Positions 1 through 64,000 of a DNA stretch of 64,000 nucleotides are shown here, in pieces. The notes under the pieces were generated by a model. The model was given only the letters and a program-made list of their open reading frames with translations. It did not search any database and was not told the origin of the DNA. Source of the DNA: an uncultured Desulfomicrobiaceae bacterium (lineage in GTDB: Bacteria; Desulfobacterota; Desulfovibrionia; Desulfovibrionales; Desulfomicrobiaceae). The position numbers and the translations under genes are program-made. Location: contig CALKRN010000016.1 in assembly GCA_937989665.1 (NCBI GenBank), positions 1 to 64,000 of the forward strand, read 5' to 3'. How positions within the stretch are numbered: the first letter of the stretch is position 1; each line of letters opens with the position of its first letter.

Positions 1-421
1 CTGTGTCACCGGCATGGTACACCGTGGTGCCATCTTCCAATTGGAGGATATAGCCTACCGGATGCCCTACCTGACAGGAGTGGAAGGCCTGGGTCATGGT
101 GATGCGGATCCCTCCATGGCTCACAGTGCCTCCCATGTTGAAGCCAATGCCATTGAGGACTTGGGTCTGAGGCAGACCTTGCTCCATGAGTGCACCAGCG
201 AGTTCAACAATGGCCCCTAACTTGGCGCCGCTGCGGCGGCACAACTCCAGGGCCTGGCCTACATGGTCGGCATGGTCATGGGTCACAAGAACGAGGTCGG
301 GATTCAGGTCCATCTGCCCTTTGGGGGCCGAGGGGTTTTCCAACCACGGGTCAATTGCGATGATGTGGTTTGGAGTTTCGAGGACAAAGGCGGCATGGCC
401 GAGCCAGGTGATGCGGTTCAT
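1..421 (-). CDS. UPF0173-type metal-dependent hydrolase, 3' end cut by window edge
   Basis: This gene starts at an ATG at 421 and reads off the left edge, so only about the first 140 residues are visible. The N-terminus ([12 protein letters not shown]) and the metal-binding run THDHADH near residue 50 place it in the metallo-beta-lactamase fold. The overall pattern (a WLGHA start, an early DPWL segment, and later YHAGDTG) matches the UPF0173 / YtkL family of predicted Zn-dependent hydrolases, whose substrates are generally unknown. Its ATG overlaps the TGA of the macro-domain gene (ATGA, 418-421), so the two are probably translationally coupled. The family call rests on motifs; the function is not resolved. 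Confidence 0.85.
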
Positions 422-897
422 GCGTCCTCCGAAGGGGTTGGATTGTGGCGGAAGACCACCAGGGTGTGGTCTTCTCCGGCGAGTTCCTGGTCGATGATGG
501 CGGCGATGCGTTCCCAATCTCCCCCACCAAATCCGGCGCCGATTTTGGGATAGCCGATGCGTTTGCCCGAGAAGCGCCGTTTGATTTGCCGAAAGGCGCT
601 GGCCACGGCGTCATAATCCACGAGCGGGCTATCGCCATACCAATGGTATTGGGTGTAGGCGTTGACAATGGTAAGTTCGCCATGGCGGGTTTGGACTGTT
701 GCTGTAGAGATGGAACCAAGTTTCTTGCGGTCCCCACTGATGGTGCGGCTATCGGCGAGATAGGCCTCGGGAAAGGTATCGCGAATAGCCTTGGCGATGC
801 CGGCCTCCATCATGCACATACAATTGCAGCCGTGCACGATGACATCGAAGGCGCCTTGCAAGGCCAAAGCGATGAGATCGCCATGAATAATCTTCAT
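418..897 (-). CDS. Macro-domain (Appr-1''-p processing) protein
   Basis: A 159-residue protein made of a single macro domain. The start at 897 is preceded by a strong GGAGGGGGAGC ribosome site; an upstream in-frame ATG lacks one. Visible family features are the beta-strand [10 protein letters not shown] followed by [11 protein letters not shown] (the ADP-ribose phosphate loop with its Asn), [11 protein letters not shown], and the glycine-rich [12 protein letters not shown] loop. Macro domains bind ADP-ribose, and many hydrolyse ADP-ribose esters or ADP-ribose-1''-phosphate. The NAYTQ variant resembles the small phage/bacterial-type macro proteins. It lies downstream of a histidine kinase on the same strand and is coupled by ATGA to the UPF0173 hydrolase. 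The actual substrate cannot be read from the sequence. Confidence 0.88.
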
Positions 898-954
898 GCT
901 CCCCCTCCTGTTGGTTGGGATCATGAAGACCCTCCTAGGAGAAAAGGGCGTTTT

Positions 955-2139
955 CTACAAGGCCTCGGATGGTTCATTGGAAGTGTCATCTCCTCCGAGG
1001 GGATGGCGCAGCGGCAGACGCACGGTGAAGACAGTGCCTGTTGCTGGGGTGGATTGAAAAGACACTGTCCCTGCCAAGTAGTTTTCTACGAATAACCGTA
1101 CCCCGTAGGTGCCAAAGCCCCGGCCGGTGCCCTTGGTGGAGTGGCCGCGCTGGAATATCCGTCCTTGCACTTCATCTGGCATGACCGCTGGGTTGGCCAT
1201 CGTGAGCACAGCCTGGTTCCCTTCCTGGCGGAGGCAGAGAGAAACGGTATCCTTTGGGTTGCTCGCCTCGAGGGCATTTTTGAGGAGGTTTTCGACGATG
1301 CGGGTCACCAGCTGGGGGTCCGAGATCATGGAGAGGGTTGGGGGCAGCTCGGCAGCGATGGTTTTGTCTTTGGCCAGAGGGTGGGCCCGGTAAAGAGAGG
1401 CCAATTGCTGGCAGAGGGCCGCGATGTCAAAGCGCATCAGCGTGGCAGAGAACGTGCCGCGTTCAACGGCACTGATGGTCTTGTAGTTCTGGATTTCCCG
1501 GGCCATGCCCCATGCGCGATCCAAAACTACCTGGAGAAAGTCCTGGATCTCGCCCGGGAGGCGGTAGTCGCGGAGGACGTTGAGGGCGCCGATGATGCTG
1601 TTCATGCCGTTGAGCAGGTCGTGGTAGAAGAGGCGTTCGAGGACTTCGTGTTGCGTGGCCTCCGTCGTTGGCGAGAGAGAAAACAAGAGAAATGGGGTGA
1701 AGCCCACTTGGAAAGGGGCGGCGGTGATTTGGGCATTCATGCCTTGGAGCTGGTTCTTTTGGCGGCGCAAAAAGCTTGTGGATACAAAGGTGGGTGTGCC
1801 CTTTTCCAGGGCGTGGTGGATGGCCTGGGCTGCGCCGCAGGTCCTGCAGGCCTCGGTCGTGCCACAGTCCCCTGCCCCGAGGGCGTGGAGACAGGCGAGG
1901 ACTTCGCCTGGTCGTTTGCCGATGATCGTCTCTTTGGGGGATGCCGTTAAGGCCTGGAAGCTTGCGTTTGCCAAGAGGATTTGGCGGGTTTCCGAGAGGA
2001 TGGCCCATGGGGTCTCAAGGAGGTTCATGAGGCGCAGGTCTCGGTAGCGCGGCAGGATCTCCCGCCACAGGAGGAGGAGATCCTCGCGTAGGCGCAAGGC
2101 CGGCAGAAAGCGGCTCGGTGGTTGGGCTGGCTTAGGCAT
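955..2139 (-). CDS. PAS-domain histidine kinase downstream of gcvPB
   Basis: 394 residues with no predicted membrane segment. A PAS domain occupies roughly residues 35-155 and carries a cysteine cluster (C83, C92, C98, C101; the end reads CRTCG) seen in other PAS domains of sulfate reducers. A dimerisation/phospho-acceptor helix follows with H173 in FYHDLLNGMN, then a HATPase domain with the N box (ENLLKNALEAS) and G boxes (GTGRGFGTYG). The ATG at 2139 lies inside the last codons of gcvPB (8-nt overlap), so it is probably co-transcribed with the glycine-cleavage genes. No response regulator is adjacent. The cysteines suggest redox or metal sensing, but that is inference; the signal and partner are unknown. 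Confidence 0.85.
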   Translation of the reverse strand: MPKPAQPPSRFLPALRLREDLLLLWREILPRYRDLRLMNLLETPWAILSETRQILLANASFQALTASPKETIIGKRPGEVLACLHALGAGDCGTTEACRTCGAAQAIHHALEKGTPTFVSTSFLRRQKNQLQGMNAQITAAPFQVGFTPFLLFSLSPTTEATQHEVLERLFYHDLLNGMNSIIGALNVLRDYRLPGEIQDFLQVVLDRAWGMAREIQNYKTISAVERGTFSATLMRFDIAALCQQLASLYRAHPLAKDKTIAAELPPTLSMISDPQLVTRIVENLLKNALEASNPKDTVSLCLRQEGNQAVLTMANPAVMPDEVQGRIFQRGHSTKGTGRGFGTYGVRLFVENYLAGTVSFQSTPATGTVFTVRLPLRHPLGGDDTSNEPSEAL

Positions 2140-3628
2140 GTGTGTCGCTCTCAGCAGTGATTTCCATCACTTCAGACAGGCCGGCATCGTCGGTAAGCTC
2201 CATGGCTCGGGCAGCGCGTACTTCGTCGAGGCGGGCCACCGGCAAATGATGCGGGGCGGCCTGGATGGCTGCGGGGTTGATGCGGGCCGTCTTCACGATA
2301 TCCACGAGATCGTCCACAAAGCCGTCGAGGGTTTCTTTGCTCTCTGTCTCGGTGGGCTCTATCATGAGGCATTCTTTGACGATGAGAGGAAAGTAGATGG
2401 TTGGGGCATAATGGCCGCGGTCCAGGAGGGCCTTGGCGATATCCAGGGCGCGGACCCCATGGCTGGCCGCCAGCTCGGCCACTGAGGCGACAAACTCATG
2501 CATACAGGTGCGATCATAGGGGATTTCGAGATGTCCCCGCAGACGGGCGCGGAGGTAGTTGGCGGCGAGAACGGCGTTTTCTGCCACCCGCACGACCCCT
2601 TCGCGGCCTAAGCGCAGGAGATAGGCATAGGCTTTGAGAATGACGCCGAAGTTGCCGTAAAAGGGCGCGATGTAGCCGATACTCTTCGGATAGTCATAAT
2701 TCAGGTAGTATTGGCCATCTTCGAGCTTCACGACACGGGAAATGGGGAGATAGGGTTCAAGGCGGGCGCTAACTCCTACCGGTCCAGCGCCAGGGCCGCC
2801 CCCGCCGTGGGGCGTGGCAAAGGTCTTGTGGAGGTTGATATGCACGATGTCAAAGCCGGCATCGCCCACGCGCATCTTGCCCATGATGGCATTGAGGTTG
2901 GCCCCGTCGTAGTAGAGGAGACCGTCGACGCTATGCACGAGCTCCACGATCCGCGGCAGGTGGCGCTCAAAGAGGCCGAGGGTATTGGGGCAGGTCATCA
3001 TGAGGCCGGCCACGTCCTCGTTGAGGACCTTTTCCATGGCCGCGGGGTCGATGATGCCCTCGTGGGAGGGTATGGAGACGACCTGGTAGCCCGCGATAGC
3101 GGCAGAGGCCGGGTTGGTGCCGTGGGCCGAGTCCGGGACGAGGATCGTGGTCTTTCGATTGCCCTTATCGCGGTGGTAGGCGGCCATGAGCATGACGCCG
3201 GTGAGCTCGCCATGGGCGCCTGCCAAGGGCTGGAGGGTGAAGGCATGCATGCCTGTGATGGCACACAAAAAGCGTTCAGTTTCGTAGAGGACCTCCAAGG
3301 CTCCTTGGGTGAAGTGTCCGGCCCCGCGCAGTTGCGGGATGAGGGGATGGAGGGCTGTAAATCCTGGATGGGCGGCAACCGCCTCGGTGAACTTGGGGTT
3401 GTACTTCATGGTACACGACCCCAGGGGATAGAAATTGCCATCCACACTGAAGTTGAGGCGGGAGAGGCCCGTGAAGTGCCGAACGACATCGAGTTCCGAG
3501 AGCTCGGGAAGGCAGGGACGTTTTTCACGCAAGAGCCGAGGTTCGATAAGTGCCGCTGGTTCGGTCTGAGGGGCGGGGGGCCAGACTCCAGCACGGCCAG
3601 GGCGGGACGTGGCGAACACTGTTTTCAC
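2132..3628 (-). CDS. gcvPB: Glycine dehydrogenase (decarboxylating) subunit 2
   Basis: This is the C-terminal half of the two-subunit P-protein. The complex decarboxylates glycine with PLP and passes the aminomethyl group to the lipoyl arm of GcvH. The PLP lysine lies in HKTFATPHGGGGPG at about residue 270. I place the start at the GTG at 3628 (498 aa) because GGAGG sits 6 nt upstream; a TTG two codons earlier would abut that site. The GTG overlaps the gcvPA stop codon (GTGA). The length is typical for this subunit. Order is gcvH-gcvPA-gcvPB with no gcvT or lipoamide dehydrogenase in the window, so the rest of the system must be encoded elsewhere. Confidence 0.96.
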   Translation of the reverse strand: MKTVFATSRPGRAGVWPPAPQTEPAALIEPRLLREKRPCLPELSELDVVRHFTGLSRLNFSVDGNFYPLGSCTMKYNPKFTEAVAAHPGFTALHPLIPQLRGAGHFTQGALEVLYETERFLCAITGMHAFTLQPLAGAHGELTGVMLMAAYHRDKGNRKTTILVPDSAHGTNPASAAIAGYQVVSIPSHEGIIDPAAMEKVLNEDVAGLMMTCPNTLGLFERHLPRIVELVHSVDGLLYYDGANLNAIMGKMRVGDAGFDIVHINLHKTFATPHGGGGPGAGPVGVSARLEPYLPISRVVKLEDGQYYLNYDYPKSIGYIAPFYGNFGVILKAYAYLLRLGREGVVRVAENAVLAANYLRARLRGHLEIPYDRTCMHEFVASVAELAASHGVRALDIAKALLDRGHYAPTIYFPLIVKECLMIEPTETESKETLDGFVDDLVDIVKTARINPAAIQAAPHHLPVARLDEVRAARAMELTDDAGLSEVMEITAESDTHA

Positions 3629-4956
3629 AGACAACCTCCGATGTATTCTGCCAAGATGCCGATGTCTTCGCGGGAAGTCTTTTCGGTACAGGCCACCAGC
3701 AGATGATTATCGAGCCCAGGGTAGTAGCGACCCAGGGGGAAGCCAGGCACGATATTTTTGGCCAGCAAGGCGTCGATGACGGCGTAGGCACGCACCGGCA
3801 GTTGGAGGGCAAATTCGTTGCCAAAGGGGCCAGTGTTATAGACCCGCACGCCTGGCAGGGCGCCAAGGCGTCGGGCGGCATAATGGGCCCGTTCCATGGC
3901 GAGCTGGGCGGTGCGCTGCAGGCCTTCGGGTCCAAGAAGACAGATATAGATCAAGGCACGCAAGGCGCACAGGGCCTGGTTGGAGCAGATATTGGAAGTG
4001 GCCTTGTCGCGGCGGATGTGCTGTTCGCGTGCCTGGAGGGTGAGGACGAAACCGGTTTTTCCCGTGCTGTCCACGGTGCGGCCTACGATCCGGCCGGGCA
4101 TCTGGCGTACCAGGGCCTTGCGGCAGGTCATGATGCCGAGATACGGCCCGCCGAAGGACAGGGGCAGTCCCAAACTTTGGCCCTCGGCCACGGCGATGTC
4201 CGCCCCCATGGCCCCCGGAGTGCGCAGGATGCTCTGCAGGATGGGATAGACAGAGAGGATAGCGAGGGCGTCGTGGCGGTGGGCCGTGGCAAAGAGGGCG
4301 GTGTAATCTTCAATGGTGCCAAAGAAATTGGGATTTTGCACGATGATGGCCGCGGTGTTCCCATCCAGGGCCCGCATGAGCGCCGCGATATCCGGCGCCC
4401 CACCGCGTTGGGGCACGGTGACCAGGGTGAGGTTGAGGTTGGTGGTGTAGCTGGTGAGCATGACCCGGTAGATGGGGTTGACGCACTCGGAGATGACAAT
4501 GCGGGTACGTTTGGTGAGGCGCACCGCCATCATGATGGCTTCATAGAGGGCTGTGCCGCCATCGTAGAGAGAGGCATTGGCCACCTCCATGTCCAGGAGC
4601 CGAGCCATGGCGGTTTGGTATTCGAAAATGGCCTGGAGGAGCCCTTGGGAGGCCTCGGCCTGGTACGGGGTGTAGGCGGTGACGAACTCGCTGCGTCCTG
4701 CCAGGGCATCCACGGCCGCAGGGATGGCGTGGTCATAGAAGCCTGCACCGAGAAAAGAGAGGAGGTCGGTGCGGTTTTTGGCTGCCAGAGCGGCAAGATG
4801 GCGCAGGACTGCGTCTTCGCTTTTTCCTGGAGGCAAATCGAGCCGCGAGGCGCGCAAGGTGGGGGGGATGTCGGCAAAGAGCTCGTCCAGCGACTCCACC
4901 CCGATGGCGGCCAGCATCGCCTCTTGGTCCGCCGGAGTATGCGGGATGTAAGGCAT
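3625..4956 (-). CDS. gcvPA: Glycine dehydrogenase (decarboxylating) subunit 1
   Basis: 443 residues, the usual size for the N-terminal-type subunit of split glycine decarboxylase. It begins MPYIPHTPADQEAML and contains YTPYQAEASQGLLQ and NASLYDGGTA, which are conserved in GcvPA. It pairs with GcvPB to form the heterotetrameric PLP enzyme of the glycine cleavage system. A GGAGG ribosome site precedes the ATG at 4956. The gene lies 9 nt after gcvH and overlaps gcvPB by 4 nt, indicating one transcript and coupled translation. Confidence 0.97.
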   Translation of the reverse strand: MPYIPHTPADQEAMLAAIGVESLDELFADIPPTLRASRLDLPPGKSEDAVLRHLAALAAKNRTDLLSFLGAGFYDHAIPAAVDALAGRSEFVTAYTPYQAEASQGLLQAIFEYQTAMARLLDMEVANASLYDGGTALYEAIMMAVRLTKRTRIVISECVNPIYRVMLTSYTTNLNLTLVTVPQRGGAPDIAALMRALDGNTAAIIVQNPNFFGTIEDYTALFATAHRHDALAILSVYPILQSILRTPGAMGADIAVAEGQSLGLPLSFGGPYLGIMTCRKALVRQMPGRIVGRTVDSTGKTGFVLTLQAREQHIRRDKATSNICSNQALCALRALIYICLLGPEGLQRTAQLAMERAHYAARRLGALPGVRVYNTGPFGNEFALQLPVRAYAVIDALLAKNIVPGFPLGRYYPGLDNHLLVACTEKTSREDIGILAEYIGGCL

Positions 4957-4965
4957 GGTCGCCTC

Positions 4966-5346
4966 CTAGTGGCCTTGGCCAGCGATATGGGCGGTGTAGG
5001 CCGCGCTGTCCATGAGGCCTTCGGGAGGTGCGGTGAGGCGGACGCGAAAGAGCCACCCAGCGCCGTAAGGGTCACGGTTGACGATTTCAGGGGAAGTCTC
5101 CAGCTCGGTATTGACCGCCACAACTTCGCCCGCCACGGGACAGTAGATTTCACTGGCCGCTTTGACGGATTCCACGGTACCGGCCTCTTGACCGGGGGCC
5201 AGCCGTGTCCCCACCGCGGGGGTCTCCACGAAGGTGAGGTCACCGAGCTGCTGTTGGGCAAAGTGGGTGATGCCAACGATTGCGTCGTCGCCATCGATGC
5301 GGACCCATTCATGGGATGCCGTGTAGCGCAGGTCCTGAGGAATCAT
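4966..5346 (-). CDS. gcvH: Glycine cleavage system H protein
   Basis: 126-residue lipoyl carrier that shuttles the aminomethyl intermediate from P-protein to T-protein. The lipoylation lysine is K62 in the conserved context VESVKAASE. The N-terminal YTASHEWV is also diagnostic. The start at 5346 follows AGGAGGCTCCT. It is the first gene of the gcv block. The 112-bp gap to the divergent gene at 5459 must hold both promoters; I looked there for the paired aptamers of a glycine riboswitch and saw nothing convincing. Confidence 0.97.
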
Positions 5347-5458
5347 AGGAGCCTCCTTTGATGCGCGGGTTATGCCTTGAATTTGGCGGTGCATATCGGT
5401 ATCGCCCACAAAGGGCAATCTATGGGATTCCAAACACTGCGGGATAAGGAGTAAAGGG

Positions 5459-6004
5459 ATGGGCATGCGTGGAGTCGTGCTGCTTTTGGCTGGGGTGGCC
5501 TGGGTGGTCCTGGGCGGGATGGTGTGGGCAGCGGGTCCATTGACCGTGAAGGATGTGGAGCGATTTGTCCAATCGTACACTGAGCTTAAGCCCCTTTTCG
5601 ATGCCGATGATACCGGTGAGGCTGGGGGAGAGGACCCCGGCGCTCTGGCCGCTGGGTGGGGTAAGGCCCTCGCACGGGATGCCCACGCCAAGGGGGTGCT
5701 CTCCAAGTACGGTTTCGATATCCCTCAGTGGACCGATGTGGCCTCGCGGGTCCTGGCCACCTATATGGTACTCAAGATGAGCGAGGGCGGCGGGTCGCCG
5801 GCGGCGCAGCTGCGAAGGAGTCTTGCGGAATTGGAAAAGGACCCCTCGGTCCCGGCGGGCATGAAGCCGGAGCTTGTGGCCAATTACCGTCAGGCCATCG
5901 CCCAGTATGAGGCGATGGAGAAGAGCGTCTCTGAGGCAGATAAGCTGGCTGTGCGCTCCCGGATCTCCCAATTGGACACACTCCTCGAATGGAACGATCA
6001 GTAA
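5459..6004 (+). CDS. Small exported helical protein of unknown function
   Basis: 181 residues with an N-terminal signal peptide: a short MGMRG start, a hydrophobic stretch to about residue 22, and a probable cleavage after VWA. The remainder is charged and helical, with no motif I recognise. Phrases such as [15 protein letters not shown] and [15 protein letters not shown] suggest a helical bundle. An AAGGAG site lies 7 nt before the ATG at 5459; a second ATG two codons later is an alternative. The gene is divergent from gcvH, and its last codons overlap the end of rlmH by 7 nt on the opposite strand. Likely periplasmic; function unknown. Confidence 0.75.
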
Positions 6005-6456
6005 TGGTAGGGAGTGCCGGCGAGGAGCGTGGCGGCGCGGTAGAGCTGTTCGAGGAGGATGACCTGCACCAGTTCGTGGGGTAGGGTCAGCGGGCCGAGG
6101 CTTAGCTGCAGCCAGGCCTTCTGGAGGACAAGCGGGGCAAGCCCAAAAGGGCCGCCAATGACAAAACAGGGTTCTGCCCCGTGGTCCCACAGTTCCTCCA
6201 AAAGGGCGGCCAGCTGAACCGAGGTGCGGCCTTCCCCGGTTTCGTGGAGGGCGATGAGGCGGTGGCGGGGCTTGAGGGCGCTAAGGATACGGCTGGCTTC
6301 TGCCTCACGAGCGTGCTTTGGCGTGCCGCGGCCGTCGGGCAAAGCGAGATGGGTAAGCCGCAGGCGAGGACGCAGGCAGCGGCGGTAATGCTCGGCGGCT
6401 TCGTGCCAAAAGGGCTTTTTGATACTGCCAACGGCAAGGAGTGTGACGGGACGCAT
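5998..6456 (-). CDS. rlmH: 23S rRNA (pseudouridine-1915 N3) methyltransferase
   Basis: 152-residue SPOUT-class methyltransferase that methylates pseudouridine 1915 in helix 69 of 23S rRNA in assembled 70S ribosomes. Diagnostic features are the SAM-binding FVIGGPFGL loop, the following LTLPHELVQVILLEQLYRA knot region, and the C-terminal YHY, matching the YHR/YHY ending typical of the family. The length is normal. It converges on the small exported protein with a 7-nt overlap of the two stop regions. Confidence 0.95.
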   Translation of the reverse strand: MRPVTLLAVGSIKKPFWHEAAEHYRRCLRPRLRLTHLALPDGRGTPKHAREAEASRILSALKPRHRLIALHETGEGRTSVQLAALLEELWDHGAEPCFVIGGPFGLAPLVLQKAWLQLSLGPLTLPHELVQVILLEQLYRAATLLAGTPYHY

Positions 6457-6528
6457 GGCCGTGTGGGCTAGGCGGGCTCCAGGTTCTTGGCAAGCCTTAG
6501 GGTCAGGAACGAAAGACCAGAAGGAGGG

Positions 6529-6642
6529 CTAGAGGCCGTGGGGATAATGGGGCAAGCTTGGTGGGGATTCCTACGTCTTCCTTTTTCATAAGGAACCCCC
6601 CTTCTAAAGGCCGTGGGGGATAATTGGGTAAGCTTGGGGAGG
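6529..6642. repeat. Imperfect ~38-bp direct repeat upstream of the PilZ-ParA block
   Basis: Two copies, at 6529-6566 and 6604-6642, share the core GGCCGTGGGG-ATAAT-GGG-AAGCTTGG with small differences and lie 75 bp apart. Each copy contains GATAAT, a fair -10 hexamer, but I do not find a matching -35 hexamer at standard spacing. The second copy ends in the ribosome site of the gene at 6647. The 190-bp gap between rlmH and that gene contains nothing else I recognise. Possible readings are duplicated promoter elements, an operator, or a parS-like site for the neighbouring ParA-type protein. Confidence 0.6.
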
Positions 6643-6646
6643 AGGT

Positions 6647-7078
6647 ATGGAGGATACTATGGTGGCCGCGTTAGTGGGAGAGGGTGGAACCGAAGGGCAG
6701 GAATTGCTCCTGTGGGAAGACCAGGCAGCGGTGGGGGCGGTGCGCAGCGCCTACCGCGTGCCCGTGGCCCCTGGTGAGGGATGGCTGCGTGTGGGGGAGC
6801 AAGACGTCCCGGTGCTTGATGTGGCGGCTTCGGGGCTAGGGGTCGCGGTGGAGAGCGTGGACGGTTGGGAGCCGGGGACGAGGAAAGAAGGCGCCCAGCT
6901 TACGTTGGCTGGTGAGTCGTTTGTCCTTGACCTGGAAGTGGTCCACGTCTCTGCGGATGTGGAGGACGCCCTGCGCTGTGGCTTGACGGTACGCCATGCC
7001 CCGCAAGGCTATGGGGACTTTGTGGAAAACTTTGTGGCGCAGCGTAAGACCCAGCTCCTTCACCCGGAGAAGATATGA
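6647..7078 (+). CDS. PilZ-like protein, first gene of the ParA block
   Basis: 143 residues with no signal peptide or membrane segment. The centre reads LDVAASGLGVAVESV, similar to the (D/N)xSxxG strand of PilZ domains that bind cyclic di-GMP, and AYRVPV upstream could hold one arginine of the RxxxR half. The match is degenerate, so c-di-GMP binding is doubtful. The C-terminus (FVENFVAQRKTQLL) is a charged helix. Two ATGs (6647 and 6659) both have plausible ribosome sites. The stop overlaps the next start (ATGA), so this gene, the ribbon-helix-helix gene and the ParA gene form one coupled unit. Confidence 0.6.
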   Translation: MEDTMVAALVGEGGTEGQELLLWEDQAAVGAVRSAYRVPVAPGEGWLRVGEQDVPVLDVAASGLGVAVESVDGWEPGTRKEGAQLTLAGESFVLDLEVVHVSADVEDALRCGLTVRHAPQGYGDFVENFVAQRKTQLLHPEKI

Positions 7079-7434
7079 GCCCCCGCGACATCCTCGGCGA
7101 GCTTTTTGCCAACGACAGTGGCGAAGGCCTGCAGGGATTTGAAGAACTCCATCGCCTGATCCAGCAATGTGCGGCCCCCAAGCAGGCGGTGCCCTCTGGG
7201 GTCAAGCGGCAGGTGAGTCACCTGACTCGGACCCGTAAAACGACCCACTATTTGCGTGCCGAGGTCTATGAGCGCCTCGAGACAACGCATCTGGCCTTGC
7301 GCAAACTCCTTCCGCAGGGGAGCAAGGTGAGTAAATCGCGTCTCGTCAATATGGCGTTGGAGCAATTTTTGGAAGAAGTTCGACGCTCGGGCGATGCCGG
7401 GGCAGTTGCCCGTCTTTTGGAGGACAAATCATGA
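7075..7434 (+). CDS. Ribbon-helix-helix-like partner of ParA
   Basis: 119 residues. The C-terminal half (KTTHYLRAEVYERL ... KVSKSRLVNMALEQFLEEV) has the strand-helix-helix layout of ribbon-helix-helix DNA-binding proteins such as ParG, VirC2 and related partition adaptors. The N-terminal 50 residues are acidic and probably flexible, as in adaptors that stimulate ParA ATPases. It is coupled by ATGA to genes on both sides. I infer a DNA-bound or protein-bound partner of the ParA encoded next; no target site is evident apart from the direct repeat at 6529-6642. Confidence 0.6.
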   Translation: MSPRDILGELFANDSGEGLQGFEELHRLIQQCAAPKQAVPSGVKRQVSHLTRTRKTTHYLRAEVYERLETTHLALRKLLPQGSKVSKSRLVNMALEQFLEEVRRSGDAGAVARLLEDKS

Positions 7435-8366
7435 CAACAGAACCCGTGCGCGTGGTCTGCCCGCGCTGTGGCAAGGAACACCGGCTGGATGCATCCAAGA
7501 TTCCGGCTGGAGTCAAAATGGCCCAATGCCGGGCCTGCGGCCATCGGTTTCCCCTGGCCGAGGCAGGAACTTCAGGGCTCGAGACTCCCCCCCGGCCAGT
7601 ACCTCGGCGCATCGGCGTGTGCCTTAGCAAGGGCGGGGTAGGCAAAACCACGACAGCGGTCCATCTGGCCGCTGGACTTGCCCTGGCAGGCGCTCGCGTG
7701 CTCTTGGTGGATACCGACACCCAAGGTCAAGACGCCTACTCCCTGGGGCTCAAACCCAAGGCCGGACTCACTGAGCTCGTTACCGGTGAGCTGGGGGTGG
7801 CGGAGACCGTGGTCAAGGCACGGGAAAACCTGTGGCTCCTTGCGGGTGGCCGTGCCCTGGCCGGGGTAAAACGCCTCATCGATCGCAAGGATTTTGGCGG
7901 CGAGCTCACCCTGGCCGAGGCCTTGGAGCCAGTGGAGTCGGCCTACGAGTATGTCGTGGTGGATACCTCGCCAGGCTGGGATCCGCTGACGGTCAATGTC
8001 CTGTTTTATGTCACCGAGGTCCTTACTCCGGTCAGCCTCGAGGTCATGACCCTGCAGGGGTTGGTGGAATTTTTGAAGAGCTTGAGTGCCATCCAAAAGT
8101 ACCGCAGCGAGGTGGCCCTCAAGTACATCCTTCCCACCTTCTTCGACAAACGCGTTAAGAATCCGGAGACCCTCCTCAACCGCCTCCAGGAGCTTTACGG
8201 CGATCTCGTCTGTGAGCCCATCCGCTACAATGTGCGCCTCTCCGAGTGCCCGGCGTATGGCAAAACAGTCTATGAGTACGCCCCTGGATCCCACGGCGCT
8301 CAGGACTACCGCGCCCTGGTGCGCAAAGTGACCGGCAACCCCAAACTCTTTTCCATGGAGAGGTAG
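7431..8366 (+). CDS. ParA-family ATPase with N-terminal zinc ribbon
   Basis: 311 residues. Residues 10-36 form an MJ0042-type zinc ribbon (C10, C13, C33, C36), fused through a short proline-rich linker to a ParA/MinD-type ATPase. The deviant Walker A is KGGVGKTT (67-74), followed by LLVDTDTQGQ. Later VVVDTSPGWDPL and SLEVMTLQGLVEF match ParA. Such ATPases oscillate or form gradients on DNA or membrane to position cargo. Chromosomal ParA normally pairs with ParB, but here the neighbours are a ribbon-helix-helix protein and a PilZ-like protein, so an orphan positioning system (as for PomZ or ParC) is more likely than chromosome segregation. Cargo unknown. Confidence 0.85.
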   Translation: MTTEPVRVVCPRCGKEHRLDASKIPAGVKMAQCRACGHRFPLAEAGTSGLETPPRPVPRRIGVCLSKGGVGKTTTAVHLAAGLALAGARVLLVDTDTQGQDAYSLGLKPKAGLTELVTGELGVAETVVKARENLWLLAGGRALAGVKRLIDRKDFGGELTLAEALEPVESAYEYVVVDTSPGWDPLTVNVLFYVTEVLTPVSLEVMTLQGLVEFLKSLSAIQKYRSEVALKYILPTFFDKRVKNPETLLNRLQELYGDLVCEPIRYNVRLSECPAYGKTVYEYAPGSHGAQDYRALVRKVTGNPKLFSMER

Positions 8367-8372
8367 CCGGCG

Positions 8373-9575
8373 GTGTCTGGGCCAGCCCTCGTGGTGCAGC
8401 TGGCGCGCTTTGGCGATATCCTCCAAACGGTGCGGCTCATGGCGAGTCTTGGGCCCAAGGCGGTGCTCCTGGTGGATGAGGGGCTGACCACCTTGGCCCG
8501 TCTCGCCTATCCCCAGGTCCAGGTCCGGGGATTGCCGGTGCACGGCAAAGTAGGGGGGCAGTGGCAACGCTGGCAGGAGACCATTGCCGGGCTGCAAACC
8601 CTGAATCCAGAGGCAGTCTATCTGCTCAACTATTCGGGATTGTCCGCCGCCCTGGCGGCAGCCTTTGCAGAGGATCGACACCGGGGCTATGCGGTTTGGG
8701 GCGGCAGTTTGCGGGTGCCGCCGTGGCTTGCCCTGGCCATCCGCTGGGCTGCGCGGCGACGCCAAGCAGGACTCAATCTTGTGGACGTCTGGGGGCTGCT
8801 GGCCCCTCGGCCAACGGTACCTGCAGCTGTCCATCCGCCGGCCCGCGCCCAAGGTTCAATACTGGGGGTGGTACTGGCTGGCCAGAATCCACGACGCTCC
8901 CTGCCCGTGCCGGTGCTAGCGGCGTGGATGGGGGCCGCCCTCCACCGCTTGGGTGGCACAACGGCGGTGCTGCTCGGTGCCCCTGGCCAAGAACGGCTCG
9001 CTGCTGAACTCCTGGCTGCGTTGCCGCCAGCCCTAGCTCGATCCACCCGCAACCTCGTGGGACGGACCTCGTGGCAAGAACTTTGGGAGACGGTGGCCGG
9101 GTGCGGTCTCGTCCTCTCGCCAGACACCGGCGTGGCGCATCTGGCGGCGCACGTGGGGGTGCCGGTGCTGGGCGCTTATCTGGCCTCGGCCTGGGTGCAT
9201 GAGACCGGCCCATACGGAGAAGGCCATGCCGTACTGCAGACTGTCCTTCCCTGTGCGCCGTGTTTGGAGACTGCACCCTGTACCACCCCCGGGGCATGTG
9301 TCCGGCCGCTGGCGCATCCTGCGACGCTGCGCTGGATCGCCCGAGAGGAAGGAGAGTTGCCAGAAGGGGTTGTGGCTTTGAAGAGCCAACTTGACGCCCT
9401 GGGGACGTGGTATGTGCCCGTGGCTGGAGAAGACCCCACGGCGGTTCTTCGGGCGAGCTTTCGTTCCCAAGTGGCTGCGCTGTGGGGGATGGCCGCGCCG
9501 CAAAGCGGTGCCGTGGAGTGGATGGAAGAACGGGACTGGATGCTGCCAGGCCGAAGGAGTGAGGAATATGGTTGA
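8373..9575 (+). CDS. Glycosyltransferase family 9 (heptosyltransferase-like)
   Basis: 400 residues from a GTG start 6 nt after the ParA stop. The N-terminus (ALVVQLARFGDILQT) and the C-terminal nucleotide-sugar segment SPDTGVAHLAAHVGVPVLG are hallmarks of the ADP-heptose:LPS heptosyltransferase family. Four cysteines cluster near residues 290-310 (CAPC ... C ... C), a feature of some family-9 enzymes in sulfate reducers. The C-terminal ~70 residues extend beyond the GT-B fold. It probably acts on cell-surface glycan (LPS or flagellar glycan) in the cytoplasm. It overlaps the next glycosyltransferase by 8 nt, so the two likely work in one pathway. Confidence 0.85.
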   Translation: MSGPALVVQLARFGDILQTVRLMASLGPKAVLLVDEGLTTLARLAYPQVQVRGLPVHGKVGGQWQRWQETIAGLQTLNPEAVYLLNYSGLSAALAAAFAEDRHRGYAVWGGSLRVPPWLALAIRWAARRRQAGLNLVDVWGLLAPRPTVPAAVHPPARAQGSILGVVLAGQNPRRSLPVPVLAAWMGAALHRLGGTTAVLLGAPGQERLAAELLAALPPALARSTRNLVGRTSWQELWETVAGCGLVLSPDTGVAHLAAHVGVPVLGAYLASAWVHETGPYGEGHAVLQTVLPCAPCLETAPCTTPGACVRPLAHPATLRWIAREEGELPEGVVALKSQLDALGTWYVPVAGEDPTAVLRASFRSQVAALWGMAAPQSGAVEWMEERDWMLPGRRSEEYG

Positions 9576-10845
9576 GGTGGGCGTGCGGCGGATTCTCGTT
9601 GTTTTACCGTTGTATGGAGGCTCGTTGCCTGTTGGTCGTAGCTGCGCCCGCGCGTTGGCGGCCTTGGGGCATGTGGTAGAGACCTTCGATGCCCCCCTCC
9701 TGTATCCTGCATTCCAGAATTTGCGCCACCTGCGCATTTCCCAAGCTGCGCTCGATGCCCTGGAGAACGGCTATCTCCAACTCGTCTCCCAGGCCATTTT
9801 GGCTCAAGTGGAACGCTTTGCCCCCCATCTTGTGCTCGCCGTGGCCCAAGCCCCGCTCTCCCGCCAGGCCCTGCGCGAGCTCTCCCGCCAAGGCATCCCC
9901 ACCGCCATGTGGTTTGTGGAAGACTATGCTGTGTTTACCTACTGGCAGGCCTTTGCCCCTGCCTACGATTTTTTCTTTACCATCCAGCGGGAGCCTTTTC
10001 TTTCGCGATTGGCCGCCATAGGCCAACAGCAGGCCTGGTATCTGCCGCTGGCAGCAGACCCTGCGGTCCATCGGCCGCTGGAACTCACCCCGGCGGAGCG
10101 CCGGATCTATGGAAGTGATGTGGCCTTCGTCGGGGCAGGATATCCCAATCGCCGCTTGGCCTTCCGGGCCTTTGCCGGGATGGATCTCCGCATTTGGGGC
10201 AATGACTGGGATGGCGAAGAAATCCTCGCCCCCTACCTGCAGCGGGGTGGGGCGCGCATCGACACCGAGGAGATCGTCAAGATTTTCTGTGCCACGCGGG
10301 TGAACCTCAACCTCCACTCCAGCGTGCGGCCCGACGTCACGGTGGCCGGTGGAGACTTCGTCAACCCCCGAACCTTTGAAATTGCAGCCTGCGGTGCCTT
10401 TCAAGTGGTGGATCAGCGTGCCTTGTTGCCAGAACTCTTTGCCGAAGAAGAACTGGCCGTGGTGGACAGCCTCGAGGCCATGGTGGCTGCCACCCACTAT
10501 TTTCTCCGCCACGAGGACGAACGCCAAGCCATGGCCAAGCGAGCACGGCAGCGGGTCCTGGCCGAGCATACCTACACCCGACGCATGGAGACCCTACTGC
10601 ACCTCGTAGGCAAGAGGCTTGGGTGGCGGGCAGAGACCCCGGCTATGGGGCATCTCGACCCAGAGCTTGCCGCGGCGGTGTCCGACCTTGCCAGACGCCT
10701 TGGTTTGCGCCAGGACGCCTCCTTCGACGACGTGGTGGCCGCGGTACGTGCCCGCCAGGGAACGTTGGACCCCATGGAAACCACAGTGCTTTTTCTCGAT
10801 GAATGGCGCCGGCAGTATGGCCGCGGCGCCCCGGCAGCAGCATAA
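9568..10845 (+). CDS. CgeB-like glycosyltransferase (GT-B, C-terminal GT1-4 fold)
   Basis: 425 residues. I start it at the ATG at 9568, with GAAGGAGTGAGGA before it, overlapping the preceding gene by 8 nt. The N-terminus (RILVVLPLYGGSLPVG) is a Rossmann strand-loop. The middle has MWFVEDYAVF, DVAFVGAGYPNRR and NLNLHSSVRPD, and the segment VNPRTFEIAACGAFQVVD contains the conserved nucleotide-sugar-binding E of CgeB/DUF3880-type transferases. A helical C-terminal ~70 residues follows. Proteins of this kind modify spore coats or flagellins in other bacteria; here I infer surface or flagellar glycan modification. The donor and acceptor are unknown. Confidence 0.82.
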   Translation: MVEVGVRRILVVLPLYGGSLPVGRSCARALAALGHVVETFDAPLLYPAFQNLRHLRISQAALDALENGYLQLVSQAILAQVERFAPHLVLAVAQAPLSRQALRELSRQGIPTAMWFVEDYAVFTYWQAFAPAYDFFFTIQREPFLSRLAAIGQQQAWYLPLAADPAVHRPLELTPAERRIYGSDVAFVGAGYPNRRLAFRAFAGMDLRIWGNDWDGEEILAPYLQRGGARIDTEEIVKIFCATRVNLNLHSSVRPDVTVAGGDFVNPRTFEIAACGAFQVVDQRALLPELFAEEELAVVDSLEAMVAATHYFLRHEDERQAMAKRARQRVLAEHTYTRRMETLLHLVGKRLGWRAETPAMGHLDPELAAAVSDLARRLGLRQDASFDDVVAAVRARQGTLDPMETTVLFLDEWRRQYGRGAPAAA

Positions 10846-10890
10846 CGCATGGCCGTCATGGCACGGCAGCATCCCGCGGAAGGAGGAGGT

Positions 10891-11544
10891 ATGCGCAAAC
10901 CCTGTTGTGGAATCGCCCCAGAAGGGGCTCCGTTTATCCTGCTTACGACCTTGGCCACAGTGGTCTTCGCCCTGGCGGGTTGGGAGGTGCTCAGCATCCT
11001 TGGTCTTGGCACCGTGGCCTTTGTACTCAACTTTTTCCGCGACCCCGAACGGGTGATCCCCCAAGAAGAGGGTATTGCTGTGGCCCCGGCTGACGGCACG
11101 GTGGTGCGCGTCGGGCCCTTGTTGGACCCGGCAAGTGGTGAGCTGCGCACCGCGGTGTGTATCTTCATGAACGTCTTCAACGTCCACGTGAACCGCGCCC
11201 CAGTGGCTGGGGTCGTGCGCCAGATGCGCTACATCCCTGGGGCATTTTTCAATGCCACCCTCGACAAGGCCTCCACAGATAACGAACGCCTCATTGTGGA
11301 GTTCGAGGATAGGGACGGAAACCGCTGGACCGTGGTGCCCATTGCCGGTCTCATTGCTCGACGTATCGTCCATTGGATCGCCCCAGGGGACCAATTGCCG
11401 CGGGGAGCACGTTTTGGCATGATCCGCTTTGGCTCGAGGGTTGACCTCTATCTGCCACCCGACTATGCACCTACCATCCAGGTGGGCGAGCGGACCGTGG
11501 CTGGCCAATCGGTGGTAGCCCGTAAGCGCATGGAGAGCAGGTGA
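10891..11544 (+). CDS. psd: Phosphatidylserine decarboxylase (short type)
   Basis: 217 residues, the short archaeal/plant-like type (PSD-B) that makes phosphatidylethanolamine. The start is the ATG at 10891 after GGAAGGAGGAGGT. N-terminal hydrophobic segments (residues 12-45) anchor it in the inner membrane. Family motifs are FFRDPERVIP, PADGTVV and FMNVFNVHVNRAPV. Self-cleavage should occur at G181-S182 (IRFGS), creating the pyruvoyl cofactor on the small alpha chain. It is followed by pssA, which makes its substrate. Confidence 0.95.
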   Translation: MRKPCCGIAPEGAPFILLTTLATVVFALAGWEVLSILGLGTVAFVLNFFRDPERVIPQEEGIAVAPADGTVVRVGPLLDPASGELRTAVCIFMNVFNVHVNRAPVAGVVRQMRYIPGAFFNATLDKASTDNERLIVEFEDRDGNRWTVVPIAGLIARRIVHWIAPGDQLPRGARFGMIRFGSRVDLYLPPDYAPTIQVGERTVAGQSVVARKRMESR

Positions 11545-11614
11545 ACGCCCCATGATGACGACACCAGCACCCATGCCAAAACGCTCTAACCCAAAGCGCA
11601 TGGAGAGCAGGTAA
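11524..11614 (+). repeat. Duplicated psd 3' end and 20-codon mini-ORF
   Basis: The last codons of psd (AAGCGCATGGAGAGCAGGT, 11524 on) recur 70 bp later at 11594-11612. In the second copy the same six residues KRMESR end a mini-ORF running from an ATG at 11552 to a TAA at 11612-11614 (20 residues, MMTTPAPMPKRSN followed by the repeat). No good ribosome site precedes it. The arrangement looks like a local duplication of the gene end rather than a functional peptide. Confidence 0.6.
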
Positions 11615-11685
11615 AGCGCCCAGTATCACGGGGAGCTGCCAAAGGATGAGCCTTGGTATGCCCGCAACCGCAGCCAGGAACCAAC

Positions 11686-12444
11686 ATGGATTACGCCAAA
11701 CCCAAGCACCGCGGCTACTACCTGTTGCCCAACATGATGACCATGGCCAGCCTGTTTGTGGGGTTTGTGGGCATGCTGTGGTCGCTGGAGGGACGGTTCG
11801 AAATGGCGGCGGTGGCCATTATGGCGAGCTGTCTCTTTGATGGTCTGGACGGCAAGTTGGCTCGCCTCACCAATGCAACTTCGGACTTTGGGGTGCAGCT
11901 CGACTCCCTGGCCGATCTCGTAGCCTTTGGTGTTGCCCCAGCCTTGCTTGCCTACCAATGGCACCTCCATGCCTTTGGTCGCCTGGGAATAGTGGCGGCT
12001 TTTCTCCTCATCGCCTGCGGCGCTCTGCGTTTGGCGCGTTTCAACGTCCAGAGCGGAAAGATCAGCAAGAAGTTCTTTATCGGGCTGCCCATTCCGGCAG
12101 CAGCTTGTCTCGTGGCTGCCTTTGTCCTCTTTGCCCACCATGTGGACATTGCCTCAACCCCCCTGGCCGCCCATGTCCTGCTTGTTTTGTCCTTGGCGGT
12201 TTCTCTCCTCATGGTGAGCGCGGTGCGCTACTTTTCCTTCAAAGAGGTGGAAGCCCTGCGGACCCACCGCTTTAGCACCACAGTCACCGCATTGCTCCTG
12301 TGTGCCCTCATCGCTTCAGAACCCAAATTGCTCCTCTTTCTCTTTGGCATGGGTTATCTTCTCTCCGGCCTTCTCTATTCCTTTGTCCTGCTTCCGCTGC
12401 GTCGGCGCAGCCTCCTCCTACGGGACGTCCCCCGCGTCTCGTAA
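11686..12444 (+). CDS. pssA: CDP-diacylglycerol-serine O-phosphatidyltransferase
   Basis: 252-residue integral membrane enzyme that joins CDP-diacylglycerol and serine to give phosphatidylserine, the substrate of Psd upstream. The CDP-alcohol phosphotransferase motif DGxxAR-x8-Gxxx-D-xxx-D is present: DGKLARL followed by FGVQLDSLAD. About eight hydrophobic segments are visible. The start is the ATG at 11686 (MDYAKPKHRGYYLLPN) with AGGA upstream; an earlier in-frame GTG has no ribosome site. Gene order psd-pssA is common in Desulfovibrionales and other proteobacteria. Confidence 0.95.
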   Translation: MDYAKPKHRGYYLLPNMMTMASLFVGFVGMLWSLEGRFEMAAVAIMASCLFDGLDGKLARLTNATSDFGVQLDSLADLVAFGVAPALLAYQWHLHAFGRLGIVAAFLLIACGALRLARFNVQSGKISKKFFIGLPIPAAACLVAAFVLFAHHVDIASTPLAAHVLLVLSLAVSLLMVSAVRYFSFKEVEALRTHRFSTTVTALLLCALIASEPKLLLFLFGMGYLLSGLLYSFVLLPLRRRSLLLRDVPRVS

Positions 12445-12550
12445 CTTCTTCCCTCTTTTCGCTTTCGGTTGGTGGAACCCCCCAAAAATGCACCCCAGGT
12501 ACCGGGTGCCGTTGGTTATGTGCAACTTCAACAACACTAAGGAGACGACC

Positions 12551-14083
12551 ATGTCCCAACGGGTACTGATCTTCGATACGACCCTGCGTGATGGCGAACA
12601 GTCGCCAGGGGCGACGATGAACCGTGAAGAAAAACTCCGCCTCGCCCGTCAATTGGAATCTCTTGGCGTGGATATTATCGAAGCAGGCTTTCCTGCGGCC
12701 AGCCAGGGGGATTTCGAAGCCGTGCGCGACATTGCCCGCACCGTGCGTGGCTGCCAGATAGCCGCCCTCTGTCGCGCCATCCCCGCAGACATCGACCGGG
12801 CCTGGGATGCCGTGCGCGAGGGTGAACACGGCCGAATCCACACCTTTTTGGCCACTTCGGACATCCACATGGAGTACAAACTGCGCAAGACCCGGGAACA
12901 GGTCCTGGAAATGGTGGATGCCGCAGTACGCTATGCTGCTGCTAAAACCTCCAATGTGGAGTTTTCTGCTGAAGATGCCTCGCGCTCTGACCCCAATTTC
13001 CTTGTCCACGTCTTTACTCGGGCCATTGACGCGGGCGCTACTACCATCAATGTGCCGGATACAGTGGGTTATATCCAGCCGCAGGAATTTGCAGAACTGA
13101 TGCGCTTTCTTCTCGAGCGCATTCCCAATGCCCATAAGGCGGTCTTTTCTGTGCACTGCCATAACGACCTCGGTCTGGCCACGGCGAACACCTTAGCTGC
13201 CTTGCGGGCAGGCGCCCGGCAAGCGGAGGTGACCCTCGCTGGGATTGGCGAGCGCGCTGGCAACGCCGCCCTCGAAGAGGTCGTCATGGCTATGGAGGTG
13301 CGTAAGGACTTCTATGGGCTGGAAACGGGCATCGTGAAGGAGCAGATTTATCCCTCGACACGCCTGCTCTCCCTCATTATTGGCCAACCTATCCCGCCGT
13401 ACAAATCGATTATCGGTTCTAACGCCTTTGCCCACGAGTCCGGCATCCACCAAGACGGAGTCCTCAAGCACCGCCAGACTTACGAGATCATGACCCCAGA
13501 ATCGGTGGGACGCAGCGCGGAAGATATGGTCCTCGGCAAGCATTCGGGTCGGGCGGCCCTCAAAAGCCGGCTGGAGAACCTGGGCTATGCCCTGAGCGAA
13601 GAGCAGATCGACATCGTGTTTGCGGCCATGAAAAAGCTAGCGGATCGCAAAAAGGAGATTTTCATCGAAGACTTGGAGGCGGTTGTTCTGGATGAGATCT
13701 TCCGTATTCCAGACAAGTATCGGCTTGAGTACTTGAGCGCTATCAGCGGCAATATGGCCATTCCCAATGCGGTGGTGAAAATGTTTGTGGACAACGAAGA
13801 ACGCATTGTCTCGGATTTTGGGACTGGTCCGGTGGATGCGGTGTTCAACACCATCAGCAAGACAGTGGGCCGCAGCCCCCGGCTGGTACGGTATGCGGTC
13901 AATGCCATCACTGGGGGCACAGACGCGCAAGGAGAAGTTACTGTGCGTATCGAGGAAAACGGTAAATCAGCGGTGGGACGCGCTGCCGATGCCGATATCA
14001 TTGTGGCCAGCGCCAAGGCCTATATCAATGCCTTGAACCGGCTGGCCAAACGTGAGGAGGAAACTGTATGGGCCAGACTTTAG
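12551..14083 (+). CDS. leuA: 2-isopropylmalate synthase
   Basis: 510 residues. It condenses acetyl-CoA with 2-oxoisovalerate, the first committed step to leucine. The start is the ATG at 12551 after AAGGAGACGACC. It opens with the HMGL-like signature VLIFDTTLRDGEQSPG and has SVHCHNDLGLATANT for metal binding. The C-terminal ~120 residues form the regulatory LeuA domain expected to bind leucine. The length is typical for the bacterial enzyme. The 106-bp gap upstream contains no leucine-rich leader peptide, so attenuation of the enterobacterial kind is not indicated. It overlaps leuC by 16 nt. Confidence 0.97.
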   Translation: MSQRVLIFDTTLRDGEQSPGATMNREEKLRLARQLESLGVDIIEAGFPAASQGDFEAVRDIARTVRGCQIAALCRAIPADIDRAWDAVREGEHGRIHTFLATSDIHMEYKLRKTREQVLEMVDAAVRYAAAKTSNVEFSAEDASRSDPNFLVHVFTRAIDAGATTINVPDTVGYIQPQEFAELMRFLLERIPNAHKAVFSVHCHNDLGLATANTLAALRAGARQAEVTLAGIGERAGNAALEEVVMAMEVRKDFYGLETGIVKEQIYPSTRLLSLIIGQPIPPYKSIIGSNAFAHESGIHQDGVLKHRQTYEIMTPESVGRSAEDMVLGKHSGRAALKSRLENLGYALSEEQIDIVFAAMKKLADRKKEIFIEDLEAVVLDEIFRIPDKYRLEYLSAISGNMAIPNAVVKMFVDNEERIVSDFGTGPVDAVFNTISKTVGRSPRLVRYAVNAITGGTDAQGEVTVRIEENGKSAVGRAADADIIVASAKAYINALNRLAKREEETVWARL

Positions 14084-15333
14084 CCGAAAAGATACTTGAA
14101 CGGCACACGGATACGGCCGTGGATGGGCCAGGGCAGATTGTCCGCTGCCGAATCTCCCTGGCCTTGGCCAACGACATTACGGCCCCGCTGGCCATCAAGT
14201 CGCTGCGCGCCATGGGGGTAACGCGGGTTTTTGACCCGCAGCGGGTGGTCTTGGTATGCGATCATTTCACCCCCAACAAGGACATTGACTCTGCCGAGCA
14301 GGTGAAAACGGTGCGGGAGTTTGCCCGCCAGATGGGGATTGTCCATTACTATGAAGGCGGAGACGTGGGGGTGGAGCATGCCCTGCTGCCAGAGCTTGGC
14401 CTGGTAGGGCCAGGGGATGTAGTCGTGGGCGCAGACTCCCATACCTGTACCTATGGCGGCCTGGGGGCCTTTGCCACCGGGCTCGGGAGCACGGACGTGG
14501 CCGCGGCCATGGCCTTGGGCGAGACCTGGTTCAAGGTCCCGGCGACGATCCGCGTCGATATCACCGGCATGGTGCCCCCTTATGTCGGGGCGAAGGATTT
14601 TATTCTCGAGGTCATTGGCCGGATTGGCGTCGCCGGGGCGTTGTATCAGGCCCTGGAGTTTGCTGGCCCGGTGGTGGAGGCCATGAGTGTGGAGGGGCGG
14701 ATGACCATGGCCAATATGGCCATCGAGGCCGGGGCAAAGGCAGGGTTGTTTGCTGCGGACAGCGCTACCCTCGCCTACACCGAGGCCCACGGTCGCCAGG
14801 GAGATAGTCCCATCGCCCCAGATGCCGATGCTCAATATGCCCGGCGTCTTTCCATCGACGCCACAGGCATGAGCCCGCGGGTAGCTTGCCCCCATCTGCC
14901 CGAGAACGTTCGCCCCGTGGAGGAGGTGGCTGGGATACCGGTGGACCAAGTCGTTATTGGCTCGTGCACCAATGGCCGCATTGAGGACTTGCGCGCTGCC
15001 GCCCACGTGCTGCGGGGCCAGCGGGTGGCCAAAGGGGTGCGGCTTATCATCCTGCCGGCCTCGCCCAAGGCCTACCGCCAGGCCCTGGACGAGGGGCTTC
15101 TCGCCACCTTCCTTGATGCTGGCGCGGTCGTCGGACCGCCAACGTGTGGCCCGTGTTTGGGTGGGCACATGGGCATCTTGGCCGCAGGCGAGCGCTGCAT
15201 TGCCACCACCAACCGCAACTTCCGTGGCCGCATGGGGAGTCTGGATTCCGAAGTCTATTTGGCGAGCCCGGCCGTGGCGGCGGCGTCTGCCGTGGCCGGC
15301 ACCATTATCCACCCCGCCCAGGTGGCAGCATAA
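14068..15333 (+). CDS. leuC: 3-isopropylmalate dehydratase large subunit
   Basis: 421 residues, an aconitase-superfamily subunit that isomerises 2- to 3-isopropylmalate with LeuD. The three [4Fe-4S] ligands are C300 (IGSCTNGR), C360 and C363 (PTCGPCLGG), with the usual spacing. [18 protein letters not shown] is the substrate-side signature. The length of about 420 matches the prokaryotic HacA/LeuC2-type rather than the 466-residue enterobacterial type. It lies between leuA and leuD on one transcript. Confidence 0.96.
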
Positions 15334-15343
15334 GGAGAACGTC

Positions 15344-15844
15344 ATGGTTGTGACTGGCACCGTCCACCTCGTGGGCGATCATATCGATACCGATGCCATC
15401 ATCCCGGCGCGGTTTCTCGTGACCACTGACCCCCAGGAGCTCGGGAAGCACTGTATGGAAGGACTTACCCCGGGCTGGGTGCAACGTGTCCAGCGGGGGG
15501 ATATCCTGGTGGCCGGGGAAAATTTTGGCTGTGGCTCCTCTCGCGAGCACGCGCCGCTGGCCATTCTAGGCGCCGGCATCCCCGTCGTCTTGGCCAAGAG
15601 TTTCGCCCGCATCTTTTATCGCAATGGCTTCAACATGGGATTGCCCCTCCTCGAGCTGGGGGAGGCGGTGGACACCATTGCCGACGGGCATCGCCTCACG
15701 GTGGATGTGACCCAGGGCGTGGTGGAGAACCACAGCACCGGGGCACAGATCCATGTCCAGCCTGTGCCCGCCTTTATGCTGGAGATGCTCCAGGCGGGCG
15801 GTCTCGTGGGCTATGTGCGGCAGCGCCTGGGAGGTGGGGCATGA
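15344..15844 (+). CDS. leuD: 3-isopropylmalate dehydratase small subunit
   Basis: 166 residues, the swivel-domain partner of LeuC. The motif [14 protein letters not shown] at the N-terminus and [12 protein letters not shown] (substrate-binding) are diagnostic, and the short length fits the LeuC2/LeuD2 pair. The ATG at 15344 follows AAGGAGAACGTC. It overlaps leuB by 4 nt (ATGA). Confidence 0.96.
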
Positions 15845-16923
15845 AGCTGTCTGTCTGCGTGCTCCCTGGCGATGGCATTGGGCCGGAGATTACGGCAGTG
15901 GCCGAAAAAGTCCTTCAGGCCGTTGCAGCCCGTTTTGGTCACACCGTGGAGCTTGCCCACGGGCTTATTGGCGGAGCGGCCATCGATGCCACGGGCACGC
16001 CCTTGCCCGAGGCCACGGTGGCGGCTTGTCGGCAAAGTGGGGCCGTTTTGTTGGGTGCCGTGGGTGGTCCCAAATGGGATGACCTGGAGCCAGCCTTGCG
16101 GCCAGAAAAAGGGTTGCTGGGCATCCGCAAGGCCCTTGGCCTTTTTGCCAATCTCCGGCCAGCGACCTTGTTCCCTGAATTGGCCGCAGCGTCCCTCCTG
16201 CGGCCGGATATCGCTGCCGCAGGGGTCGATGTCCTCGTGGTGCGGGAGCTGACTGGCGGCCTTTATTTTGGCGAGCCTCGAGGCGAGACCGTGGTGGACG
16301 GCGAGCGCGCGGCCTTTAACACGATGATCTACCGCGAAAAGGAGATCGCCCGCATCCTGCACGTGGCCTTTGCGGCGGCGCGGCAGCGGCGTAAACAGGT
16401 GTGCTCTGTCGACAAGGCCAACGTCCTTGAAGTCTCCCGGCTGTGGCGGGAGGTGGCCACCCGCGTGGCCCTGGAGTACCCCGACGTGGAGCTCACCCAC
16501 ATGTACGTCGATAACGCGGCCATGCAATTGGTGCGTGCCCCCCACCTCTTCGACGTCCTCGTCACCGAGAACCTCTTTGGGGATATCCTCTCCGATGAGG
16601 CCGCGGCCATTACGGGCAGCCTCGGCATGCTGCCGTCCGCCTCCCTTGGGGCCTCAAGTCCTGGCCTTTTTGAACCCATCCATGGTTCGGCCCCGGATAT
16701 CGCTGGGCAGGACGTGGCCAACCCATTGGCGACAGTCCTTTCCGTGGCCATGCTCCTGCGCCATGGTTTTGGCCTTGAGGCCGAGGCCGCGGCCGTGGAA
16801 AGGGCTGTGCGAATAGCCCTTCGTCAGGGGCTGCGCACCCGCGACATTGCCACGGAGGGAAGTACCGTGGTCGGGTGCACGGCCATGGGTGAAGCTGTTG
16901 TGGCAGCCCTTGCGGCTTGCTGA
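15841..16923 (+). CDS. leuB: 3-isopropylmalate dehydrogenase
   Basis: 360 residues, NAD-dependent oxidative decarboxylation of 3-isopropylmalate to 2-oxoisocaproate. It opens with [11 protein letters not shown] and has the isocitrate/isopropylmalate dehydrogenase metal-binding segment [17 protein letters not shown] and [13 protein letters not shown] for NAD binding. The length is standard. It is the last of the four leucine-pathway genes, which together convert 2-oxoisovalerate to 2-oxoisocaproate; the final transaminase is not in the window. Confidence 0.97.
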
Positions 16924-16941
16924 TGGCCCTGGAATGTGGAA

Positions 16942-16971
16942 AGGGCCTCTTTGCTTCGCCAAGGAGGCCCT
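16942..16971 (+). promoter_or_regulatory. Hairpin overlapping the ribosome site of the gene at 16972
   Basis: A perfect 8-bp inverted repeat (AGGGCCTC at 16942-16949, GAGGCCCT at 16964-16971) flanks a 14-nt loop. The right arm includes most of the AAGGAGG ribosome site and ends next to the ATG. There is no following T-run, so it is not a standard terminator. It could mask translation initiation or process the leuB 3' end. Confidence 0.5.
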
Positions 16972-17706
16972 ATGGATGACCATCTCCTGCGCCTGGGTCT
17001 GGCCCCCCATGTGGGCGATGCGGACCTGGCCCAGGCCTATGCGGATACTCCTGCCCCAGAAAAGGGAGTTGTTAAGAACGCGGTGGCCTTGGCCCATGCC
17101 CAATGGCGGGGCTGGGCCATCCCCACAGAGCGCGGGCTGCGCCTGGGGAGTGTTACCATGCATGAGGTGGCTCAGCCCATGGGCTATGCCCTCTTTTTGT
17201 ACCACCCCCAACGCTTCCCATTGCCCGCCTTGGCCGCAGCCCTCACCCTGGCGGTGGTGGCGCGAGTTGCGCATCTCGCCGTTGTCGCCCCGGGGCCCTG
17301 GGATCGGGCCTTGCTTTTTGCTTGTGATTTCCTCTCTGTGCCTTTGCTCTACCGCGCCGAGGACCTTGATCTTTCCCGCCTTCATGGCGCCTTGGCCGAG
17401 CACGCAGGACCTGGCCAAGTCGTGGACTTGGGTCTTGGGGGAGTTGCCACGCCGCTGGCCTTTGCACCCGAGGACTACGCGGTGGTGGACACCTTGCCCC
17501 CCTCCCCGCAGACTACGGCTTATGCCCGCATCCTGGGCCCCTTGCGCCATACCGATCCACGCTGCCGACCCCAGTGGTACCTTGCCTATGGGGACGACGC
17601 CGAGGTGCCAGCGCGCTATCGCCTGGCCGCCCGCCTCCTGGGTGGCTGGCCATGGGACCGACTCTCGCCCGAGGATTTTCTTCTGCGCACCACCAGCTTT
17701 GCCTGA
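16972..17706 (+). CDS. Unrecognised protein between leuB and the EF-G paralogue
   Basis: 244 residues from the ATG at 16972 with AAGGAGG. I do not recognise the family. The sequence is rich in Ala, Leu and Pro, has no signal peptide, and has a hydrophobic stretch (LAAALTLAVVARVAHLAVVAPG, about residues 80-101) that reads more like a buried helix-strand pair than a membrane helix. The phrases VVDLGLGG and AVVDTLPPS suggest further alpha/beta structure. Codon use and GC match the neighbours and the reading frame is open throughout, so it is probably a real gene. It lies in line with leuB and EF-G but no pathway link is evident. Confidence 0.7.
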   Translation: MDDHLLRLGLAPHVGDADLAQAYADTPAPEKGVVKNAVALAHAQWRGWAIPTERGLRLGSVTMHEVAQPMGYALFLYHPQRFPLPALAAALTLAVVARVAHLAVVAPGPWDRALLFACDFLSVPLLYRAEDLDLSRLHGALAEHAGPGQVVDLGLGGVATPLAFAPEDYAVVDTLPPSPQTTAYARILGPLRHTDPRCRPQWYLAYGDDAEVPARYRLAARLLGGWPWDRLSPEDFLLRTTSFA

Positions 17707-17714
17707 GGTTCGCT

Positions 17715-19700
17715 ATGGCTGCTCATCGGGACTCTCGTATTGTGGGCATTATCGCCCACATTGACGCCGGAAAGACGACCCTTACCGAGCGCATCCTCTA
17801 CTACACCCGCAAGATCCACCGCATGGGCGAGGTCCACGATGGCAATGCCACTATGGACTATCTCGAAGAAGAACAGAAACGAGGCATTACCATTACGGCT
17901 GCTTGCACTACGGTGAATTGGGCAAACTGCCATATCCATCTCATCGACACCCCAGGCCATGTGGACTTCAACGTGGAGGTGGAGCGGGCAGTGAGGGTGT
18001 GCGATGGCGCCATTGTCGTCTTTTGTGGCGTGGCCGGAGTGGAGCCCCAAAGCGAAACGGTTTGGCGCCAGGCTGCAAAATACCACCTCCCCAAATTGGT
18101 GTTCATCAACAAGTTAGACCGGCCTGGGGCCGATTATGGCCGGGTGGTGGCAGAGATCGCTGCGCGTTTTGGGGTCGTCCCAGTGCCGGTGACCGTCCCG
18201 GACCCGGCAGGCGAACAGGCAGTACTCCACCTATGGTCAGGGACGCGTATCGTCTTTGACTCCGAGTCCCAGGGCCGCACGTTCCACGTCGAGCCTGCCG
18301 CCCCAGCCCTCCTGGAAGGCTGGCAGCGCCTCGCCGTGGAGCGTTTGGCCGAGGTGGATGACCGGGTCCTGGAGCGCTACCTGGCCGAAGCACCAGTGGA
18401 GGAGTCCTTGGCCCTTGCGGCCCTGGCCCAGGCAACACGGGAGTGCCGCGCGGTCCCTGTATTCGCGGGCAGTGCCCTGCGCAATTGGGGGGTCCAACCC
18501 CTTTTGGACGGTGTTGGGCTCTATCTCCCTGGGCCTACGGACTCCATCGGTCATCGGCAAGTCATCGAACAGGCGCGCCAAAGTGGACTCCATCCCGGGA
18601 CGCCCATAGCCTATGCCTTTAAGGTCCAATTCGAGGGTGCCCACAAGCGCGTCTTTTTGCGTTTGTATGACGGCATCCTGCGGGAGAATTCCAACCTATT
18701 CAACACCCGGACAGGCCGCTTTGAAAAGGCCAACAAATTGTTTACCCCCCATGCGGATCTCCTTGAACCGACATCCGAGGCCCAGGCCGGCGACATTGTC
18801 CTTGCCCTGGGGCTGCGCGACGCCGTGACCGGCGATACCCTCTTGGGCGAGCGCGGGAACTTACGTTTGGAGCGCATTGACCTCCACGAACCGGTCATCA
18901 CCCAGGCCATTGTGCCAAGCAGTGCCAGCGACACGGATCGACTGCGTCAGCTTTTGGAGCGATTTGCCATGGAGGACCCAACCCTACGGGTGGCCACGGA
19001 TCCGGATACAGAGCAGCTGGTTTTGTCCGGTCTTGGCGAGCTCCATCTCGAGGTGGCCTTGGAGCGCCTGCGGCGGGAAAGCCACCTCCAGTTTCGTGCC
19101 GGCAATCCTCAAGTGATCTTGCAAGAGACCATCGCCCGCCCCGCGCACGGTCGGGCCCAGGTGGCGCGCCTGTTGGGCGATGTCCTCCATCGCGGGGCCG
19201 TGGCCGTGGCGGTGGCCCCGCGCCCGCGGGGAGCGGGCAATCTCGTACGCGCTGAGGGCAGCCATCCCCAACAGACCGTGGCCCTTCAGGCTGTAGAGGA
19301 CGCCCTGCACGCCGGCCGCCAAGGGTTTGTGGTGACGGACACCGAAGCCGTGCTCCAGGAGGTTGCCCCGGTGGATGGTGGCCTGACGGATTTGGGGGTG
19401 CGCATGGCCGTCTTAGAGGCCATGGAACGGGCCATGGTCGAGGCTGGTAGCGTGGTTTTGGAGCCGATTATGGAGTGTGTCGTCACGGTGCCGGCCGAGT
19501 TCGTGGGCGAAGTGGTCAGCTTGCTTGGCGCCAAAGGGGCACGCATCGAGGCCATGGAGGGTGGGGGAGCAGAGACGGTCCTGCGGGCCCTTGCCCCGCT
19601 GCGAGCCCTCTTCGGTTTTTCCACGGAACTGCGTTCGGCAACGCGCGGTAAAGCCTTTTTCACCATGACCTTTGCCCGCTTCGATGTGGCGGGAGGATAA
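17715..19700 (+). CDS. Elongation factor G paralogue
   Basis: 661 residues, slightly shorter than the ~690 of canonical EF-G. GTPase motifs: AHIDAGKTTLTER (G1), RGITITAA (G2 region), DTPGHVD (G3) and NKLD (G4), followed by EF-G domains II-V including LSGLGELHLEV. The start is the ATG at 17715 (MAAHRDSRIVGII). It is not beside rpsL, rpsG or tufA, so I take it for a second EF-G (fusA2-like), a type implicated in translocation or ribosome recycling, rather than the str-operon copy. Only 8 nt separate it from the preceding gene. Confidence 0.85.
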   Translation: MAAHRDSRIVGIIAHIDAGKTTLTERILYYTRKIHRMGEVHDGNATMDYLEEEQKRGITITAACTTVNWANCHIHLIDTPGHVDFNVEVERAVRVCDGAIVVFCGVAGVEPQSETVWRQAAKYHLPKLVFINKLDRPGADYGRVVAEIAARFGVVPVPVTVPDPAGEQAVLHLWSGTRIVFDSESQGRTFHVEPAAPALLEGWQRLAVERLAEVDDRVLERYLAEAPVEESLALAALAQATRECRAVPVFAGSALRNWGVQPLLDGVGLYLPGPTDSIGHRQVIEQARQSGLHPGTPIAYAFKVQFEGAHKRVFLRLYDGILRENSNLFNTRTGRFEKANKLFTPHADLLEPTSEAQAGDIVLALGLRDAVTGDTLLGERGNLRLERIDLHEPVITQAIVPSSASDTDRLRQLLERFAMEDPTLRVATDPDTEQLVLSGLGELHLEVALERLRRESHLQFRAGNPQVILQETIARPAHGRAQVARLLGDVLHRGAVAVAVAPRPRGAGNLVRAEGSHPQQTVALQAVEDALHAGRQGFVVTDTEAVLQEVAPVDGGLTDLGVRMAVLEAMERAMVEAGSVVLEPIMECVVTVPAEFVGEVVSLLGAKGARIEAMEGGGAETVLRALAPLRALFGFSTELRSATRGKAFFTMTFARFDVAGG

Positions 19701-19725
19701 GGTCGTTACCCAAGGAGAGTGTCTT

Positions 19726-20274
19726 ATGGAAGAAGCGTACACCGAAATCGCGGCTCGGCTGCGTGGCCTGCGGGAGGCCTTGGACATGAGCATCGAAGAC
19801 ATGGCCGCCCGCCTTGAAGTCGCGCCGGAAACGGTGGCCCACTATGAGTCTGGAGAGGGGGAAATTCCTGCGGGATATCTCGTTGCCGTGGCCAAGCATC
19901 TGGGGGTGGACCTCACGGTCCTTGTGTCCGGCTCTGAGGCCCACCTCCACCGTGTTTGTCTTGTGCGCCACGGCAAAGGCATGAGTGTGGAGCGGCGCAA
20001 GGACTATGACTACAAGAGCCTGGCCTACCGTTTTGTGGGCCGCAAGATGGAGCCTTTTCTCGTCACTGTCCCGGCCAAGGAGCGCGATGCCTTGACCTTT
20101 AATGAGCACCCCGGCCAGGAGTTTATCTACATGCTCTCGGGGACCTTGGAGATCACCATTGGCGATCAGGTCTATGTCCTTGAGCCAGGCGATAGCCTCT
20201 ATTTTACCTCCCGCACGCCCCACGCCCTGCGCGGCATCGGTGGCCCGGCGGAATTTCTCGATGTGGCCATCTAA
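19726..20274 (+). CDS. XRE-cupin regulator
   Basis: 182 residues. Residues 1-65 form a Cro/CI-type helix-turn-helix (LRGLREALDMSIEDMAARLEV, then VAHYESGEGEIP), followed by a cupin_2 barrel at about 100-180 with HPGQEFIYMLSGTLEITIG and PGDSLYFTSRTPHAL. XRE-cupin proteins usually sense a small ligand through the cupin and regulate an adjacent enzyme. The next gene, an acyl-CoA ligase 26 nt away on the same strand, is the obvious candidate target. The start is the ATG at 19726 after CAAGGAGAG. Confidence 0.9.
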   Translation: MEEAYTEIAARLRGLREALDMSIEDMAARLEVAPETVAHYESGEGEIPAGYLVAVAKHLGVDLTVLVSGSEAHLHRVCLVRHGKGMSVERRKDYDYKSLAYRFVGRKMEPFLVTVPAKERDALTFNEHPGQEFIYMLSGTLEITIGDQVYVLEPGDSLYFTSRTPHALRGIGGPAEFLDVAI

Positions 20275-20300
20275 TCTGTATTTGTTGTTGGGAGAACGCT

Positions 20301-21938
20301 ATGTCGCACCATCGTTTTGCATCGTATGCCGAGCTCCTACAGACCTGGCGTCTGGAGGTCCCGGCCCGATATAATTTCGCCTTTGACTTTGTTGACCTGA
20401 CGGCTTCCCAAGACCCTCAGCGTCTGGCCATGATCCATGTGGATGATGCCGGGGTGCGGCGCGAATACTCTATGGCTTATTTTGCTGAGAGTTCGAGCCG
20501 CCTTGCCAATGCCTTGGCCGCCATGGGAATTGCCCGCGGCGACACGGTCATGATCATCGTCCATCGGCGGGTGGAGTTTTGGGTCACCATGCTCGCCCTC
20601 CACAAGCTTGGCGCTTTGGGCGTGCCTTCTCCAGCCCTGCTTACCGCCAAGGATATCATCTACCGCGTCCAGACCGCAGGCATCCGCGGCATTGTCGCCG
20701 ACGCCTCGGTGCAGGCCACGGTGGAGGCAGCCTGGCCCGAGTGCCCAAGTCTGTCCGTCTTTCTCCTCACCGGCGCCAAAGCGGCCCAGGCCCCCTGGGT
20801 CCTTTTTGAAGATGCCCTTGCCAAGGCCTCGCCCAGCTATCCTCGGCCTGCCGATGCCCCTGGAGGAGACGACCCGGCGACGGTCTTTTTTTCCTCTGGC
20901 ACAACAGGCTATCCCAAGATGGTCCTGCACACCTTTACCTATCCGCTTGGCCATCTGGCCACCGGGAGGCTTTGGCATGACCTGCGGCCAGGGGATGTCC
21001 ACCTCACCGTGGCCGATACGGGTTGGGCCAAATCGGTATGGGGGAAATTTTATGGGCAATGGTTAGCTGGGGCCACGGTGTTTGTCTGGGACTACCGCGG
21101 CAAGTTTGATCCCGGTCGGTTACTTGCAGTCATGGCCGAGCACCGGGTGACGACCTTCTGTGCCCCGCCCACCATCTATCGCTTTTTGGTGCGCGAGGAC
21201 CTCGCCCGCGTTGACCTCTCAGCCTTGCGCCATTGTACGACTGCCGGCGAGCTCCTCAATGACAGTGTGTTCCACGAGTGGAAGGAGCGCTTGGGCTTGC
21301 CCATTTTCGAGGGCTATGGCCAAACCGAGACGACCCTGCAGATCGCCACCTTTCCGTGCATGACGCCCAAACCCGGATCCATCGGCAAACCGGCGCCAGG
21401 ATGGGATATCGTGCTGCTCGACGAAACCGGAGAGGTCTGCCCCCCAGGGGTCGAGGGGGAGATCTGCGTGCGTCTCAATCCCCGTCCGGTGGGTCTTTTT
21501 AGCGGATACTGGAAAGACGAGGCCAAGACGGCGAGCGTCATGGAAGGCGGGGTGTACCATACCGGTGACAAGGCCTGGGTGGATGAGGATGGCTACTTTT
21601 GGTTTTTGGGCAGGGTGGATGACCTCATCAAGAGCTCGGGCTACCGCATCGGTCCATTTGAGGTGGAAAGCGCCCTGGTCTCCCATCCCGCGGTGGTGGA
21701 GGCCGCGGTTACAGGCGTGCCGGACCCGGATCGCGGCCAGGCTGTCAAAGCGACGGTGGTCCTCGCCCCGGGCTACACCCCGTCCCCAGCGCTTACCCGG
21801 GAGCTCCAGAACCACGTCAAGACGGTCACCGCGCCGTATAAATACCCTCGGATTATCGAATACGTGGCGGAACTCCCCAAGACCATTAGTGGTAAGATCA
21901 AGCGGGCGGAGATCCGCGCCCGCGACAGCCAGCGCTAA
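20301..21938 (+). CDS. AMP-dependent acyl-CoA synthetase
   Basis: 545 residues of the ANL adenylating superfamily. The ATP loop is FFSSGTTGYPK, with GYGQTETT in the middle and YHTGDKAWVDEDGYFWFLGR leading to the hinge; the catalytic lysine lies near the C-terminus in KTISGKIKRAEIR. The closest subgroup by pattern is the acetyl/medium-chain acyl-CoA synthetases (ACSM-like) paired with XRE-cupin regulators. It activates a carboxylic acid to its CoA thioester in the cytoplasm; the substrate cannot be assigned from sequence. Its partner regulator is immediately upstream. Confidence 0.88.
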   Translation: MSHHRFASYAELLQTWRLEVPARYNFAFDFVDLTASQDPQRLAMIHVDDAGVRREYSMAYFAESSSRLANALAAMGIARGDTVMIIVHRRVEFWVTMLALHKLGALGVPSPALLTAKDIIYRVQTAGIRGIVADASVQATVEAAWPECPSLSVFLLTGAKAAQAPWVLFEDALAKASPSYPRPADAPGGDDPATVFFSSGTTGYPKMVLHTFTYPLGHLATGRLWHDLRPGDVHLTVADTGWAKSVWGKFYGQWLAGATVFVWDYRGKFDPGRLLAVMAEHRVTTFCAPPTIYRFLVREDLARVDLSALRHCTTAGELLNDSVFHEWKERLGLPIFEGYGQTETTLQIATFPCMTPKPGSIGKPAPGWDIVLLDETGEVCPPGVEGEICVRLNPRPVGLFSGYWKDEAKTASVMEGGVYHTGDKAWVDEDGYFWFLGRVDDLIKSSGYRIGPFEVESALVSHPAVVEAAVTGVPDPDRGQAVKATVVLAPGYTPSPALTRELQNHVKTVTAPYKYPRIIEYVAELPKTISGKIKRAEIRARDSQR

Positions 21939-21944
21939 ACCAGT

Positions 21945-21964
21945 GGGCCTCCTCAAGGAGGCCC
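21945..21964 (+). promoter_or_regulatory. Hairpin containing the sbcD ribosome site
   Basis: GGGCCTCCT (21945-21953) and AGGAGGCCC (21956-21964) are perfectly complementary with almost no loop, so the real loop is probably 6 nt. The AGGAGG in the right arm is the only good ribosome site for sbcD (ATG at 21973). No T-run follows. It could be a terminator remnant or a translation-limiting hairpin. Confidence 0.5.
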
Positions 21965-21972
21965 CGCGTGCT

Positions 21973-23184
21973 ATGGCCTTGCGCATCCTGCATACCTCGG
22001 ACCTCCATTTGGGTCATCGCCTCTACGGTCGGCGCCGGGAAGAAGAACAGGCCGCAGTGTTGGCGTGGCTTGTGGCGGCTGCTGTTGAGCACGCGGTGGA
22101 CGCCGTGTTCGTGTGCGGCGATGTCTTTGACACGGCCGCGCCGTCTGCCACGGCCCAGGAGCAGTACTTTGGCTTTCTCCACGCCCTGCGCCAGGCCGGG
22201 GTGCGGCATACGGTCATCCTTGCTGGCAACCATGATTCGCCCTCGTTGTTGGCCGCGCCGCAGGCCCTGCTGCGGCCATTGGGGGTGCATGTGGTGGTGG
22301 AGCCAGAGGTTGTGGTGCTCCAAGACGGCCAAGGGCAAGCGGAGTTGGCCGTTCTTGCGGTGCCCTATCTGCGAGAGCGGGATGTGCGCCAGGCTATGGC
22401 CGGGGCGAGTCTTGAGGAGAAGGCGGCGGCATGGGTCCAGGGGGTGGCCAGGGTGTATGCCGAGGGAGCTGCTCATGCTCGGGATCGGGCCCCGGGAGTG
22501 CCGCTTGTGGCCACTGGGCATCTTTTCGTGGCCGGCAGCCGGGTGGTGGAAGGCGAGGGCATGCGGGCCTCGGTGGGCGGTCTTGACCAGGTCCCGGCTG
22601 GGGTGCTGCCGGCGTGTGCGTACACGGCCTTGGGTCATGTGCATCGGGCCCAGAGCGCGGGAGGGCAAGCCCAGGTGCGCTACAGCGGGGCGCCGCTGGC
22701 CTTGGGGTTTGCCGATGCAGGACGCTCCAAATCAGTTACCCTGGTAACCCTTCACAGCGAGGAGAAAGCGGACTTCACAGAGCTGCCGGCGCCATGCCTT
22801 CAGCCTTTGGCGCGAGTCCATGGAGGTCTTGATGCCGTGGTGGCCAGGCTCAAGGCGTTGGTGGCTGCTCACCAGCGGGTGTGGGTGGAGGTGGAGGTGC
22901 AAGCGGCTGTGCCAGCGGAGACCATCCGCCGGCAGATTGAGGGCGTAGTCCAAGGCAGCGACGTGGAAGTGCTCTGCGTGCGGGTGCCTCGGCCGCCGGT
23001 GCTCGCTTGGAGCACCCCGGGAGAGCGCCTGGAGGAGCTCTCTCCCCACGAGGTGTTTGCCCGTCTCCTGGCGGCCCATGGAGTTGCGGACAACGAACGG
23101 CAGGAGCTGACAGCAGCCTTCGATGTCCTGCTGCGCCAGGTGCTCGAGGCCGATCCCCATGGGGAGACAGTCCATGCGTCTTGA
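21973..23184 (+). CDS. sbcD: Exonuclease subunit SbcD
   Basis: 403 residues, the Mre11-type nuclease subunit. Calcineurin-like phosphoesterase motifs appear in order: LHTSDLHLGH, VCGDVFD, LAGNHDS, ATGHLF and LGHVHRAQ. With SbcC it forms an ATP-dependent double-strand exonuclease and hairpin endonuclease that opens DNA ends and cleaves palindromes. The ATG at 21973 (MALRILHTSDLH) fits the family start. Its last 11 nt overlap sbcC. Confidence 0.95.
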   Translation: MALRILHTSDLHLGHRLYGRRREEEQAAVLAWLVAAAVEHAVDAVFVCGDVFDTAAPSATAQEQYFGFLHALRQAGVRHTVILAGNHDSPSLLAAPQALLRPLGVHVVVEPEVVVLQDGQGQAELAVLAVPYLRERDVRQAMAGASLEEKAAAWVQGVARVYAEGAAHARDRAPGVPLVATGHLFVAGSRVVEGEGMRASVGGLDQVPAGVLPACAYTALGHVHRAQSAGGQAQVRYSGAPLALGFADAGRSKSVTLVTLHSEEKADFTELPAPCLQPLARVHGGLDAVVARLKALVAAHQRVWVEVEVQAAVPAETIRRQIEGVVQGSDVEVLCVRVPRPPVLAWSTPGERLEELSPHEVFARLLAAHGVADNERQELTAAFDVLLRQVLEADPHGETVHAS

Positions 23185-26008
23185 GTGCTTGCGTTTTGCC
23201 AACCTCAACGCCCTGGCCGGGAGCTGGGAGATCGACTTTACCCGGCCTGAGATTGCGGGCGAGGGCGTGGTGCTCATGACTGGCCCCACAGGGGCCGGCA
23301 AGACGACCATCCTCGATGCCATCACCTTGGCCCTCTATGGCCGCACCCCTCGGGTGGGAAGGATTACCGAAACCCAGAATGAGGTTCTGACCCGGGGCGA
23401 GGCGCAGATGTTCGCGGAGGTAACCTTCATGGTTCGAGGCCGGCGCTATGGGGCAATTTTCAGCCAGCGCCGCGCCCGGGGGCAGCGTGCTGGCCGGCTG
23501 CAGGCCCCGCGCCATGAACTTTTTGATCTCCAGGCAGGGCGGGTGCTTGCTTCCGGCCTACGCGACACCGAGCGGGCGGTGGTGGAGGTTTTGGGGCTCG
23601 ATTTTGCGCAGTTCACCCGTGCCGTCCTTCTGGCGCAAAATGGTTTTGCCGCCTTTCTCCTCGCCGCTCCGGATGAGCGAGCCCCGCTATTGGAGCGCAT
23701 CACCGGCACGGTGCTTTACTCCCAGCTCTCCATGGCTGCCCACCTCCGGGCCAAGGAAGAGCGGGAGCGCCGCGAAGCCTTGGAAATGCGCTTGGCTGCC
23801 CTCGCCCTCCAGGACCCGGAAGCTCTTGCCCGAGACCAGCAGCGATTCGTTGAGCTTGAAGAGGCGCTGCGCCGGGTAGAGGGCAGGTTGCAGGAGCTTA
23901 GCTCTTTCCAGCAGCGCTGGGCCGCGGTGCGGCGCTGGGAGGAGGAGCTCCATGGCTTAGAGGCAGCCCGAGGAAAGGTCCTGCGCGAACTTGCCGCCCT
24001 GGGTCCAGCCCTGCACGAGGCCACCCTCGCCCAACGGGCTGAGGAAGTGTCTCCTCTTGTGGCGGAAGTGGAGCGCCTCCAGAAGGAGGCAGCGGAGGCA
24101 GCGATGTCGTGCAAACGTTTGGCTCAAGCCATGGCGCAGGCCGAACAGGAAAGAGCCCATCTCGAAAGGGCTGAGGTCCGGGCCGAGGAGCAGCTGCGGG
24201 CCAGTGAGGCCGAGCTTGAGGCCCTGCGTCCCCTCTTGGTGCGGGCCCAAACGCTCGATGCCCAGCTTATGGCAGCAGCTGCCCTCTCCCAGCAGGCTCA
24301 CGCCAGTATGCAGGAAGCAGAGCAGCGCCTGGCCGAAGTTCACGCCCGGTATACCCGTACCTGTGCTGCAAAGAATGCCTTGCTCCAGCGGCTGGCGGTG
24401 TGGGGAATCACGGACCCAGAACAGGTTTCCTCCCATCGAAGCGCTTGGGAAGAACAGGAGGCGCAGTCCACCCAGGCCCTCAAACAGGCCCGCACGGAGT
24501 TGGAAGCGCTGCAGGCAGAGCTTGCTTTGGTCAAAGAAATCGAATCGTTGGAGGCAAAACGCCAGGCCTTGCGCCCAGGAGCGCCGTGCCCTCTCTGTGG
24601 GAGCCTGGAGCATCCCTTTGCCGCTAAGCGGCCACAGCTTCGGCCAGTGGAGGCCGCAGTGGCGGCAGCGCATGAGCGCTGCGCTGGGCTCGCTGCTGAG
24701 GTGGAGGCTATTGGGCAGCGCCTGCAGGAGCTGGATGGAATTTGGTCTCAATTGGTGCCCATGGTGGCGGCTGAACATGAGCATGCCCGGGGGAGAGAGG
24801 AAGCGCAGCAGGCCCTGGACAAGGCCACGGCCCGCTGGACCGTTGCGGCCAAGGAACATGCTTCTCTTCAGGCCCAGCGTCAGGAAGTCCTTGGGGGCGC
24901 CTCGCCAGCGGCAGTGGAACAGCGGCTTCAGCAGGCCGTGGCGGCTGCCAGACAGGCCCTCGAGGTCGTGCGCCAGCAGCGGGCGGCAAAGGCTGCCCAT
25001 GTGGCCGGGCTGGCGGCGCAGGAAGAAGCCTGGAGGCAGCGTCAGGCAGCACTTGACGAGGACTTGGCCCAGGCAAAGGCACAGATGGAACGGCGATTGG
25101 TTGAGGTTGGATTTGCGAGTCTTGGGGTGTGGCAGGCCGCACGGCGGGAACAGGGCTGGATTGATGCTGTGCTTACCCAAGGACGGGAGACCGAGGCGCG
25201 CCTGGCGTCGTTGGAGCAGAGCATGCAAAGGGCCTCCCAGCGTCTTCGCGAGGCGCGGCAGGCCGTAGCTGGGCTTCCTCTCGAGGAGAGTCTTACGTTG
25301 GAACTCCAGGCTGCCCAGGCCGAGCAGCGCAGCCTCCTGGAAAAACGGGCTGCCGTTGCCGCTGCCTTAGCGGAAGGAGAGCGACGCCAGCGTGAGGCAG
25401 AGCGGCTCCTCCACGAAATGGCGGCTCAGGCTGCGGTCTCCCGGGTGTGGGAACGGCTGCGGGAGCTCATTGGCGCCAGTGATGGCAAAAAGCTACGGAA
25501 CTTTGCCCAGGGTCTGACCTTGGACCTCTTGCTTGCCCTCGCCAATACGCGGCTTCGCGCCATGCACGATCGCTACCAGCTGGTGCGGGATGCAGAAGGG
25601 TTAGACATCATGGTCCTCGATGGCTACCGCGCTGGCGAGCGCCGATCCGTGCGCAATCTCTCGGGTGGCGAGACGTTTATGGTTAGTTTGGCTCTGGCTC
25701 TGGCCCTGTCGGCCCTTGTGAGCCGCGGCGAGCGTTTGGGGTGCTTGTTTATTGATGAAGGATTCGGTTCGTTGGACGAAGAGAGTTTGGACCTGGTCCT
25801 CGACAGCCTGTTTGCCCTTGGGCAAGAGGACCGTCTTGTGGGACTCATCTCCCATGTACCCGCCTTACGGGAGCGTTTGGGGTGCCAGATCCTGGTGCGG
25901 CCGGTGGCTCCGGGTCGCAGTGCCTTGTGGGTGCGGCAGGGTAGAGAGTGGACTACTCTTGCAGGAGGGAGGTCTGTATGTTTGGGAAATGGCTCGCCAG
26001 CATCGTGA
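23174..26008 (+). CDS. sbcC: Exonuclease subunit SbcC
   Basis: 944-residue SMC-like ATPase, partner of SbcD. The Walker A is GPTGAGKTT near residue 40; long heptad-rich coiled coils surround a zinc hook CPLC (C472, C475); the C-terminal lobe has the ABC signature LSGGETFMVSLAL and Walker B LFIDEGFGSLD. The start is the ATG at 23174 (MRLECLRFANLNAL). The C-terminus overlaps the start of the cytochrome gene by 31 nt. The length is somewhat under the ~1050 of E. coli, in line with shorter coiled-coil arms. Confidence 0.95.
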   Translation: MRLECLRFANLNALAGSWEIDFTRPEIAGEGVVLMTGPTGAGKTTILDAITLALYGRTPRVGRITETQNEVLTRGEAQMFAEVTFMVRGRRYGAIFSQRRARGQRAGRLQAPRHELFDLQAGRVLASGLRDTERAVVEVLGLDFAQFTRAVLLAQNGFAAFLLAAPDERAPLLERITGTVLYSQLSMAAHLRAKEERERREALEMRLAALALQDPEALARDQQRFVELEEALRRVEGRLQELSSFQQRWAAVRRWEEELHGLEAARGKVLRELAALGPALHEATLAQRAEEVSPLVAEVERLQKEAAEAAMSCKRLAQAMAQAEQERAHLERAEVRAEEQLRASEAELEALRPLLVRAQTLDAQLMAAAALSQQAHASMQEAEQRLAEVHARYTRTCAAKNALLQRLAVWGITDPEQVSSHRSAWEEQEAQSTQALKQARTELEALQAELALVKEIESLEAKRQALRPGAPCPLCGSLEHPFAAKRPQLRPVEAAVAAAHERCAGLAAEVEAIGQRLQELDGIWSQLVPMVAAEHEHARGREEAQQALDKATARWTVAAKEHASLQAQRQEVLGGASPAAVEQRLQQAVAAARQALEVVRQQRAAKAAHVAGLAAQEEAWRQRQAALDEDLAQAKAQMERRLVEVGFASLGVWQAARREQGWIDAVLTQGRETEARLASLEQSMQRASQRLREARQAVAGLPLEESLTLELQAAQAEQRSLLEKRAAVAAALAEGERRQREAERLLHEMAAQAAVSRVWERLRELIGASDGKKLRNFAQGLTLDLLLALANTRLRAMHDRYQLVRDAEGLDIMVLDGYRAGERRSVRNLSGGETFMVSLALALALSALVSRGERLGCLFIDEGFGSLDEESLDLVLDSLFALGQEDRLVGLISHVPALRERLGCQILVRPVAPGRSALWVRQGREWTTLAGGRSVCLGNGSPAS

Positions 26009-26253
26009 TTCTGCTTGCGGTGGTCGCTGCTGTGGCTTCTGACATGGAGGCGCGGGTGCGATCCCAGTGTTTGCATTGCCATGGTGCAGAAAAACTGTGT
26101 GTGGAGACAACGGATGTTGCCTGGTGGGAACGCGCGGTAGCACGCATGCTGTGGTACGACGAGGGATTGCTTGCTCCTGAAGAGATCCCGGCCATGGCGG
26201 CGTGGTTGGCGGATCCGGCGCACCGCCAGCCGTGGTGTCCCTTAAGGCCCTAA
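25978..26253 (+). CDS. Small monohaem cytochrome c-like protein
   Basis: 91 residues: an N-terminal signal peptide (about residues 1-21), then a single haem-binding motif CLHCH (C31, C34, H35), a second CxxxxxC-type pair further on, and the segment EEIPAMAAWLAD typical of class I cytochrome c C-terminal helices. The ATG at 25978 sits inside the 3' end of sbcC with GGAGGGAGGTCTGT before it. It lies 9 nt upstream of a haem-b-like membrane protein, with which it probably forms an electron-transfer pair. Confidence 0.75.
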   Translation: MFGKWLASIVILLAVVAAVASDMEARVRSQCLHCHGAEKLCVETTDVAWWERAVARMLWYDEGLLAPEEIPAMAAWLADPAHRQPWCPLRP

Positions 26254-26262
26254 GGAGGAGGC

Positions 26263-26700
26263 ATGCCCAAACTGCTTTTTTGGATTCATCCCATCATCCA
26301 GTTGGTGGCCACAGCCATGGCGGCCTATGCCTTGTGGCTCGCTTGGCCGCGGGTTTTGCGCAACCATTGGGGCCAGCGCACAACCTTTGCCTGGAACGAG
26401 CATGTGCGCTGGGGCAAGTGGGCGCATATCCTATGGATGGCTGGTACGGTCATTGGGGTGGCGGTGGTGGCCCGTTCTTGGGGTGGCAGCGGGGCAACGG
26501 GCAATCATTATTGGATTGGCCAGCTTATCATGCCGTGCATTGCTGGAGGATACATTACCGGCGTGATGATGGACCGGGAGAAGAAACCCCGCCGCTATTT
26601 GCCCCTTGTGCATGGGGTGGTTAATCTCTTGGCCCTGGCCATCGCTGCGGTGCAAGTTGTCACGGGAAGTCAGGTGGTGCGGGAGTTTCTCTTGCCGTAG
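26263..26700 (+). CDS. Four-helix membrane protein, DUF4079/cytochrome b561-like
   Basis: 145 residues with four hydrophobic helices (about 10-28, 57-75, 87-104, 116-140). Histidines H9 (FWIHP), one in the second helix (KWAHILWM) and one in the fourth (LVHGVVNLL) fall at the membrane-facing positions expected of haem-b ligands in cytochrome b561/ferric-reductase-like proteins. AAGGAGGAGGC precedes the ATG. With the adjacent periplasmic cytochrome c it suggests a small membrane redox module; the partner substrate is unknown. It converges on the fadD-like gene. Confidence 0.7.
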   Translation: MPKLLFWIHPIIQLVATAMAAYALWLAWPRVLRNHWGQRTTFAWNEHVRWGKWAHILWMAGTVIGVAVVARSWGGSGATGNHYWIGQLIMPCIAGGYITGVMMDREKKPRRYLPLVHGVVNLLALAIAAVQVVTGSQVVREFLLP

Positions 26701-26710
26701 GCTTGGGGGC

Positions 26711-28603
26711 TTATTGCAAGAGCCGGTCAATGAGCTCGCGGTACTTGCGTTCGATAACGTGGCGTTTCTTTTTGAGGGTGTTGGTGAGCTCCTCGCCTAT
26801 GGTGAATTCCTGCTCCAAGAAGTGGATGTTGTGGAGTTTTTCGTACGGTTTGAAGCCGTTTTTGGGGGAGAGACGGGCGTTGATTTCCGCGCGGATGTGC
26901 TCCAGCAGATGGCGATCCCGGAGCTGCTCGAAGTCTTCGCGCAGTTCGCCATAGGCATGCTGGAAGCGCTCACGGACGAACTCTCGGAGTTTGTCCCAAT
27001 CCGGGACGATGAGGGCGCCGAGGCCCTTTTTGTCTTGGCCGACGAGCACGGCATCGTGCACAAAGGGAAAGACCGCGATGGTGGCCTCGATGGCCGTGGG
27101 GTCGATGTTTTCTCCGCTGGCAAGGACAATGATGTCTTTGGCCCGGCCAGTGAGGACGAGCTCGCCACGGCGCGTCATGCGGCCCAGATCGCCGGTGCGG
27201 AAAAACCCATCAGGGGTGAAGGCAGCGGCCGTGGCGGCCTCGTTTTTGAAGTACCCATGGAACACCTGCGGACCACGCACTTGGATTTCCCCTTCTTGTC
27301 CTGGGGGGAGGGCTTGGTCCTGAGTGTCGGCGATGCGGATCTCGGTCTCGGCGAAGGGCGGACCAAGGGTGCGGAAGACCGGGCAATTAAAGCCGCGGCC
27401 GGCGATGCCAGGAGAGCATTCCGTCATGCCATAGGCGTTGATGATCCGGATGCCTATGGCATCGAGCCATTCTTCCAGATAGGCGGGGAGGCTGCCGCCA
27501 CCACTGACCGCGGCCTTGAGACGACCGCCGAAGCGTTGGCGGATGGCCGCGAAGCGCCGTTGGGCCAGGGCGTGGAGGGGCCAGAGGACAGCGGTGATGG
27601 CAGTCGCTGCGAGCCATTGCCGCACCCGTGTGCCCCAAGACATGGGGACAAATACGGGGAGTTCGCCGCGCAGGGTGCGCACGGCCCGGCGCCAGGTAAT
27701 GCAGGCGCAGACTAAAAGGTGAAAGAGGCGCGCTTTGGTTTTGCTTTCTTTTGTCAAAGCCGTGGTGATTCTTTTGGCGATATTTTCCCAGATGCGCGGT
27801 ACTGTGGCGAGCAGGGTGGGGCGAAATTCCATAAGGTCCGCGGTAAAGGTGCGAAGGGAAGAGTACACCAGACAGGAGCCGCGAGACAATGCAATGTATT
27901 CGGTCGTCCGCTCGAAGATGTGCCAGGTGGGCAAAATGGAGAGCCAGACGTCCTGGGAGTTGAGGCACAGTGGATCGGCGAGATTGCGGACGTTATGGAG
28001 CACGTTGCTGTGGGTAAGCGGCACCCCCTTGGGGACGCCAGTGGTGCCGGAAGTATAGATGATAGTGAAGATATCCTCTTCGTGGCGGGCAGCGATCTGT
28101 TCGTGGAACCAGGTGTGATCGCGTGGGGTAATGTGGCGTTCGCCAAGGAGGTGGGTGTACGAGAACACGCGATCCCCCCAATGGTGGGGTTTGTTGCCGG
28201 CGATGACGAAGATGCGGCGTAGACCCAATTTTTCCCACAGGGGACGGATTGTTTCCGCGAGGCCGTCGGTTTCGATGATGGCGAATTGGGCCTCGCTGTG
28301 GGAGATGATGTATTCGATTTCCGGCAGGGGGGTGTCTGCGCCACGAGGAACGCTCACCGCCCCGAGGGTTTGGAGGGCGAGGTCCGTGACCAGCCACTCG
28401 TAGCGGTTATCGGAAAGGAAAAAGACCGTGGATTGGGGGTGGATCCCATGGTGGTGCAGGGCCTTGGCGAGGATGAGGACATCATCGGCCAGTTTGGCGT
28501 AGGACACGGCGACCTGACGTCCATTGGCGCGGTAGATACAAGCAGAGCGGTTCCGATACTGGGTGCATGCCTCGACAAGGAGGGTAGAGGGGAGAGAAGC
28601 CAT
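26711..28603 (-). CDS. Long-chain acyl-CoA synthetase (AMP-forming)
   Basis: 630 residues from an ATG at 28603; a longer reading to 28777 has no ribosome site. The ATP loop is YTSGTTGVPKGV, followed by LSILPTWHIFERTTEYIALS and AYGMTECSPGI, then FFRTGDLGRM and GRAKDIIVLASGENIDP. This pattern matches FadD15/ACSL-type long-chain fatty acid:CoA ligases. A hydrophobic segment around residue 300 (AATAITAVLWPLHALA) suggests membrane association. A 9-bp hairpin covers the ribosome site region. It converges with the membrane-protein gene and has no co-directional partner nearby. Confidence 0.9.
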   Translation of the reverse strand: MASLPSTLLVEACTQYRNRSACIYRANGRQVAVSYAKLADDVLILAKALHHHGIHPQSTVFFLSDNRYEWLVTDLALQTLGAVSVPRGADTPLPEIEYIISHSEAQFAIIETDGLAETIRPLWEKLGLRRIFVIAGNKPHHWGDRVFSYTHLLGERHITPRDHTWFHEQIAARHEEDIFTIIYTSGTTGVPKGVPLTHSNVLHNVRNLADPLCLNSQDVWLSILPTWHIFERTTEYIALSRGSCLVYSSLRTFTADLMEFRPTLLATVPRIWENIAKRITTALTKESKTKARLFHLLVCACITWRRAVRTLRGELPVFVPMSWGTRVRQWLAATAITAVLWPLHALAQRRFAAIRQRFGGRLKAAVSGGGSLPAYLEEWLDAIGIRIINAYGMTECSPGIAGRGFNCPVFRTLGPPFAETEIRIADTQDQALPPGQEGEIQVRGPQVFHGYFKNEAATAAAFTPDGFFRTGDLGRMTRRGELVLTGRAKDIIVLASGENIDPTAIEATIAVFPFVHDAVLVGQDKKGLGALIVPDWDKLREFVRERFQHAYGELREDFEQLRDRHLLEHIRAEINARLSPKNGFKPYEKLHNIHFLEQEFTIGEELTNTLKKKRHVIERKYRELIDRLLQ

Positions 28604-28928
28604 GGGACGCCTCGCCAACGAGATGTGGGAAAGATCGCATACTGGCGAGGCAAAGGCTTGGCAACGGGGGGCGAGCGTGGATTTGCTGCCGCCATACCGG
28701 GAGGACTCCATCGCGGGGGGAGGATCTGGAGCCAGCGTGGGAGGAATTGCGCGCGAAAGACGCCGAGAGCGCCGCAAAGCGGGTGCATCTTGTGGGCATG
28801 GAACCTGGATGCATGGGTGGTCGTCATGCCCCTTTCCATGCCTGGGGTCGTGTGGAATGCGCCCGGAGGCGTGAGCGCCCGGTTGCTCTGACGATGGCCT
28901 GGCGGTCTAGGGCATCGTTGCCACTGAT
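28604..28928. other. Non-coding gap between fadD-like gene and tRNA-Leu
   Basis: This stretch holds no gene I can support. Its left end is the leader of the minus-strand acyl-CoA synthetase, with an inverted repeat at 28609-28651. The right end leads to the tRNA-Leu promoter. The reading frames across it are short and lack ribosome sites. Confidence 0.6.
28609..28651 (-). promoter_or_regulatory. Hairpin in the leader of the fadD-like gene
   Basis: GCCTCGCCA (28609-28617) and TGGCGAGGC (28643-28651) are perfect 9-bp complements with a 25-nt loop. Read on the minus strand, the distal arm contains the GAGGCG ribosome site only a few nt before the ATG at 28603, so pairing would mask initiation. 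An operator for a dimeric regulator is an alternative reading. Confidence 0.45.
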
Positions 28929-28957
28929 TTGACACCGTAGGACGCCGCCACTACAAA
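28929..28957 (+). promoter_or_regulatory. Sigma-70-type promoter of tRNA-Leu
   Basis: TTGACA (28929-28934), a 17-nt spacer, and TACAAA (28952-28957) form a near-consensus housekeeping promoter. It ends 18 nt before the first base of the mature tRNA. Confidence 0.7.
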
Positions 28958-28975
28958 CGACCCCTTGTCGGAGAG

Positions 28976-29058
28976 GCGAGAGTGGCGAAATAGGGAGACG
29001 CACTAGACTTAGGATCTAGCGGGCAACCGTGGGGGTTCGAATCCCCCCTCTCGCACCA
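28976..29058 (+). tRNA. tRNA-Leu (UAG)
   Basis: The acceptor stem GCGAGAG (28976-28982) pairs with CTCTCGC (29048-29054); discriminator A and an encoded CCA follow. The anticodon stem CTAGA/TCTAG (29003-29007, 29015-29019) encloses CTTAGGA, giving anticodon TAG, which reads CUN leucine codons. The long variable arm and GGTTCGAAT T-loop fit a class II tRNA-Leu. tig follows 29 nt later. Confidence 0.97.
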
Positions 29059-29087
29059 CGACTAAATCCAAAGGAGGATCAGGATTC

Positions 29088-30386
29088 ATGGAATACACGA
29101 TGGAAGAGCTTTCCCCCGTCAAACGCAGAGTCCACGTTCGGGTGGATGCCGAAGAAGTGGATGCGGCTATTTCTGCGACAGTGGCGTTGTATCGTGGCGG
29201 AGTGGAGATCAAAGGATTCCGGAGGGGCAAAGTTCCTTCCTCCATTATTGAGGCCAAGTACAAAAAACAGATTTATGGGGAAGCGACCACTGACCTGATC
29301 AACTACCATATCAACGAGATCATGAATGAACTGAACTTGGCACCCTTGTCGCGTATCGATGTGGATGCCAAGGAAATGGAGCGCAGCACGCCCTTTTCGT
29401 ATTCGTTTACCTTTGAGGTGGCTCCTCCCATTGACCTGCCCGAATACAAAGGCCTAGCGGTGGAGGAGGAAGAGGTTGTCCTCGATGCAGCGGCGGTGGA
29501 CCAAGTCATCGAACGTCTGCGGGATCGTATGGCCCAATGGGTGATCGTGAAGGAGGACCGTCCGCCACAAGCAGGTGAGGTCGCTGTCATCGACTTCCAA
29601 GGCTTTGAGGACGGAGAGGCCAAGGAGGGTTTGGCGGCGAGTAAGTTTGAGATGGTCATTGGACAAGGAGCAGCCTTGCCAGCGTTCGAGGAGCTTGTCG
29701 GTTCGCTTACTCCAGGGTCCACTGGGGAAGGGGAGATGGCTTTTCCGGAAGATTTTCTCAACGAGCAGCTGGCAGGACGCAGGATTACCATGCGTGTGGA
29801 GCTGCACGCCATTAAGCGCAAGGAGTTGCCGCCTCTCGATGATGAATTTGCCACGCAGTTAGGATATGAGTCGGTGGATGATTTGCGCCGGAGCGTGGAG
29901 AAGGCTTATCTGGAGACCCGTACGGATTTAGCGCGGGGCGATGCCCAGAAGCGGCTTTTGGATCAGATCAAGAACCAGGTCGCGGTTCAGCTCCCCCAGT
30001 CCCTTGTGGAGGAGGAGATTGATTCGCGTTTTGCCGACCTGAAACGCCGGCTGGAGCGACAGGGCAAGTCCTTGGCCTCGCTGGGCAAGACTCCTGAGGA
30101 ATTGCGGGCTGAGCTACGGCCTGAAGCCGAGGATACGGTGAAGTCGTCGCTGGTCCTTTTGGCCATTGCCCAGGCGGAGGCTCTCACGGTAGAGCCTGCG
30201 GAGGTAGATGTCGTCCTCCAAAAAATGGCCATTGCCTCTGGGCAAGACTTTCATGCCCTCAAAGACTACTATGAGCGGCATAACCTCATGATTCCCCTCA
30301 AGGATCGAGTGCTTGCGGATAAGGCGATGGACCTCGTGTACAAAAGCGCTGTTATCACCAAGGTACCCCCGAAGACCGCAGCATAA
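29088..30386 (+). CDS. tig: Trigger factor
   Basis: 432-residue ribosome-associated chaperone and prolyl isomerase. The ribosome-docking signature GFRRGKVP lies near residue 45. The FKBP-type PPIase domain spans about 150-245 (AGEVAVIDFQGF, ELVGSLTPGSTGE), and the C-terminal helical chaperone arms complete the family length. AAAGGAGGATCAGGATTC precedes the ATG. Position upstream of clpP, clpX and lon is conserved in many proteobacteria. A strong terminator follows, so clpP probably has its own promoter as well as any read-through. Confidence 0.97.
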   Translation: MEYTMEELSPVKRRVHVRVDAEEVDAAISATVALYRGGVEIKGFRRGKVPSSIIEAKYKKQIYGEATTDLINYHINEIMNELNLAPLSRIDVDAKEMERSTPFSYSFTFEVAPPIDLPEYKGLAVEEEEVVLDAAAVDQVIERLRDRMAQWVIVKEDRPPQAGEVAVIDFQGFEDGEAKEGLAASKFEMVIGQGAALPAFEELVGSLTPGSTGEGEMAFPEDFLNEQLAGRRITMRVELHAIKRKELPPLDDEFATQLGYESVDDLRRSVEKAYLETRTDLARGDAQKRLLDQIKNQVAVQLPQSLVEEEIDSRFADLKRRLERQGKSLASLGKTPEELRAELRPEAEDTVKSSLVLLAIAQAEALTVEPAEVDVVLQKMAIASGQDFHALKDYYERHNLMIPLKDRVLADKAMDLVYKSAVITKVPPKTAA

Positions 30387-30409
30387 CCGTTGGCGCATGG
30401 CTGTCCTCG

Positions 30410-30445
30410 GCTGAAGGCGCTGGGAACAGCCCTTCAGCTTTTTTT
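30410..30445 (+). terminator. Rho-independent terminator after tig
   Basis: An 8-bp stem, GCTGAAGG (30410-30417) with CCTTCAGC (30431-30438), is followed by seven Ts. This is the expected end of the tig transcript. Confidence 0.85.
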
Positions 30446-30454
30446 ATGCCGCTA

Positions 30455-30482
30455 TTGACTCCCTTGAGGGGTTGGCTATTGA
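30455..30482 (+). promoter_or_regulatory. Candidate promoter for clpP-clpX-lon
   Basis: TTGACT (30455-30460) and TATTGA (30477-30482) are separated by 16 nt, directly after the tig terminator and 37 nt before the clpP ATG. I do not see a CIRCE element, and a heat-shock sigma-32 match is weak. Confidence 0.4.
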
Positions 30483-30518
30483 GCATTGCACGTTCCTCAT
30501 TCTTGCTAAGGAGCATCC

Positions 30519-31121
30519 ATGGTCTACGATTCGGTTTTTGTCATTGAAAACACGAGCCGCGGTGAGCGCATGTACGATATCTATTCGCGGCTTCTCAAAG
30601 ATCGCATCATCCTCTTGGGGACCCCCATTGACGATCATGTGGCCAATTTGGTCTGCGCCCAACTCCTCTTTCTCGAGTCGGAACAGCCCGATAAACAGAT
30701 TAATCTGTATATCAACTCTCCAGGCGGTTCGGTCACTGCAGGATTGGCCATCTATGATACGATGCAATACATTTCGGCCCCAGTGGCAACTCTTTGTATC
30801 GGCCAGGCAGCGAGCATGGCCGCTGTGCTGCTTGCTGCTGGCGCTCCAGGGATGCGGTATTGTCTCCCTAACTCCCGAGTCCTCATCCACCAGCCCATGG
30901 GAGGTTTTCATGGTCAGGCTACGGATATTGATATCCAAGCTCGGGAGATTATTCGTCTGCGCTCTCGGCTCAACACCATTTTGGCGCACCATACCGGCCA
31001 GAATGTGGAGCGGGTGGAACAAGACACGGAGCGGGATTACTTTATGACAGCTGAAGAAGCAAAAAACTATGGGGTAATTGATCAGGTTTTGGTTTCTCGC
31101 AAATCAATGACTGCCAATTGA
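30519..31121 (+). CDS. clpP: ATP-dependent Clp protease proteolytic subunit
   Basis: 200-residue serine protease that forms the two-ring barrel fed by ClpX. The catalytic triad is S99 (GQAASMAA), H124 (LIHQPMGG) and D173 (ERDYFM). The start is the ATG at 30519 after CTAAGGAGCATCC. There is little propeptide sequence before YDSVFVIEN. clpX starts 11 nt downstream on the same transcript. Confidence 0.98.
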
Positions 31122-31131
31122 GGTTATTTCT

Positions 31132-32373
31132 GTGGCAACACGAAAGATACGGACTTTTCATTGTAGCTTCTGTGGGAAGAGCCAAGATGAGGTAGAACGT
31201 CTCCTCGCTGGGCCCAATGTATTTATATGTAATGAGTGTATTAGTGCGTGTAATGAGTTCTTGCGTAAAGAACAGCGTCAAGAACATATTAACAAAGACG
31301 ATATTCCCCTTCCTCAAGATATCAAAAAATCGCTTGATGACTATGTCATTGGCCAAGAAGAAGCGAAAAAAACTCTTTCCGTGGCGGTTTATAACCACTA
31401 TAAGCGAATTAAGTACCATACTTTAGGGGATGAGGTCGAAATCGACAAGAGTAATATTTTACTCATTGGTCCTACGGGCTCTGGGAAGACCTTGATGGCC
31501 CGCACCTTGGCCCGCATCCTCAAGGTGCCCTTTGCCATTGCTGATGCCACGACCCTGACTGAAGCTGGCTATGTTGGGGAAGATGTCGAGAACATTTTGG
31601 TGCAATTACTCCACAATGCCGATTATGACATCGAGTCGGCCTCGAAGGGTATTATTTATATCGATGAGATCGACAAGATTAGCCGAAAATCAGAAGGCCC
31701 CTCAATTACCCGGGACGTCTCGGGCGAGGGCGTGCAGCAGGCCTTGCTCAAGATTATCGAGGGGACAATCGCCAGTATCCCGCCCAAGGGAGGGCGCAAA
31801 CATCCCCAACAAGAATACATTCGCATCGACACCTCGAATATTTTGTTTATCGTTGGTGGTGCCTTTATTGGCCTTGAAGATGTCGTGCGTCGTCGGATTC
31901 AAGGGACAGGGATGGGGTTTGGTGTTGCCTTAGGCAACAAGAAAGAAGAAACAGTTGCAGGGCTCTTGCGGCAAGTCCACCCCTCAGACCTCATTCATTT
32001 TGGACTGATTCCTGAATTCGTTGGCAGGATTTCCGTTATTACGACCTTAACGGAACTCGATGTGGATGATCTTGTTCGCGTCCTTTTGGAGCCGAAGAAT
32101 GCCATCATCAAACAATACAAAAAGATGTTTGAGATGGAAGGGGTTGATTTAGAGTTCACAGACAATGCTGTTCGGGCTATTGCTGCAAAATCTATCCAGC
32201 TTCAGACTGGAGCCCGAGGACTGCGTTCCATTTTAGAATCCATCATGCTCGATATTATGTACCGTCTTCCTTCCATTCGTGGTCAAGTGCAAAAGTGCAT
32301 CATCAATCGTGCGGTAGTGGAAGAAGGAGCTGAGCCCATTTATGTGTCCCGCGAACAGGCCAAGTCTGCCTGA
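31132..32373 (+). CDS. clpX: ATP-dependent Clp protease ATP-binding subunit
   Basis: 413-residue AAA+ unfoldase that delivers substrates to ClpP. The N-terminal zinc-binding domain has C11, C14, C33 and C36; the Walker A is GPTGSGKT (113-120), pore loop GYVG (146-149), Walker [10 protein letters not shown], and the ClpP-docking region follows. It begins with a GTG at 31132. The gene is visibly more AT-rich than most of the window. Confidence 0.98.
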
Positions 32374-32388
32374 TGCCGAGGAGGTCCT

Positions 32389-34833
32389 ATGTCCGAATCG
32401 CCTGGCTTGTTCTCTTTCTCTTCGACCCTGACCCTGCCGTTGATGCCGTTGCGGGAGGTCGTCGTATTTCCAAAGTCCATCGTGCCACTTTTTGTGGGTC
32501 GTGATGTGTCCATCCGCGCCGTGGAACTGGCCCTGCGGCGGTATGATAAACAGTTGTTTTTAGTGGCCCAGCGGGATCCTGCTGAAGAACAACCCCAGCC
32601 GCAGGATTTGTATACGTTGGGAACAGTGGCCAAGGTGCTCCAAATGCTCCGCTTGCCCGATGGGACCATTAAGGTCCTTTTTGAAGGTGTGGTCCGTGCT
32701 GCCTGGAGTCCTGAACAGGGAGTGCCCGTGGAGGAAGGGGCGCCAGTGGTGGCGGTGCGAATCGTGGAGGACACACCGTATTCCTCGCTTGAGGCTGAGG
32801 CCATGGTGCGGACAGTGCATGATGCCATGGAAGAATATGCTCAGGTAAATCGTAAATTTCCCAAAGAAGCCCAACTGGCCATTGCCAGCATTAATCATCC
32901 GGGGCGGTTGGCTGATGCTATTATTCCCCATCTGCGCGGTGATTTCGTTCGCAAACAAGAAGTTCTGGAGATGCCGAATCCAGTAAAGCGCTTGGAGCGG
33001 GTCTATGAGATGATAGAGGAGGAAATCCAGATTCAACATCTGGAGCGGAAGATCAAGACTCGGGTCAAGAAGCAGATGGAAGAGAGCCAGCGGGAATATT
33101 ATCTAGCAGAGCAAATGAAGGCCTTGCGAAAAGAGATGGGCCGGGAGGAAGAAGACCCACGAGCGGAGCTCGATGAGTTGGAAGAGCGGTTGCGGGCCAA
33201 AGATATGCCGGATGCAGCGAGGGAAAAAGGTCTGGCTGAGATCAAAAAGTTGCGCCAGATCCCGCCGGCAGCAGCAGAGTATGTAGTGCTTCGGAATTAT
33301 GTGGACTGGATTCTGGATCTCCCTTGGAATGTCCGCCGTGAGGTTCGCGTGGACTTGGCCGAGGCCCAGCGCATTCTTGATGCTGATCATTACGGGCTTG
33401 AAAAACCTAAAGAGCGTATTCTTGAATACTTGGCGGTGCAGTCGCTCGTAGATCGTCTACGTGGTCCTATTCTTTGCCTTGTTGGCCCGCCGGGAGTTGG
33501 CAAGACCTCCCTTGCCAAGTCCATTGCCAAGGCCACAGGGCGGGAGTTTGTTCGGCTGTCTTTGGGTGGGGTGCGGGACGAGGCCGAAATTCGCGGCCAT
33601 CGTCGCACGTATGTGGGGGCCTTGCCAGGAAAAATTATCCAGTCCCTCAAGAAGGTCCAGTCAGGGAATCCTGTATTTTGTTTGGATGAAGTGGATAAGA
33701 TGAGCATGGACTTTCGTGGAGATCCGTCTGCTGCTTTACTGGAAGTCCTCGATCCAGAGCAGAATGTTGCCTTCAACGACCATTATTTGGATTTAGACTA
33801 CGACCTTTCTTCCATTTTTTTCATAACAACCGCTAATTATATCCAAAATATTCCACTTCCATTGCAAGATCGCATGGAGATTATTTCTATTGCTGGCTAT
33901 TTAGAAACCGAGAAAGAGGCTATAGCCAAACAGTACCTCTTGCCCAAGCAGCGCGAACAGCATGGGCTCACTGAGACAAATCTCCGTCTTGACGATGCTG
34001 CAGTGCTTGAGATTATCCGTCATTATACGCGGGAAGCGGGAGTACGGAATCTAGAACGGGAGATTGCTGCCATTTGCCGCAAAGTAGCGCGTCGGGTGGT
34101 AGAAGAAGGGAACCGGGACTTGTGTGTTGAGGTGGGCGCTAAAGAAGTTGGAGACCTTCTTGGCGTACCCAAAGTGCGTCACGAGCGGCGCGAAGATCGT
34201 TCCTTGGTAGGAGTCGCCAATGGCTTGGCATGGACGCAGATGGGCGGCGAGCTTTTGTTGGTGGAGGTAGCGCTCATGCCAGGGTCGGGAAAGATCGTCA
34301 TCACGGGGAAACTCGGGGATGTCATGCAAGAATCGGCGAAAGCGGCTTTAAGTTACATCCGCTCTCGTGCCGAACTCTTGGGTTTACGCCGAGACTTCTA
34401 TCAAGAGATCGACATCCACATGCATGTGCCCGAAGGAGCCACGCCGAAGGATGGGCCTTCTGCGGGCATCACCTTGGCCACATGCCTTGCCTCGGCGCTG
34501 TTGGATATTCCAGTGCGCCATGACGTGGCCATGACGGGCGAGATCACCCTGCGTGGCCGGGTTCTGCCCATTGGCGGGGTGCGGGAAAAGCTCCTTGCCG
34601 CCCATCGGGCCTTGATGCGTACTGTAATTCTGCCTCGGGAAAATGCTCGCGACCTGGAAGAGGTGCCGCAGCAGATTCGCGATGAATTAACTATTGTGTT
34701 CGTAGAAAGTATGGACGAAGTCCTGTGCCATGCCATGGACGGCGCACCGTCCACAGTATTTGCCATGCCAGAAGATTTTGTCCCGTTGTGCCGGGGCCTG
34801 CAACGGCTGCCGGACCGGCCAGGGGCGCAGTAA
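32389..34833 (+). CDS. lon: ATP-dependent Lon protease
   Basis: 814 residues. The N-terminal substrate domain ([13 protein letters not shown]) is followed by an AAA+ module with Walker A GPPGVGKT (366-373) and a C-terminal Ser-Lys protease domain with S691 (PKDGPSAG) and K734 (GGVREK). It degrades damaged and regulatory proteins. The start lies 15 nt after the clpX stop with GAGGAGG upstream, so tig/clpP/clpX/lon makes a compact proteostasis block. Confidence 0.97.
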
Positions 34834-34884
34834 GAGGACATGCCTCTTCAACGAGGCGCAACGGAACAGATAAGGAGTATCGTC

Positions 34885-35400
34885 ATGGAAAAACGGACAG
34901 GTGTCGTGACGTTTCATGGAAGTCCACTTACGTTGCTGGGTCCAGAACTTCGCGTCGGTGATAAAGCGCCTCAATTTCAGGCAGTGGATATTGAACTCAA
35001 ACCTGTCACTTTGGCGGATTTTGCAGGCAAGATCGTGGTGCTGTCTTCAGTCCCTTCGTTGGATACGCCAGTCTGTGATATGGAGACGAGGCGCTTTAAT
35101 GTCGAGGCCCAGCAGCTGGGAGATGCTGTTCAGATTGTGACGATCAGTATGGATCTCCCTTTTGCCCAGAAGCGGTGGTGTGGCCAAGCTGGTGTCCACA
35201 ATGTGCGTACTGTATCGGATTATCAGACCGCTTCTTTTGGCATGGCGTATGGAGTGCTCATCGAAGGGCTACGGCTCCTCGCCCGGGCGGTGTTTATTGT
35301 CGATAGGCAGGGGACGCTGCGTTATATCCAGATCGTCCCTGAGCTTACCAATGAGCCAGACTATGCTGCTATCCTCAATGCTCTTCGTACACTTCTTTAG
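34885..35400 (+). CDS. tpx: Thiol peroxidase (Tpx, atypical 2-Cys peroxiredoxin)
   Basis: 171 residues. The peroxidatic cysteine is C64 in PSLDTPVCDMETRRFN and the resolving cysteine is C99 (KRWCGQ), the arrangement of Tpx-type peroxiredoxins. It reduces hydroperoxides using thioredoxin. The start is the ATG at 34885 after TAAGGAGTATCGTC. It is followed after 14 nt by a ferritin, an oxidative-stress pairing sensible in an anaerobe. Confidence 0.95.
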   Translation: MEKRTGVVTFHGSPLTLLGPELRVGDKAPQFQAVDIELKPVTLADFAGKIVVLSSVPSLDTPVCDMETRRFNVEAQQLGDAVQIVTISMDLPFAQKRWCGQAGVHNVRTVSDYQTASFGMAYGVLIEGLRLLARAVFIVDRQGTLRYIQIVPELTNEPDYAAILNALRTLL

Positions 35401-35414
35401 AAGAGGGGTGAAGT

Positions 35415-35921
35415 ATGATCACATCGCAAATGGAATCGGCATTTAATGAACAGATTAATGCTGAATTGTATTCCAGTTACCTTTACTTGGCTATGGCAGC
35501 TTATTTCCAAGAGGCCAACTTACCTGGATTTGCCCATTGGATGACCATCCAGGCCCAGGAAGAGTTGTTTCACGCCATGAAATTCTATAGATATCTAGTA
35601 GAACGGGGTGGTCGTGTCGTTTTGGAGGCGATTGCCAAGCCGCCGGTCTCTTGGGATGGGCCGCTGGCGGTGCTTTTGGCTACTCAGGAGCACGAGGCTA
35701 CCGTCACGGCACGAATCAACAGTCTGATGGATGTGGCGATTGCCCAAAAAGACCACGCAGCGGTGAGTTTTCTGCAATGGTTTGTGGATGAGCAGGTGGA
35801 AGAAGAAGATAGTGTGCAGACATTAGTGCAGCGACTCAAACTTATTGGTGCTGATGGCGGGGCATTGTATTTGATGGATCGGGATTTGGCCACTCGAGTG
35901 TTTACGCCTCCTGCGCAGTAA
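35415..35921 (+). CDS. ftnA: Non-haem bacterial ferritin
   Basis: 168 residues. The di-iron ferroxidase ligands occur at the positions of E. coli FtnA: E17, E50, H53, E94, Q127 and E130. It stores iron as a 24-mer and removes ferrous iron that would drive Fenton chemistry. GAGGGGTGAAGT precedes the ATG. It is probably transcribed with tpx, ending at the terminator at 35942-35974. Confidence 0.95.
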   Translation: MITSQMESAFNEQINAELYSSYLYLAMAAYFQEANLPGFAHWMTIQAQEELFHAMKFYRYLVERGGRVVLEAIAKPPVSWDGPLAVLLATQEHEATVTARINSLMDVAIAQKDHAAVSFLQWFVDEQVEEEDSVQTLVQRLKLIGADGGALYLMDRDLATRVFTPPAQ

Positions 35922-35941
35922 GGACCTCTCCTATTTTTCAA

Positions 35942-35974
35942 AGAAGGGGGCGGAGGGTTCCGCTCCTTTCTTTA
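35942..35974 (+). terminator. Terminator after ferritin gene
   Basis: AGAAGGGGGCGGA (35942-35954) pairs with TCCGCTCCTTTCT (35959-35971), allowing G-U pairs, and is followed by a short T-rich tail (TTTAT). Confidence 0.7.
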
Positions 35975-35997
35975 TGGCTTCAAGAATGGGATAACTC

Positions 35998-36501
35998 ATG
36001 GGGTTGGCAGAGAGCATTCGCCGGTCATTGCGGTATTATTATCTTCGGATTGTTCGCATTAAAGCTCCAGCAGAATCTATTGCTCTTGGACTTGCGGTTG
36101 GTGTTTTTTGTTCGGCCATTCCTGTTGGTCAAATGCCCGTTGCGATGCTGGTTGCATGGTTGATGCGCTGTAATGCCATCGCCGCAGCTTTAGGGACATG
36201 GGTAACCAATCCTCTCAATTTTGCCATTGTTTTTCCTCTTTTTTTCTATATTGGCAAGACAATTCTAGGCGTAGATGTTCCAACGATATCTTGGGAACAG
36301 GTACTTCAAGTTGATGTTTTCGAGATGTTTCGAGTGGGATGGGATTGGTTTTTCCTTACCGCTTTTGGCGGTTTTTTTGTTACATTACCCGCTTCTGTAG
36401 TGGCATATCATATCGGGCTCCGCATGGTGCGAGCCTATCACAATTTACGTTCGGCTCGTCTCGCGGAGCGACGTCGCAGGAAGCTCCATCATGACGACTA
36501 G
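35998..36501 (+). CDS. DUF2062 membrane protein
   Basis: 167 residues with three or four membrane segments (about 30-55, 62-90, 115-140). The motif set (IALGLAVGVFCSAIPVGQMP and LGTWVTNPLNF) is characteristic of DUF2062 proteins, whose function is unknown and which sometimes occur fused to glycosyltransferases. The C-terminus is strongly basic (RLAERRRRKLHH), facing the cytoplasm by the positive-inside rule. It overlaps rsmA by 11 nt. Confidence 0.85.
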   Translation: MGLAESIRRSLRYYYLRIVRIKAPAESIALGLAVGVFCSAIPVGQMPVAMLVAWLMRCNAIAAALGTWVTNPLNFAIVFPLFFYIGKTILGVDVPTISWEQVLQVDVFEMFRVGWDWFFLTAFGGFFVTLPASVVAYHIGLRMVRAYHNLRSARLAERRRRKLHHDD

Positions 36502-37291
36502 CTGGCCTTTTCCCAAGCGAAGTTTGGGGCAGCATTTTCTCTGTGATACGGGGGTGGTGCGGCGTATTGCCGAGACCATCGCTGCCGGTCCTGGTGACGT
36601 GGTCCTGGAGATTGGCCCAGGTCGAGGGGCGTTGACTCGAGCATTGGTGGCGCGTGGGGCCCGGGTCTTTGCGGTGGAAAAGGATCAGCGTTTGGCGTGG
36701 GCTCTTCGGGCCGAGTTTCCCGAGGTAGGGATGGTGTATGGCGATGCCCTGCGTCTGGCCTGGGAGGGGCTCGTCCGGTTACCCGGGATACGGGTGGCGG
36801 GCAATCTTCCGTACAATATCGCCTCCCCCCTCATCTGGGAGCTGGTGGCGCGGGTGCAGCGGTGGGAGCGGATGGTGTTTCTCGTCCAAAAGGAGGTAGG
36901 CCAGCGTCTTGTGGCCGCTCCGCGAACCCCCCAATATGGTGCCCTTGGGGCATGGGTGCAGTCGTGGTGCCGGGCGGAGCTCGTCGCCATCATCCCGCCG
37001 CAGGTGTTTCGTCCGCGGCCCAAGGTGGATTCGGCCATCGTGCGTTTGTGGCCTTTGGGCAAGGCGCCGCGCCACCCGGCGTCGCTGAACCACTTACTTC
37101 ATGTCCTTTTCCAGAAGCGGCGCAAACAACTCGGGACCATTTTGCGCCCATGGTGGGATGACCGCCTTGAGGCTTGGGTGGACCTCCTGGGGGTGGTGCG
37201 CACGATGCGGCCTGAGGAACTCACGCCGGAGCAGATGGATGGGCTGGCCCAGGCCATGGCCGAGCGCTGGGGCATGGGAAAATCTGCTTGA
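36491..37291 (+). CDS. rsmA: 16S rRNA (adenine1518/1519-N6) dimethyltransferase
   Basis: 266 residues, the KsgA methyltransferase that dimethylates two adjacent adenines in the 3' hairpin of 16S rRNA during late 30S assembly. Motifs are SLGQHFLCD, the SAM-binding VLEIGPGRGALTR and the catalytic NLPYN. The length is normal. Its ATG lies inside the 3' end of the DUF2062 gene, implying coupling. Confidence 0.97.
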   Translation: MTTSWPFPKRSLGQHFLCDTGVVRRIAETIAAGPGDVVLEIGPGRGALTRALVARGARVFAVEKDQRLAWALRAEFPEVGMVYGDALRLAWEGLVRLPGIRVAGNLPYNIASPLIWELVARVQRWERMVFLVQKEVGQRLVAAPRTPQYGALGAWVQSWCRAELVAIIPPQVFRPRPKVDSAIVRLWPLGKAPRHPASLNHLLHVLFQKRRKQLGTILRPWWDDRLEAWVDLLGVVRTMRPEELTPEQMDGLAQAMAERWGMGKSA

Positions 37292-37366
37292 CTTCGCCTT
37301 TGAATTTCGGTTTGCCTCTGGCTTGGGAAGCGGCCCTATTCCTGGATTTTTGGGCTTGTTCGATGT

Positions 37367-37393
37367 CGCGCCCTTTTGGCGCGTTGTGTTTTT
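37367..37393 (+). terminator. Terminator after rsmA
   Basis: CGCGCC (37367-37372) and GGCGCG (37378-37383) form a 6-bp GC stem with a 5-nt loop, followed by TTGTGTTTTT. Confidence 0.7.
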
Positions 37394-37450
37394 AGGAGTG
37401 GGCAGAGGTCCTGCCTGTGTGTGTGGTGCAATCGCAAAGGAGGAAGACGG

Positions 37451-37723
37451 ATGACGAAAGCTGAATTGGTCGCCAAAATGGCGGAAAAAGCTGAAATCAG
37501 TAAAGCCGTGGCTGAGCGTGCCCTAAAAGGCTTCATGGAAGCGACGCAGGAGACGCTCGCTGCCGAGGGCAAGCTTACGCTGACGGGCTTTGGGACCTTT
37601 GCCGTAGAAGAGCGCCAGGCCCGTACCGGGCGCAATCCACGCACAGGCGAAGAGATTCAAATCCCCGCGTGCAAGGTCATCAAATTTCGTCCAGGCAAAG
37701 AACTTAAGGACGCTATTCAGTAA
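37451..37723 (+). CDS. HU-family DNA-binding protein
   Basis: 90 residues, the standard HU size. The TGFGTF strand and the arm segment GRNPRTGEEIQIPA with its intercalating proline are present, ending in KVIKFRPGKELKDAI. It bends and compacts DNA as a dimer. The start is the ATG at 37451 after AAAGGAGGAAGACGG. IHF subunits are a less likely alternative since the arm sequence is HU-like. Confidence 0.95.
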   Translation: MTKAELVAKMAEKAEISKAVAERALKGFMEATQETLAAEGKLTLTGFGTFAVEERQARTGRNPRTGEEIQIPACKVIKFRPGKELKDAIQ

Positions 37724-37734
37724 GGAGGATCGCG

Positions 37735-37914
37735 ATGCTCCCTGGCGAAACCGTCCATAGCCCATTGCCCCAGGATTTGCCTTGGTGGATGCCAGATCAT
37801 GCTATCTTTTTCGGCGTCTTGTATGCGGTGCTGTTTATCATCGCCTCGGGTTTGGGTGTCGTCTTCCTGAAGTCCATTGCAGATACCCTTAAGGACACTA
37901 ACAGCTCAGAATGA
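37735..37914 (+). CDS. 59-residue single-pass membrane peptide
   Basis: A short gene with a clear TAAGGAGGATCGCG ribosome site overlapping the end of the HU gene. The product begins MLPGETVHSPLPQDLPWWMP, has one membrane helix (about residues 23-46: AIFFGVLYAVLFIIASGLGV and following), and a short polar tail ending TNSSE. I do not know the family; the LPWWMPDHA junction before the helix looks conserved in style, as in small subunits of membrane redox complexes, but no partner is adjacent. It is followed by a terminator, so it is the last gene of the HU transcript. Confidence 0.75.
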   Translation: MLPGETVHSPLPQDLPWWMPDHAIFFGVLYAVLFIIASGLGVVFLKSIADTLKDTNSSE

Positions 37915-37923
37915 TTTTCTTTT

Positions 37924-37948
37924 AAGGCGCCATGTGGCGCCTTTTTTT
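37924..37948 (+). terminator. Terminator after HU and small membrane peptide
   Basis: AAGGCGCC (37924-37931) and GGCGCCTT (37936-37943) form an 8-bp stem with a 4-nt loop ATGT, followed by a run of Ts. Confidence 0.9.
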
Positions 37949-38030
37949 GCGCTTGCCATACATTCGTGGGCGAGCTAATAATCGCTTTTTCATCCTGTAA
38001 TGGGAAGTTGACGATGGGGAGGTGATGACG

Positions 38031-38231
38031 GTGCCGGGAGTGTTTGTCACCGATGCGGATTCCTTTGACTATGCCCTGCGCAAATTCAAAAAGCAGGTGG
38101 AAAAGGCGGGCGTGCTTTCGGAACTCAAAAAACGCCAGCATTTTGAGAAACCCAGTATTCAAAAGAAGAAAAAAGAAGCGGCTGCCCGCAAACGGCTGCT
38201 CAAAAAGCTGCGCAAAATGCAGGGGATGTAA
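38031..38231 (+). CDS. rpsU: 30S ribosomal protein bS21
   Basis: 66 residues, highly basic (ending [13 protein letters not shown]). I choose the GTG at 38031 because GGGGAGG at 38016-38022 sits 8 nt upstream and the protein then begins [12 protein letters not shown], close to typical bS21 starts; an ATG at 38025 would leave only 2 nt after the ribosome site. It heads the macromolecular-synthesis block rpsU-yqeY-mutS2-dnaG-rpoD. Confidence 0.93.
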
Positions 38232-38677
38232 TGAGCCTTTTTCAACGCATTGAAAGGGACTTCCTTGCGGCGTTCAAGGCCAAACGGGCCGAAGAGGTGG
38301 CTGTCTTGAGGATGCTCAAGGCAGCCATCAAGAATAAAGAAGTGGACTTGCGGCGTGCCCTGACGGACACGGAAATCCTGGAGGTGGTGGCCAAGCAGGT
38401 CAAGCAGCGTCAGGAGTCCATCGAACAATTTCGTGCAGGTGGGCGCAGTGACCTGGCGGACACCGAAGAGCGTGAACTCCATATCCTCCACAAGTATCTC
38501 CCTCAACCCTTGACTGAGGCAGAGCTGGTGGCGGTCGTTGATGACACCATCCAAGCCCTCGGTGCCTCGGGGATGAAGGACATGGGACAGGTCATGCAGG
38601 CCATTCTTTCTGCCCATGCGGGTCGGGTGGATGGTAAGGCCGTAAGTTCGTTAGTACGAGCGCGTCTTTCTGCGTAA
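38231..38677 (+). CDS. GatB/YqeY domain protein
   Basis: 148 residues with the YqeY fold: VLRMLKAAIKNKEVDL, then VAKQVKQRQESIEQFRAGGR and YLPQPLTEAEL, ending with a helical tail. The domain is shared with the tail of GatB and is proposed to contact tRNA; YqeY proteins are often encoded between rpsU and dnaG. Its ATG overlaps the rpsU stop by 1 nt. Confidence 0.93.
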   Translation: MSLFQRIERDFLAAFKAKRAEEVAVLRMLKAAIKNKEVDLRRALTDTEILEVVAKQVKQRQESIEQFRAGGRSDLADTEERELHILHKYLPQPLTEAELVAVVDDTIQALGASGMKDMGQVMQAILSAHAGRVDGKAVSSLVRARLSA

Positions 38678-38681
38678 TCTC

Positions 38682-40991
38682 ATGGATCAGCGAACCCTTG
38701 AGCTGCTGGAGTTTCCTAAGGTGCTCCAGCACATTGCCACCTATGCCGTGAGCCAATCCGGCGCAGCCGCGTGTTTGCGGCGAGGGCCCCTCGATGCGGC
38801 ACATCTGCCCGCAGCCACGGCCCTGATGCGGGAAGTGCTGGATGCGGCACGCCACCAGGCATTGCCGTTGGTCGCCTTTCCGGAGTTGGACGAGGTGTTG
38901 GAGGCCGTGGCGGCCCCGCATGTTGTCCTTGAGGGGGGCGATTTGCTGGCGGTGCTCGATGTCTTGCGGGCAGGCCAGGCATTACGGACGGCCTTGGCTG
39001 CCCTGGATACGGCGCGGCATCCGCATCTGAGCGCTTTGACCGAGGGCCTTGCGCTCCCCCCTGGCACGTGGTCTGCTCTCCGCCGCTGCCTGGCTGCGGA
39101 TGGTTCCCTCCGCGACGAGGCATCGCCAGAGCTTTTTTCTGTGCGTCAAGAGATTCGCCGCATCCATCAGCTGTGCACCCGCAAAGTGCAGGAAGCGCTT
39201 CTTGACCCGAACATGGCCTATGTACTTCAGAACGAGTATCTCACCATTTCGGGAGATCGCTATGTCCTGGCGGTGAAAACAAACTTCAAAGGGCAGATGC
39301 GGGGCATTGTCCATCATTATTCGCAAACCGGAGAAACCTGTTACATCGAGCCGTTTTTCCTTGTTGATTTGAACAACACGTTGCAAGAGCTTTTTCATGA
39401 AGAGCGCCAGCATGTGCGGGCTGTCCTGGAGTTTCTAACCAACATCGTGCGCCAAGAGCATCCTCTGCTGCGCCGTTTTTTCGATGCCCTTGTCCAGATG
39501 GACGTGCTCTTCGCCTTGCGCTCTTTTGCCATCCATGTGGATGCCCATCTCGTGGAGGTAAATGCCGGTGCTCCCCTCAACCTGCGTCAGGCCCGCCATC
39601 CACTCCTTGTGGCCCAACATGGTGCGGCGGTTGTGCCAGTGGACCTTGTGCTGCGACCGGAAGAGCACGTCCTTATCATCACCGGGGGCAATGCCGGCGG
39701 CAAGACTGTGGCCCTCAAGACCTTGGGTCTGGCGGCAGTCCTTGCCCATGCTGCCATTCCTGTGCCAGCAGCCCCCGAAAGTACCTTGCCGCACTGGGAA
39801 CAGATTGTCGTGTCCATGGGCGATGAGCAGTCGCTGGAGCGCAGTCTTTCCACCTTTACCGGTCAGATTCATGTTTTGGCCGAGGCCTGGCCGACGATTG
39901 GTCCTCGCAGCTTGGTGCTCTTAGATGAGTTTGGGGTGGGAACTGACCCGAGCCAAGGTGCGGCCTTGGCCCAAGCCTTGGTGGATGAGCTCATGGCCCG
40001 AGGGGCTTGGGTGGGGGCGGCAACGCATTTTCCGGCCCTCAAGGCCTACGGGTTGTCGCGTGAAGGTGTGCGCGCGGCCTCGGTGCTTTTTTGTCCCGAG
40101 ACTGGCCGACCGCTCTACCGTCTGGCCTATGACCAGGTGGGCGCAAGCCGCGCCCTGGACGTGGCCCACGAGCATGGACTTCCGGAGGTTATTCTCGCTC
40201 GAGCTCGAGAGTATCTCTATTTGGATGCCGGAGATGTGGAAGCGGTCTTTGCTCGCCTCAACGCCCTGGCGGCGCAGAAAGAAGCGGAGCTGACGAGTTG
40301 GCGGGAGGAAGAGGCCCGGTTGCGTCAGGAGCTCCAGCGAGAACGGGAACGCCTTGTCCACGAGCGAGAACGCCTTGCCCAAGAGATCCGGGCCCAAGCC
40401 CAGGAGATCGTGCACGCTTGGCGAACCGAACGCATGGGGCGCAAGGAGGCTTTGCGTCGATTAGCGGCACTCCGTGCGCGTCCTGCGCCGGAAAAGACAT
40501 TCGCGTTGTCCGTGGATGCCATTGCCCCGGGGCAAAACCTGCTTTATGTGCCATGGAAACGGACCGGTCAGGTGCTGGCCATCGATCACCGGAAGGGTCG
40601 AGTCCAGTTGGCGGTGGACGGCGTGACACTTTGGGCCCCGGTGGATCAGGTGCAACCGGTGGACCCGACGCAATTGGCCCCAGCGGCCGGTAGATCCCGC
40701 AAAGGACGGGGCGGGGTGGTCGTGCATGTTGCACCTGCGGAAGGTTCGGCCTTGCGGCTTGATGTCCGGGGGTTGCGCGCCGAAGAGGCGGTACTCGAGG
40801 TGGAGCGGTTTATCGATCGTGCGCTACTTGGCGGCTACGAGCAAGTGGACATCCTTCATGGTACCGGAACCGGGGCCTTGCGGCGGGCCATCCATGATGC
40901 CTTGGGCCGCAATGCGGCGGTGCGCGCTTTCGCGTTGGCCCCAGCCGATCACGGCGGCGATGGGGTCACAACTGTGCAAATGGGAGCGTGA
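38682..40991 (+). CDS. mutS2: Endonuclease MutS2
   Basis: 769 residues. The ATPase core has Walker A ITGGNAGGKT near residue 335 and LVLLDEFGVGTDPSQG; a long coiled coil (about 500-590) and a C-terminal Smr nuclease domain (LRLDVRGLRAEEA, HGTGTGALR) follow. MutS2 suppresses homologous recombination and in some bacteria rescues collided ribosomes. The start lies 4 nt after yqeY. No strong ribosome site is visible, so translation may depend on coupling. Confidence 0.95.
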   Translation: MDQRTLELLEFPKVLQHIATYAVSQSGAAACLRRGPLDAAHLPAATALMREVLDAARHQALPLVAFPELDEVLEAVAAPHVVLEGGDLLAVLDVLRAGQALRTALAALDTARHPHLSALTEGLALPPGTWSALRRCLAADGSLRDEASPELFSVRQEIRRIHQLCTRKVQEALLDPNMAYVLQNEYLTISGDRYVLAVKTNFKGQMRGIVHHYSQTGETCYIEPFFLVDLNNTLQELFHEERQHVRAVLEFLTNIVRQEHPLLRRFFDALVQMDVLFALRSFAIHVDAHLVEVNAGAPLNLRQARHPLLVAQHGAAVVPVDLVLRPEEHVLIITGGNAGGKTVALKTLGLAAVLAHAAIPVPAAPESTLPHWEQIVVSMGDEQSLERSLSTFTGQIHVLAEAWPTIGPRSLVLLDEFGVGTDPSQGAALAQALVDELMARGAWVGAATHFPALKAYGLSREGVRAASVLFCPETGRPLYRLAYDQVGASRALDVAHEHGLPEVILARAREYLYLDAGDVEAVFARLNALAAQKEAELTSWREEEARLRQELQRERERLVHERERLAQEIRAQAQEIVHAWRTERMGRKEALRRLAALRARPAPEKTFALSVDAIAPGQNLLYVPWKRTGQVLAIDHRKGRVQLAVDGVTLWAPVDQVQPVDPTQLAPAAGRSRKGRGGVVVHVAPAEGSALRLDVRGLRAEEAVLEVERFIDRALLGGYEQVDILHGTGTGALRRAIHDALGRNAAVRAFALAPADHGGDGVTTVQMGA

Positions 40992-41015
40992 CGCCCTTCG
41001 GCGGCTGGAGGGACG

Positions 41016-42701
41016 ATGGCCCGGGTGGATCCAGCGGTGGTGGCCGAGATCAAGGCTCGGCTGCGCATTGAGGACCTTGTGGGCCGCTACGTGCGGCTGC
41101 GTCGGGTGGGGCAGCGGCTTGTTGGCCCATGTCCCTTTCATCAGGAGACTAAACCGTCTTTTTCTGTGAATCCCGAGCAGGGGTTGTACTATTGCTTTGG
41201 CTGCCAGGCAGCGGGGGATATTATCGAATTTTACCGCGCCTTCCATGGTCTCGATTTTATGGACGCGGTGGTCGCTTTGGCGGAAGAGGCGGGGGTTAAC
41301 CTCACTTTGGCATCCGGCAGAGCCAAGGGGTCGTCGCGCAAACGCCTTCTCGAGATGCAACTGCTTGCTGTGCAAGCCTTTCGGGAGGCCCTGGCCGGGT
41401 CAGCCGGGACAGCGGCACGGGAGTATATGGAGCAACGGGGCATCAGCCGTGCGGTGGCGGATGCCTTTGCCCTTGGCTTTGCCCCGGCACGCTGGGATTT
41501 TTTGTGGCGGGCGCTGCGGCGGGCAGGATTTTCTGCGGAAGAGGCGGTCCAGGGGGGACTGGTGACTCCCACCCCCAAGGGGGGAGTCTATGATCGCTTC
41601 CGGGGGCGGCTGATGTTTCCCATCTGGAACCTCACCGGACAGGTCATTGCCTTTGGTGGCCGTGCATTGGGCGAGGACGGCGGCCCCAAGTACCTCAATT
41701 CACCGGAGACACCGCTTTTTACGAAGGGCGATCATCTCTATGGCCTCTTTCAGGCCCGGCGTGCGGTGGGGGCGGAAGGTCGGGTGCTGCTTACCGAGGG
41801 ATATGTGGACGTCCTTACCTTGCACCAATTTGGTTTTCCCGCCAGTTGCGGGGTCTTGGGCACAGCGCTTACCCCGGAACAGGTGCACCGTTTGGCTGGC
41901 TTTACTCGCCATGTGGATCTCGTGCTCGATGGGGATGCCGCGGGGCGCAAGGCAGCTTGCCGCAGCGCCGAAATGCTCCTCGCCCAAGGGCTTTCCTGCG
42001 CGGTGATGGAGCTCCCTGATGGCGAAGATGTGGATTCGTTCCTGCGGCGTTATGGGGCTGCCGCCTTGGAGGACATACGCACTCGGGCTGTGGATGGGGT
42101 GGACTATTGTGCTGCGTGGGTCCGGGCGCAGCATCATCCTGCCGAGGCTGTGGCCTGGGCTGTAGGGTTTTTGCGGGGAATAAAGCGGTTGGATTTGCAG
42201 GCCTATTTTTTGCCTCGCATCGCTGGGGCCTTGGGCCTTGCGGAACAGGAGCTGCGGCAGGCCGTGGCCTCGGGGGGGGGGCGAGGAGCTGCCGCTCGCA
42301 CGCATGCCCCCTCTGTGACCTCCCAGCGGGATCGAGAGCTCTTAGCCGTGGCGATTTGGTTCCCGCAGCGCCACAAGGACTTGGAGGCATTGGATTTTGA
42401 AGCGGCCCTTGGCACCGAGCGTGGCCGGGCATTGTGGCGCAAACTTTGTGGCCAGCCGGCCGAGACCGTCCTGCCGCGGCTCGATGCAGGGGAAAAGGCC
42501 TTTTATGTGCAGACGCAGATGCAGGCCACCCACGTGGACATCGAGGCGAGCTGGGAGTCTGTCTGTGCTTGGCTGCGGCGTCGGCGGCAGCAGCAGACCT
42601 TCGCCGAGGTCCAGAGCGCCTTGGCTGCAGCCCAGCAGCGTGGCGACCGATCGGAAGAGTTGCGTCTGCTCGCCATTTTGAGTCGTTTGCAATTGCAGTG
42701 A
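41016..42701 (+). CDS. dnaG: DNA primase
   Basis: 561 residues. The CHC2 zinc finger has C39, H42, C60 and C63 (GPCPFH ... YYCFGC). The TOPRIM core includes [18 protein letters not shown] and [12 protein letters not shown], and a C-terminal helicase-binding region follows. It synthesises RNA primers for replication. GGAGGGACG precedes the ATG. It lies between mutS2 and rpoD as in the classic macromolecular-synthesis operon. Confidence 0.96.
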
Positions 42702-42726
42702 TATCTTCCAGCAAAGGGGCGAACCC

Positions 42727-44487
42727 ATGAGTACCATCAAAGACGTGCAGCAGATTCAGGCTCTCATTGCCGAAGGCAAGAAAAAGGGCTTTTTGACCTT
42801 CCAAGAGCTCAGCAAAGCCCTTCCTGCCGACGTCAATTCTCCAGAACAGTTGGACGAGATCGTCACGATCTTTGGTCAACTGGATATCGATATTGTGGAC
42901 GAAAAACTTGCTGCGGCAGACCTTGAAGATGATCTCGACGATGACGTCAAACTTGAGAAGATCGAGCTTGTGGAAGATGAAGAAGCTGCCGATTATTCTT
43001 TCCGCAGCAACGACCCGGTGCGGATGTATCTTCGGGAAATGGGCGCTGTAGGACTCCTTGACCGTGAGGGCGAGGTATATATTGCCAAAAAGATCGAGGC
43101 CGGAGAGATGGAAGTCCTCTATGCCTTGGTGGAGGTTCCTGTAGCGGTAGAAGAGTTTATTCGCGTTGGTGAAGATCTCAAAAGAGGTTCTATTAAGCTC
43201 AAAGATGTCGTCAAGACAATTGAAGAGGACGATCCTTCCGAGGAAGAGATGAACCAACGGGATCGGGTCATTAAACTGTTAGAGGAAGTCAAGAATATTT
43301 ATCGCAAGAAAAAAAGCATTTATGAAAAGCTTGATGAATGCGCCACGCTTGACAAGCGTGTGTATGGAATCCAAAAAAAGATCATAGAATATAAAGATAG
43401 TGTAGTACAGTGCCTTCGTGATATCAAATTAGAGAAGACATTGGTGGATAGAATTATTGAGACGATCAATGATTATGTCCGTCAAATGCATAACTATGAG
43501 AGGGATATTGCGGCATACATTCTTTCTTTGGGAAAATCGCAAGAGGAAATTTTCTCTATCTTTCGACAGTTGGAAGAGCGGCGCATCAATCCCGTGGCTG
43601 CGGCCCAAGAGCTGAACATGACCGTGGAAGAGCTTTTCTCGTTTAAAGAAATGGTCAATGGGAAGATCGAGATCCTCAAGAAGCTCCGGGAAAACGCCAT
43701 GCACGATGTGGACGACCTGGAAGAAATTTTGTGGCGTATCCGGAAAGGCAACGCCGATGCCTTGGACGCGAAACAAGAGCTTATTCGGGCCAACCTGCGT
43801 CTTGTTGTATCCATTGCGAAAAAATATACCAATCGAGGGCTGCAGTTTCTCGATCTCATTCAAGAGGGCAACATCGGCCTGATGAAGGCAGTGGATAAGT
43901 TCGAATACCAGCGTGGCTATAAGTTTTCCACCTATGCCACGTGGTGGATCCGTCAGGCCATTACCCGGGCTATTGCCGATCAGGCGCGTACCATCCGCAT
44001 TCCGGTGCACATGATCGAGACTATCAATAAATTGGTGCGGACTTCTCGCTATTTAGTGCAGGAACTTGGCCGCGATCCATCGCCAGAAGAAATTGCCGAA
44101 CGCATGGACTATCCTGTGGATAAGGTCAAAAAGGTCCTCAAAATTGCCAAGGAGCCTATTTCTTTGGAAACGCCCATCGGGGATGAAGAGGATTCGTCCC
44201 TTGGCGACTTTATTGAGGACAAGAAGGCCGTGGCTCCGGCGGACGAAGTGGTCAACACCAAGCTGGCGGAGCAGATCAATTTGGTCCTCTCTGACCTTAC
44301 CCCACGCGAGGAGCAGGTGCTGCGCAAACGCTTCGGCATTGGCGAGAAAAGCGACCATACCCTGGAAGAGGTGGGCAAACTCTTTAACGTCACCCGGGAA
44401 CGTATTCGTCAAATCGAGGCCAAGGCCCTGCGCAAGCTCCGTCATCCAGTGCGCAGCCAACTTTTGCGGACGTTTTATGAGTCCTAG
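42727..44487 (+). CDS. rpoD: RNA polymerase primary sigma factor
   Basis: 586 residues. Region 1.1 (acidic N-terminus), a non-conserved insert between 1.2 and 2, region 2 ([32 protein letters not shown]), region 3, and region 4 with the -35-binding helix ([20 protein letters not shown]) are all visible. It directs housekeeping transcription and closes the rpsU-dnaG block. The C-terminal codons overlap the next gene by 11 nt. Confidence 0.97.
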
Positions 44488-45139
44488 GCCACAGGCGCGT
44501 TGGCTTCTCACCTTTTGGGGGCTGTTGTGGGCGGTGGTGCTCGGTTTTTTGCCGGGCACCGCTATGGCCTGGGAGCGGGTGCGCGCGGTGGTGGATGGCG
44601 ATACCCTCGAGCTTGCCAGTGGCCAGACCGTGCGGCTGGTAGGCATCGATGCCCCGGAACTTGGGCACAAAGGACCAGGGCAATACTATGGTCCACAGGC
44701 TCGTGCAGAGTTGGTGCGGCTTGTGGAAGGGCAGGAGGTTCGCCTGGAAGTCCTGGGCCGGGATCGCTACCACCGCGTGCTCGGTGCGCTCTGGCGTCGG
44801 GATGGGACGATGGTCAACGAACAGATGGTGGCACTGGGGGCAGCCTTTGTCTTTCCTCATGCAGACGATGCCGGCAGTGGTTCGCTGATGGAACGCCTCC
44901 TTCGGGCACAGCAGCAGGCCATGGATCGGGGGGTGGGCTTTTGGCCGCGTATCCTTCGTCTGCCCGAGGCCCGGGACCCCTATGTGGGGACTCGAAGCTC
45001 CAAACGCTTCCATCGTCTCGCTTGTCCCTATGCCTCGCGCATCAGCCCGCACAATCGGGTCTTCTTTTCTTCGCTGCGTGCGGCGTTCGCCGCGGGGTTT
45101 TCCCCCTGCCGCACCTGCACCCCCTGGCCGCGCCAGTGA
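44477..45139 (+). CDS. Secreted thermonuclease-family protein with C-terminal Cys motif
   Basis: 220 residues. A signal peptide (about 1-31, ending TAMA) precedes a staphylococcal-nuclease domain: [40 protein letters not shown] and [14 protein letters not shown]. After it, residues ~175-215 ([18 protein letters not shown] ... FSPCRTCTP) form the short Cys-containing motif found at the end of many secreted SNase and competence-type proteins, resembling the Ada metal-binding domain. It likely cleaves nucleic acid outside the cytoplasm. The ATG overlaps the end of rpoD. Confidence 0.85.
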
Positions 45140-45162
45140 ACCATTTCCCCCGAAGCAGCAGT

Positions 45163-45942
45163 ATGCCTTCTCTTGTCCACCTCGCCCCTCGTCTGCCCCG
45201 AGTGCGCCGCAAGTTCCTTGCTCTTGCCCACGCAAGCGCCCATCGCGTGGGGCCGGACCGACATCTCATCGAGCTCAAGCGCAACCACAGTTTACGGGTC
45301 ATGGCCATCGCTCATGGCATCCTCCTGGCCCATGGCATAGTGCCCTATGAGTTGGGGCTCGTGGCGGCCTTGCTCCACGATGTGGGACGGTTCCCGCAGT
45401 TTGAGCGCTTTCGGACGTTTCGTGATGCGGACTCCCTCGATCATGGGGCCGAGGGAGCGAACATGCTGGCAAACTCCCATCTCCTGGAGGCCTTTGCCCC
45501 CCACGAGCAGGAGATGATTCGGCAGATTGTAGCGGTGCATAACCGCCGCCAGCTGCCGCCCCTGGACCCGGGATGCGAGGCGCTGGCCCACGTTGTACGG
45601 GATGCTGATAAGCTCGACATTGTGCGGGTGGTGCTGGCGGCTTTGGAAGGCGGTTCCGTGGACCCGACGATTACACTCGGGCTGCGGACAGAACCCGGTG
45701 TCAGTCCGGGCGTGGTGGCAAGCCTGGAGCGGGGGGAGGCCCCAGACTATGGGCAGCTTGCCTCGGTGGATGATTTTACGCTCTTTCTGGCGGCCTGGAG
45801 CCAAGGTCTCCATTATCCAGCCAGCCGTCGCATGTTTGCTGCCCGTGGCTATCTTGCTCGGCTGCGGGCCTTGCTTCCTCCTGACCAGCCGGTCCTCGAT
45901 GCACTGTTTGCAGCTTGGCGCAAAGCGGAGGCCTTTGTCTGA
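45163..45942 (+). CDS. HD-domain phosphohydrolase-like protein
   Basis: 259 residues from the ATG at 45163; a GTG at 45136 that overlaps the nuclease stop is an alternative, and neither has a strong ribosome site. The HD pattern is NHSLRVMAIAHGI ... AALLHDVGRFPQFERF ... HNRRQLP ... HVVRDADKLDIVRV, typical of metal-dependent phosphohydrolases acting on nucleotides. The substrate is unknown. Its 3' 167 nt overlap the end of the minus-strand BPL-N-type gene. Confidence 0.8.
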   Translation: MPSLVHLAPRLPRVRRKFLALAHASAHRVGPDRHLIELKRNHSLRVMAIAHGILLAHGIVPYELGLVAALLHDVGRFPQFERFRTFRDADSLDHGAEGANMLANSHLLEAFAPHEQEMIRQIVAVHNRRQLPPLDPGCEALAHVVRDADKLDIVRVVLAALEGGSVDPTITLGLRTEPGVSPGVVASLERGEAPDYGQLASVDDFTLFLAAWSQGLHYPASRRMFAARGYLARLRALLPPDQPVLDALFAAWRKAEAFV

Positions 45943-47176
45943 GCGAGTTGCTGCTTGGCCCTTGCGCTTCGAGAAGGCGGGCTAGGAGCTCCTCGAAAAG
46001 GTGAACCATTTGACCATAGAGGCCGCCATAGCCGGGAAATGAGCCAAAAAGCTGGTGCCGGGTCGCTTGCAGCCCAGCCGAACCTGCGTATTCGGGGGAG
46101 CTTGGGGCAGAGGCCATGCTGTAGCGTTCGCGGATGAGGTAGGCTTTGGTTTCTTGGCATAACTTCAAGCATAACTTGAGGCAGAGGGCTCCGTGGTTTT
46201 CCCACCACTGGAGGCCATCTTGCGTGGGCCGTATGTCCATGGTGTATACTGTCATGGCCAGCAGGGTAGTGAGGTGAGCGGCTGGGATGCCGCGCCGCCA
46301 GCCAAGGAGCCACGGGGTGCGCCAGTTCAGGAGAAAATGGCGCTGTCCTAGTTCGATGAGCTCGAGCAGCGCAAGGCGCATCGTTTGGAGCTGGGGGTCG
46401 CTCCATTCCTGAGGAAGGATACGGAGATCCCATTGGGGGACTGTGGCCGCGGGGACGCCAAGAAGGGTCGCGAGGAGGGCGTTGGCCTCGCTGGAGGCGG
46501 GGCTCTCCAGGTGGGCATAGCTTAAAAGGACCGTGCCGGCGCCAAAAGGCATGGCAAGGATACAGGGGTCCTCCACAAGCCAGCGGGGATGGAGATTGAT
46601 GCCATAGAGGGCCTCCCAGGCTGGGATGTCTTCTTCGGCAAGATCCGCCAGGGGGAGATCCGCCACCCAAAAGTCTGGGCCTGGAGTTTTGTAGCGAGCC
46701 AGGACCTCCATCGGCGCATCAGGCGTTTGGAATTGCGATGGCCACCAAATGGGCAGCAAGGCCGTTGGCTTTGGAGCTCCAGCGAGGGTAATGTGGCAGG
46801 CCACATGCCCGCTACAATTAGGGAGACGCTGGGAGGCCGGTTTGCGCTGAAGGTGGCATAAATCAAGGAGCGGAGCGGTGGTCTGTCCCCGCAGCGCAAG
46901 GCCTGCCCCGCCACACAATCCAAGATAGCGACCGCCTTGGGCAACATACTGGCGGATGGCGCTCCGGCCGCGCTCTCCGAGGGCAGCCGCTTTATGACCT
47001 GCCCACCCTCCTGGGACTATAAGAAAGTCCGGAGGTCGCTGCTGGAGGACCCCGGCAGCGATGGCATGGCTTCGCACAAGCCAGGGAGAAAGGCCAAGGG
47101 CACGTAGCCCCCGCCAGGCCAGAAGGCCCCAAAGGTGGGATTCATCCCAAAGGAGAGCGATAGATGGGTTTAGCAT
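45776..47176 (-). CDS. BPL-N-type (biotin-protein ligase N-terminal-like) protein
   Basis: 466 residues. The N-terminal ~230 residues resemble the glutamine-amidotransferase-like fold of the BPL_N family: FLIVPGGWAGHK, YVAQGGRYLGLCGGAGLAL (nucleophile-elbow Cys), then VLLSYAHLESP. The rest is helical with no motif I know. The last ~55 residues lie antisense to the HD-domain gene and are compositionally poor, so the natural end may be earlier and a stop may have been lost. A 12-nt tandem duplication encodes CLKLCLKLC. It lies downstream of tmcA on the same strand. Function unknown. Confidence 0.7.
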   Translation of the reverse strand: MLNPSIALLWDESHLWGLLAWRGLRALGLSPWLVRSHAIAAGVLQQRPPDFLIVPGGWAGHKAAALGERGRSAIRQYVAQGGRYLGLCGGAGLALRGQTTAPLLDLCHLQRKPASQRLPNCSGHVACHITLAGAPKPTALLPIWWPSQFQTPDAPMEVLARYKTPGPDFWVADLPLADLAEEDIPAWEALYGINLHPRWLVEDPCILAMPFGAGTVLLSYAHLESPASSEANALLATLLGVPAATVPQWDLRILPQEWSDPQLQTMRLALLELIELGQRHFLLNWRTPWLLGWRRGIPAAHLTTLLAMTVYTMDIRPTQDGLQWWENHGALCLKLCLKLCQETKAYLIRERYSMASAPSSPEYAGSAGLQATRHQLFGSFPGYGGLYGQMVHLFEELLARLLEAQGPSSNSLRQRPPLCAKLQTVHRGPAGQEEARPAAEQDSHGQQTCDGWLDNGDLGSRPPERA

Positions 47177-47177
47177 G

Positions 47178-47216
47178 CCAAAGCCCCCGCTGGAGGTCCA
47201 TACGCAGGGGCTTTGG
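47178..47216 (-). terminator. Hairpin between tmcA and the BPL-N gene
   Basis: CCAAAGCCCC (47178-47187) and GGGGCTTTGG (47207-47216) are perfect 10-bp complements with a 19-nt loop, located 37 nt after the tmcA stop and ending one base before the BPL-N ATG. No T-run follows, so it may be a weak terminator, an mRNA-stabilising element or a translational block. Confidence 0.5.
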
Positions 47217-47253
47217 ATACCACTGGCCTCAAGGGCCTACAAGAATGTGCCTG

Positions 47254-47640
47254 CTACCGTCGATGGCATTGGCCACAAGCCAATGGTCCTTTCGCCTTGG
47301 TTGTATGGCATCCGGCACAGGCGGTATGATAGGCAACCCGCAACCCGGGCTGACGTCCTTGTCCTTGGAGCGTATGGCAGTCACTGCAGGCTTTATCCTC
47401 CGAGCTCTCGCCGGCCACCAGCTTGCCGTTGCGGTAGACGTGGTGGCAGATGGCACAATCGTCGAGGCCGGCTTTTTCGTTGTGGGTGTCGTGGTCAAAG
47501 AGGGCCACAGGCCGAGTCAATGTACCAAAGGCTTGAGTTTTAAGGACAGTGTCTTGGGTCCAGGCCGGGATAGCTCCAAGAACGGACAACGCCACGATGA
47601 ACGATGCACCGAGCAAGAACGAGAATCGACGTGGGGTCAT
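47254..47640 (-). CDS. tmcA: Tetraheme cytochrome c3 of the Tmc complex
   Basis: 128 residues with a Sec signal peptide (about 1-28). Four CxxCH motifs (CAICH, CSDCH, CAGCH, CGQCH) and upstream histidines (DHDTH, CHH) give the bis-His tetraheme pattern of cytochrome c3, and its place beside tmcB/C/D identifies it as the type II (acidic) cytochrome. It accepts electrons in the periplasm, from hydrogenase via type I c3, and passes them to the membrane complex. The ATG at 47640 uses a GGAGG overlapping the end of tmcB. It is the last gene of the tmc set here. Confidence 0.92.
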
Positions 47641-47644
47641 GCGT

Positions 47645-48958
47645 TTAGGCCTCCGGTTTTTCCATGCATTCATAGATGATTTCGCCCAAAAATTTGAGCT
47701 CCATGTCCAGTCCGTATTTGTGGATGATATCGTCAAGTCCTCCATGGCAATTATGGCATGGAGCAATGCAAAGTTTGACTCCCGTGGCTTTGAGCTGTTC
47801 TGCTTTGGCGCTATTGCTTTCTACACGGGCATTTTTAAAAGGCGGACCACAGTTGATAACCCCACCTCCTGCAGCACAGCACAGGTTATGTTCTCGGTTA
47901 GGATGCATCTCAACGAGGTTTTTGCAGAAAGCTCGAACGACTTCCCTGGCCTTTTCATGCAGGCCTCGACCACGCACGACGTTACACGGATCGTGGAACG
48001 TAACGGGTTCTTCGATTTGTTTGGCTACCTTGATGCGACCTTCGTTGAGGAGGTCCCAGTAAAATTCCAGGGCGTGGATGACGGGAATAGGAGGCATGCG
48101 CCAGCCAAGAACGCGATTGCCGGTATCGTAGACAGAGCGGAAGGCATGGCCACATTCTCCCATAACGATCTTTTTGACCCGCAGTCGAGCCGCGGTTTCG
48201 AAATGGGCCCGCTTGAGACGGGCCATGATTTCGCTATCCCCGGTGAACATGGCCATATCGGAATTGTCCCATCCTGGGGTGGCAGGCATGGTCCAGTTGA
48301 GGCCGGCCACATTCATGATGACTGCTGCCTGATAGATGAGCTGGGTGCGGAATTTTGGTTCAGGACCGATGACCGAATACATGATATCCGCCCCTTCTTT
48401 TTCCAAGGGGATACGTGCATTGGGAATCTCCTCCCGAATTTCATCTTCTTGCCAATGGAGGGCATCGATCCACTCGTCGTCTTTGACCCACATCTGGTTG
48501 AGCGTAGCAGAGTGAGAGTGGGCCGTATCTTGGATGTAAAGCGGTGTGAGTTCCAGCTTATGAACAATACGACGAACAAGTGACATCATATAGGCAATAT
48601 CAATGCCAAAAGGACAATATTGCACACAGCGACGACAGAGATTGCATTCAGTTTGGGCAATCTGCGTGGCTTGCTTCATGAATTCGACAGATACTTTGCC
48701 TTTATGTTTGAGCATAGGCCAGATCGTTTGCTTCACCTTGCCCACAGGAGCGTAGCTTGGGTCTTTATCTCGAGAGAGATAGAAATGGCAGGCTTCAGAG
48801 CACAACCCACAATGGACACAAGTTTCCACGTAGGCCATGAGGCGCGCTCCGGTTTCATTGCCGAGAACCGCGTTGATGGTGCGCTCGATGCGCTCAGGGG
48901 TGAGGGCCTCGGCCCCGCGCTCGATGCCTTCGTCTTTGATCCAGACTCGTTCTTTCAT
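47645..48958 (-). CDS. tmcB: Tmc complex Fe-S subunit (HdrD-like, CCG domains)
   Basis: 437 residues, cytoplasmic. Two [4Fe-4S] motifs near the N-terminus ([11 protein letters not shown] and [12 protein letters not shown]) are followed by two CCG domains: [22 protein letters not shown] and APCHNC. This is the architecture of HdrD and of HmcF, encoded 7 kb away. The catalytic-type Fe-S cluster of CCG domains suggests electron delivery to a cytoplasmic disulfide-type acceptor. The ATG at 48958 has AAGGAG upstream. It lies 14 nt after tmcC. Confidence 0.93.
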
Positions 48959-48972
48959 GGAAAATTCTCCTT

Positions 48973-49632
48973 TTACCAATCTTTGACGTGGCGCACCATG
49001 CCAAATTCAGAACCAATATACCCACGGGTAAATGGTGCAAAAAGCATGTGGACGAGACGAGTGAACGGGATACTGATTAGTAGAATTTCTGCAGAAAGCA
49101 TATGCAGAATTGTCATGAGAAGGGGGTCTCCCCATTGATGGTAGGCGAGAATGCCAGTCAAAAACGGTGCAGCCACGAGCCCTAATAGGGCAAAATCCGT
49201 CCAATCAGTAACAAAAGCAACTTCTGGACGCACAATCCGACGTACACCAAAGAAGATACATGCACCAACGACCAAAAAAGCCATTACGTCGGCGAGGGCA
49301 TCTGGGATCGTGGGCCAGCTAAGGCCAAAACCTTCTTCAATCATGATGACATGGGCGGAGAGAAAAATCAAAATTACAAAAAAACCGATGTGAAAAAGAA
49401 AAGCGACTCCAGTGAAAATAGGGTGAAGACGCATATTGGTTGTATTCCATGGGATAGACCAATTAATTATTGACCGTAAGGCATATTTTAACGATATGTA
49501 AGAGAAAAGAACTTGCTCTTTTTGTTTTGCTAAAGAAAAGACTTGCCATAGTCGATATATACTTCCAAGTATAAGTACAGACCAAGCAATCCAAGCCAAT
49601 GGCCCAGAAACAAGTATGTAAATTCTTTCCAT
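48973..49632 (-). CDS. tmcC: Tmc complex cytochrome b subunit
   Basis: 219 residues with about five membrane helices. The sequence is clearly related to HmcE: both share FHIG, a GHV/AHVxMI segment, SWPT-P-LAD and a C-terminal FTxLxH. This is the NarI-type cytochrome b family; histidines in the helices are probable haem-b ligands. It connects periplasmic TmcA with cytoplasmic TmcB. The ATG at 49632 follows TAGGAGGCTTT. The gene is AT-rich compared with the window average. Confidence 0.9.
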   Translation of the reverse strand: MERIYILVSGPLAWIAWSVLILGSIYRLWQVFSLAKQKEQVLFSYISLKYALRSIINWSIPWNTTNMRLHPIFTGVAFLFHIGFFVILIFLSAHVIMIEEGFGLSWPTIPDALADVMAFLVVGACIFFGVRRIVRPEVAFVTDWTDFALLGLVAAPFLTGILAYHQWGDPLLMTILHMLSAEILLISIPFTRLVHMLFAPFTRGYIGSEFGMVRHVKDW

Positions 49633-49640
49633 AAAGCCTC

Positions 49641-50903
49641 CTATTTCAATATATTTGATACCTTTTCTACAATACGAATATATTTGTTGTCTATGATTCC
49701 ACGAATAAGGATGAGTGTTCCATCTTGATTGAATACTGGATTCCAACAATGAGAAAAATCTCTATTGTATGGAGCGCCATCGATGATAATAGTATATTTT
49801 TTTGATCGCTCGACCTTGCATGCAACATGTTCTCCGTTTGGAGAAAATACAGGTTTCCAGCACATATCGTAGTTATTTGGCCATATTTTATCATCCACAA
49901 TAATAGTCCAACGTTCGTTTTCCTTTCCAACGGCAGCAATTCGTTGGCCATTGGAGCTTAGGGTGAGATCGAGGAGCATGTCGCCAAAAGTATTTTTCCA
50001 TGAAATGCCATCTTTTGCCACGGTCCATCGTCCATATTGAGGACATACAATAGCAACAATATGGTTTCCATCTGGAGTGTAGCGCTGGTGCCACACCTGG
50101 AAGAAATGGGGCTTCCAAACAACTTGACCATCCACGGCAAGTCCCCATTTACCACCTAAACGCACTGGGGCAGCAATGGCATTGGTTTTAGGATGGAAAC
50201 AGGGTTCCCATACTTGAGCAAAAGTTTCGTTCCATGTGTTGCCGTTGCAGGCAATGGTATAATCGAATAGATTTAGCCGTACTTGGGCAGCGACATGCGT
50301 GCCATCAGGGCTGATAACTGGAGTCCAGACGTTAACAAAATTTCTGTCCCAAGCCTCTCCATCTACAGCAACAGAAAAGACACCTTGTTTGAATTTGAAA
50401 ATTTCTGCTTGTCCCAAAGGAATGGTTTGGACTGCAGCGGCAGTATGAGAACCGTCAGTACTGAGGACAAAGTTGTTTGCATTGATGAAGAGATTCGGCC
50501 AAATTTCTCCATCTTTGATCATCCCATACTGCATGGAATCGCTCACGCAGCAAGCAATGACGGAACCATCTTGGGAGAAGAGCGTATTCCACACAAAGCC
50601 ATATCCCTCCTCCCAAGGTTCACCGTCGATGCATAACTTCCAGTCTCCGTCATTGACGAGTGCGGTGAGTCTGCCATCTGGGCTATAACGCAGGTACCAC
50701 ACTCGATCGAATTGGTTTGGCCACAGTTCGTCGTTCACTTGGACGGTGAAGGTCTCATCCTGGGTGCGTACAATAGCAGCAATTTGTTCTCCATCTGGAC
50801 TTGCTTCATTTTCCTCGCGCCATGCGATCTCGTCATTGTTTACAGCAAGATCGAAGACCGTTTTCGACCCAATGCTCCAATCCCATTGTGCTTGTGGTGT
50901 CAT
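49641..50903 (-). CDS. tmcD: Tmc complex tryptophan-rich beta-propeller-like subunit
   Basis: 420 residues starting at the ATG at 50903 (MTPQAQWDWSIGSKTVFD) with AAGGAGATTGGC before it; a longer reading to 51140 lacks a ribosome site and its extra residues look non-coding. The body is built of about nine repeats of roughly 40-45 residues of the form (V/I)DGxxW..xFxxVWxPxFSPDGxxxAA, rich in Trp, suggesting a soluble propeller. This matches TmcD, described as a Trp-rich cytoplasmic protein of the Tmc complex. Role unknown, possibly scaffolding. It is the first tmc gene here, facing hmcA. Confidence 0.88.
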   Translation of the reverse strand: MTPQAQWDWSIGSKTVFDLAVNNDEIAWREENEASPDGEQIAAIVRTQDETFTVQVNDELWPNQFDRVWYLRYSPDGRLTALVNDGDWKLCIDGEPWEEGYGFVWNTLFSQDGSVIACCVSDSMQYGMIKDGEIWPNLFINANNFVLSTDGSHTAAAVQTIPLGQAEIFKFKQGVFSVAVDGEAWDRNFVNVWTPVISPDGTHVAAQVRLNLFDYTIACNGNTWNETFAQVWEPCFHPKTNAIAAPVRLGGKWGLAVDGQVVWKPHFFQVWHQRYTPDGNHIVAIVCPQYGRWTVAKDGISWKNTFGDMLLDLTLSSNGQRIAAVGKENERWTIIVDDKIWPNNYDMCWKPVFSPNGEHVACKVERSKKYTIIIDGAPYNRDFSHCWNPVFNQDGTLILIRGIIDNKYIRIVEKVSNILK

Positions 50904-51409
50904 GCCAATCTCCTTGTTTTGGATGTCGGCTCGCAAAATGTGTTCGGATCTCCAGGATATTTTTAGTATGGGAAACCCGATGATTGTTCGGGCGGATATC
51001 CTGAAAATTTTGGCCTGTAAATAGATTTGACGAATCAGATTGATTTGGTCGATAACTATTTTGAATTTTTTAATCTGTTTTTCATATGGTAAGTGTAGCA
51101 TGTTAGTTCTTTTTTTTGTGCTTTTTATATCATGCTTCATGCGTAAAAAATATAATTCAAAAGTACTCTAATATAAAAATCAGAGTGTTATTTCAGCAGG
51201 ATCCTGGGGCTTGTGAAAGAATGGATTTGCTCTTGACGGGTAGGGCGCAATTCTATACCAACCGGGTCGGAAAAAATCATGCCCCACGGATTTGAGAAGA
51301 AAGTGGGGATGAGGATGTTTGTTTTTTGCGGGTTAGGCTGGGCCTTGGATGTCCGAGGCCAAGGTTGCCGGATTGTTCCGGGGAGGATTTTCAACAAAGG
51401 ATTGTGCCC
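50904..51409. promoter_or_regulatory. Divergent tmcD/hmcA regulatory region
   Basis: A 506-bp gene-free region. The centre (about 51061-51180) is strikingly AT-rich with T-runs and TATA-like stretches. It must contain the start signals for both respiratory operons and probably the site for the Rrf2-type regulator encoded at the end of the hmc operon. I find one plausible rightward promoter (51233-51259) and a weaker TTGACG/GATAAC pair at 51027-51056; no clear leftward promoter stands out. No obvious long palindrome is visible by eye. Confidence 0.6.
51233..51259 (+). promoter_or_regulatory. Candidate hmc promoter
   Basis: TTGACG (51233-51238) and TATACC (51254-51259) lie 15 nt apart, about 150 nt before the hmcA start. 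The spacing is shorter than optimal, as expected if an activator or regulator is involved. Confidence 0.35.
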
Positions 51410-52954
51410 ATGGAGAAGGGAAGACCAATGCGATGGGTCGGCATCCTGTGCCTGAGTTTGGGGGTTGCCGGATTTGGTTTCAACGCCCTGGGGAGCAAAC
51501 AGGAGCGCGCCCCTGAACCAGGAGGGGCAGGGCTCATTGTCATCGACACCCTTGCTGCATCTGGCAAGCTCTCCTACCCAGTGGTGCGCTTCGATCATGA
51601 CAAGCACTCCAAAGCGCTGGAGAACAAATGTGACTCCTGTCATGCCATCGCCGAAGGCAGCAAGGTGACACCGCTTTTTAAGCGTCAAGGGCAGGAAGAA
51701 CCGGAGCGTATCAAAGCCATCTACCACGACAACTGTATCGGTTGCCATCAGCAAACGGTACAGACAGGTAAAAAGAGTGGTCCTGGCAGTGGGGAATGCC
51801 GCACTTGTCATGCTGGACCCCAGCCTTCAGTACGCGAGGTAATCCCGTTTGATAAGTCGCTGCACTACCGGCATGCCTCGTCCAAGATGGTCCAGCCTGC
51901 GCCAGGGCAGCGTGACAATTGCTCCAAGTGCCACGCGCAGGATACGCCCGAGAAGCGAAACCTTTCGTTTGCCAAGGATAAGGCGGAGGCCCATACGAAG
52001 TGCCTTGCCTGCCACTTGGAAGTCACCAAGGCCAAACAGCCATCGGGGCCGATGGAATGCGCTGGATGTCATGACGCGGCCAAGCGTGCTACCTACAAGG
52101 TCGTGCCTGATGTGCCTCGTTTGGAAGCCGGGCAGTCGGCGGCGATGCTCCTCATTGCGCCAGTATCCAAGTCCGCCACACCTCAAAATACGCGTCGTTC
52201 CGTAGTCCCCTTTGACCACAAAGGCCATGAAGCGAAAGTCGATCGCTGTTCGGCATGCCATCACGATGCGCGTGCGTATGGCGTTCCTGCTTGCACGCAG
52301 TGTCATACAGCTGGCGGGACGAAGGACGGTAAGTTTATTACCATCGAGCAGGCTATGCATCGTCCTCGGGCTATGGAGAGCTGTATCGGCTGTCACAATG
52401 CGAAAAAGGCAACTCCACAGTGTGCTGGTTGTCATGAATTTTTAGGGCGAACTACAAAGAGTCAGGAAGGAGCATGTGCTAAGTGCCATGTAGAGGTCCA
52501 GCTTTCTGATGGTATAGAACAAAACAAGGCGGCTCGTGAGGCGCTTGCCCGGGAACTTTTCGATGCTATGCCGAAAAAAGATACAGTTATCCGCATCAAC
52601 GAGATCCCGGAAGTTGTGGAGATTGGTATCCTGTCCAAGGAATACCAGCCGAGTAAATTCCCGCACCGCAAAATTGTGCAAAAGATTGCCGCTGGCATGG
52701 AAAACAGCACCTTGGCGACGTACTTCCACAGTTCACCCAATGCCATGTGTGTTGGATGCCACCATAATGCACCGGCATCTGCCAATCCTCCGGCTTGTGC
52801 AACCTGTCATAGTAAAGAGTTCCAGGACGTTGATGGGACGAAACCGTCGTTGAAGACGGCCTATCACCAGCAGTGCATGGGGTGCCATCAACAGATGGGT
52901 ATCCAAAAGCCAGCGGACACGGCTTGTATCGAGTGTCACGCCAAGAAAGAGTAA
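51410..52954 (+). CDS. hmcA: High-molecular-mass multihaem cytochrome c HmcA
   Basis: 514 residues from the ATG at 51410 (MEKGRPMRWVG, AAAGGA upstream); the ATG at 51428 is an alternative. A signal peptide covers about residues 5-27. I count 15 CxxCH haem motifs, grouped 3, 3, 4, 1 and 4 in cytochrome c3-like domains; the Desulfovibrio protein is known to carry 16. It is a periplasmic electron-transfer protein that takes electrons from type I cytochrome c3 and hydrogenases and passes them to the Hmc membrane subunits encoded next. Confidence 0.93.
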   Translation: MEKGRPMRWVGILCLSLGVAGFGFNALGSKQERAPEPGGAGLIVIDTLAASGKLSYPVVRFDHDKHSKALENKCDSCHAIAEGSKVTPLFKRQGQEEPERIKAIYHDNCIGCHQQTVQTGKKSGPGSGECRTCHAGPQPSVREVIPFDKSLHYRHASSKMVQPAPGQRDNCSKCHAQDTPEKRNLSFAKDKAEAHTKCLACHLEVTKAKQPSGPMECAGCHDAAKRATYKVVPDVPRLEAGQSAAMLLIAPVSKSATPQNTRRSVVPFDHKGHEAKVDRCSACHHDARAYGVPACTQCHTAGGTKDGKFITIEQAMHRPRAMESCIGCHNAKKATPQCAGCHEFLGRTTKSQEGACAKCHVEVQLSDGIEQNKAAREALARELFDAMPKKDTVIRINEIPEVVEIGILSKEYQPSKFPHRKIVQKIAAGMENSTLATYFHSSPNAMCVGCHHNAPASANPPACATCHSKEFQDVDGTKPSLKTAYHQQCMGCHQQMGIQKPADTACIECHAKKE

Positions 52955-52982
52955 CCCCAAGGGCGAAAGGAGCGAGAGCACC

Positions 52983-54038
52983 ATGAAACGGAGAACATTC
53001 ATTGGCATGCTGACTGGAGCCGGGGCTTCTTTGCTCGCGGGCTCGGCGACTGCCGGTGGAACACATCATTTTACTGGATATCCCGATAGTTACGGCGTTC
53101 TTTTTGACAGCACGAAGTGTATTGGGTGCCGAAAATGTGAGGCTGCATGTAATGCGGTGAATGAACTACCTAAGCCGCAGCTCCCTTTTGATGACCTTTC
53201 CGTGTTGGAAAATCGACGCCGTACCCATCATGATACGTATACAGTAGTGAATAAATATGAATATGATGGCAAACCAGTATTTCGAAAAATTCAATGCAAT
53301 CATTGTCAAGAACCTGCCTGTGCTTCTGCGTGTTTTGTTGGTGCATTTAAAAAAGAGCCAACTGGTGCGGTTAGCTATGATGCATCTCGTTGTGTTGGCT
53401 GTCGGTACTGTATGATTGCTTGTCCTTTTGAGATCCCAACCTATGAATATCACGATCCTATAACACCGCGGGTTCGCAAATGTACTTTCTGTCAGCCGCG
53501 TATTCTTGAAGGGAAATTGCCTGGATGTGTAGAATCGTGTCCAAAAGGAGCGCTTGTCTTTGGCCGTCGTGACGAGCTCCTTCGCATTGCTCGGGAGCGT
53601 ATCCGGAAGCATCCGGAGCGCTATGTGAATCATATCTATGGGGAACAAGAGATGGGAGGGACGAATTGGCTCTACATCTCTGGTGTGCCGTTTGAGGCCA
53701 TCGGCATGCGAGAAGATCTTGGCATTACTCCGGCACCTCAGCTGACAACCGGCGCGCTCTCGGTCGTCCCGGCGGTGGTGGGGCTATGGCCGCTGTTTCT
53801 GACTGGGGCCTATGCCATCACGAAACGGAAGGAGCAAATTGCTGCCGAAGAGCGAGAGCAGACAGTGCACCGCGCCGTGGCGGAAGCCGAGGCTGAAGCT
53901 GCTAAAAAACTGGCTGCTGCCCTGGAAAAGGCGGAGCGGGACAAGCAGGCGGCGATTGATCGAGAAGTGAAAAAGGCGCTCAAAGAAGCAGAAGAAGCCC
54001 GCAAAAAGGCTGAGGCTGCATCGGAAGGCGAGGAGTAA
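52983..54038 (+). CDS. hmcB: Hmc complex four-cluster ferredoxin-like subunit
   Basis: 351 residues. The N-terminus KRRTFIGML with a hydrophobic stretch is a Tat-type signal. Four [4Fe-4S] sites follow: CIGCRKCEAAC, CNHCQEPACASAC, CVGCRYCMIAC and CTFC...CVESC, the DmsB/NrfC arrangement. A membrane helix near residue 260 (VPAVVGLWPLFLTGAYAI) and then a highly charged ~70-residue coiled-coil tail rich in Ala, Glu and Lys complete the protein. It links HmcA to the NrfD-like HmcC. AAAGGAGCG lies upstream of the ATG. Confidence 0.92.
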   Translation: MKRRTFIGMLTGAGASLLAGSATAGGTHHFTGYPDSYGVLFDSTKCIGCRKCEAACNAVNELPKPQLPFDDLSVLENRRRTHHDTYTVVNKYEYDGKPVFRKIQCNHCQEPACASACFVGAFKKEPTGAVSYDASRCVGCRYCMIACPFEIPTYEYHDPITPRVRKCTFCQPRILEGKLPGCVESCPKGALVFGRRDELLRIARERIRKHPERYVNHIYGEQEMGGTNWLYISGVPFEAIGMREDLGITPAPQLTTGALSVVPAVVGLWPLFLTGAYAITKRKEQIAAEEREQTVHRAVAEAEAEAAKKLAAALEKAERDKQAAIDREVKKALKEAEEARKKAEAASEGEE

Positions 54039-54047
54039 GGAGGGCGT

Positions 54048-55217
54048 ATGGCGCATGTTGGAGCACCGAGCACGAAATTTTGGACGCCAGCTAATATCCT
54101 GACCGCCATCATTTTGGTGGTAGGAATTGTGCTGACTGTGAAGCGTTTTACTATGGGGATTGGATCGGTTTCGAACCTTTCTGATGACAATCCTTGGGGC
54201 ATTTGGATCGGCTTTGACCTTCTCTGTGGTGTGGCCCTTGCGGCGGGTGGGTATACAACAACGGCAGCAGTTTATCTGTTTGGAATGAAGAAGTTTCACT
54301 CCGCAGTCCGTCCCGCCATCACCACGGCCTTTTTGGGCTACGCCTTCGTGGTCTTTGCGCTCCTCTATGACTTGGGCCGCTACTACCGGCTCCCGTATCC
54401 GCTAACGATTTATCCTGGACCCACCTCCTTTCTTTTTGAAGTCGGTCTGTGTGTCGCACTCTATTTGACTGTTTTGGCCATTGAATTCTCTCCCTTTTTG
54501 TGGGAGGTGATTGGTTGGGCCAAAATCCGTCATTTGGTTCATAAGCTGACATTGGCATTGACCATCTTTGGTGTCATCCTTTCCACTTTACATCAATCTT
54601 CCTTAGGTGGGCTTTATCTCATCGCGCCATCTAAGCTTCATCCGTTATGGTACTCTATCTATCTGCCGCTCTTTTTCTTTATTTCGAGTATCCCTGCTGG
54701 TCTTTCCATGGTTATTTTAGAAGGTTCATTGTCGCACAAGTATCTTGCTCATAAAATGGATGATGAACACCATCATGGATTCTCTCATGTGGTGCTAGGT
54801 TTCTCCAAAGCAGCTTCTGTGGTACTCTTTGCATATTTTTGCATGAAGTGGATCGGTGTGGCTATGGACAATAACTGGAGTCATCTGAGCACTGGATGGG
54901 GATGGTGGTTTTTAGTGGAAGTCCTCGGCTTTGTTCTGCTGCCGTGCCTCCTCTATGCCATGGCTGCACGTGAGAAGAACGAACGCCTCGCTTTTTGGGC
55001 TTCGGTCATGACGGTGGCAGGTATCATCCTCAATCGCCTCAATGTCTCCATTATTGCTTTCAATTGGCGCTTGCCTGCAGAGGCCCGGTATTTCCCCTCA
55101 GTGGAGGAATTTCTCATCACGGTATTTATCGTAACGCTGGAAATCACGATTTTGCGTATTTGCCTCAACAAGCTCCCGATTTTATACCAGCATCCCCAAT
55201 TCCGGGATGCCCACTAG
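54048..55217 (+). CDS. hmcC: Hmc complex NrfD/PsrC-like membrane subunit
   Basis: 389 residues with about ten membrane helices, the NrfD/PolSulR family fold. Typical sequence: NPWGIWIGFDLLCGVALAAGG near residue 45 and LHQSSLGGLYL around residue 180. It is the quinone-interacting type of subunit that partners the four-cluster ferredoxin HmcB. TAAGGAGGGCGT precedes the ATG, 9 nt after hmcB. Confidence 0.93.
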   Translation: MAHVGAPSTKFWTPANILTAIILVVGIVLTVKRFTMGIGSVSNLSDDNPWGIWIGFDLLCGVALAAGGYTTTAAVYLFGMKKFHSAVRPAITTAFLGYAFVVFALLYDLGRYYRLPYPLTIYPGPTSFLFEVGLCVALYLTVLAIEFSPFLWEVIGWAKIRHLVHKLTLALTIFGVILSTLHQSSLGGLYLIAPSKLHPLWYSIYLPLFFFISSIPAGLSMVILEGSLSHKYLAHKMDDEHHHGFSHVVLGFSKAASVVLFAYFCMKWIGVAMDNNWSHLSTGWGWWFLVEVLGFVLLPCLLYAMAAREKNERLAFWASVMTVAGIILNRLNVSIIAFNWRLPAEARYFPSVEEFLITVFIVTLEITILRICLNKLPILYQHPQFRDAH

Positions 55218-55227
55218 GAGGTTCGCG

Positions 55228-55377
55228 ATGGAGTTCATGACCTATCACGACTTCATGTTCTGGACCAAGGGCATGGCCTACGTGGGCATGGGACTGGCCT
55301 TGGTCGGATTCATCGTGTTTTGGAATTTTCTGACAACCCGTGAAGATGATCGCTTCGCGGACAAGGAAGAAGAATAG
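55228..55377 (+). CDS. hmcD: Hmc complex small membrane subunit
   Basis: 49 residues with one membrane helix (about 16-36, KGMAYVGMGLALVGFIVFW) and an acidic tail ending DKEEE. Size and position between hmcC and hmcE match HmcD of Desulfovibrio vulgaris. GGAGGTTCGCG precedes the ATG at 55228. Confidence 0.9.
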   Translation: MEFMTYHDFMFWTKGMAYVGMGLALVGFIVFWNFLTTREDDRFADKEEE

Positions 55378-55399
55378 GCCTCGGCCAAGGAGACAATCT

Positions 55400-56074
55400 A
55401 TGTATGAACTGTTGACTGGGCCACTGCTGTGGTTTTCTTTTGCGGTGTTTTTCATTGGTCTCGGCGTACGCGTCTGGTTCTATTTTCAGGGCTTGGATTG
55501 GCGCCTCGATCGAGTGGCCTATACGACCCAGTTGCCCTATGGACTGAAAGGCGCGTGGCGTTCAGTGTATAAGTGGCTCATTCCCTTTGGCACGCATAGC
55601 TGGAGGGAGAAGCCTGTATTTACCCTCATCTTCTTTGTCTTCCATATTGGATTGGTAATTGTCCCCATTTTCCTCGAAGGCCATGTCGTCATGATTCGCA
55701 ACGGGATCGGTGTGTCATGGCCGACGCTGCCGCAAGGATTGGCTGATTTTCTCGCCATTGCCGCTTTTTTAGCTGGAGTGGGCATCGGTATCCGTCGGTT
55801 TGCCTTGCCCGAGGTGCGCATTCTCACGGATGCCAAAGATGTGGCCTTGCTCCTCCTCACCCTCGCCTTGCTTGCTTCGGGCATCATGGCGGCCCGGCAT
55901 ACGGAAAGTTATATGACGTGGCTCACCGTGCATGTCTTGTGCGGCCACATCGTGTTGTTGGCTGCTCCATTCACCAAGTTGGCGCATATTGCCCTCTTCT
56001 TCTGTACGCGTATCCAGTTGGGAATGGATTTTGGTATCAAACGCGGTGGAATGAAGACCAATTTTGACTGGTAA
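55400..56074 (+). CDS. hmcE: Hmc complex cytochrome b-like subunit
   Basis: 224 residues, about five membrane helices, NarI-type cytochrome b family and a paralogue of TmcC. Candidate haem ligands are histidines in [21 protein letters not shown] and LAHIALFF. It should pass electrons across the membrane to HmcF. The start is the ATG at 55400 after AAGGAGACAATCT. Confidence 0.92.
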
Positions 56075-56087
56075 GCGAGGATTGACC

Positions 56088-57470
56088 ATGCCCGAAGGAA
56101 AGCTCTGCAATAAAAAGCCTGTCTCCACTCGTGAAGAGCTCGATGCATTGCTCGCAGATACCAATGGACGACAGTATTATGCGGAAATGGAACAATTGGA
56201 TGTGGATGCCGATGCCTTATGGGCTACCATCCAAAAAAGTATGAAATCTCGACTCAAGACATGGTTGGAAATTTGTGCCCATTGTGGTCTTTGCGCCGAC
56301 AGCTGTTTTTTGTATACAGTCAATCAAAAGGATCCGACTCAGGTTCCTTCGTACAAAATCCAGTCTACCTTAGGCGAGATAGTTCGGCGGAAGGGCAAAG
56401 TCTCCAATGAATTTATGCGAATGTGCATGGATACGGCGTGGTCCAAATGCACATGCTGTAATCGTTGCGGGACCTATTGTCCGTATGGCATCGACATGGG
56501 GGTCATGTTTAGCTATTTACGTGGTCTTCTCCATTCGCAAGGGTTCGTTCCTTGGGAGCTCAAGATTGGTTCCGGCATGCATCGTCTCTTTCGAGCGCAG
56601 ATGGATGTGACGGTGGAAGATTTTGTGGATACATGCCAGTGGATGGTGGAAGAAGCGCAGGACGAGTGGCCGTGTCTAGAAATCCCCATCGATAAGGAAG
56701 ATGCAGACATCGTATATATGATCAATGCCCGCGAAGCTAAGCATTATCCTGAAGATATTGTGGAAGCCGCGATTCTGTTTCATATTGCGGGCGAGAATTG
56801 GACCATGCCGAGTGTCGGCTGGGAGATGACGAGTCTTGCCATGTTCGCCGGCGACTGGGAGGCCTGTAAGATGCAGGTTGAGACCATCTATAGTGCGATG
56901 GAACGGCTGCGGCCTAAACGCATGGTGGCGACGGAGTGCGGCCATGCCTACCGCGCGACGGTTATCGAAGGCCCCTATTGGGCGGGGCGCCCGGATGGCA
57001 AGCCGCCGGTCGAGTGTATTCATTATGTAGAATGGGTGGCAGAAGCCTTAGAAACTGGGAAGCTCAAGATCGACCCAAGCAAGAAAATCAAAGAACCTGT
57101 TACGGTGCAAGATTCCTGTAACTATGTGCGTAACGCAGGACTTCGGGAATGTACACGCATTATTATGAAGCATATCGCTGAAGATTTTCGAGAGATGACG
57201 CCGTGTAAAGAGCATAACTATTGCTGTGGCGGCGGCGGTGGCTTTAATGGCATCGGTCGCTATCGGAAACAGCGCAATATTGCACTCAAGATGAAGCGGG
57301 AACAAATCCTGGCTACCGGCGCAAAGTTAGTTGTAGCGCCATGCCATAACTGTTGGGATGCTATCCGGGATTTGGAAGAAGAGTATCAAATCGGCATCAA
57401 ATGGACGTTCCTCAAGCCTCTCCTCATCAAGATGGTGGAAGTGCCTCCGCATTTGCGGCCCGAGGAGTAA
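56088..57470 (+). CDS. hmcF: Hmc complex Fe-S subunit (HdrD-like, CCG domains)
   Basis: 460 residues, cytoplasmic. Two [4Fe-4S] motifs ([11 protein letters not shown] and [12 protein letters not shown]) and two CCG domains ([28 protein letters not shown]) give the HdrD architecture shared with TmcB. It is the probable cytoplasmic electron exit of the Hmc complex. The ATG at 56088 has GAGG upstream; a GTG/ATG-poor extension upstream is not needed. Confidence 0.93.
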
Positions 57471-57474
57471 GTCT

Positions 57475-57495
57475 CGGCGCGCTTTGTGCGCGTCG
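57475..57495 (+). other. Intercistronic hairpin hmcF-usp
   Basis: CGGCGCGC (57475-57482) pairs with GCGCGTCG (57488-57495), one G-U pair, 5-nt loop. There is no T-run, so it is more likely an mRNA-processing or stability element that lowers downstream expression than a terminator. Confidence 0.4.
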
Positions 57496-57515
57496 CAACC
57501 CGACGGAGTTGACCG

Positions 57516-58433
57516 ATGTTCAAGAAGATTTTGTTCGCCACATCTGGATCGCCTTGCTGTGACGCTGCGGCTCGAGTCGCTTTTGACATGGCGGTGCGCT
57601 ACAATGCGGAACTTTTCGTCTTCCATGTGCTTGGGGTGCCCAGTCGTGGTTTCAGCCATGTCGTGGTCGATGTCCGCACTGGAGAAAAAGTGGAGCTTGA
57701 TGCCGATTATATCGCCTGGGTTCAAGAGGAGTTGAAAAACACCTATGAGCGCCAGCTTCGATCCGGAGCTCGCTGCACCATTGAAGCGGTGGTGGGGTTG
57801 CCGCACCGGGAAATCCTCCGCAAGGCCCGTCAGGAGGACGTGGATATCATCGTCATGGGGGCAAGCACGACCGGCTGTGAAGGCGATTCAGAAGCTTATC
57901 CCAAGCATTTCGCTGGTTCGACGCTGCAACAAGTCGCAAAGGCCTCGAAAGCGCCAGTGTTGGTGGTGAATCGTCCTGCGGCGTCGTTTTGGGGCGGGTT
58001 CTCGACCATCGTTTTTGGTGCGGACTTCTCCCGTGCTTCTGAGTATGCATTTCAATTTGCCCTCAAAACCGCTCGCGAGCTCGGGGCAAAACTGTATGTG
58101 TTTCATGCGGTGGATATCGAGTCCCAGCATGGCCTTATCTCCCAGCAGGAAATCGACGATCGGATGCTTGAGGCCCGAGACCGCATCCGCCGCAAGTATT
58201 TACTTCAGGCCAAGGGCTATAAAGATGTCAGCGCCGATGTGTGGGAAGGTATTCCCTATGTGGAGATCGTGAAATATGCGCGGGAGCGCCAGGCGGATCT
58301 CATTGTTATGGCGCACCACTCTCGGGTGACTTCAGATGGGGCATTAGGCCGAACCCTAGAGCAGGTGCTGTTGCGGGCGTCTTGTCCGGTGGTTTCGGTA
58401 AACCGACCGGACAAGGTGGTGGACAACGACTAA
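57516..58433 (+). CDS. Tandem universal stress protein in the hmc operon
   Basis: 305 residues formed of two UspA domains (about 1-150 and 160-305). The first has VMGASTTG and, further on, FAGSTLQQVAKASKAPVLVV, corresponding to the ATP-binding G-2x-G-9x-G(S/T) loop; the second has MAHHSRVTSDGALGRTLEQVL, weaker in the glycine pattern. It follows hmcF after a 45-nt gap with GACGGAG upstream. Usp proteins respond to energy or redox stress; insertion between the hmc structural and regulatory genes suggests a role in controlling or protecting the complex, but that is inference. Confidence 0.88.
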   Translation: MFKKILFATSGSPCCDAAARVAFDMAVRYNAELFVFHVLGVPSRGFSHVVVDVRTGEKVELDADYIAWVQEELKNTYERQLRSGARCTIEAVVGLPHREILRKARQEDVDIIVMGASTTGCEGDSEAYPKHFAGSTLQQVAKASKAPVLVVNRPAASFWGGFSTIVFGADFSRASEYAFQFALKTARELGAKLYVFHAVDIESQHGLISQQEIDDRMLEARDRIRRKYLLQAKGYKDVSADVWEGIPYVEIVKYARERQADLIVMAHHSRVTSDGALGRTLEQVLLRASCPVVSVNRPDKVVDND

Positions 58434-58445
58434 GAGGGGGAGACT

Positions 58446-58799
58446 ATGGCCAAGAAGATTCTGATCATCGATGACGATCCCAACATCGTCACTTATCTGG
58501 AAGACATCTTCCAGGACAATGGCTACGCCACGTGTAAAGCCACGGATGGGGCGGACGCTATGGATGTGGTGCGGAGCGAGCGTCCGGATCTCATTACCTT
58601 GGACCTGGAAATGCCCAAGGAGTGGGGGCCACGTTTTTATCGCGCCTTGACTCAAGACGAAGAGTTTAGTCACATTCCAGTTATCGTCATCAGTGGATTG
58701 GCGGGCAACAAATATGCCATCCCTAAGGCGGTGGCCTCGTTCACCAAACCTTTTGATCGAGATGAACTCCTGAAAGTGGTCAAGGAAACCATCGGCTAA
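58446..58799 (+). CDS. rrf1: Single-domain response regulator, Rrf1-like
   Basis: 117-residue receiver domain with no output domain. The acidic pocket is DDD (9-11), the phospho-acceptor D53 (LDLEMP), a serine-containing VISGLAG strand and the lysine of FTKPFD. In D. vulgaris the hmc operon also ends with a receiver protein, Rrf1, so I use that name by position. It probably receives phosphate from the histidine kinase encoded two features downstream and acts by protein-protein contact. Confidence 0.88.
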   Translation: MAKKILIIDDDPNIVTYLEDIFQDNGYATCKATDGADAMDVVRSERPDLITLDLEMPKEWGPRFYRALTQDEEFSHIPVIVISGLAGNKYAIPKAVASFTKPFDRDELLKVVKETIG

Positions 58800-58806
58800 T
58801 GGAGGA

Positions 58807-58840
58807 GCAGCCCTCGCCGTTCGGGGCGAGGGCTGCTTGT
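58807..58840 (+). terminator. Strong hairpin between rrf1 and the histidine kinase
   Basis: A perfect 12-bp GC-rich stem, GCAGCCCTCGCC (58807-58818) with GGCGAGGGCTGC (58825-58836), 6-nt loop, followed by TTGTTT. It is likely to terminate a large part of the hmc transcript and so set a lower level for the downstream kinase and repressor. Confidence 0.75.
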
Positions 58841-58853
58841 TTGGGATAGAGTT

Positions 58854-60329
58854 ATGATCGTTGCAGCAGAGCCCATTGTCGTAGCCACCGTGGACGTGGA
58901 ACATGGCCAGGTGCTTGCCCGGGTGTTGGCCGAACATGGTTTTCGGCCGGTCCACTGTTGTTGCACCGAGGTCGCGCGGACCCTCCACGAAGTTCGGCCG
59001 CGCATTCTTATTCTTGGGCATTGTCAGGCCGATGGTGAGACATTGCTGCGCCAGATCCTCCAGCAATTTCCCCGTGTGCGGGTCATTGCCCTTTTGGAGA
59101 CTAGAGATGGAGACCGTGGGCTTGACCTCCTTGAGCTCGGTGCATCGGATGTCCTGACGAAACCCGTCGGAGAACGGGCACTTATCGTTGCGGTAAAACG
59201 CGCCCTCGATATTTTAGACATTCAGGAACAATGCGATATCGTGCGTGAAAAAAATAAAATTTTGCGCATGAGCCAGCAATTGTGCCGTCAGCTGTTTGAT
59301 GAGGTCCCCTGTTATATCTCGGTACAGAATAAAGATTGGCGTATCGTTCGGGCAAATCGTCATTTCAAAGAAGATTTTGGCGATTGTCTCGGTGAGCATT
59401 GCTATGAGATTTACAAACATCGCACCCATCCATGTCCCAATTGTCCTGTGGAAGCCACCTTTTATGATGGGATGATGCATCAGACAGAAGAGGTTGTCAC
59501 TACACGCAGTGGTCAACAGAAGATTGTATTGACCATGACGGCTCCTATTCGCGATGAACAAGGAGACATCGTCGAGGTTATGGAGCTCTCTACAGACATT
59601 TCTCAAATTCGTGAGCTGCAAAGCCGTTTGACGTCGCTGGGTCTTTTCATTGGCTCGATTTCCCATGGTGTGCGCGGTATGTTGACTGCCCTCGACGGTG
59701 GCATGTATCGTCTCGAAAAAGGCATTGAGCAGGGGGATATGGACCGGATCCGCAACGGTGCAGAGCTGGTCAAGCTTATGGTGGCGCGGATTCGTAATTC
59801 GGTCCTGGAGATGCTCTATTATTCCAAAGATCGCGAGCTCAATATCCAACAGATCGATGTCTTCTCGTTTGCAGAAAGTGTGGCCAAATTTGTGGAACCT
59901 AAGGCCGAAAAGCACGGGGTGGCCTTTGTACGGGAATTTGCCTCATCTCTAGGGCAAGCGTCCCTGGATCCAGAAGTCATTTCCTCGGGGTTGGTCAATA
60001 TTCTGGAAAATGCCGTGGATGCCTGTATCGAAGACGAAGCTAAACCCTCGCATACGGTTGTTTTTGCTGTGACTGCTACGGATCAGGAACTTTGTTTTAC
60101 AGTGCGTGACAATGGGACGGGTATGGATCGGCAAACTCAGGAAAAGATGTTTTCTTTGTTTTTCTCTTCTAAGGGCAGTCGAGGCACTGGACTTGGATTG
60201 TATATTGCCAATGAAGTAGTCCAACAACACGGTGGTCGTATCGAAGTCCAATCAACGTTGGGAGAAGGAACAGAATTTCAGGTCTTGGTGCCGCGTGAAC
60301 CACGTCCTCAACCAGCACAAATGGCATGA
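58854..60329 (+). CDS. PAS histidine kinase with degenerate receiver
   Basis: 491 residues. An N-terminal receiver-like domain (1-125) keeps the TKP lysine but has ILILGHC where the phospho-acceptor Asp is expected, so it is probably a pseudo-receiver. A PAS domain (145-255) has the cysteine-rich CYEIYKHRTHPCPNCP (C194, C197). The H box contains H271 (GSISHGVRGM) and the ATPase domain has NILENAVDAC, DNGTGMD and GTGLGLYIA. No membrane segment. It lies between rrf1 and rrf2 and is the natural partner of the upstream response regulator, sensing an internal redox or metabolic cue through PAS. Confidence 0.87.
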   Translation: MIVAAEPIVVATVDVEHGQVLARVLAEHGFRPVHCCCTEVARTLHEVRPRILILGHCQADGETLLRQILQQFPRVRVIALLETRDGDRGLDLLELGASDVLTKPVGERALIVAVKRALDILDIQEQCDIVREKNKILRMSQQLCRQLFDEVPCYISVQNKDWRIVRANRHFKEDFGDCLGEHCYEIYKHRTHPCPNCPVEATFYDGMMHQTEEVVTTRSGQQKIVLTMTAPIRDEQGDIVEVMELSTDISQIRELQSRLTSLGLFIGSISHGVRGMLTALDGGMYRLEKGIEQGDMDRIRNGAELVKLMVARIRNSVLEMLYYSKDRELNIQQIDVFSFAESVAKFVEPKAEKHGVAFVREFASSLGQASLDPEVISSGLVNILENAVDACIEDEAKPSHTVVFAVTATDQELCFTVRDNGTGMDRQTQEKMFSLFFSSKGSRGTGLGLYIANEVVQQHGGRIEVQSTLGEGTEFQVLVPREPRPQPAQMA

Positions 60330-60341
60330 CGAGAAGCGCGT

Positions 60342-60758
60342 ATGCGGTTGACGACCCGAAGTCGCTATGGAACTCGTTTGCTCTTAGATATTGCGTTGCA
60401 CCAAGATAATGGGTGGGTGACTACTTCGGACATTGCTTCTCGCCAAAACATCTCGCAAAAATACCTTGAAAAGTTGGTGATTAGCCTGCGGCAGCATGGC
60501 TTGATCCAAAGTAAGCGCGGGCCGTTGGGAGGCCATAAACTCGCCAAACCACCAGAGGAAATCACGGTAGGCGATGTTGTTCGCGCTTTAGAGGAGCAAG
60601 TGCTCTTATCGACATGTTCGGACGGCAACCCCCTTTGCGGTCAGTGCACTCGAGCTGGGGAATGTGTCACCCAATTCATTTGGATTGAGGCCAGTAATGT
60701 CCTGATGCAAACGTTGGATTCGTATCGTCTGATCGACTTGCTCAACCGCCGTGGCTAG
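60342..60758 (+). CDS. rrf2: Rrf2-family transcriptional regulator of the hmc operon
   Basis: 138 residues. A winged helix at the N-terminus (RLTTRSRYGTRLLLDIAL, then ISQKYLEKLVISLRQHGLI and KRGPLGGHKLAKPP) is followed by C92, C99, C102 and C108 (STCSDGNPLCGQCTRAGEC). In D. vulgaris Rrf2 represses hmc, and it gave its name to the family. Cysteines at these positions bind [2Fe-2S] or [4Fe-4S] in relatives such as IscR, NsrR and RsrR, so a redox- or iron-sensing repressor is likely. It converges with rbgA, overlapping by 4 nt. Confidence 0.9.
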   Translation: MRLTTRSRYGTRLLLDIALHQDNGWVTTSDIASRQNISQKYLEKLVISLRQHGLIQSKRGPLGGHKLAKPPEEITVGDVVRALEEQVLLSTCSDGNPLCGQCTRAGECVTQFIWIEASNVLMQTLDSYRLIDLLNRRG

Positions 60759-61582
60759 TGGTTGGGCCATTGCAAGCTGATCCGTCCCAGTTTGCCCTCG
60801 CGAAGGTCGCTGAGAAAAATACGGGCGGTTTTCTCCATATCCACTTCTCCTTTGCTGCGTAGACATCCCCGCTGTCGGCCGATGGCAAGAAGGGTCTCCT
60901 CCGGGGCGGGCGCACAGGTGACGCCGTAGCGCTGCCGAAGGCGCTCCGCGTAGTGGCGCTCCAGGAGGGCAAGGGCCCCGACGGCGATTGTCCATAAATC
61001 GAGGGCTGTTTCCCGGATCGCCCCCGTGGCAGCGAGGAGCAGCGCCCCCTCTTGGTCCTCCAACTTGGGCCAAAGCACGCCGGGGGTATCAAAGAGGGTC
61101 GTCTCGTCATCGAGAAAGATGCGCTTGGGGGCGCGGGTGATGGCGGCCTTGTCCGCCGCCTGGGAGACCGTGCGGCCGACCAAGGTGTTGAAGAGCGTCG
61201 ATTTGCCCACATTGGGGATCCCAACGATGAGGAGCATGAGCGGCCGTAGGCGGAAGTTGCGAGGTGGCACGAGCTGGCGGGCCGCCTGGAGGATACGGCG
61301 TCCAGCGTGTGGAGCAGTCGCGACGGCCGGCATTGTCGGTTGTCCTTGGGAGCGCAGCGAGGCCACCCAGGCCTGAGTGGCCTCGGGGTCTGCCAGATCG
61401 CTTTTGGAGAGCACCGTGAGGCAGGGGCGATGGCCACGGAGTTCGTGGAGCAACGGATTGCGGCTTGCTTGCGGCAGCCGGGCATCAAGGAGTTCAATGA
61501 CCACGTCGGTCTTGGGCAGGAGCTTGGCGAGCTGCTGCCGGGCGCGGTGCATGTGGCCAGGAAACCATTGAATCGATGGCAT
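60755..61582 (-). CDS. rbgA: Circularly permuted GTPase, 50S assembly factor
   Basis: 275 residues with permuted G motifs: G4 SKSD (59-62) comes before G1 GIPNVGKST (121-129) and G3 DTPG. The start WFPGHMHRAR and the C-terminal domain are typical of RbgA/YlqF, which assists late 50S maturation (uL16 incorporation). The ATG at 61582 has AAGAG upstream, directly after a T-run belonging to a terminator-like repeat. Confidence 0.93.
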   Translation of the reverse strand: MPSIQWFPGHMHRARQQLAKLLPKTDVVIELLDARLPQASRNPLLHELRGHRPCLTVLSKSDLADPEATQAWVASLRSQGQPTMPAVATAPHAGRRILQAARQLVPPRNFRLRPLMLLIVGIPNVGKSTLFNTLVGRTVSQAADKAAITRAPKRIFLDDETTLFDTPGVLWPKLEDQEGALLLAATGAIRETALDLWTIAVGALALLERHYAERLRQRYGVTCAPAPEETLLAIGRQRGCLRSKGEVDMEKTARIFLSDLREGKLGRISLQWPNH

Positions 61583-61590
61583 ATGCTCTT

Positions 61591-61614
61591 AAAAAAGTCT
61601 GGACGTTGGCGTCC
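61591..61614 (-). terminator. Terminator-like element T2 (minus strand)
   Basis: On the minus strand GGACG-CCAA-CGTCC is a 5-bp stem with a 4-nt loop, followed by AGAC and six Ts. It lies just before rbgA and is a copy-like counterpart of the element at 61732-61765. Confidence 0.6.
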
Positions 61615-61618
61615 CCAT

Positions 61619-61728
61619 CGCACGTTCCATACCTTCTCCTGCCCTGCGAGGCCGTAGATGTGGTAAAGCAATGCACAATAGCTTTGGCGCACGCTCCACA
61701 TCCCTTCACCTGCCCCGCGAGGCCTATA
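61619..61728 (-). repeat. Two copies of a ~40-bp repeat between terminator-like elements
   Basis: Copies at 61619-61656 and 61688-61728 share, on the minus strand, the cores GGCCTCGC-GGGCAGG-GAAGG-ATG and G-GTGCG. Each is associated with a stem plus AGAC-T-run element (61591-61614, 61732-61765), so the whole 61591-61765 segment looks like a duplicated or rearranged dispersed-repeat unit. I see no gene in it. Confidence 0.6.
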
Positions 61729-61731
61729 CTT

Positions 61732-61765
61732 GAAAAAAAGTCTGCGCGTTGCCTTCCGCCGCGCA
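61732..61765 (-). terminator. Terminator-like element T1 (minus strand)
   Basis: On the minus strand TGCGCG and CGCGCA (6-bp stem, 11-nt loop) precede GAC and seven Ts. It follows the membrane coiled-coil gene and is its likely transcript end. Confidence 0.65.
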
Positions 61766-61787
61766 CCCGCGAAGAGAGGTCGGCGTC

Positions 61788-62396
61788 TTAATGTGCCGCA
61801 GCGCCCAGCTCGGTATGCACTTGCTGCACGAGCTCCTTGGCACGTTGGAGTTTTTCCTGTTGCTCTGCCGAACCCACCTGCTCGGCAAGATAGCCGGTCT
61901 TGTGCGCCAGTTCTTGGAGAATGGAGGCCAGCAGGGCCGCCCGTGTCTTGGCAGGTAAGGTCTCCAAGTCGGCCATTTTGGTCTCGAGAATCCCTATCTT
62001 GGTGTCGAGGCGGCTTACCTGGCTTTTGATGCCTGCCAGGTCATGGAGTTCCTTGGTGAGGCGCTCGACTCCCGTCTGGAGGTGGAAGTAGGCCACGGCC
62101 AGAAGGAGAATAAAGGTGATAGAAGCAAATAGCGCGGCCTTGCTCCAGGGGAAGCTTTTTTCCTCTTGAGGCGAGGAAGCGGGGGGGTTGTGCGTTTCTT
62201 TGGGTTCGGCGTCGTTGGGAGCCGCCGCGGCAAGAAGAGATTCCACTTCCGCGTCCGTCAGGCGTTGGGGGGAAATCTGCCGCGCCAGGGCCGCGAGGTC
62301 TTCTTCTACGTCTTCCGCTCGCGGGGCGATGGTCAAAAAGAGCCGCCGAGGTTCGCGGGAGGGAGTGTCCTTCTCCAATTGTTCTGCCAGGTTCAT
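61788..62396 (-). CDS. Single-pass membrane coiled-coil protein, unknown
   Basis: 202 residues with a cytoplasmic N-terminal ~80 residues, a membrane helix at about 88-106 (LFASITFILLLAVAYFHL), then an extracytoplasmic heptad-rich coiled coil of about 85 residues (RLTKELHDLAGIKSQVSRL onward). No recognised domain. It lies downstream of trpS on the same strand and ends at a terminator-like element. Possibly a structural or scaffold protein; no function can be assigned. Confidence 0.7.
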   Translation of the reverse strand: MNLAEQLEKDTPSREPRRLFLTIAPRAEDVEEDLAALARQISPQRLTDAEVESLLAAAAPNDAEPKETHNPPASSPQEEKSFPWSKAALFASITFILLLAVAYFHLQTGVERLTKELHDLAGIKSQVSRLDTKIGILETKMADLETLPAKTRAALLASILQELAHKTGYLAEQVGSAEQQEKLQRAKELVQQVHTELGAAAH

Positions 62397-62451
62397 AATG
62401 GCCTCCGTAGCGTTGTGGTCTGCTTTATGCTGTTGGCGTTTGGGGACACGT

Positions 62452-63453
62452 TTAGCCTAAGGCAGAAATCCCCACGGCCCGTTTGATGCGCTCTAAAAAC
62501 GGGGCGCTGATGGCACGCGCTTTGGCAGCCCCGGTGCGCAAAATGGCCTCGATATGCTCGGGATGCCGCATAAGTTCCTCATAGCGGTGTCGAGGCGTTG
62601 CCAATTGGGCGTCGATAAGTTCAAAGAGCTCTTCTTTTACTATTCCCCATGCAATGCCTTGGGCGAATCGCTGACGCATCGTCTCCGTTTGCTCCGGAGT
62701 AGCAAACGCGCTGTACATTTGAAAAAGAGGACAATCGGTATCTTTAGGTTCTTCTGGTCCTTGGGAATTGGTTACGATGCGCATGATCATCTTGCGTAGA
62801 GTCTTTTGTGGGACAAAAAGTGGTATATAATTGTTATAACTTTTGCTCATTTTTCGACCATCAAGGCCGACAAGTATGGCAGTCGATTCATCCACGCGAG
62901 CTTCTGGAAGCACAAAATGTTCACCATAGTGATGGTTAAAGCGTTGAGCAATATCTCTTGTCATCTCAATATGTTGTACTTGGTCTTTCCCCACAGGCAC
63001 GATATGGGCATTGAACATCAGGATATCTGCAGCCATTAAGATGGGATAGCAATAAAGGCCCATGGTAATGCCTGCATCCGGGTCAGCGCTGCGTTCTTCT
63101 TCATTGGCCTGCACCGCGGCCTTGTAGGCGTGGGCACGGTTCATGAGTCCCTTGGACGTCATGCAGGTGAGGATCCAGGTGAGCTGCGGAATTTCCGGGA
63201 TATCCGATTGGCGGTAGAAGACCGTACGCTCGGGGTCCAGGCCCAGGGCGAGCCAGGTGGCCGCCACTTCCAGCGTGGATTGGTGCACCTGTTTGGGGTC
63301 ATGGCATTTGATGAGGGCATGGAGGTCCGCTAAAAAGAAAAATGAGCGGGTATTCGGGGTAAGGCTTTCGGCAATGGCAGGTCGGATAGCCCCCACGTAA
63401 TTGCCAAGATGGGGAGTGCCCGTGGTGGTAATGCCTGTAAGGACGGTTTGCAT
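62452..63453 (-). CDS. trpS: Tryptophan-tRNA ligase
   Basis: 333-residue class I aminoacyl-tRNA synthetase, the normal size for TrpRS. The HIGH-type motif is TPHLGN (13-18), KMSKS lies at 201-205, and LADLHALIK and MAADIL are conserved TrpRS segments. It charges tRNA-Trp. The ATG at 63453 lies 9 nt after the site-2-type protease, so the two are probably co-transcribed. Confidence 0.97.
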
Positions 63454-63462
63454 GATGTTCCC

Positions 63463-64000
63463 TTATGCCAGAAGGATAGCCTGTGCGAGACGCAGTACAG
63501 GGCGGATGATGAAGGACAGAGCACCGGTGAGCGCTAAAAGAAGAATGGCGAAAGCGCCGTAGCGCTCCAGATCAAGATACGCGGTGGCGATGCGCGGTGG
63601 CAGGACCCAGGCCACGATCTTGCTGCCGTCGAGCGGCGGGATGGGTAGGAGATTGAACACCGCCAAGGCCACATTGATGGAGACCCCGGCGGCTGCGATG
63701 CGGGCCAGGGGCCTTCCCCAGAAGGCCGCGCGCGGGGCTGTCCAATCGATGGGCAAAAGCCCTAAGGCCCACAAGAAAAGGGCAAACCCAAGGGCAAGGA
63801 GGATGTTGGCCGCTGGGCCGGCGGCCGCCACGAGGACCAGGTCGCGGCGGGGATGGCGGTAGAAGCGGGGGTCAACCGGCACGGGTTTGGCCCAGCCGAT
63901 GGTTTGGGTGAGGATTAAAACCAAGGTTCCCCAGGGATCGAGGTGGCGCAAGGGGTTGAAAGTCAGCCGACCCGCAAGCTGGGGCGTGGGGTCACCGAGC
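63463..64000 (-). CDS. Site-2-type (M50) membrane metalloprotease, 5' end cut by window edge
   Basis: About 179 residues are visible, reading in from the right edge; the HExxH zinc motif would lie upstream, outside the window. The visible part begins LGDPTPQLAGRLTFNPLRHLDPWGT, which corresponds to the GRLT-NP-HxDPxGT segment following HExxH in the YwhC/M50 family, and has the NLLPIPPLDGSK equivalent of the NPDG motif. About three membrane helices remain. These proteases cleave within the membrane or regulate transport; the substrate is unknown. Confidence 0.87.
   Translation of the reverse strand, partial: LGDPTPQLAGRLTFNPLRHLDPWGTLVLILTQTIGWAKPVPVDPRFYRHPRRDLVLVAAAGPAANILLALGFALFLWALGLLPIDWTAPRAAFWGRPLARIAAAGVSINVALAVFNLLPIPPLDGSKIVAWVLPPRIATAYLDLERYGAFAILLLALTGALSFIIRPVLRLAQAILLA

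Follow-up and report, generated by a model that had tools for sequence, protein, structure and literature searches.

Three adjacent genes of an uncultured Desulfomicrobiaceae bacterium, encoding in order a PilZ-domain protein, a probable ribbon-helix-helix (RHH) protein, and a ParA ATPase with an N-terminal zinc ribbon, form a conserved unit. On balance, we favor the view that this trio is a nucleoid-based ParA positioning module, in which the RHH protein would act as the partner of ParA and c-di-GMP would provide an input. ParA-type systems set the placement of surface machines and of DNA, and many "orphan" ParAs have no assigned partner. The trio offers candidates for both the partner and the signal input, within a sizeable group of sulfate reducers in which cell polarity has received little study. 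The genes lie in a 64,000-nucleotide stretch of DNA (contig CALKRN010000016.1), the whole of which is referred to here as the window (Table 1). All three are open reading frames of the + strand, joined by two ATGA overlaps just as an initial annotation, made from the sequence alone, had claimed.

Table 1. Coordinates of the trio, its motifs and the adjoining features in the window.
Feature	Position	Strand	Remarks
Leader carrying GGGGATAAT	6529-6643	+	imperfect direct duplication of ~39 bp: 6529-6567 and 6604-6643
Ribosome-binding site of gene 1	6640-6646	+	AGGAGGT, strong
Gene 1	6647-7078	+	PilZ-domain protein, 143 aa; probable c-di-GMP receptor
PilZ motif RxxxR (R33-SAY-R37)	6743-6757	+	both Arg invariant in family alignments
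Second PilZ motif, DVAASG in the window copy	6818-6835	+	Ser replaced by Ala relative to [DN]xSxxG
ATGA overlaps joining genes 1/2 and 2/3	7075-7078 and 7431-7434	+	
Gene 2	7075-7434	+	probable ribbon-helix-helix protein, 119 aa; proposed ParA partner
N-terminal peptide RDILGELF	7084-7107	+	proposed ParA-activating motif; Asp5 invariant or nearly so
RHH beta-strand KTTHYL	7237-7254	+	K55, T57 and Y59 at expected DNA-reading positions
SKS opening helix B	7330-7338	+	expected phosphate contact in RHH proteins
Gene 3	7431-8366	+	ParA ATPase with N-terminal MJ0042-type zinc ribbon, 311 aa
Zinc ribbon (C10, C13, C33, C36)	7449-7553	+	four Cys invariant in 22 orthologues
Deviant Walker A SKGGVGKTTT	7626-7655	+	signature Lys67 and Lys72, both invariant
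Glycosyltransferase genes downstream of the trio	8373-9575 and 9568-10845		

Profile searches of 61 related genomes located the ParA in 23 and the RHH protein in the same 23, the two genes always lying next to each other, no more than about 0.5 kb apart; both are absent from the remaining 38. Within a sample of 297 genomes from the phylum, in which a ParA was counted as high-scoring at E below 1e-140, both proteins are present in the identical 9 genomes. The order PilZ-RHH-ParA is retained in about 28 loci across the Desulfobacterota, with flanks that change from one to another. Such conservation is far beyond chance, and the trio is a real unit. The initial annotation had named co-occurrence of the three genes both as the check on its reading, an orphan-type ParA positioning module, and as the point at which that reading could fail; the conserved co-occurrence supports it. 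A species-wide contig scan, which detects close relatives only, returned 29 best relatives, all labelled as Deltaproteobacteria or Desulfobacterota-type lineages. Coevolution judged from distance matrices (mirror-tree) is weak, with only the RHH-ParA pair above the permutation null, and that marginally.

The ATPase encoded by gene 3 matches Pfam AAA_31 (2.5e-31) and Zn_ribbon_4 (3.5e-11, residues 7-41), which bears out the earlier description of a ParA with an N-terminal zinc ribbon. In 22 orthologues, K67 (signature), K72 (Walker), D96 (catalytic), and D178 (Walker B) are invariant; D96 corresponds to the Asp that is mutated in Soj structure 2bek. The orthologues are 61-87% identical to the window copy, and the closest solved relatives are Soj proteins (profile against 1wcv, 1.1e-38). 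R241, which aligns with the Arg of the Soj DGRT stretch and presumably corresponds to its DNA-binding position, is R in 21 of the 22 and K in the remaining one, and a second basic residue, at position 269, is R in just 15. The assignment of non-specific DNA binding to particular Soj residues follows the literature, including PMC7229837. With its catalytic and main DNA-binding residues intact, gene 3 should encode an active, nucleoid-binding ATPase.

The trio ParA thus belongs to the same family as the ParA of Soj/Spo0J ParABS systems and shares these residues with it. In contrast to those systems, the trio contains no ParB_N gene. The sole ParB_N gene of the source genome (86% complete) is located at C15:23517 and is paired with a neighboring Soj gene (C15:24385). 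This canonical Soj/Spo0J pair rules out the trio ParA as the chromosomal Soj, and it also answers the objection, raised with the initial annotation, that this ParA might segregate the chromosome together with a distant ParB. A ParA-like match near pilT on contig C11 was considered as a pilus ParA and rejected, since it is a protein of the Mrp/ApbC type.

In RHH proteins such as CopG, alternate residues of the beta-strand read the bases and the start of helix B touches the DNA backbone. The C-terminal half of gene 2 displays this pattern in nearly all family members: a strand [KR]xTxY[LI], helix A, and a helix B that opens with S[KR]S, with the DNA-facing residues [KR]xTxY and SKS forming the most conserved part of the domain. 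Pfam RHH_3 matches are weak and come from 3 of 16 members. The structural model places helices at residues 62-78 and 87-108, after the predicted strand. A fold search returned TraM RHH as its best match (prob 0.77, E 1.3) and also TTHA0139, both weak, and none under E = 1; a search of solved structures with the RHH profile gave no significant match. From the motif pattern, together with the weak Pfam and fold matches, gene 2 is probably an RHH protein, as had been suggested.

Outside the RHH domain, the main conserved stretch of gene 2 is an N-terminal [KR]D[IV]L..[LI][LF]. Short N-terminal peptides have been reported as the means by which partners act on ParA-type ATPases (PMC10241942, PMC12462528), so a small protein that carries a conserved peptide of this kind would be a natural partner for the ParA beside it. 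The initial annotation was right that the trio lacks a ParB, but the ParB-like role is most plausibly filled by gene 2, and the ParA is an orphan only in the sense of being without a ParB_N protein.

Gene 1 alone has no Pfam match, and PHROGs and NCBIfam held nothing useful for either gene 1 or gene 2. PilZ (PF07238) is nevertheless matched by 17 of 18 aligned members of the gene 1 family (best 7.5e-10). An AlphaFold2 model (pLDDT 81, with low confidence confined to the first 31 residues) matches the PilZ structures MrkH (2.4e-5), YcgR, MotI, and others; a search of solved structures with the PilZ profile found no significant match. The family matches and the model together assign gene 1 a PilZ fold. 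The term "degenerate," applied to this protein at the outset, fits mainly the window copy, and there only the second motif, but not the whole family. The congener G002 (DISRWG), Desulfomicrobium-type members (DLSMYG), and others carry this motif in full, and its Ser position is Gly or Ala in some other members. The loss of the motif serine from the window copy (DVAASG) counts against the reading proposed here. The source genome has 14 GGDEF genes, so the ligand c-di-GMP is likely to be made. Gene 1 is a probable c-di-GMP receptor, and the c-di-GMP input that had been proposed is plausible, given these GGDEF genes and the canonical PilZ motifs of many relatives.

A module of this kind would work as follows. 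ATP would drive dimerization of ParA, which would then bind the nucleoid. An RHH dimer would hold the cargo end, and its N-terminal peptide would dock on the ParA dimer, triggering ATP hydrolysis and release. The PilZ protein would relay the level of c-di-GMP to the RHH/ParA pair, tuning how tightly the partner is engaged. The outcome would be a moving or pole-seeking ParA gradient that is switched by the motile-to-sessile signal. The basis for this scheme lies in sequence: the trio and its co-inheritance, the catalytic and main DNA-binding residues of ParA, the N-terminal peptide and DNA-facing residues of the RHH protein, and the PilZ fold with its RxxxR motif. From these we infer the partnership, the stimulation of the ATPase, and the effect of c-di-GMP.

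The middle gene varies among loci. It has decayed independently (truncated or missing) in L042, L044, and L050, where PilZ and ParA persist, and the gap separating PilZ from ParA in L034 and L046 is barely large enough to contain it. The RHH protein is therefore not indispensable everywhere. In L031:2834-4114, an inserted AAA+ domain of the sigma-54-activator type (E 2.8e-46) separates the N-terminal peptide from the RHH domain. In L048:3268-5181, the RHH protein is replaced by one that, on our reading of its domains, is composed of an N-terminal peptide followed by receiver, DUF4388-like, and Roadblock-like regions; its N-terminus, RRSVLESLL, resembles the N-terminal peptide of gene 2, and the gene order is PilZ, replacement protein, a second Roadblock-like protein, and ParA. 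The middle gene can thus be lost from the system or exchanged for another. The natural swaps (RHH; RHH with AAA+; receiver with a Roadblock-like region) constitute a ready-made test of the N-terminal peptide as an interchangeable ParA plug.

The cargo is the least certain step of the proposed mechanism. Most trio flanks are housekeeping genes: rlmH and a topoisomerase gene in Desulfomicrobium-type genomes, and a tRNA synthetase gene or other housekeeping genes elsewhere. Consequently, the gene neighborhood does not fix the cargo. The initial annotation had pointed to two glycosyltransferase genes that follow the trio, and to a surface or envelope apparatus as cargo. These genes are indeed present in the window, but they follow the trio only within its own genus (e.g. 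L091). They were excluded from the unit because the flanks differ beyond the genus, and the idea of an envelope cargo is no longer supported by them. Sporadic neighbors in other genomes give weaker evidence that the cargo is a surface or polarity apparatus. In L037:5995-12883, L045:2082-8679, and L047:5995-11926, a ParA without PilZ or RHH is followed by genes for a winged-helix-like protein, a zinc-ribbon/HAMP protein, a receiver-DUF4388 protein, a Roadblock protein, and an MglA-like GTPase. Desulfurivibrio-type genomes have PAS, CheY, and CheC genes upstream of the trio, and an MshEN-T2SSE-cNMP ATPase gene is near it in the loci L083 and L085 of this type. In G003, a PilT-type ATPase gene adjoins the trio in convergent orientation. 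PilT-type ATPases are encoded in every one of the 23 trio genomes, and the trio is absent from all 9 genomes that lack such ATPases, an association that is weak since it is confounded by phylogeny, most of the 9 coming from one family. A search of the window's own 86%-complete genome for MglA, made with a single query and no positive control, gave no match.

These sporadic MglA/Roadblock, CheY/CheC, and PilT/MshEN-ATPase neighbors lead us to lean, tentatively, toward a type IV pilus, polarity, or chemosensory apparatus as cargo, in preference to a DNA site. Somewhat more speculatively, a ParA system with an RHH partner and its own c-di-GMP receptor might set polarity or pilus placement directly by second messenger, and some Desulfobulbaceae-type genomes might wire the same ParA to Roadblock/MglA-type polarity proteins instead. 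Known cargo-positioning systems provide parallels. Like the trio, PpfA-TlpT, ParC-ParP, McdA-McdB, and PomZ comprise a second ParA besides Soj, with a non-ParB partner that carries an N-terminal motif (PMC9178275, PMC10241942). The trio differs from them in that its proposed partner is a probable RHH protein, a probable c-di-GMP receptor is a fixed member, and the neighborhood does not define a cargo. In kind, the trio belongs with the ParA positioning systems; what is new in it is the zinc ribbon together with the constant presence of PilZ. Among the ParA systems described in the literature consulted for comparison, none includes a receptor for a second messenger as a constant third component, and a search of the open literature found no PilZ-RHH-ParA operon described.

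The leader of gene 1, which the initial annotation included by placing its start at 6529, contains an imperfect direct duplication whose two copies are spaced 75-76 bp apart. No further copies are found elsewhere in the window, and the duplication is not present upstream of the trio in two congeners; it is private to the source genome. Being confined to one locus in the window and missing in the congeners, it was ruled out as a family-wide operator or centromere for the RHH protein. Across 22 trio upstream regions, no operator or repeat common to the family was detected, the shared k-mers being A/T-rich runs only.

The best-surviving alternative, which we consider possible but rather unlikely, is that the cargo is DNA and not a surface apparatus: the RHH protein would bind a centromere-like or dispersed chromosomal site in the manner of ParG, omega, and SegB, ParA would move or space the DNA, and PilZ would allow modulation by c-di-GMP. 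The strong conservation of the DNA-reading strand and of SKS within the RHH domain fits this view, and an RHH partner for ParA has plasmid and archaeal precedents (PMC7308502, PMC9178275). ParF-ParG (TP228), delta-omega (pSM19035), and archaeal SegAB likewise pair a ParA with a small RHH protein, which is expected to affect the ATPase through its N-terminal tail. Unlike these, however, the trio is chromosomal, its RHH gene is upstream of parA, its ParA carries a zinc ribbon, a PilZ protein is the third gene, and no centromere repeats were found. A further parallel is provided by Myxococcus xanthus, in which CdbA (an RHH protein that binds c-di-GMP) and CdbS (a PilZ protein) tie c-di-GMP to nucleoid organization or segregation (PMC7156744, PMC10313047). 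In contrast to the trio, CdbA and CdbS are encoded by unlinked genes and have no ParA partner; CdbA has 67 aa, and CdbA/B have been reported from Myxococcales only (PMC7156744, PMC10313047). DNA as cargo is also disfavored because no operator or repeat is conserved in the upstream regions, the leader duplication being unshared, by the presence of a canonical Soj/ParB pair in the genome, and by the several loci that keep ParA with the RHH protein replaced or lost.

It is improbable that the trio moves nothing and is instead a transcriptional switch of the FleQ-FleN type, in which the RHH protein would regulate surface-lifestyle genes, ParA would be an antiactivator or corepressor, and PilZ would give c-di-GMP information. 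FleQ-FleN likewise combines a ParA-like ATPase, a DNA-binding regulator, and c-di-GMP. In addition, the placement of the AAA+ domain in L031, between N-terminal peptide and RHH domain, recalls that in an enhancer-binding protein, the relatives of the trio ParA include FleN-type ATPases, and, as a weak pointer, ParA is beside a winged-helix-like gene in three loci. However, this AAA+ domain occurs in one locus only and is absent from the window protein, its sigma-54 contact loop is GAFPGA rather than GAFTGA, and a shared operator was not found upstream of the trio. The trio also differs from FleQ-FleN in having an RHH instead of an HTH regulator, PilZ as sensor, and a Soj-like ParA, which resembles nucleoid-binding Soj more than FleN and retains R241. 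Finally, it is very improbable that the trio is a chromosomal remnant of a plasmid- or element-type partition system with PilZ as a chance neighbor: the encoding of a small, probable RHH protein with ParA is the type Ib (ParF-ParG-like) layout and the distribution within the order is patchy, but no conserved centromere repeats were found beside the operon, none of 72,556 plasmid records contains a relative of the RHH protein, ParA is strongly conserved, PilZ occupies the same place in about 28 loci, and most flanks are housekeeping genes, such as the rlmH that adjoins the trio in several genomes.

The winged-helix-like protein that follows ParA in L037, L045, and L047 has KDISSVI or EDISSLI near its N-terminus; it may be the ParA partner there, although the motif is very short. 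Receiver-PilZ proteins are encoded downstream of the trio in the Desulfurivibrio-type loci L027 and L051. The T2SSE ATPase of L083:5036-7264 has an MshEN N-terminus and a C-terminal cyclic-nucleotide-binding domain. Genome G312 has a second zinc-ribbon ParA (L088:9309-10235, E 1.6e-99), located beside a CheY gene and with no RHH or PilZ match. Finally, L089:9799-11947 and L090:9230-10561 represent a distant ParA subfamily with KGGVAK for KGGVGK and a long C-terminal tail; the product of the gene next to the L089 ParA carries a P-loop ATPase domain and begins RRQLPDIMGEAL, reminiscent of the N-terminal peptide of the trio.
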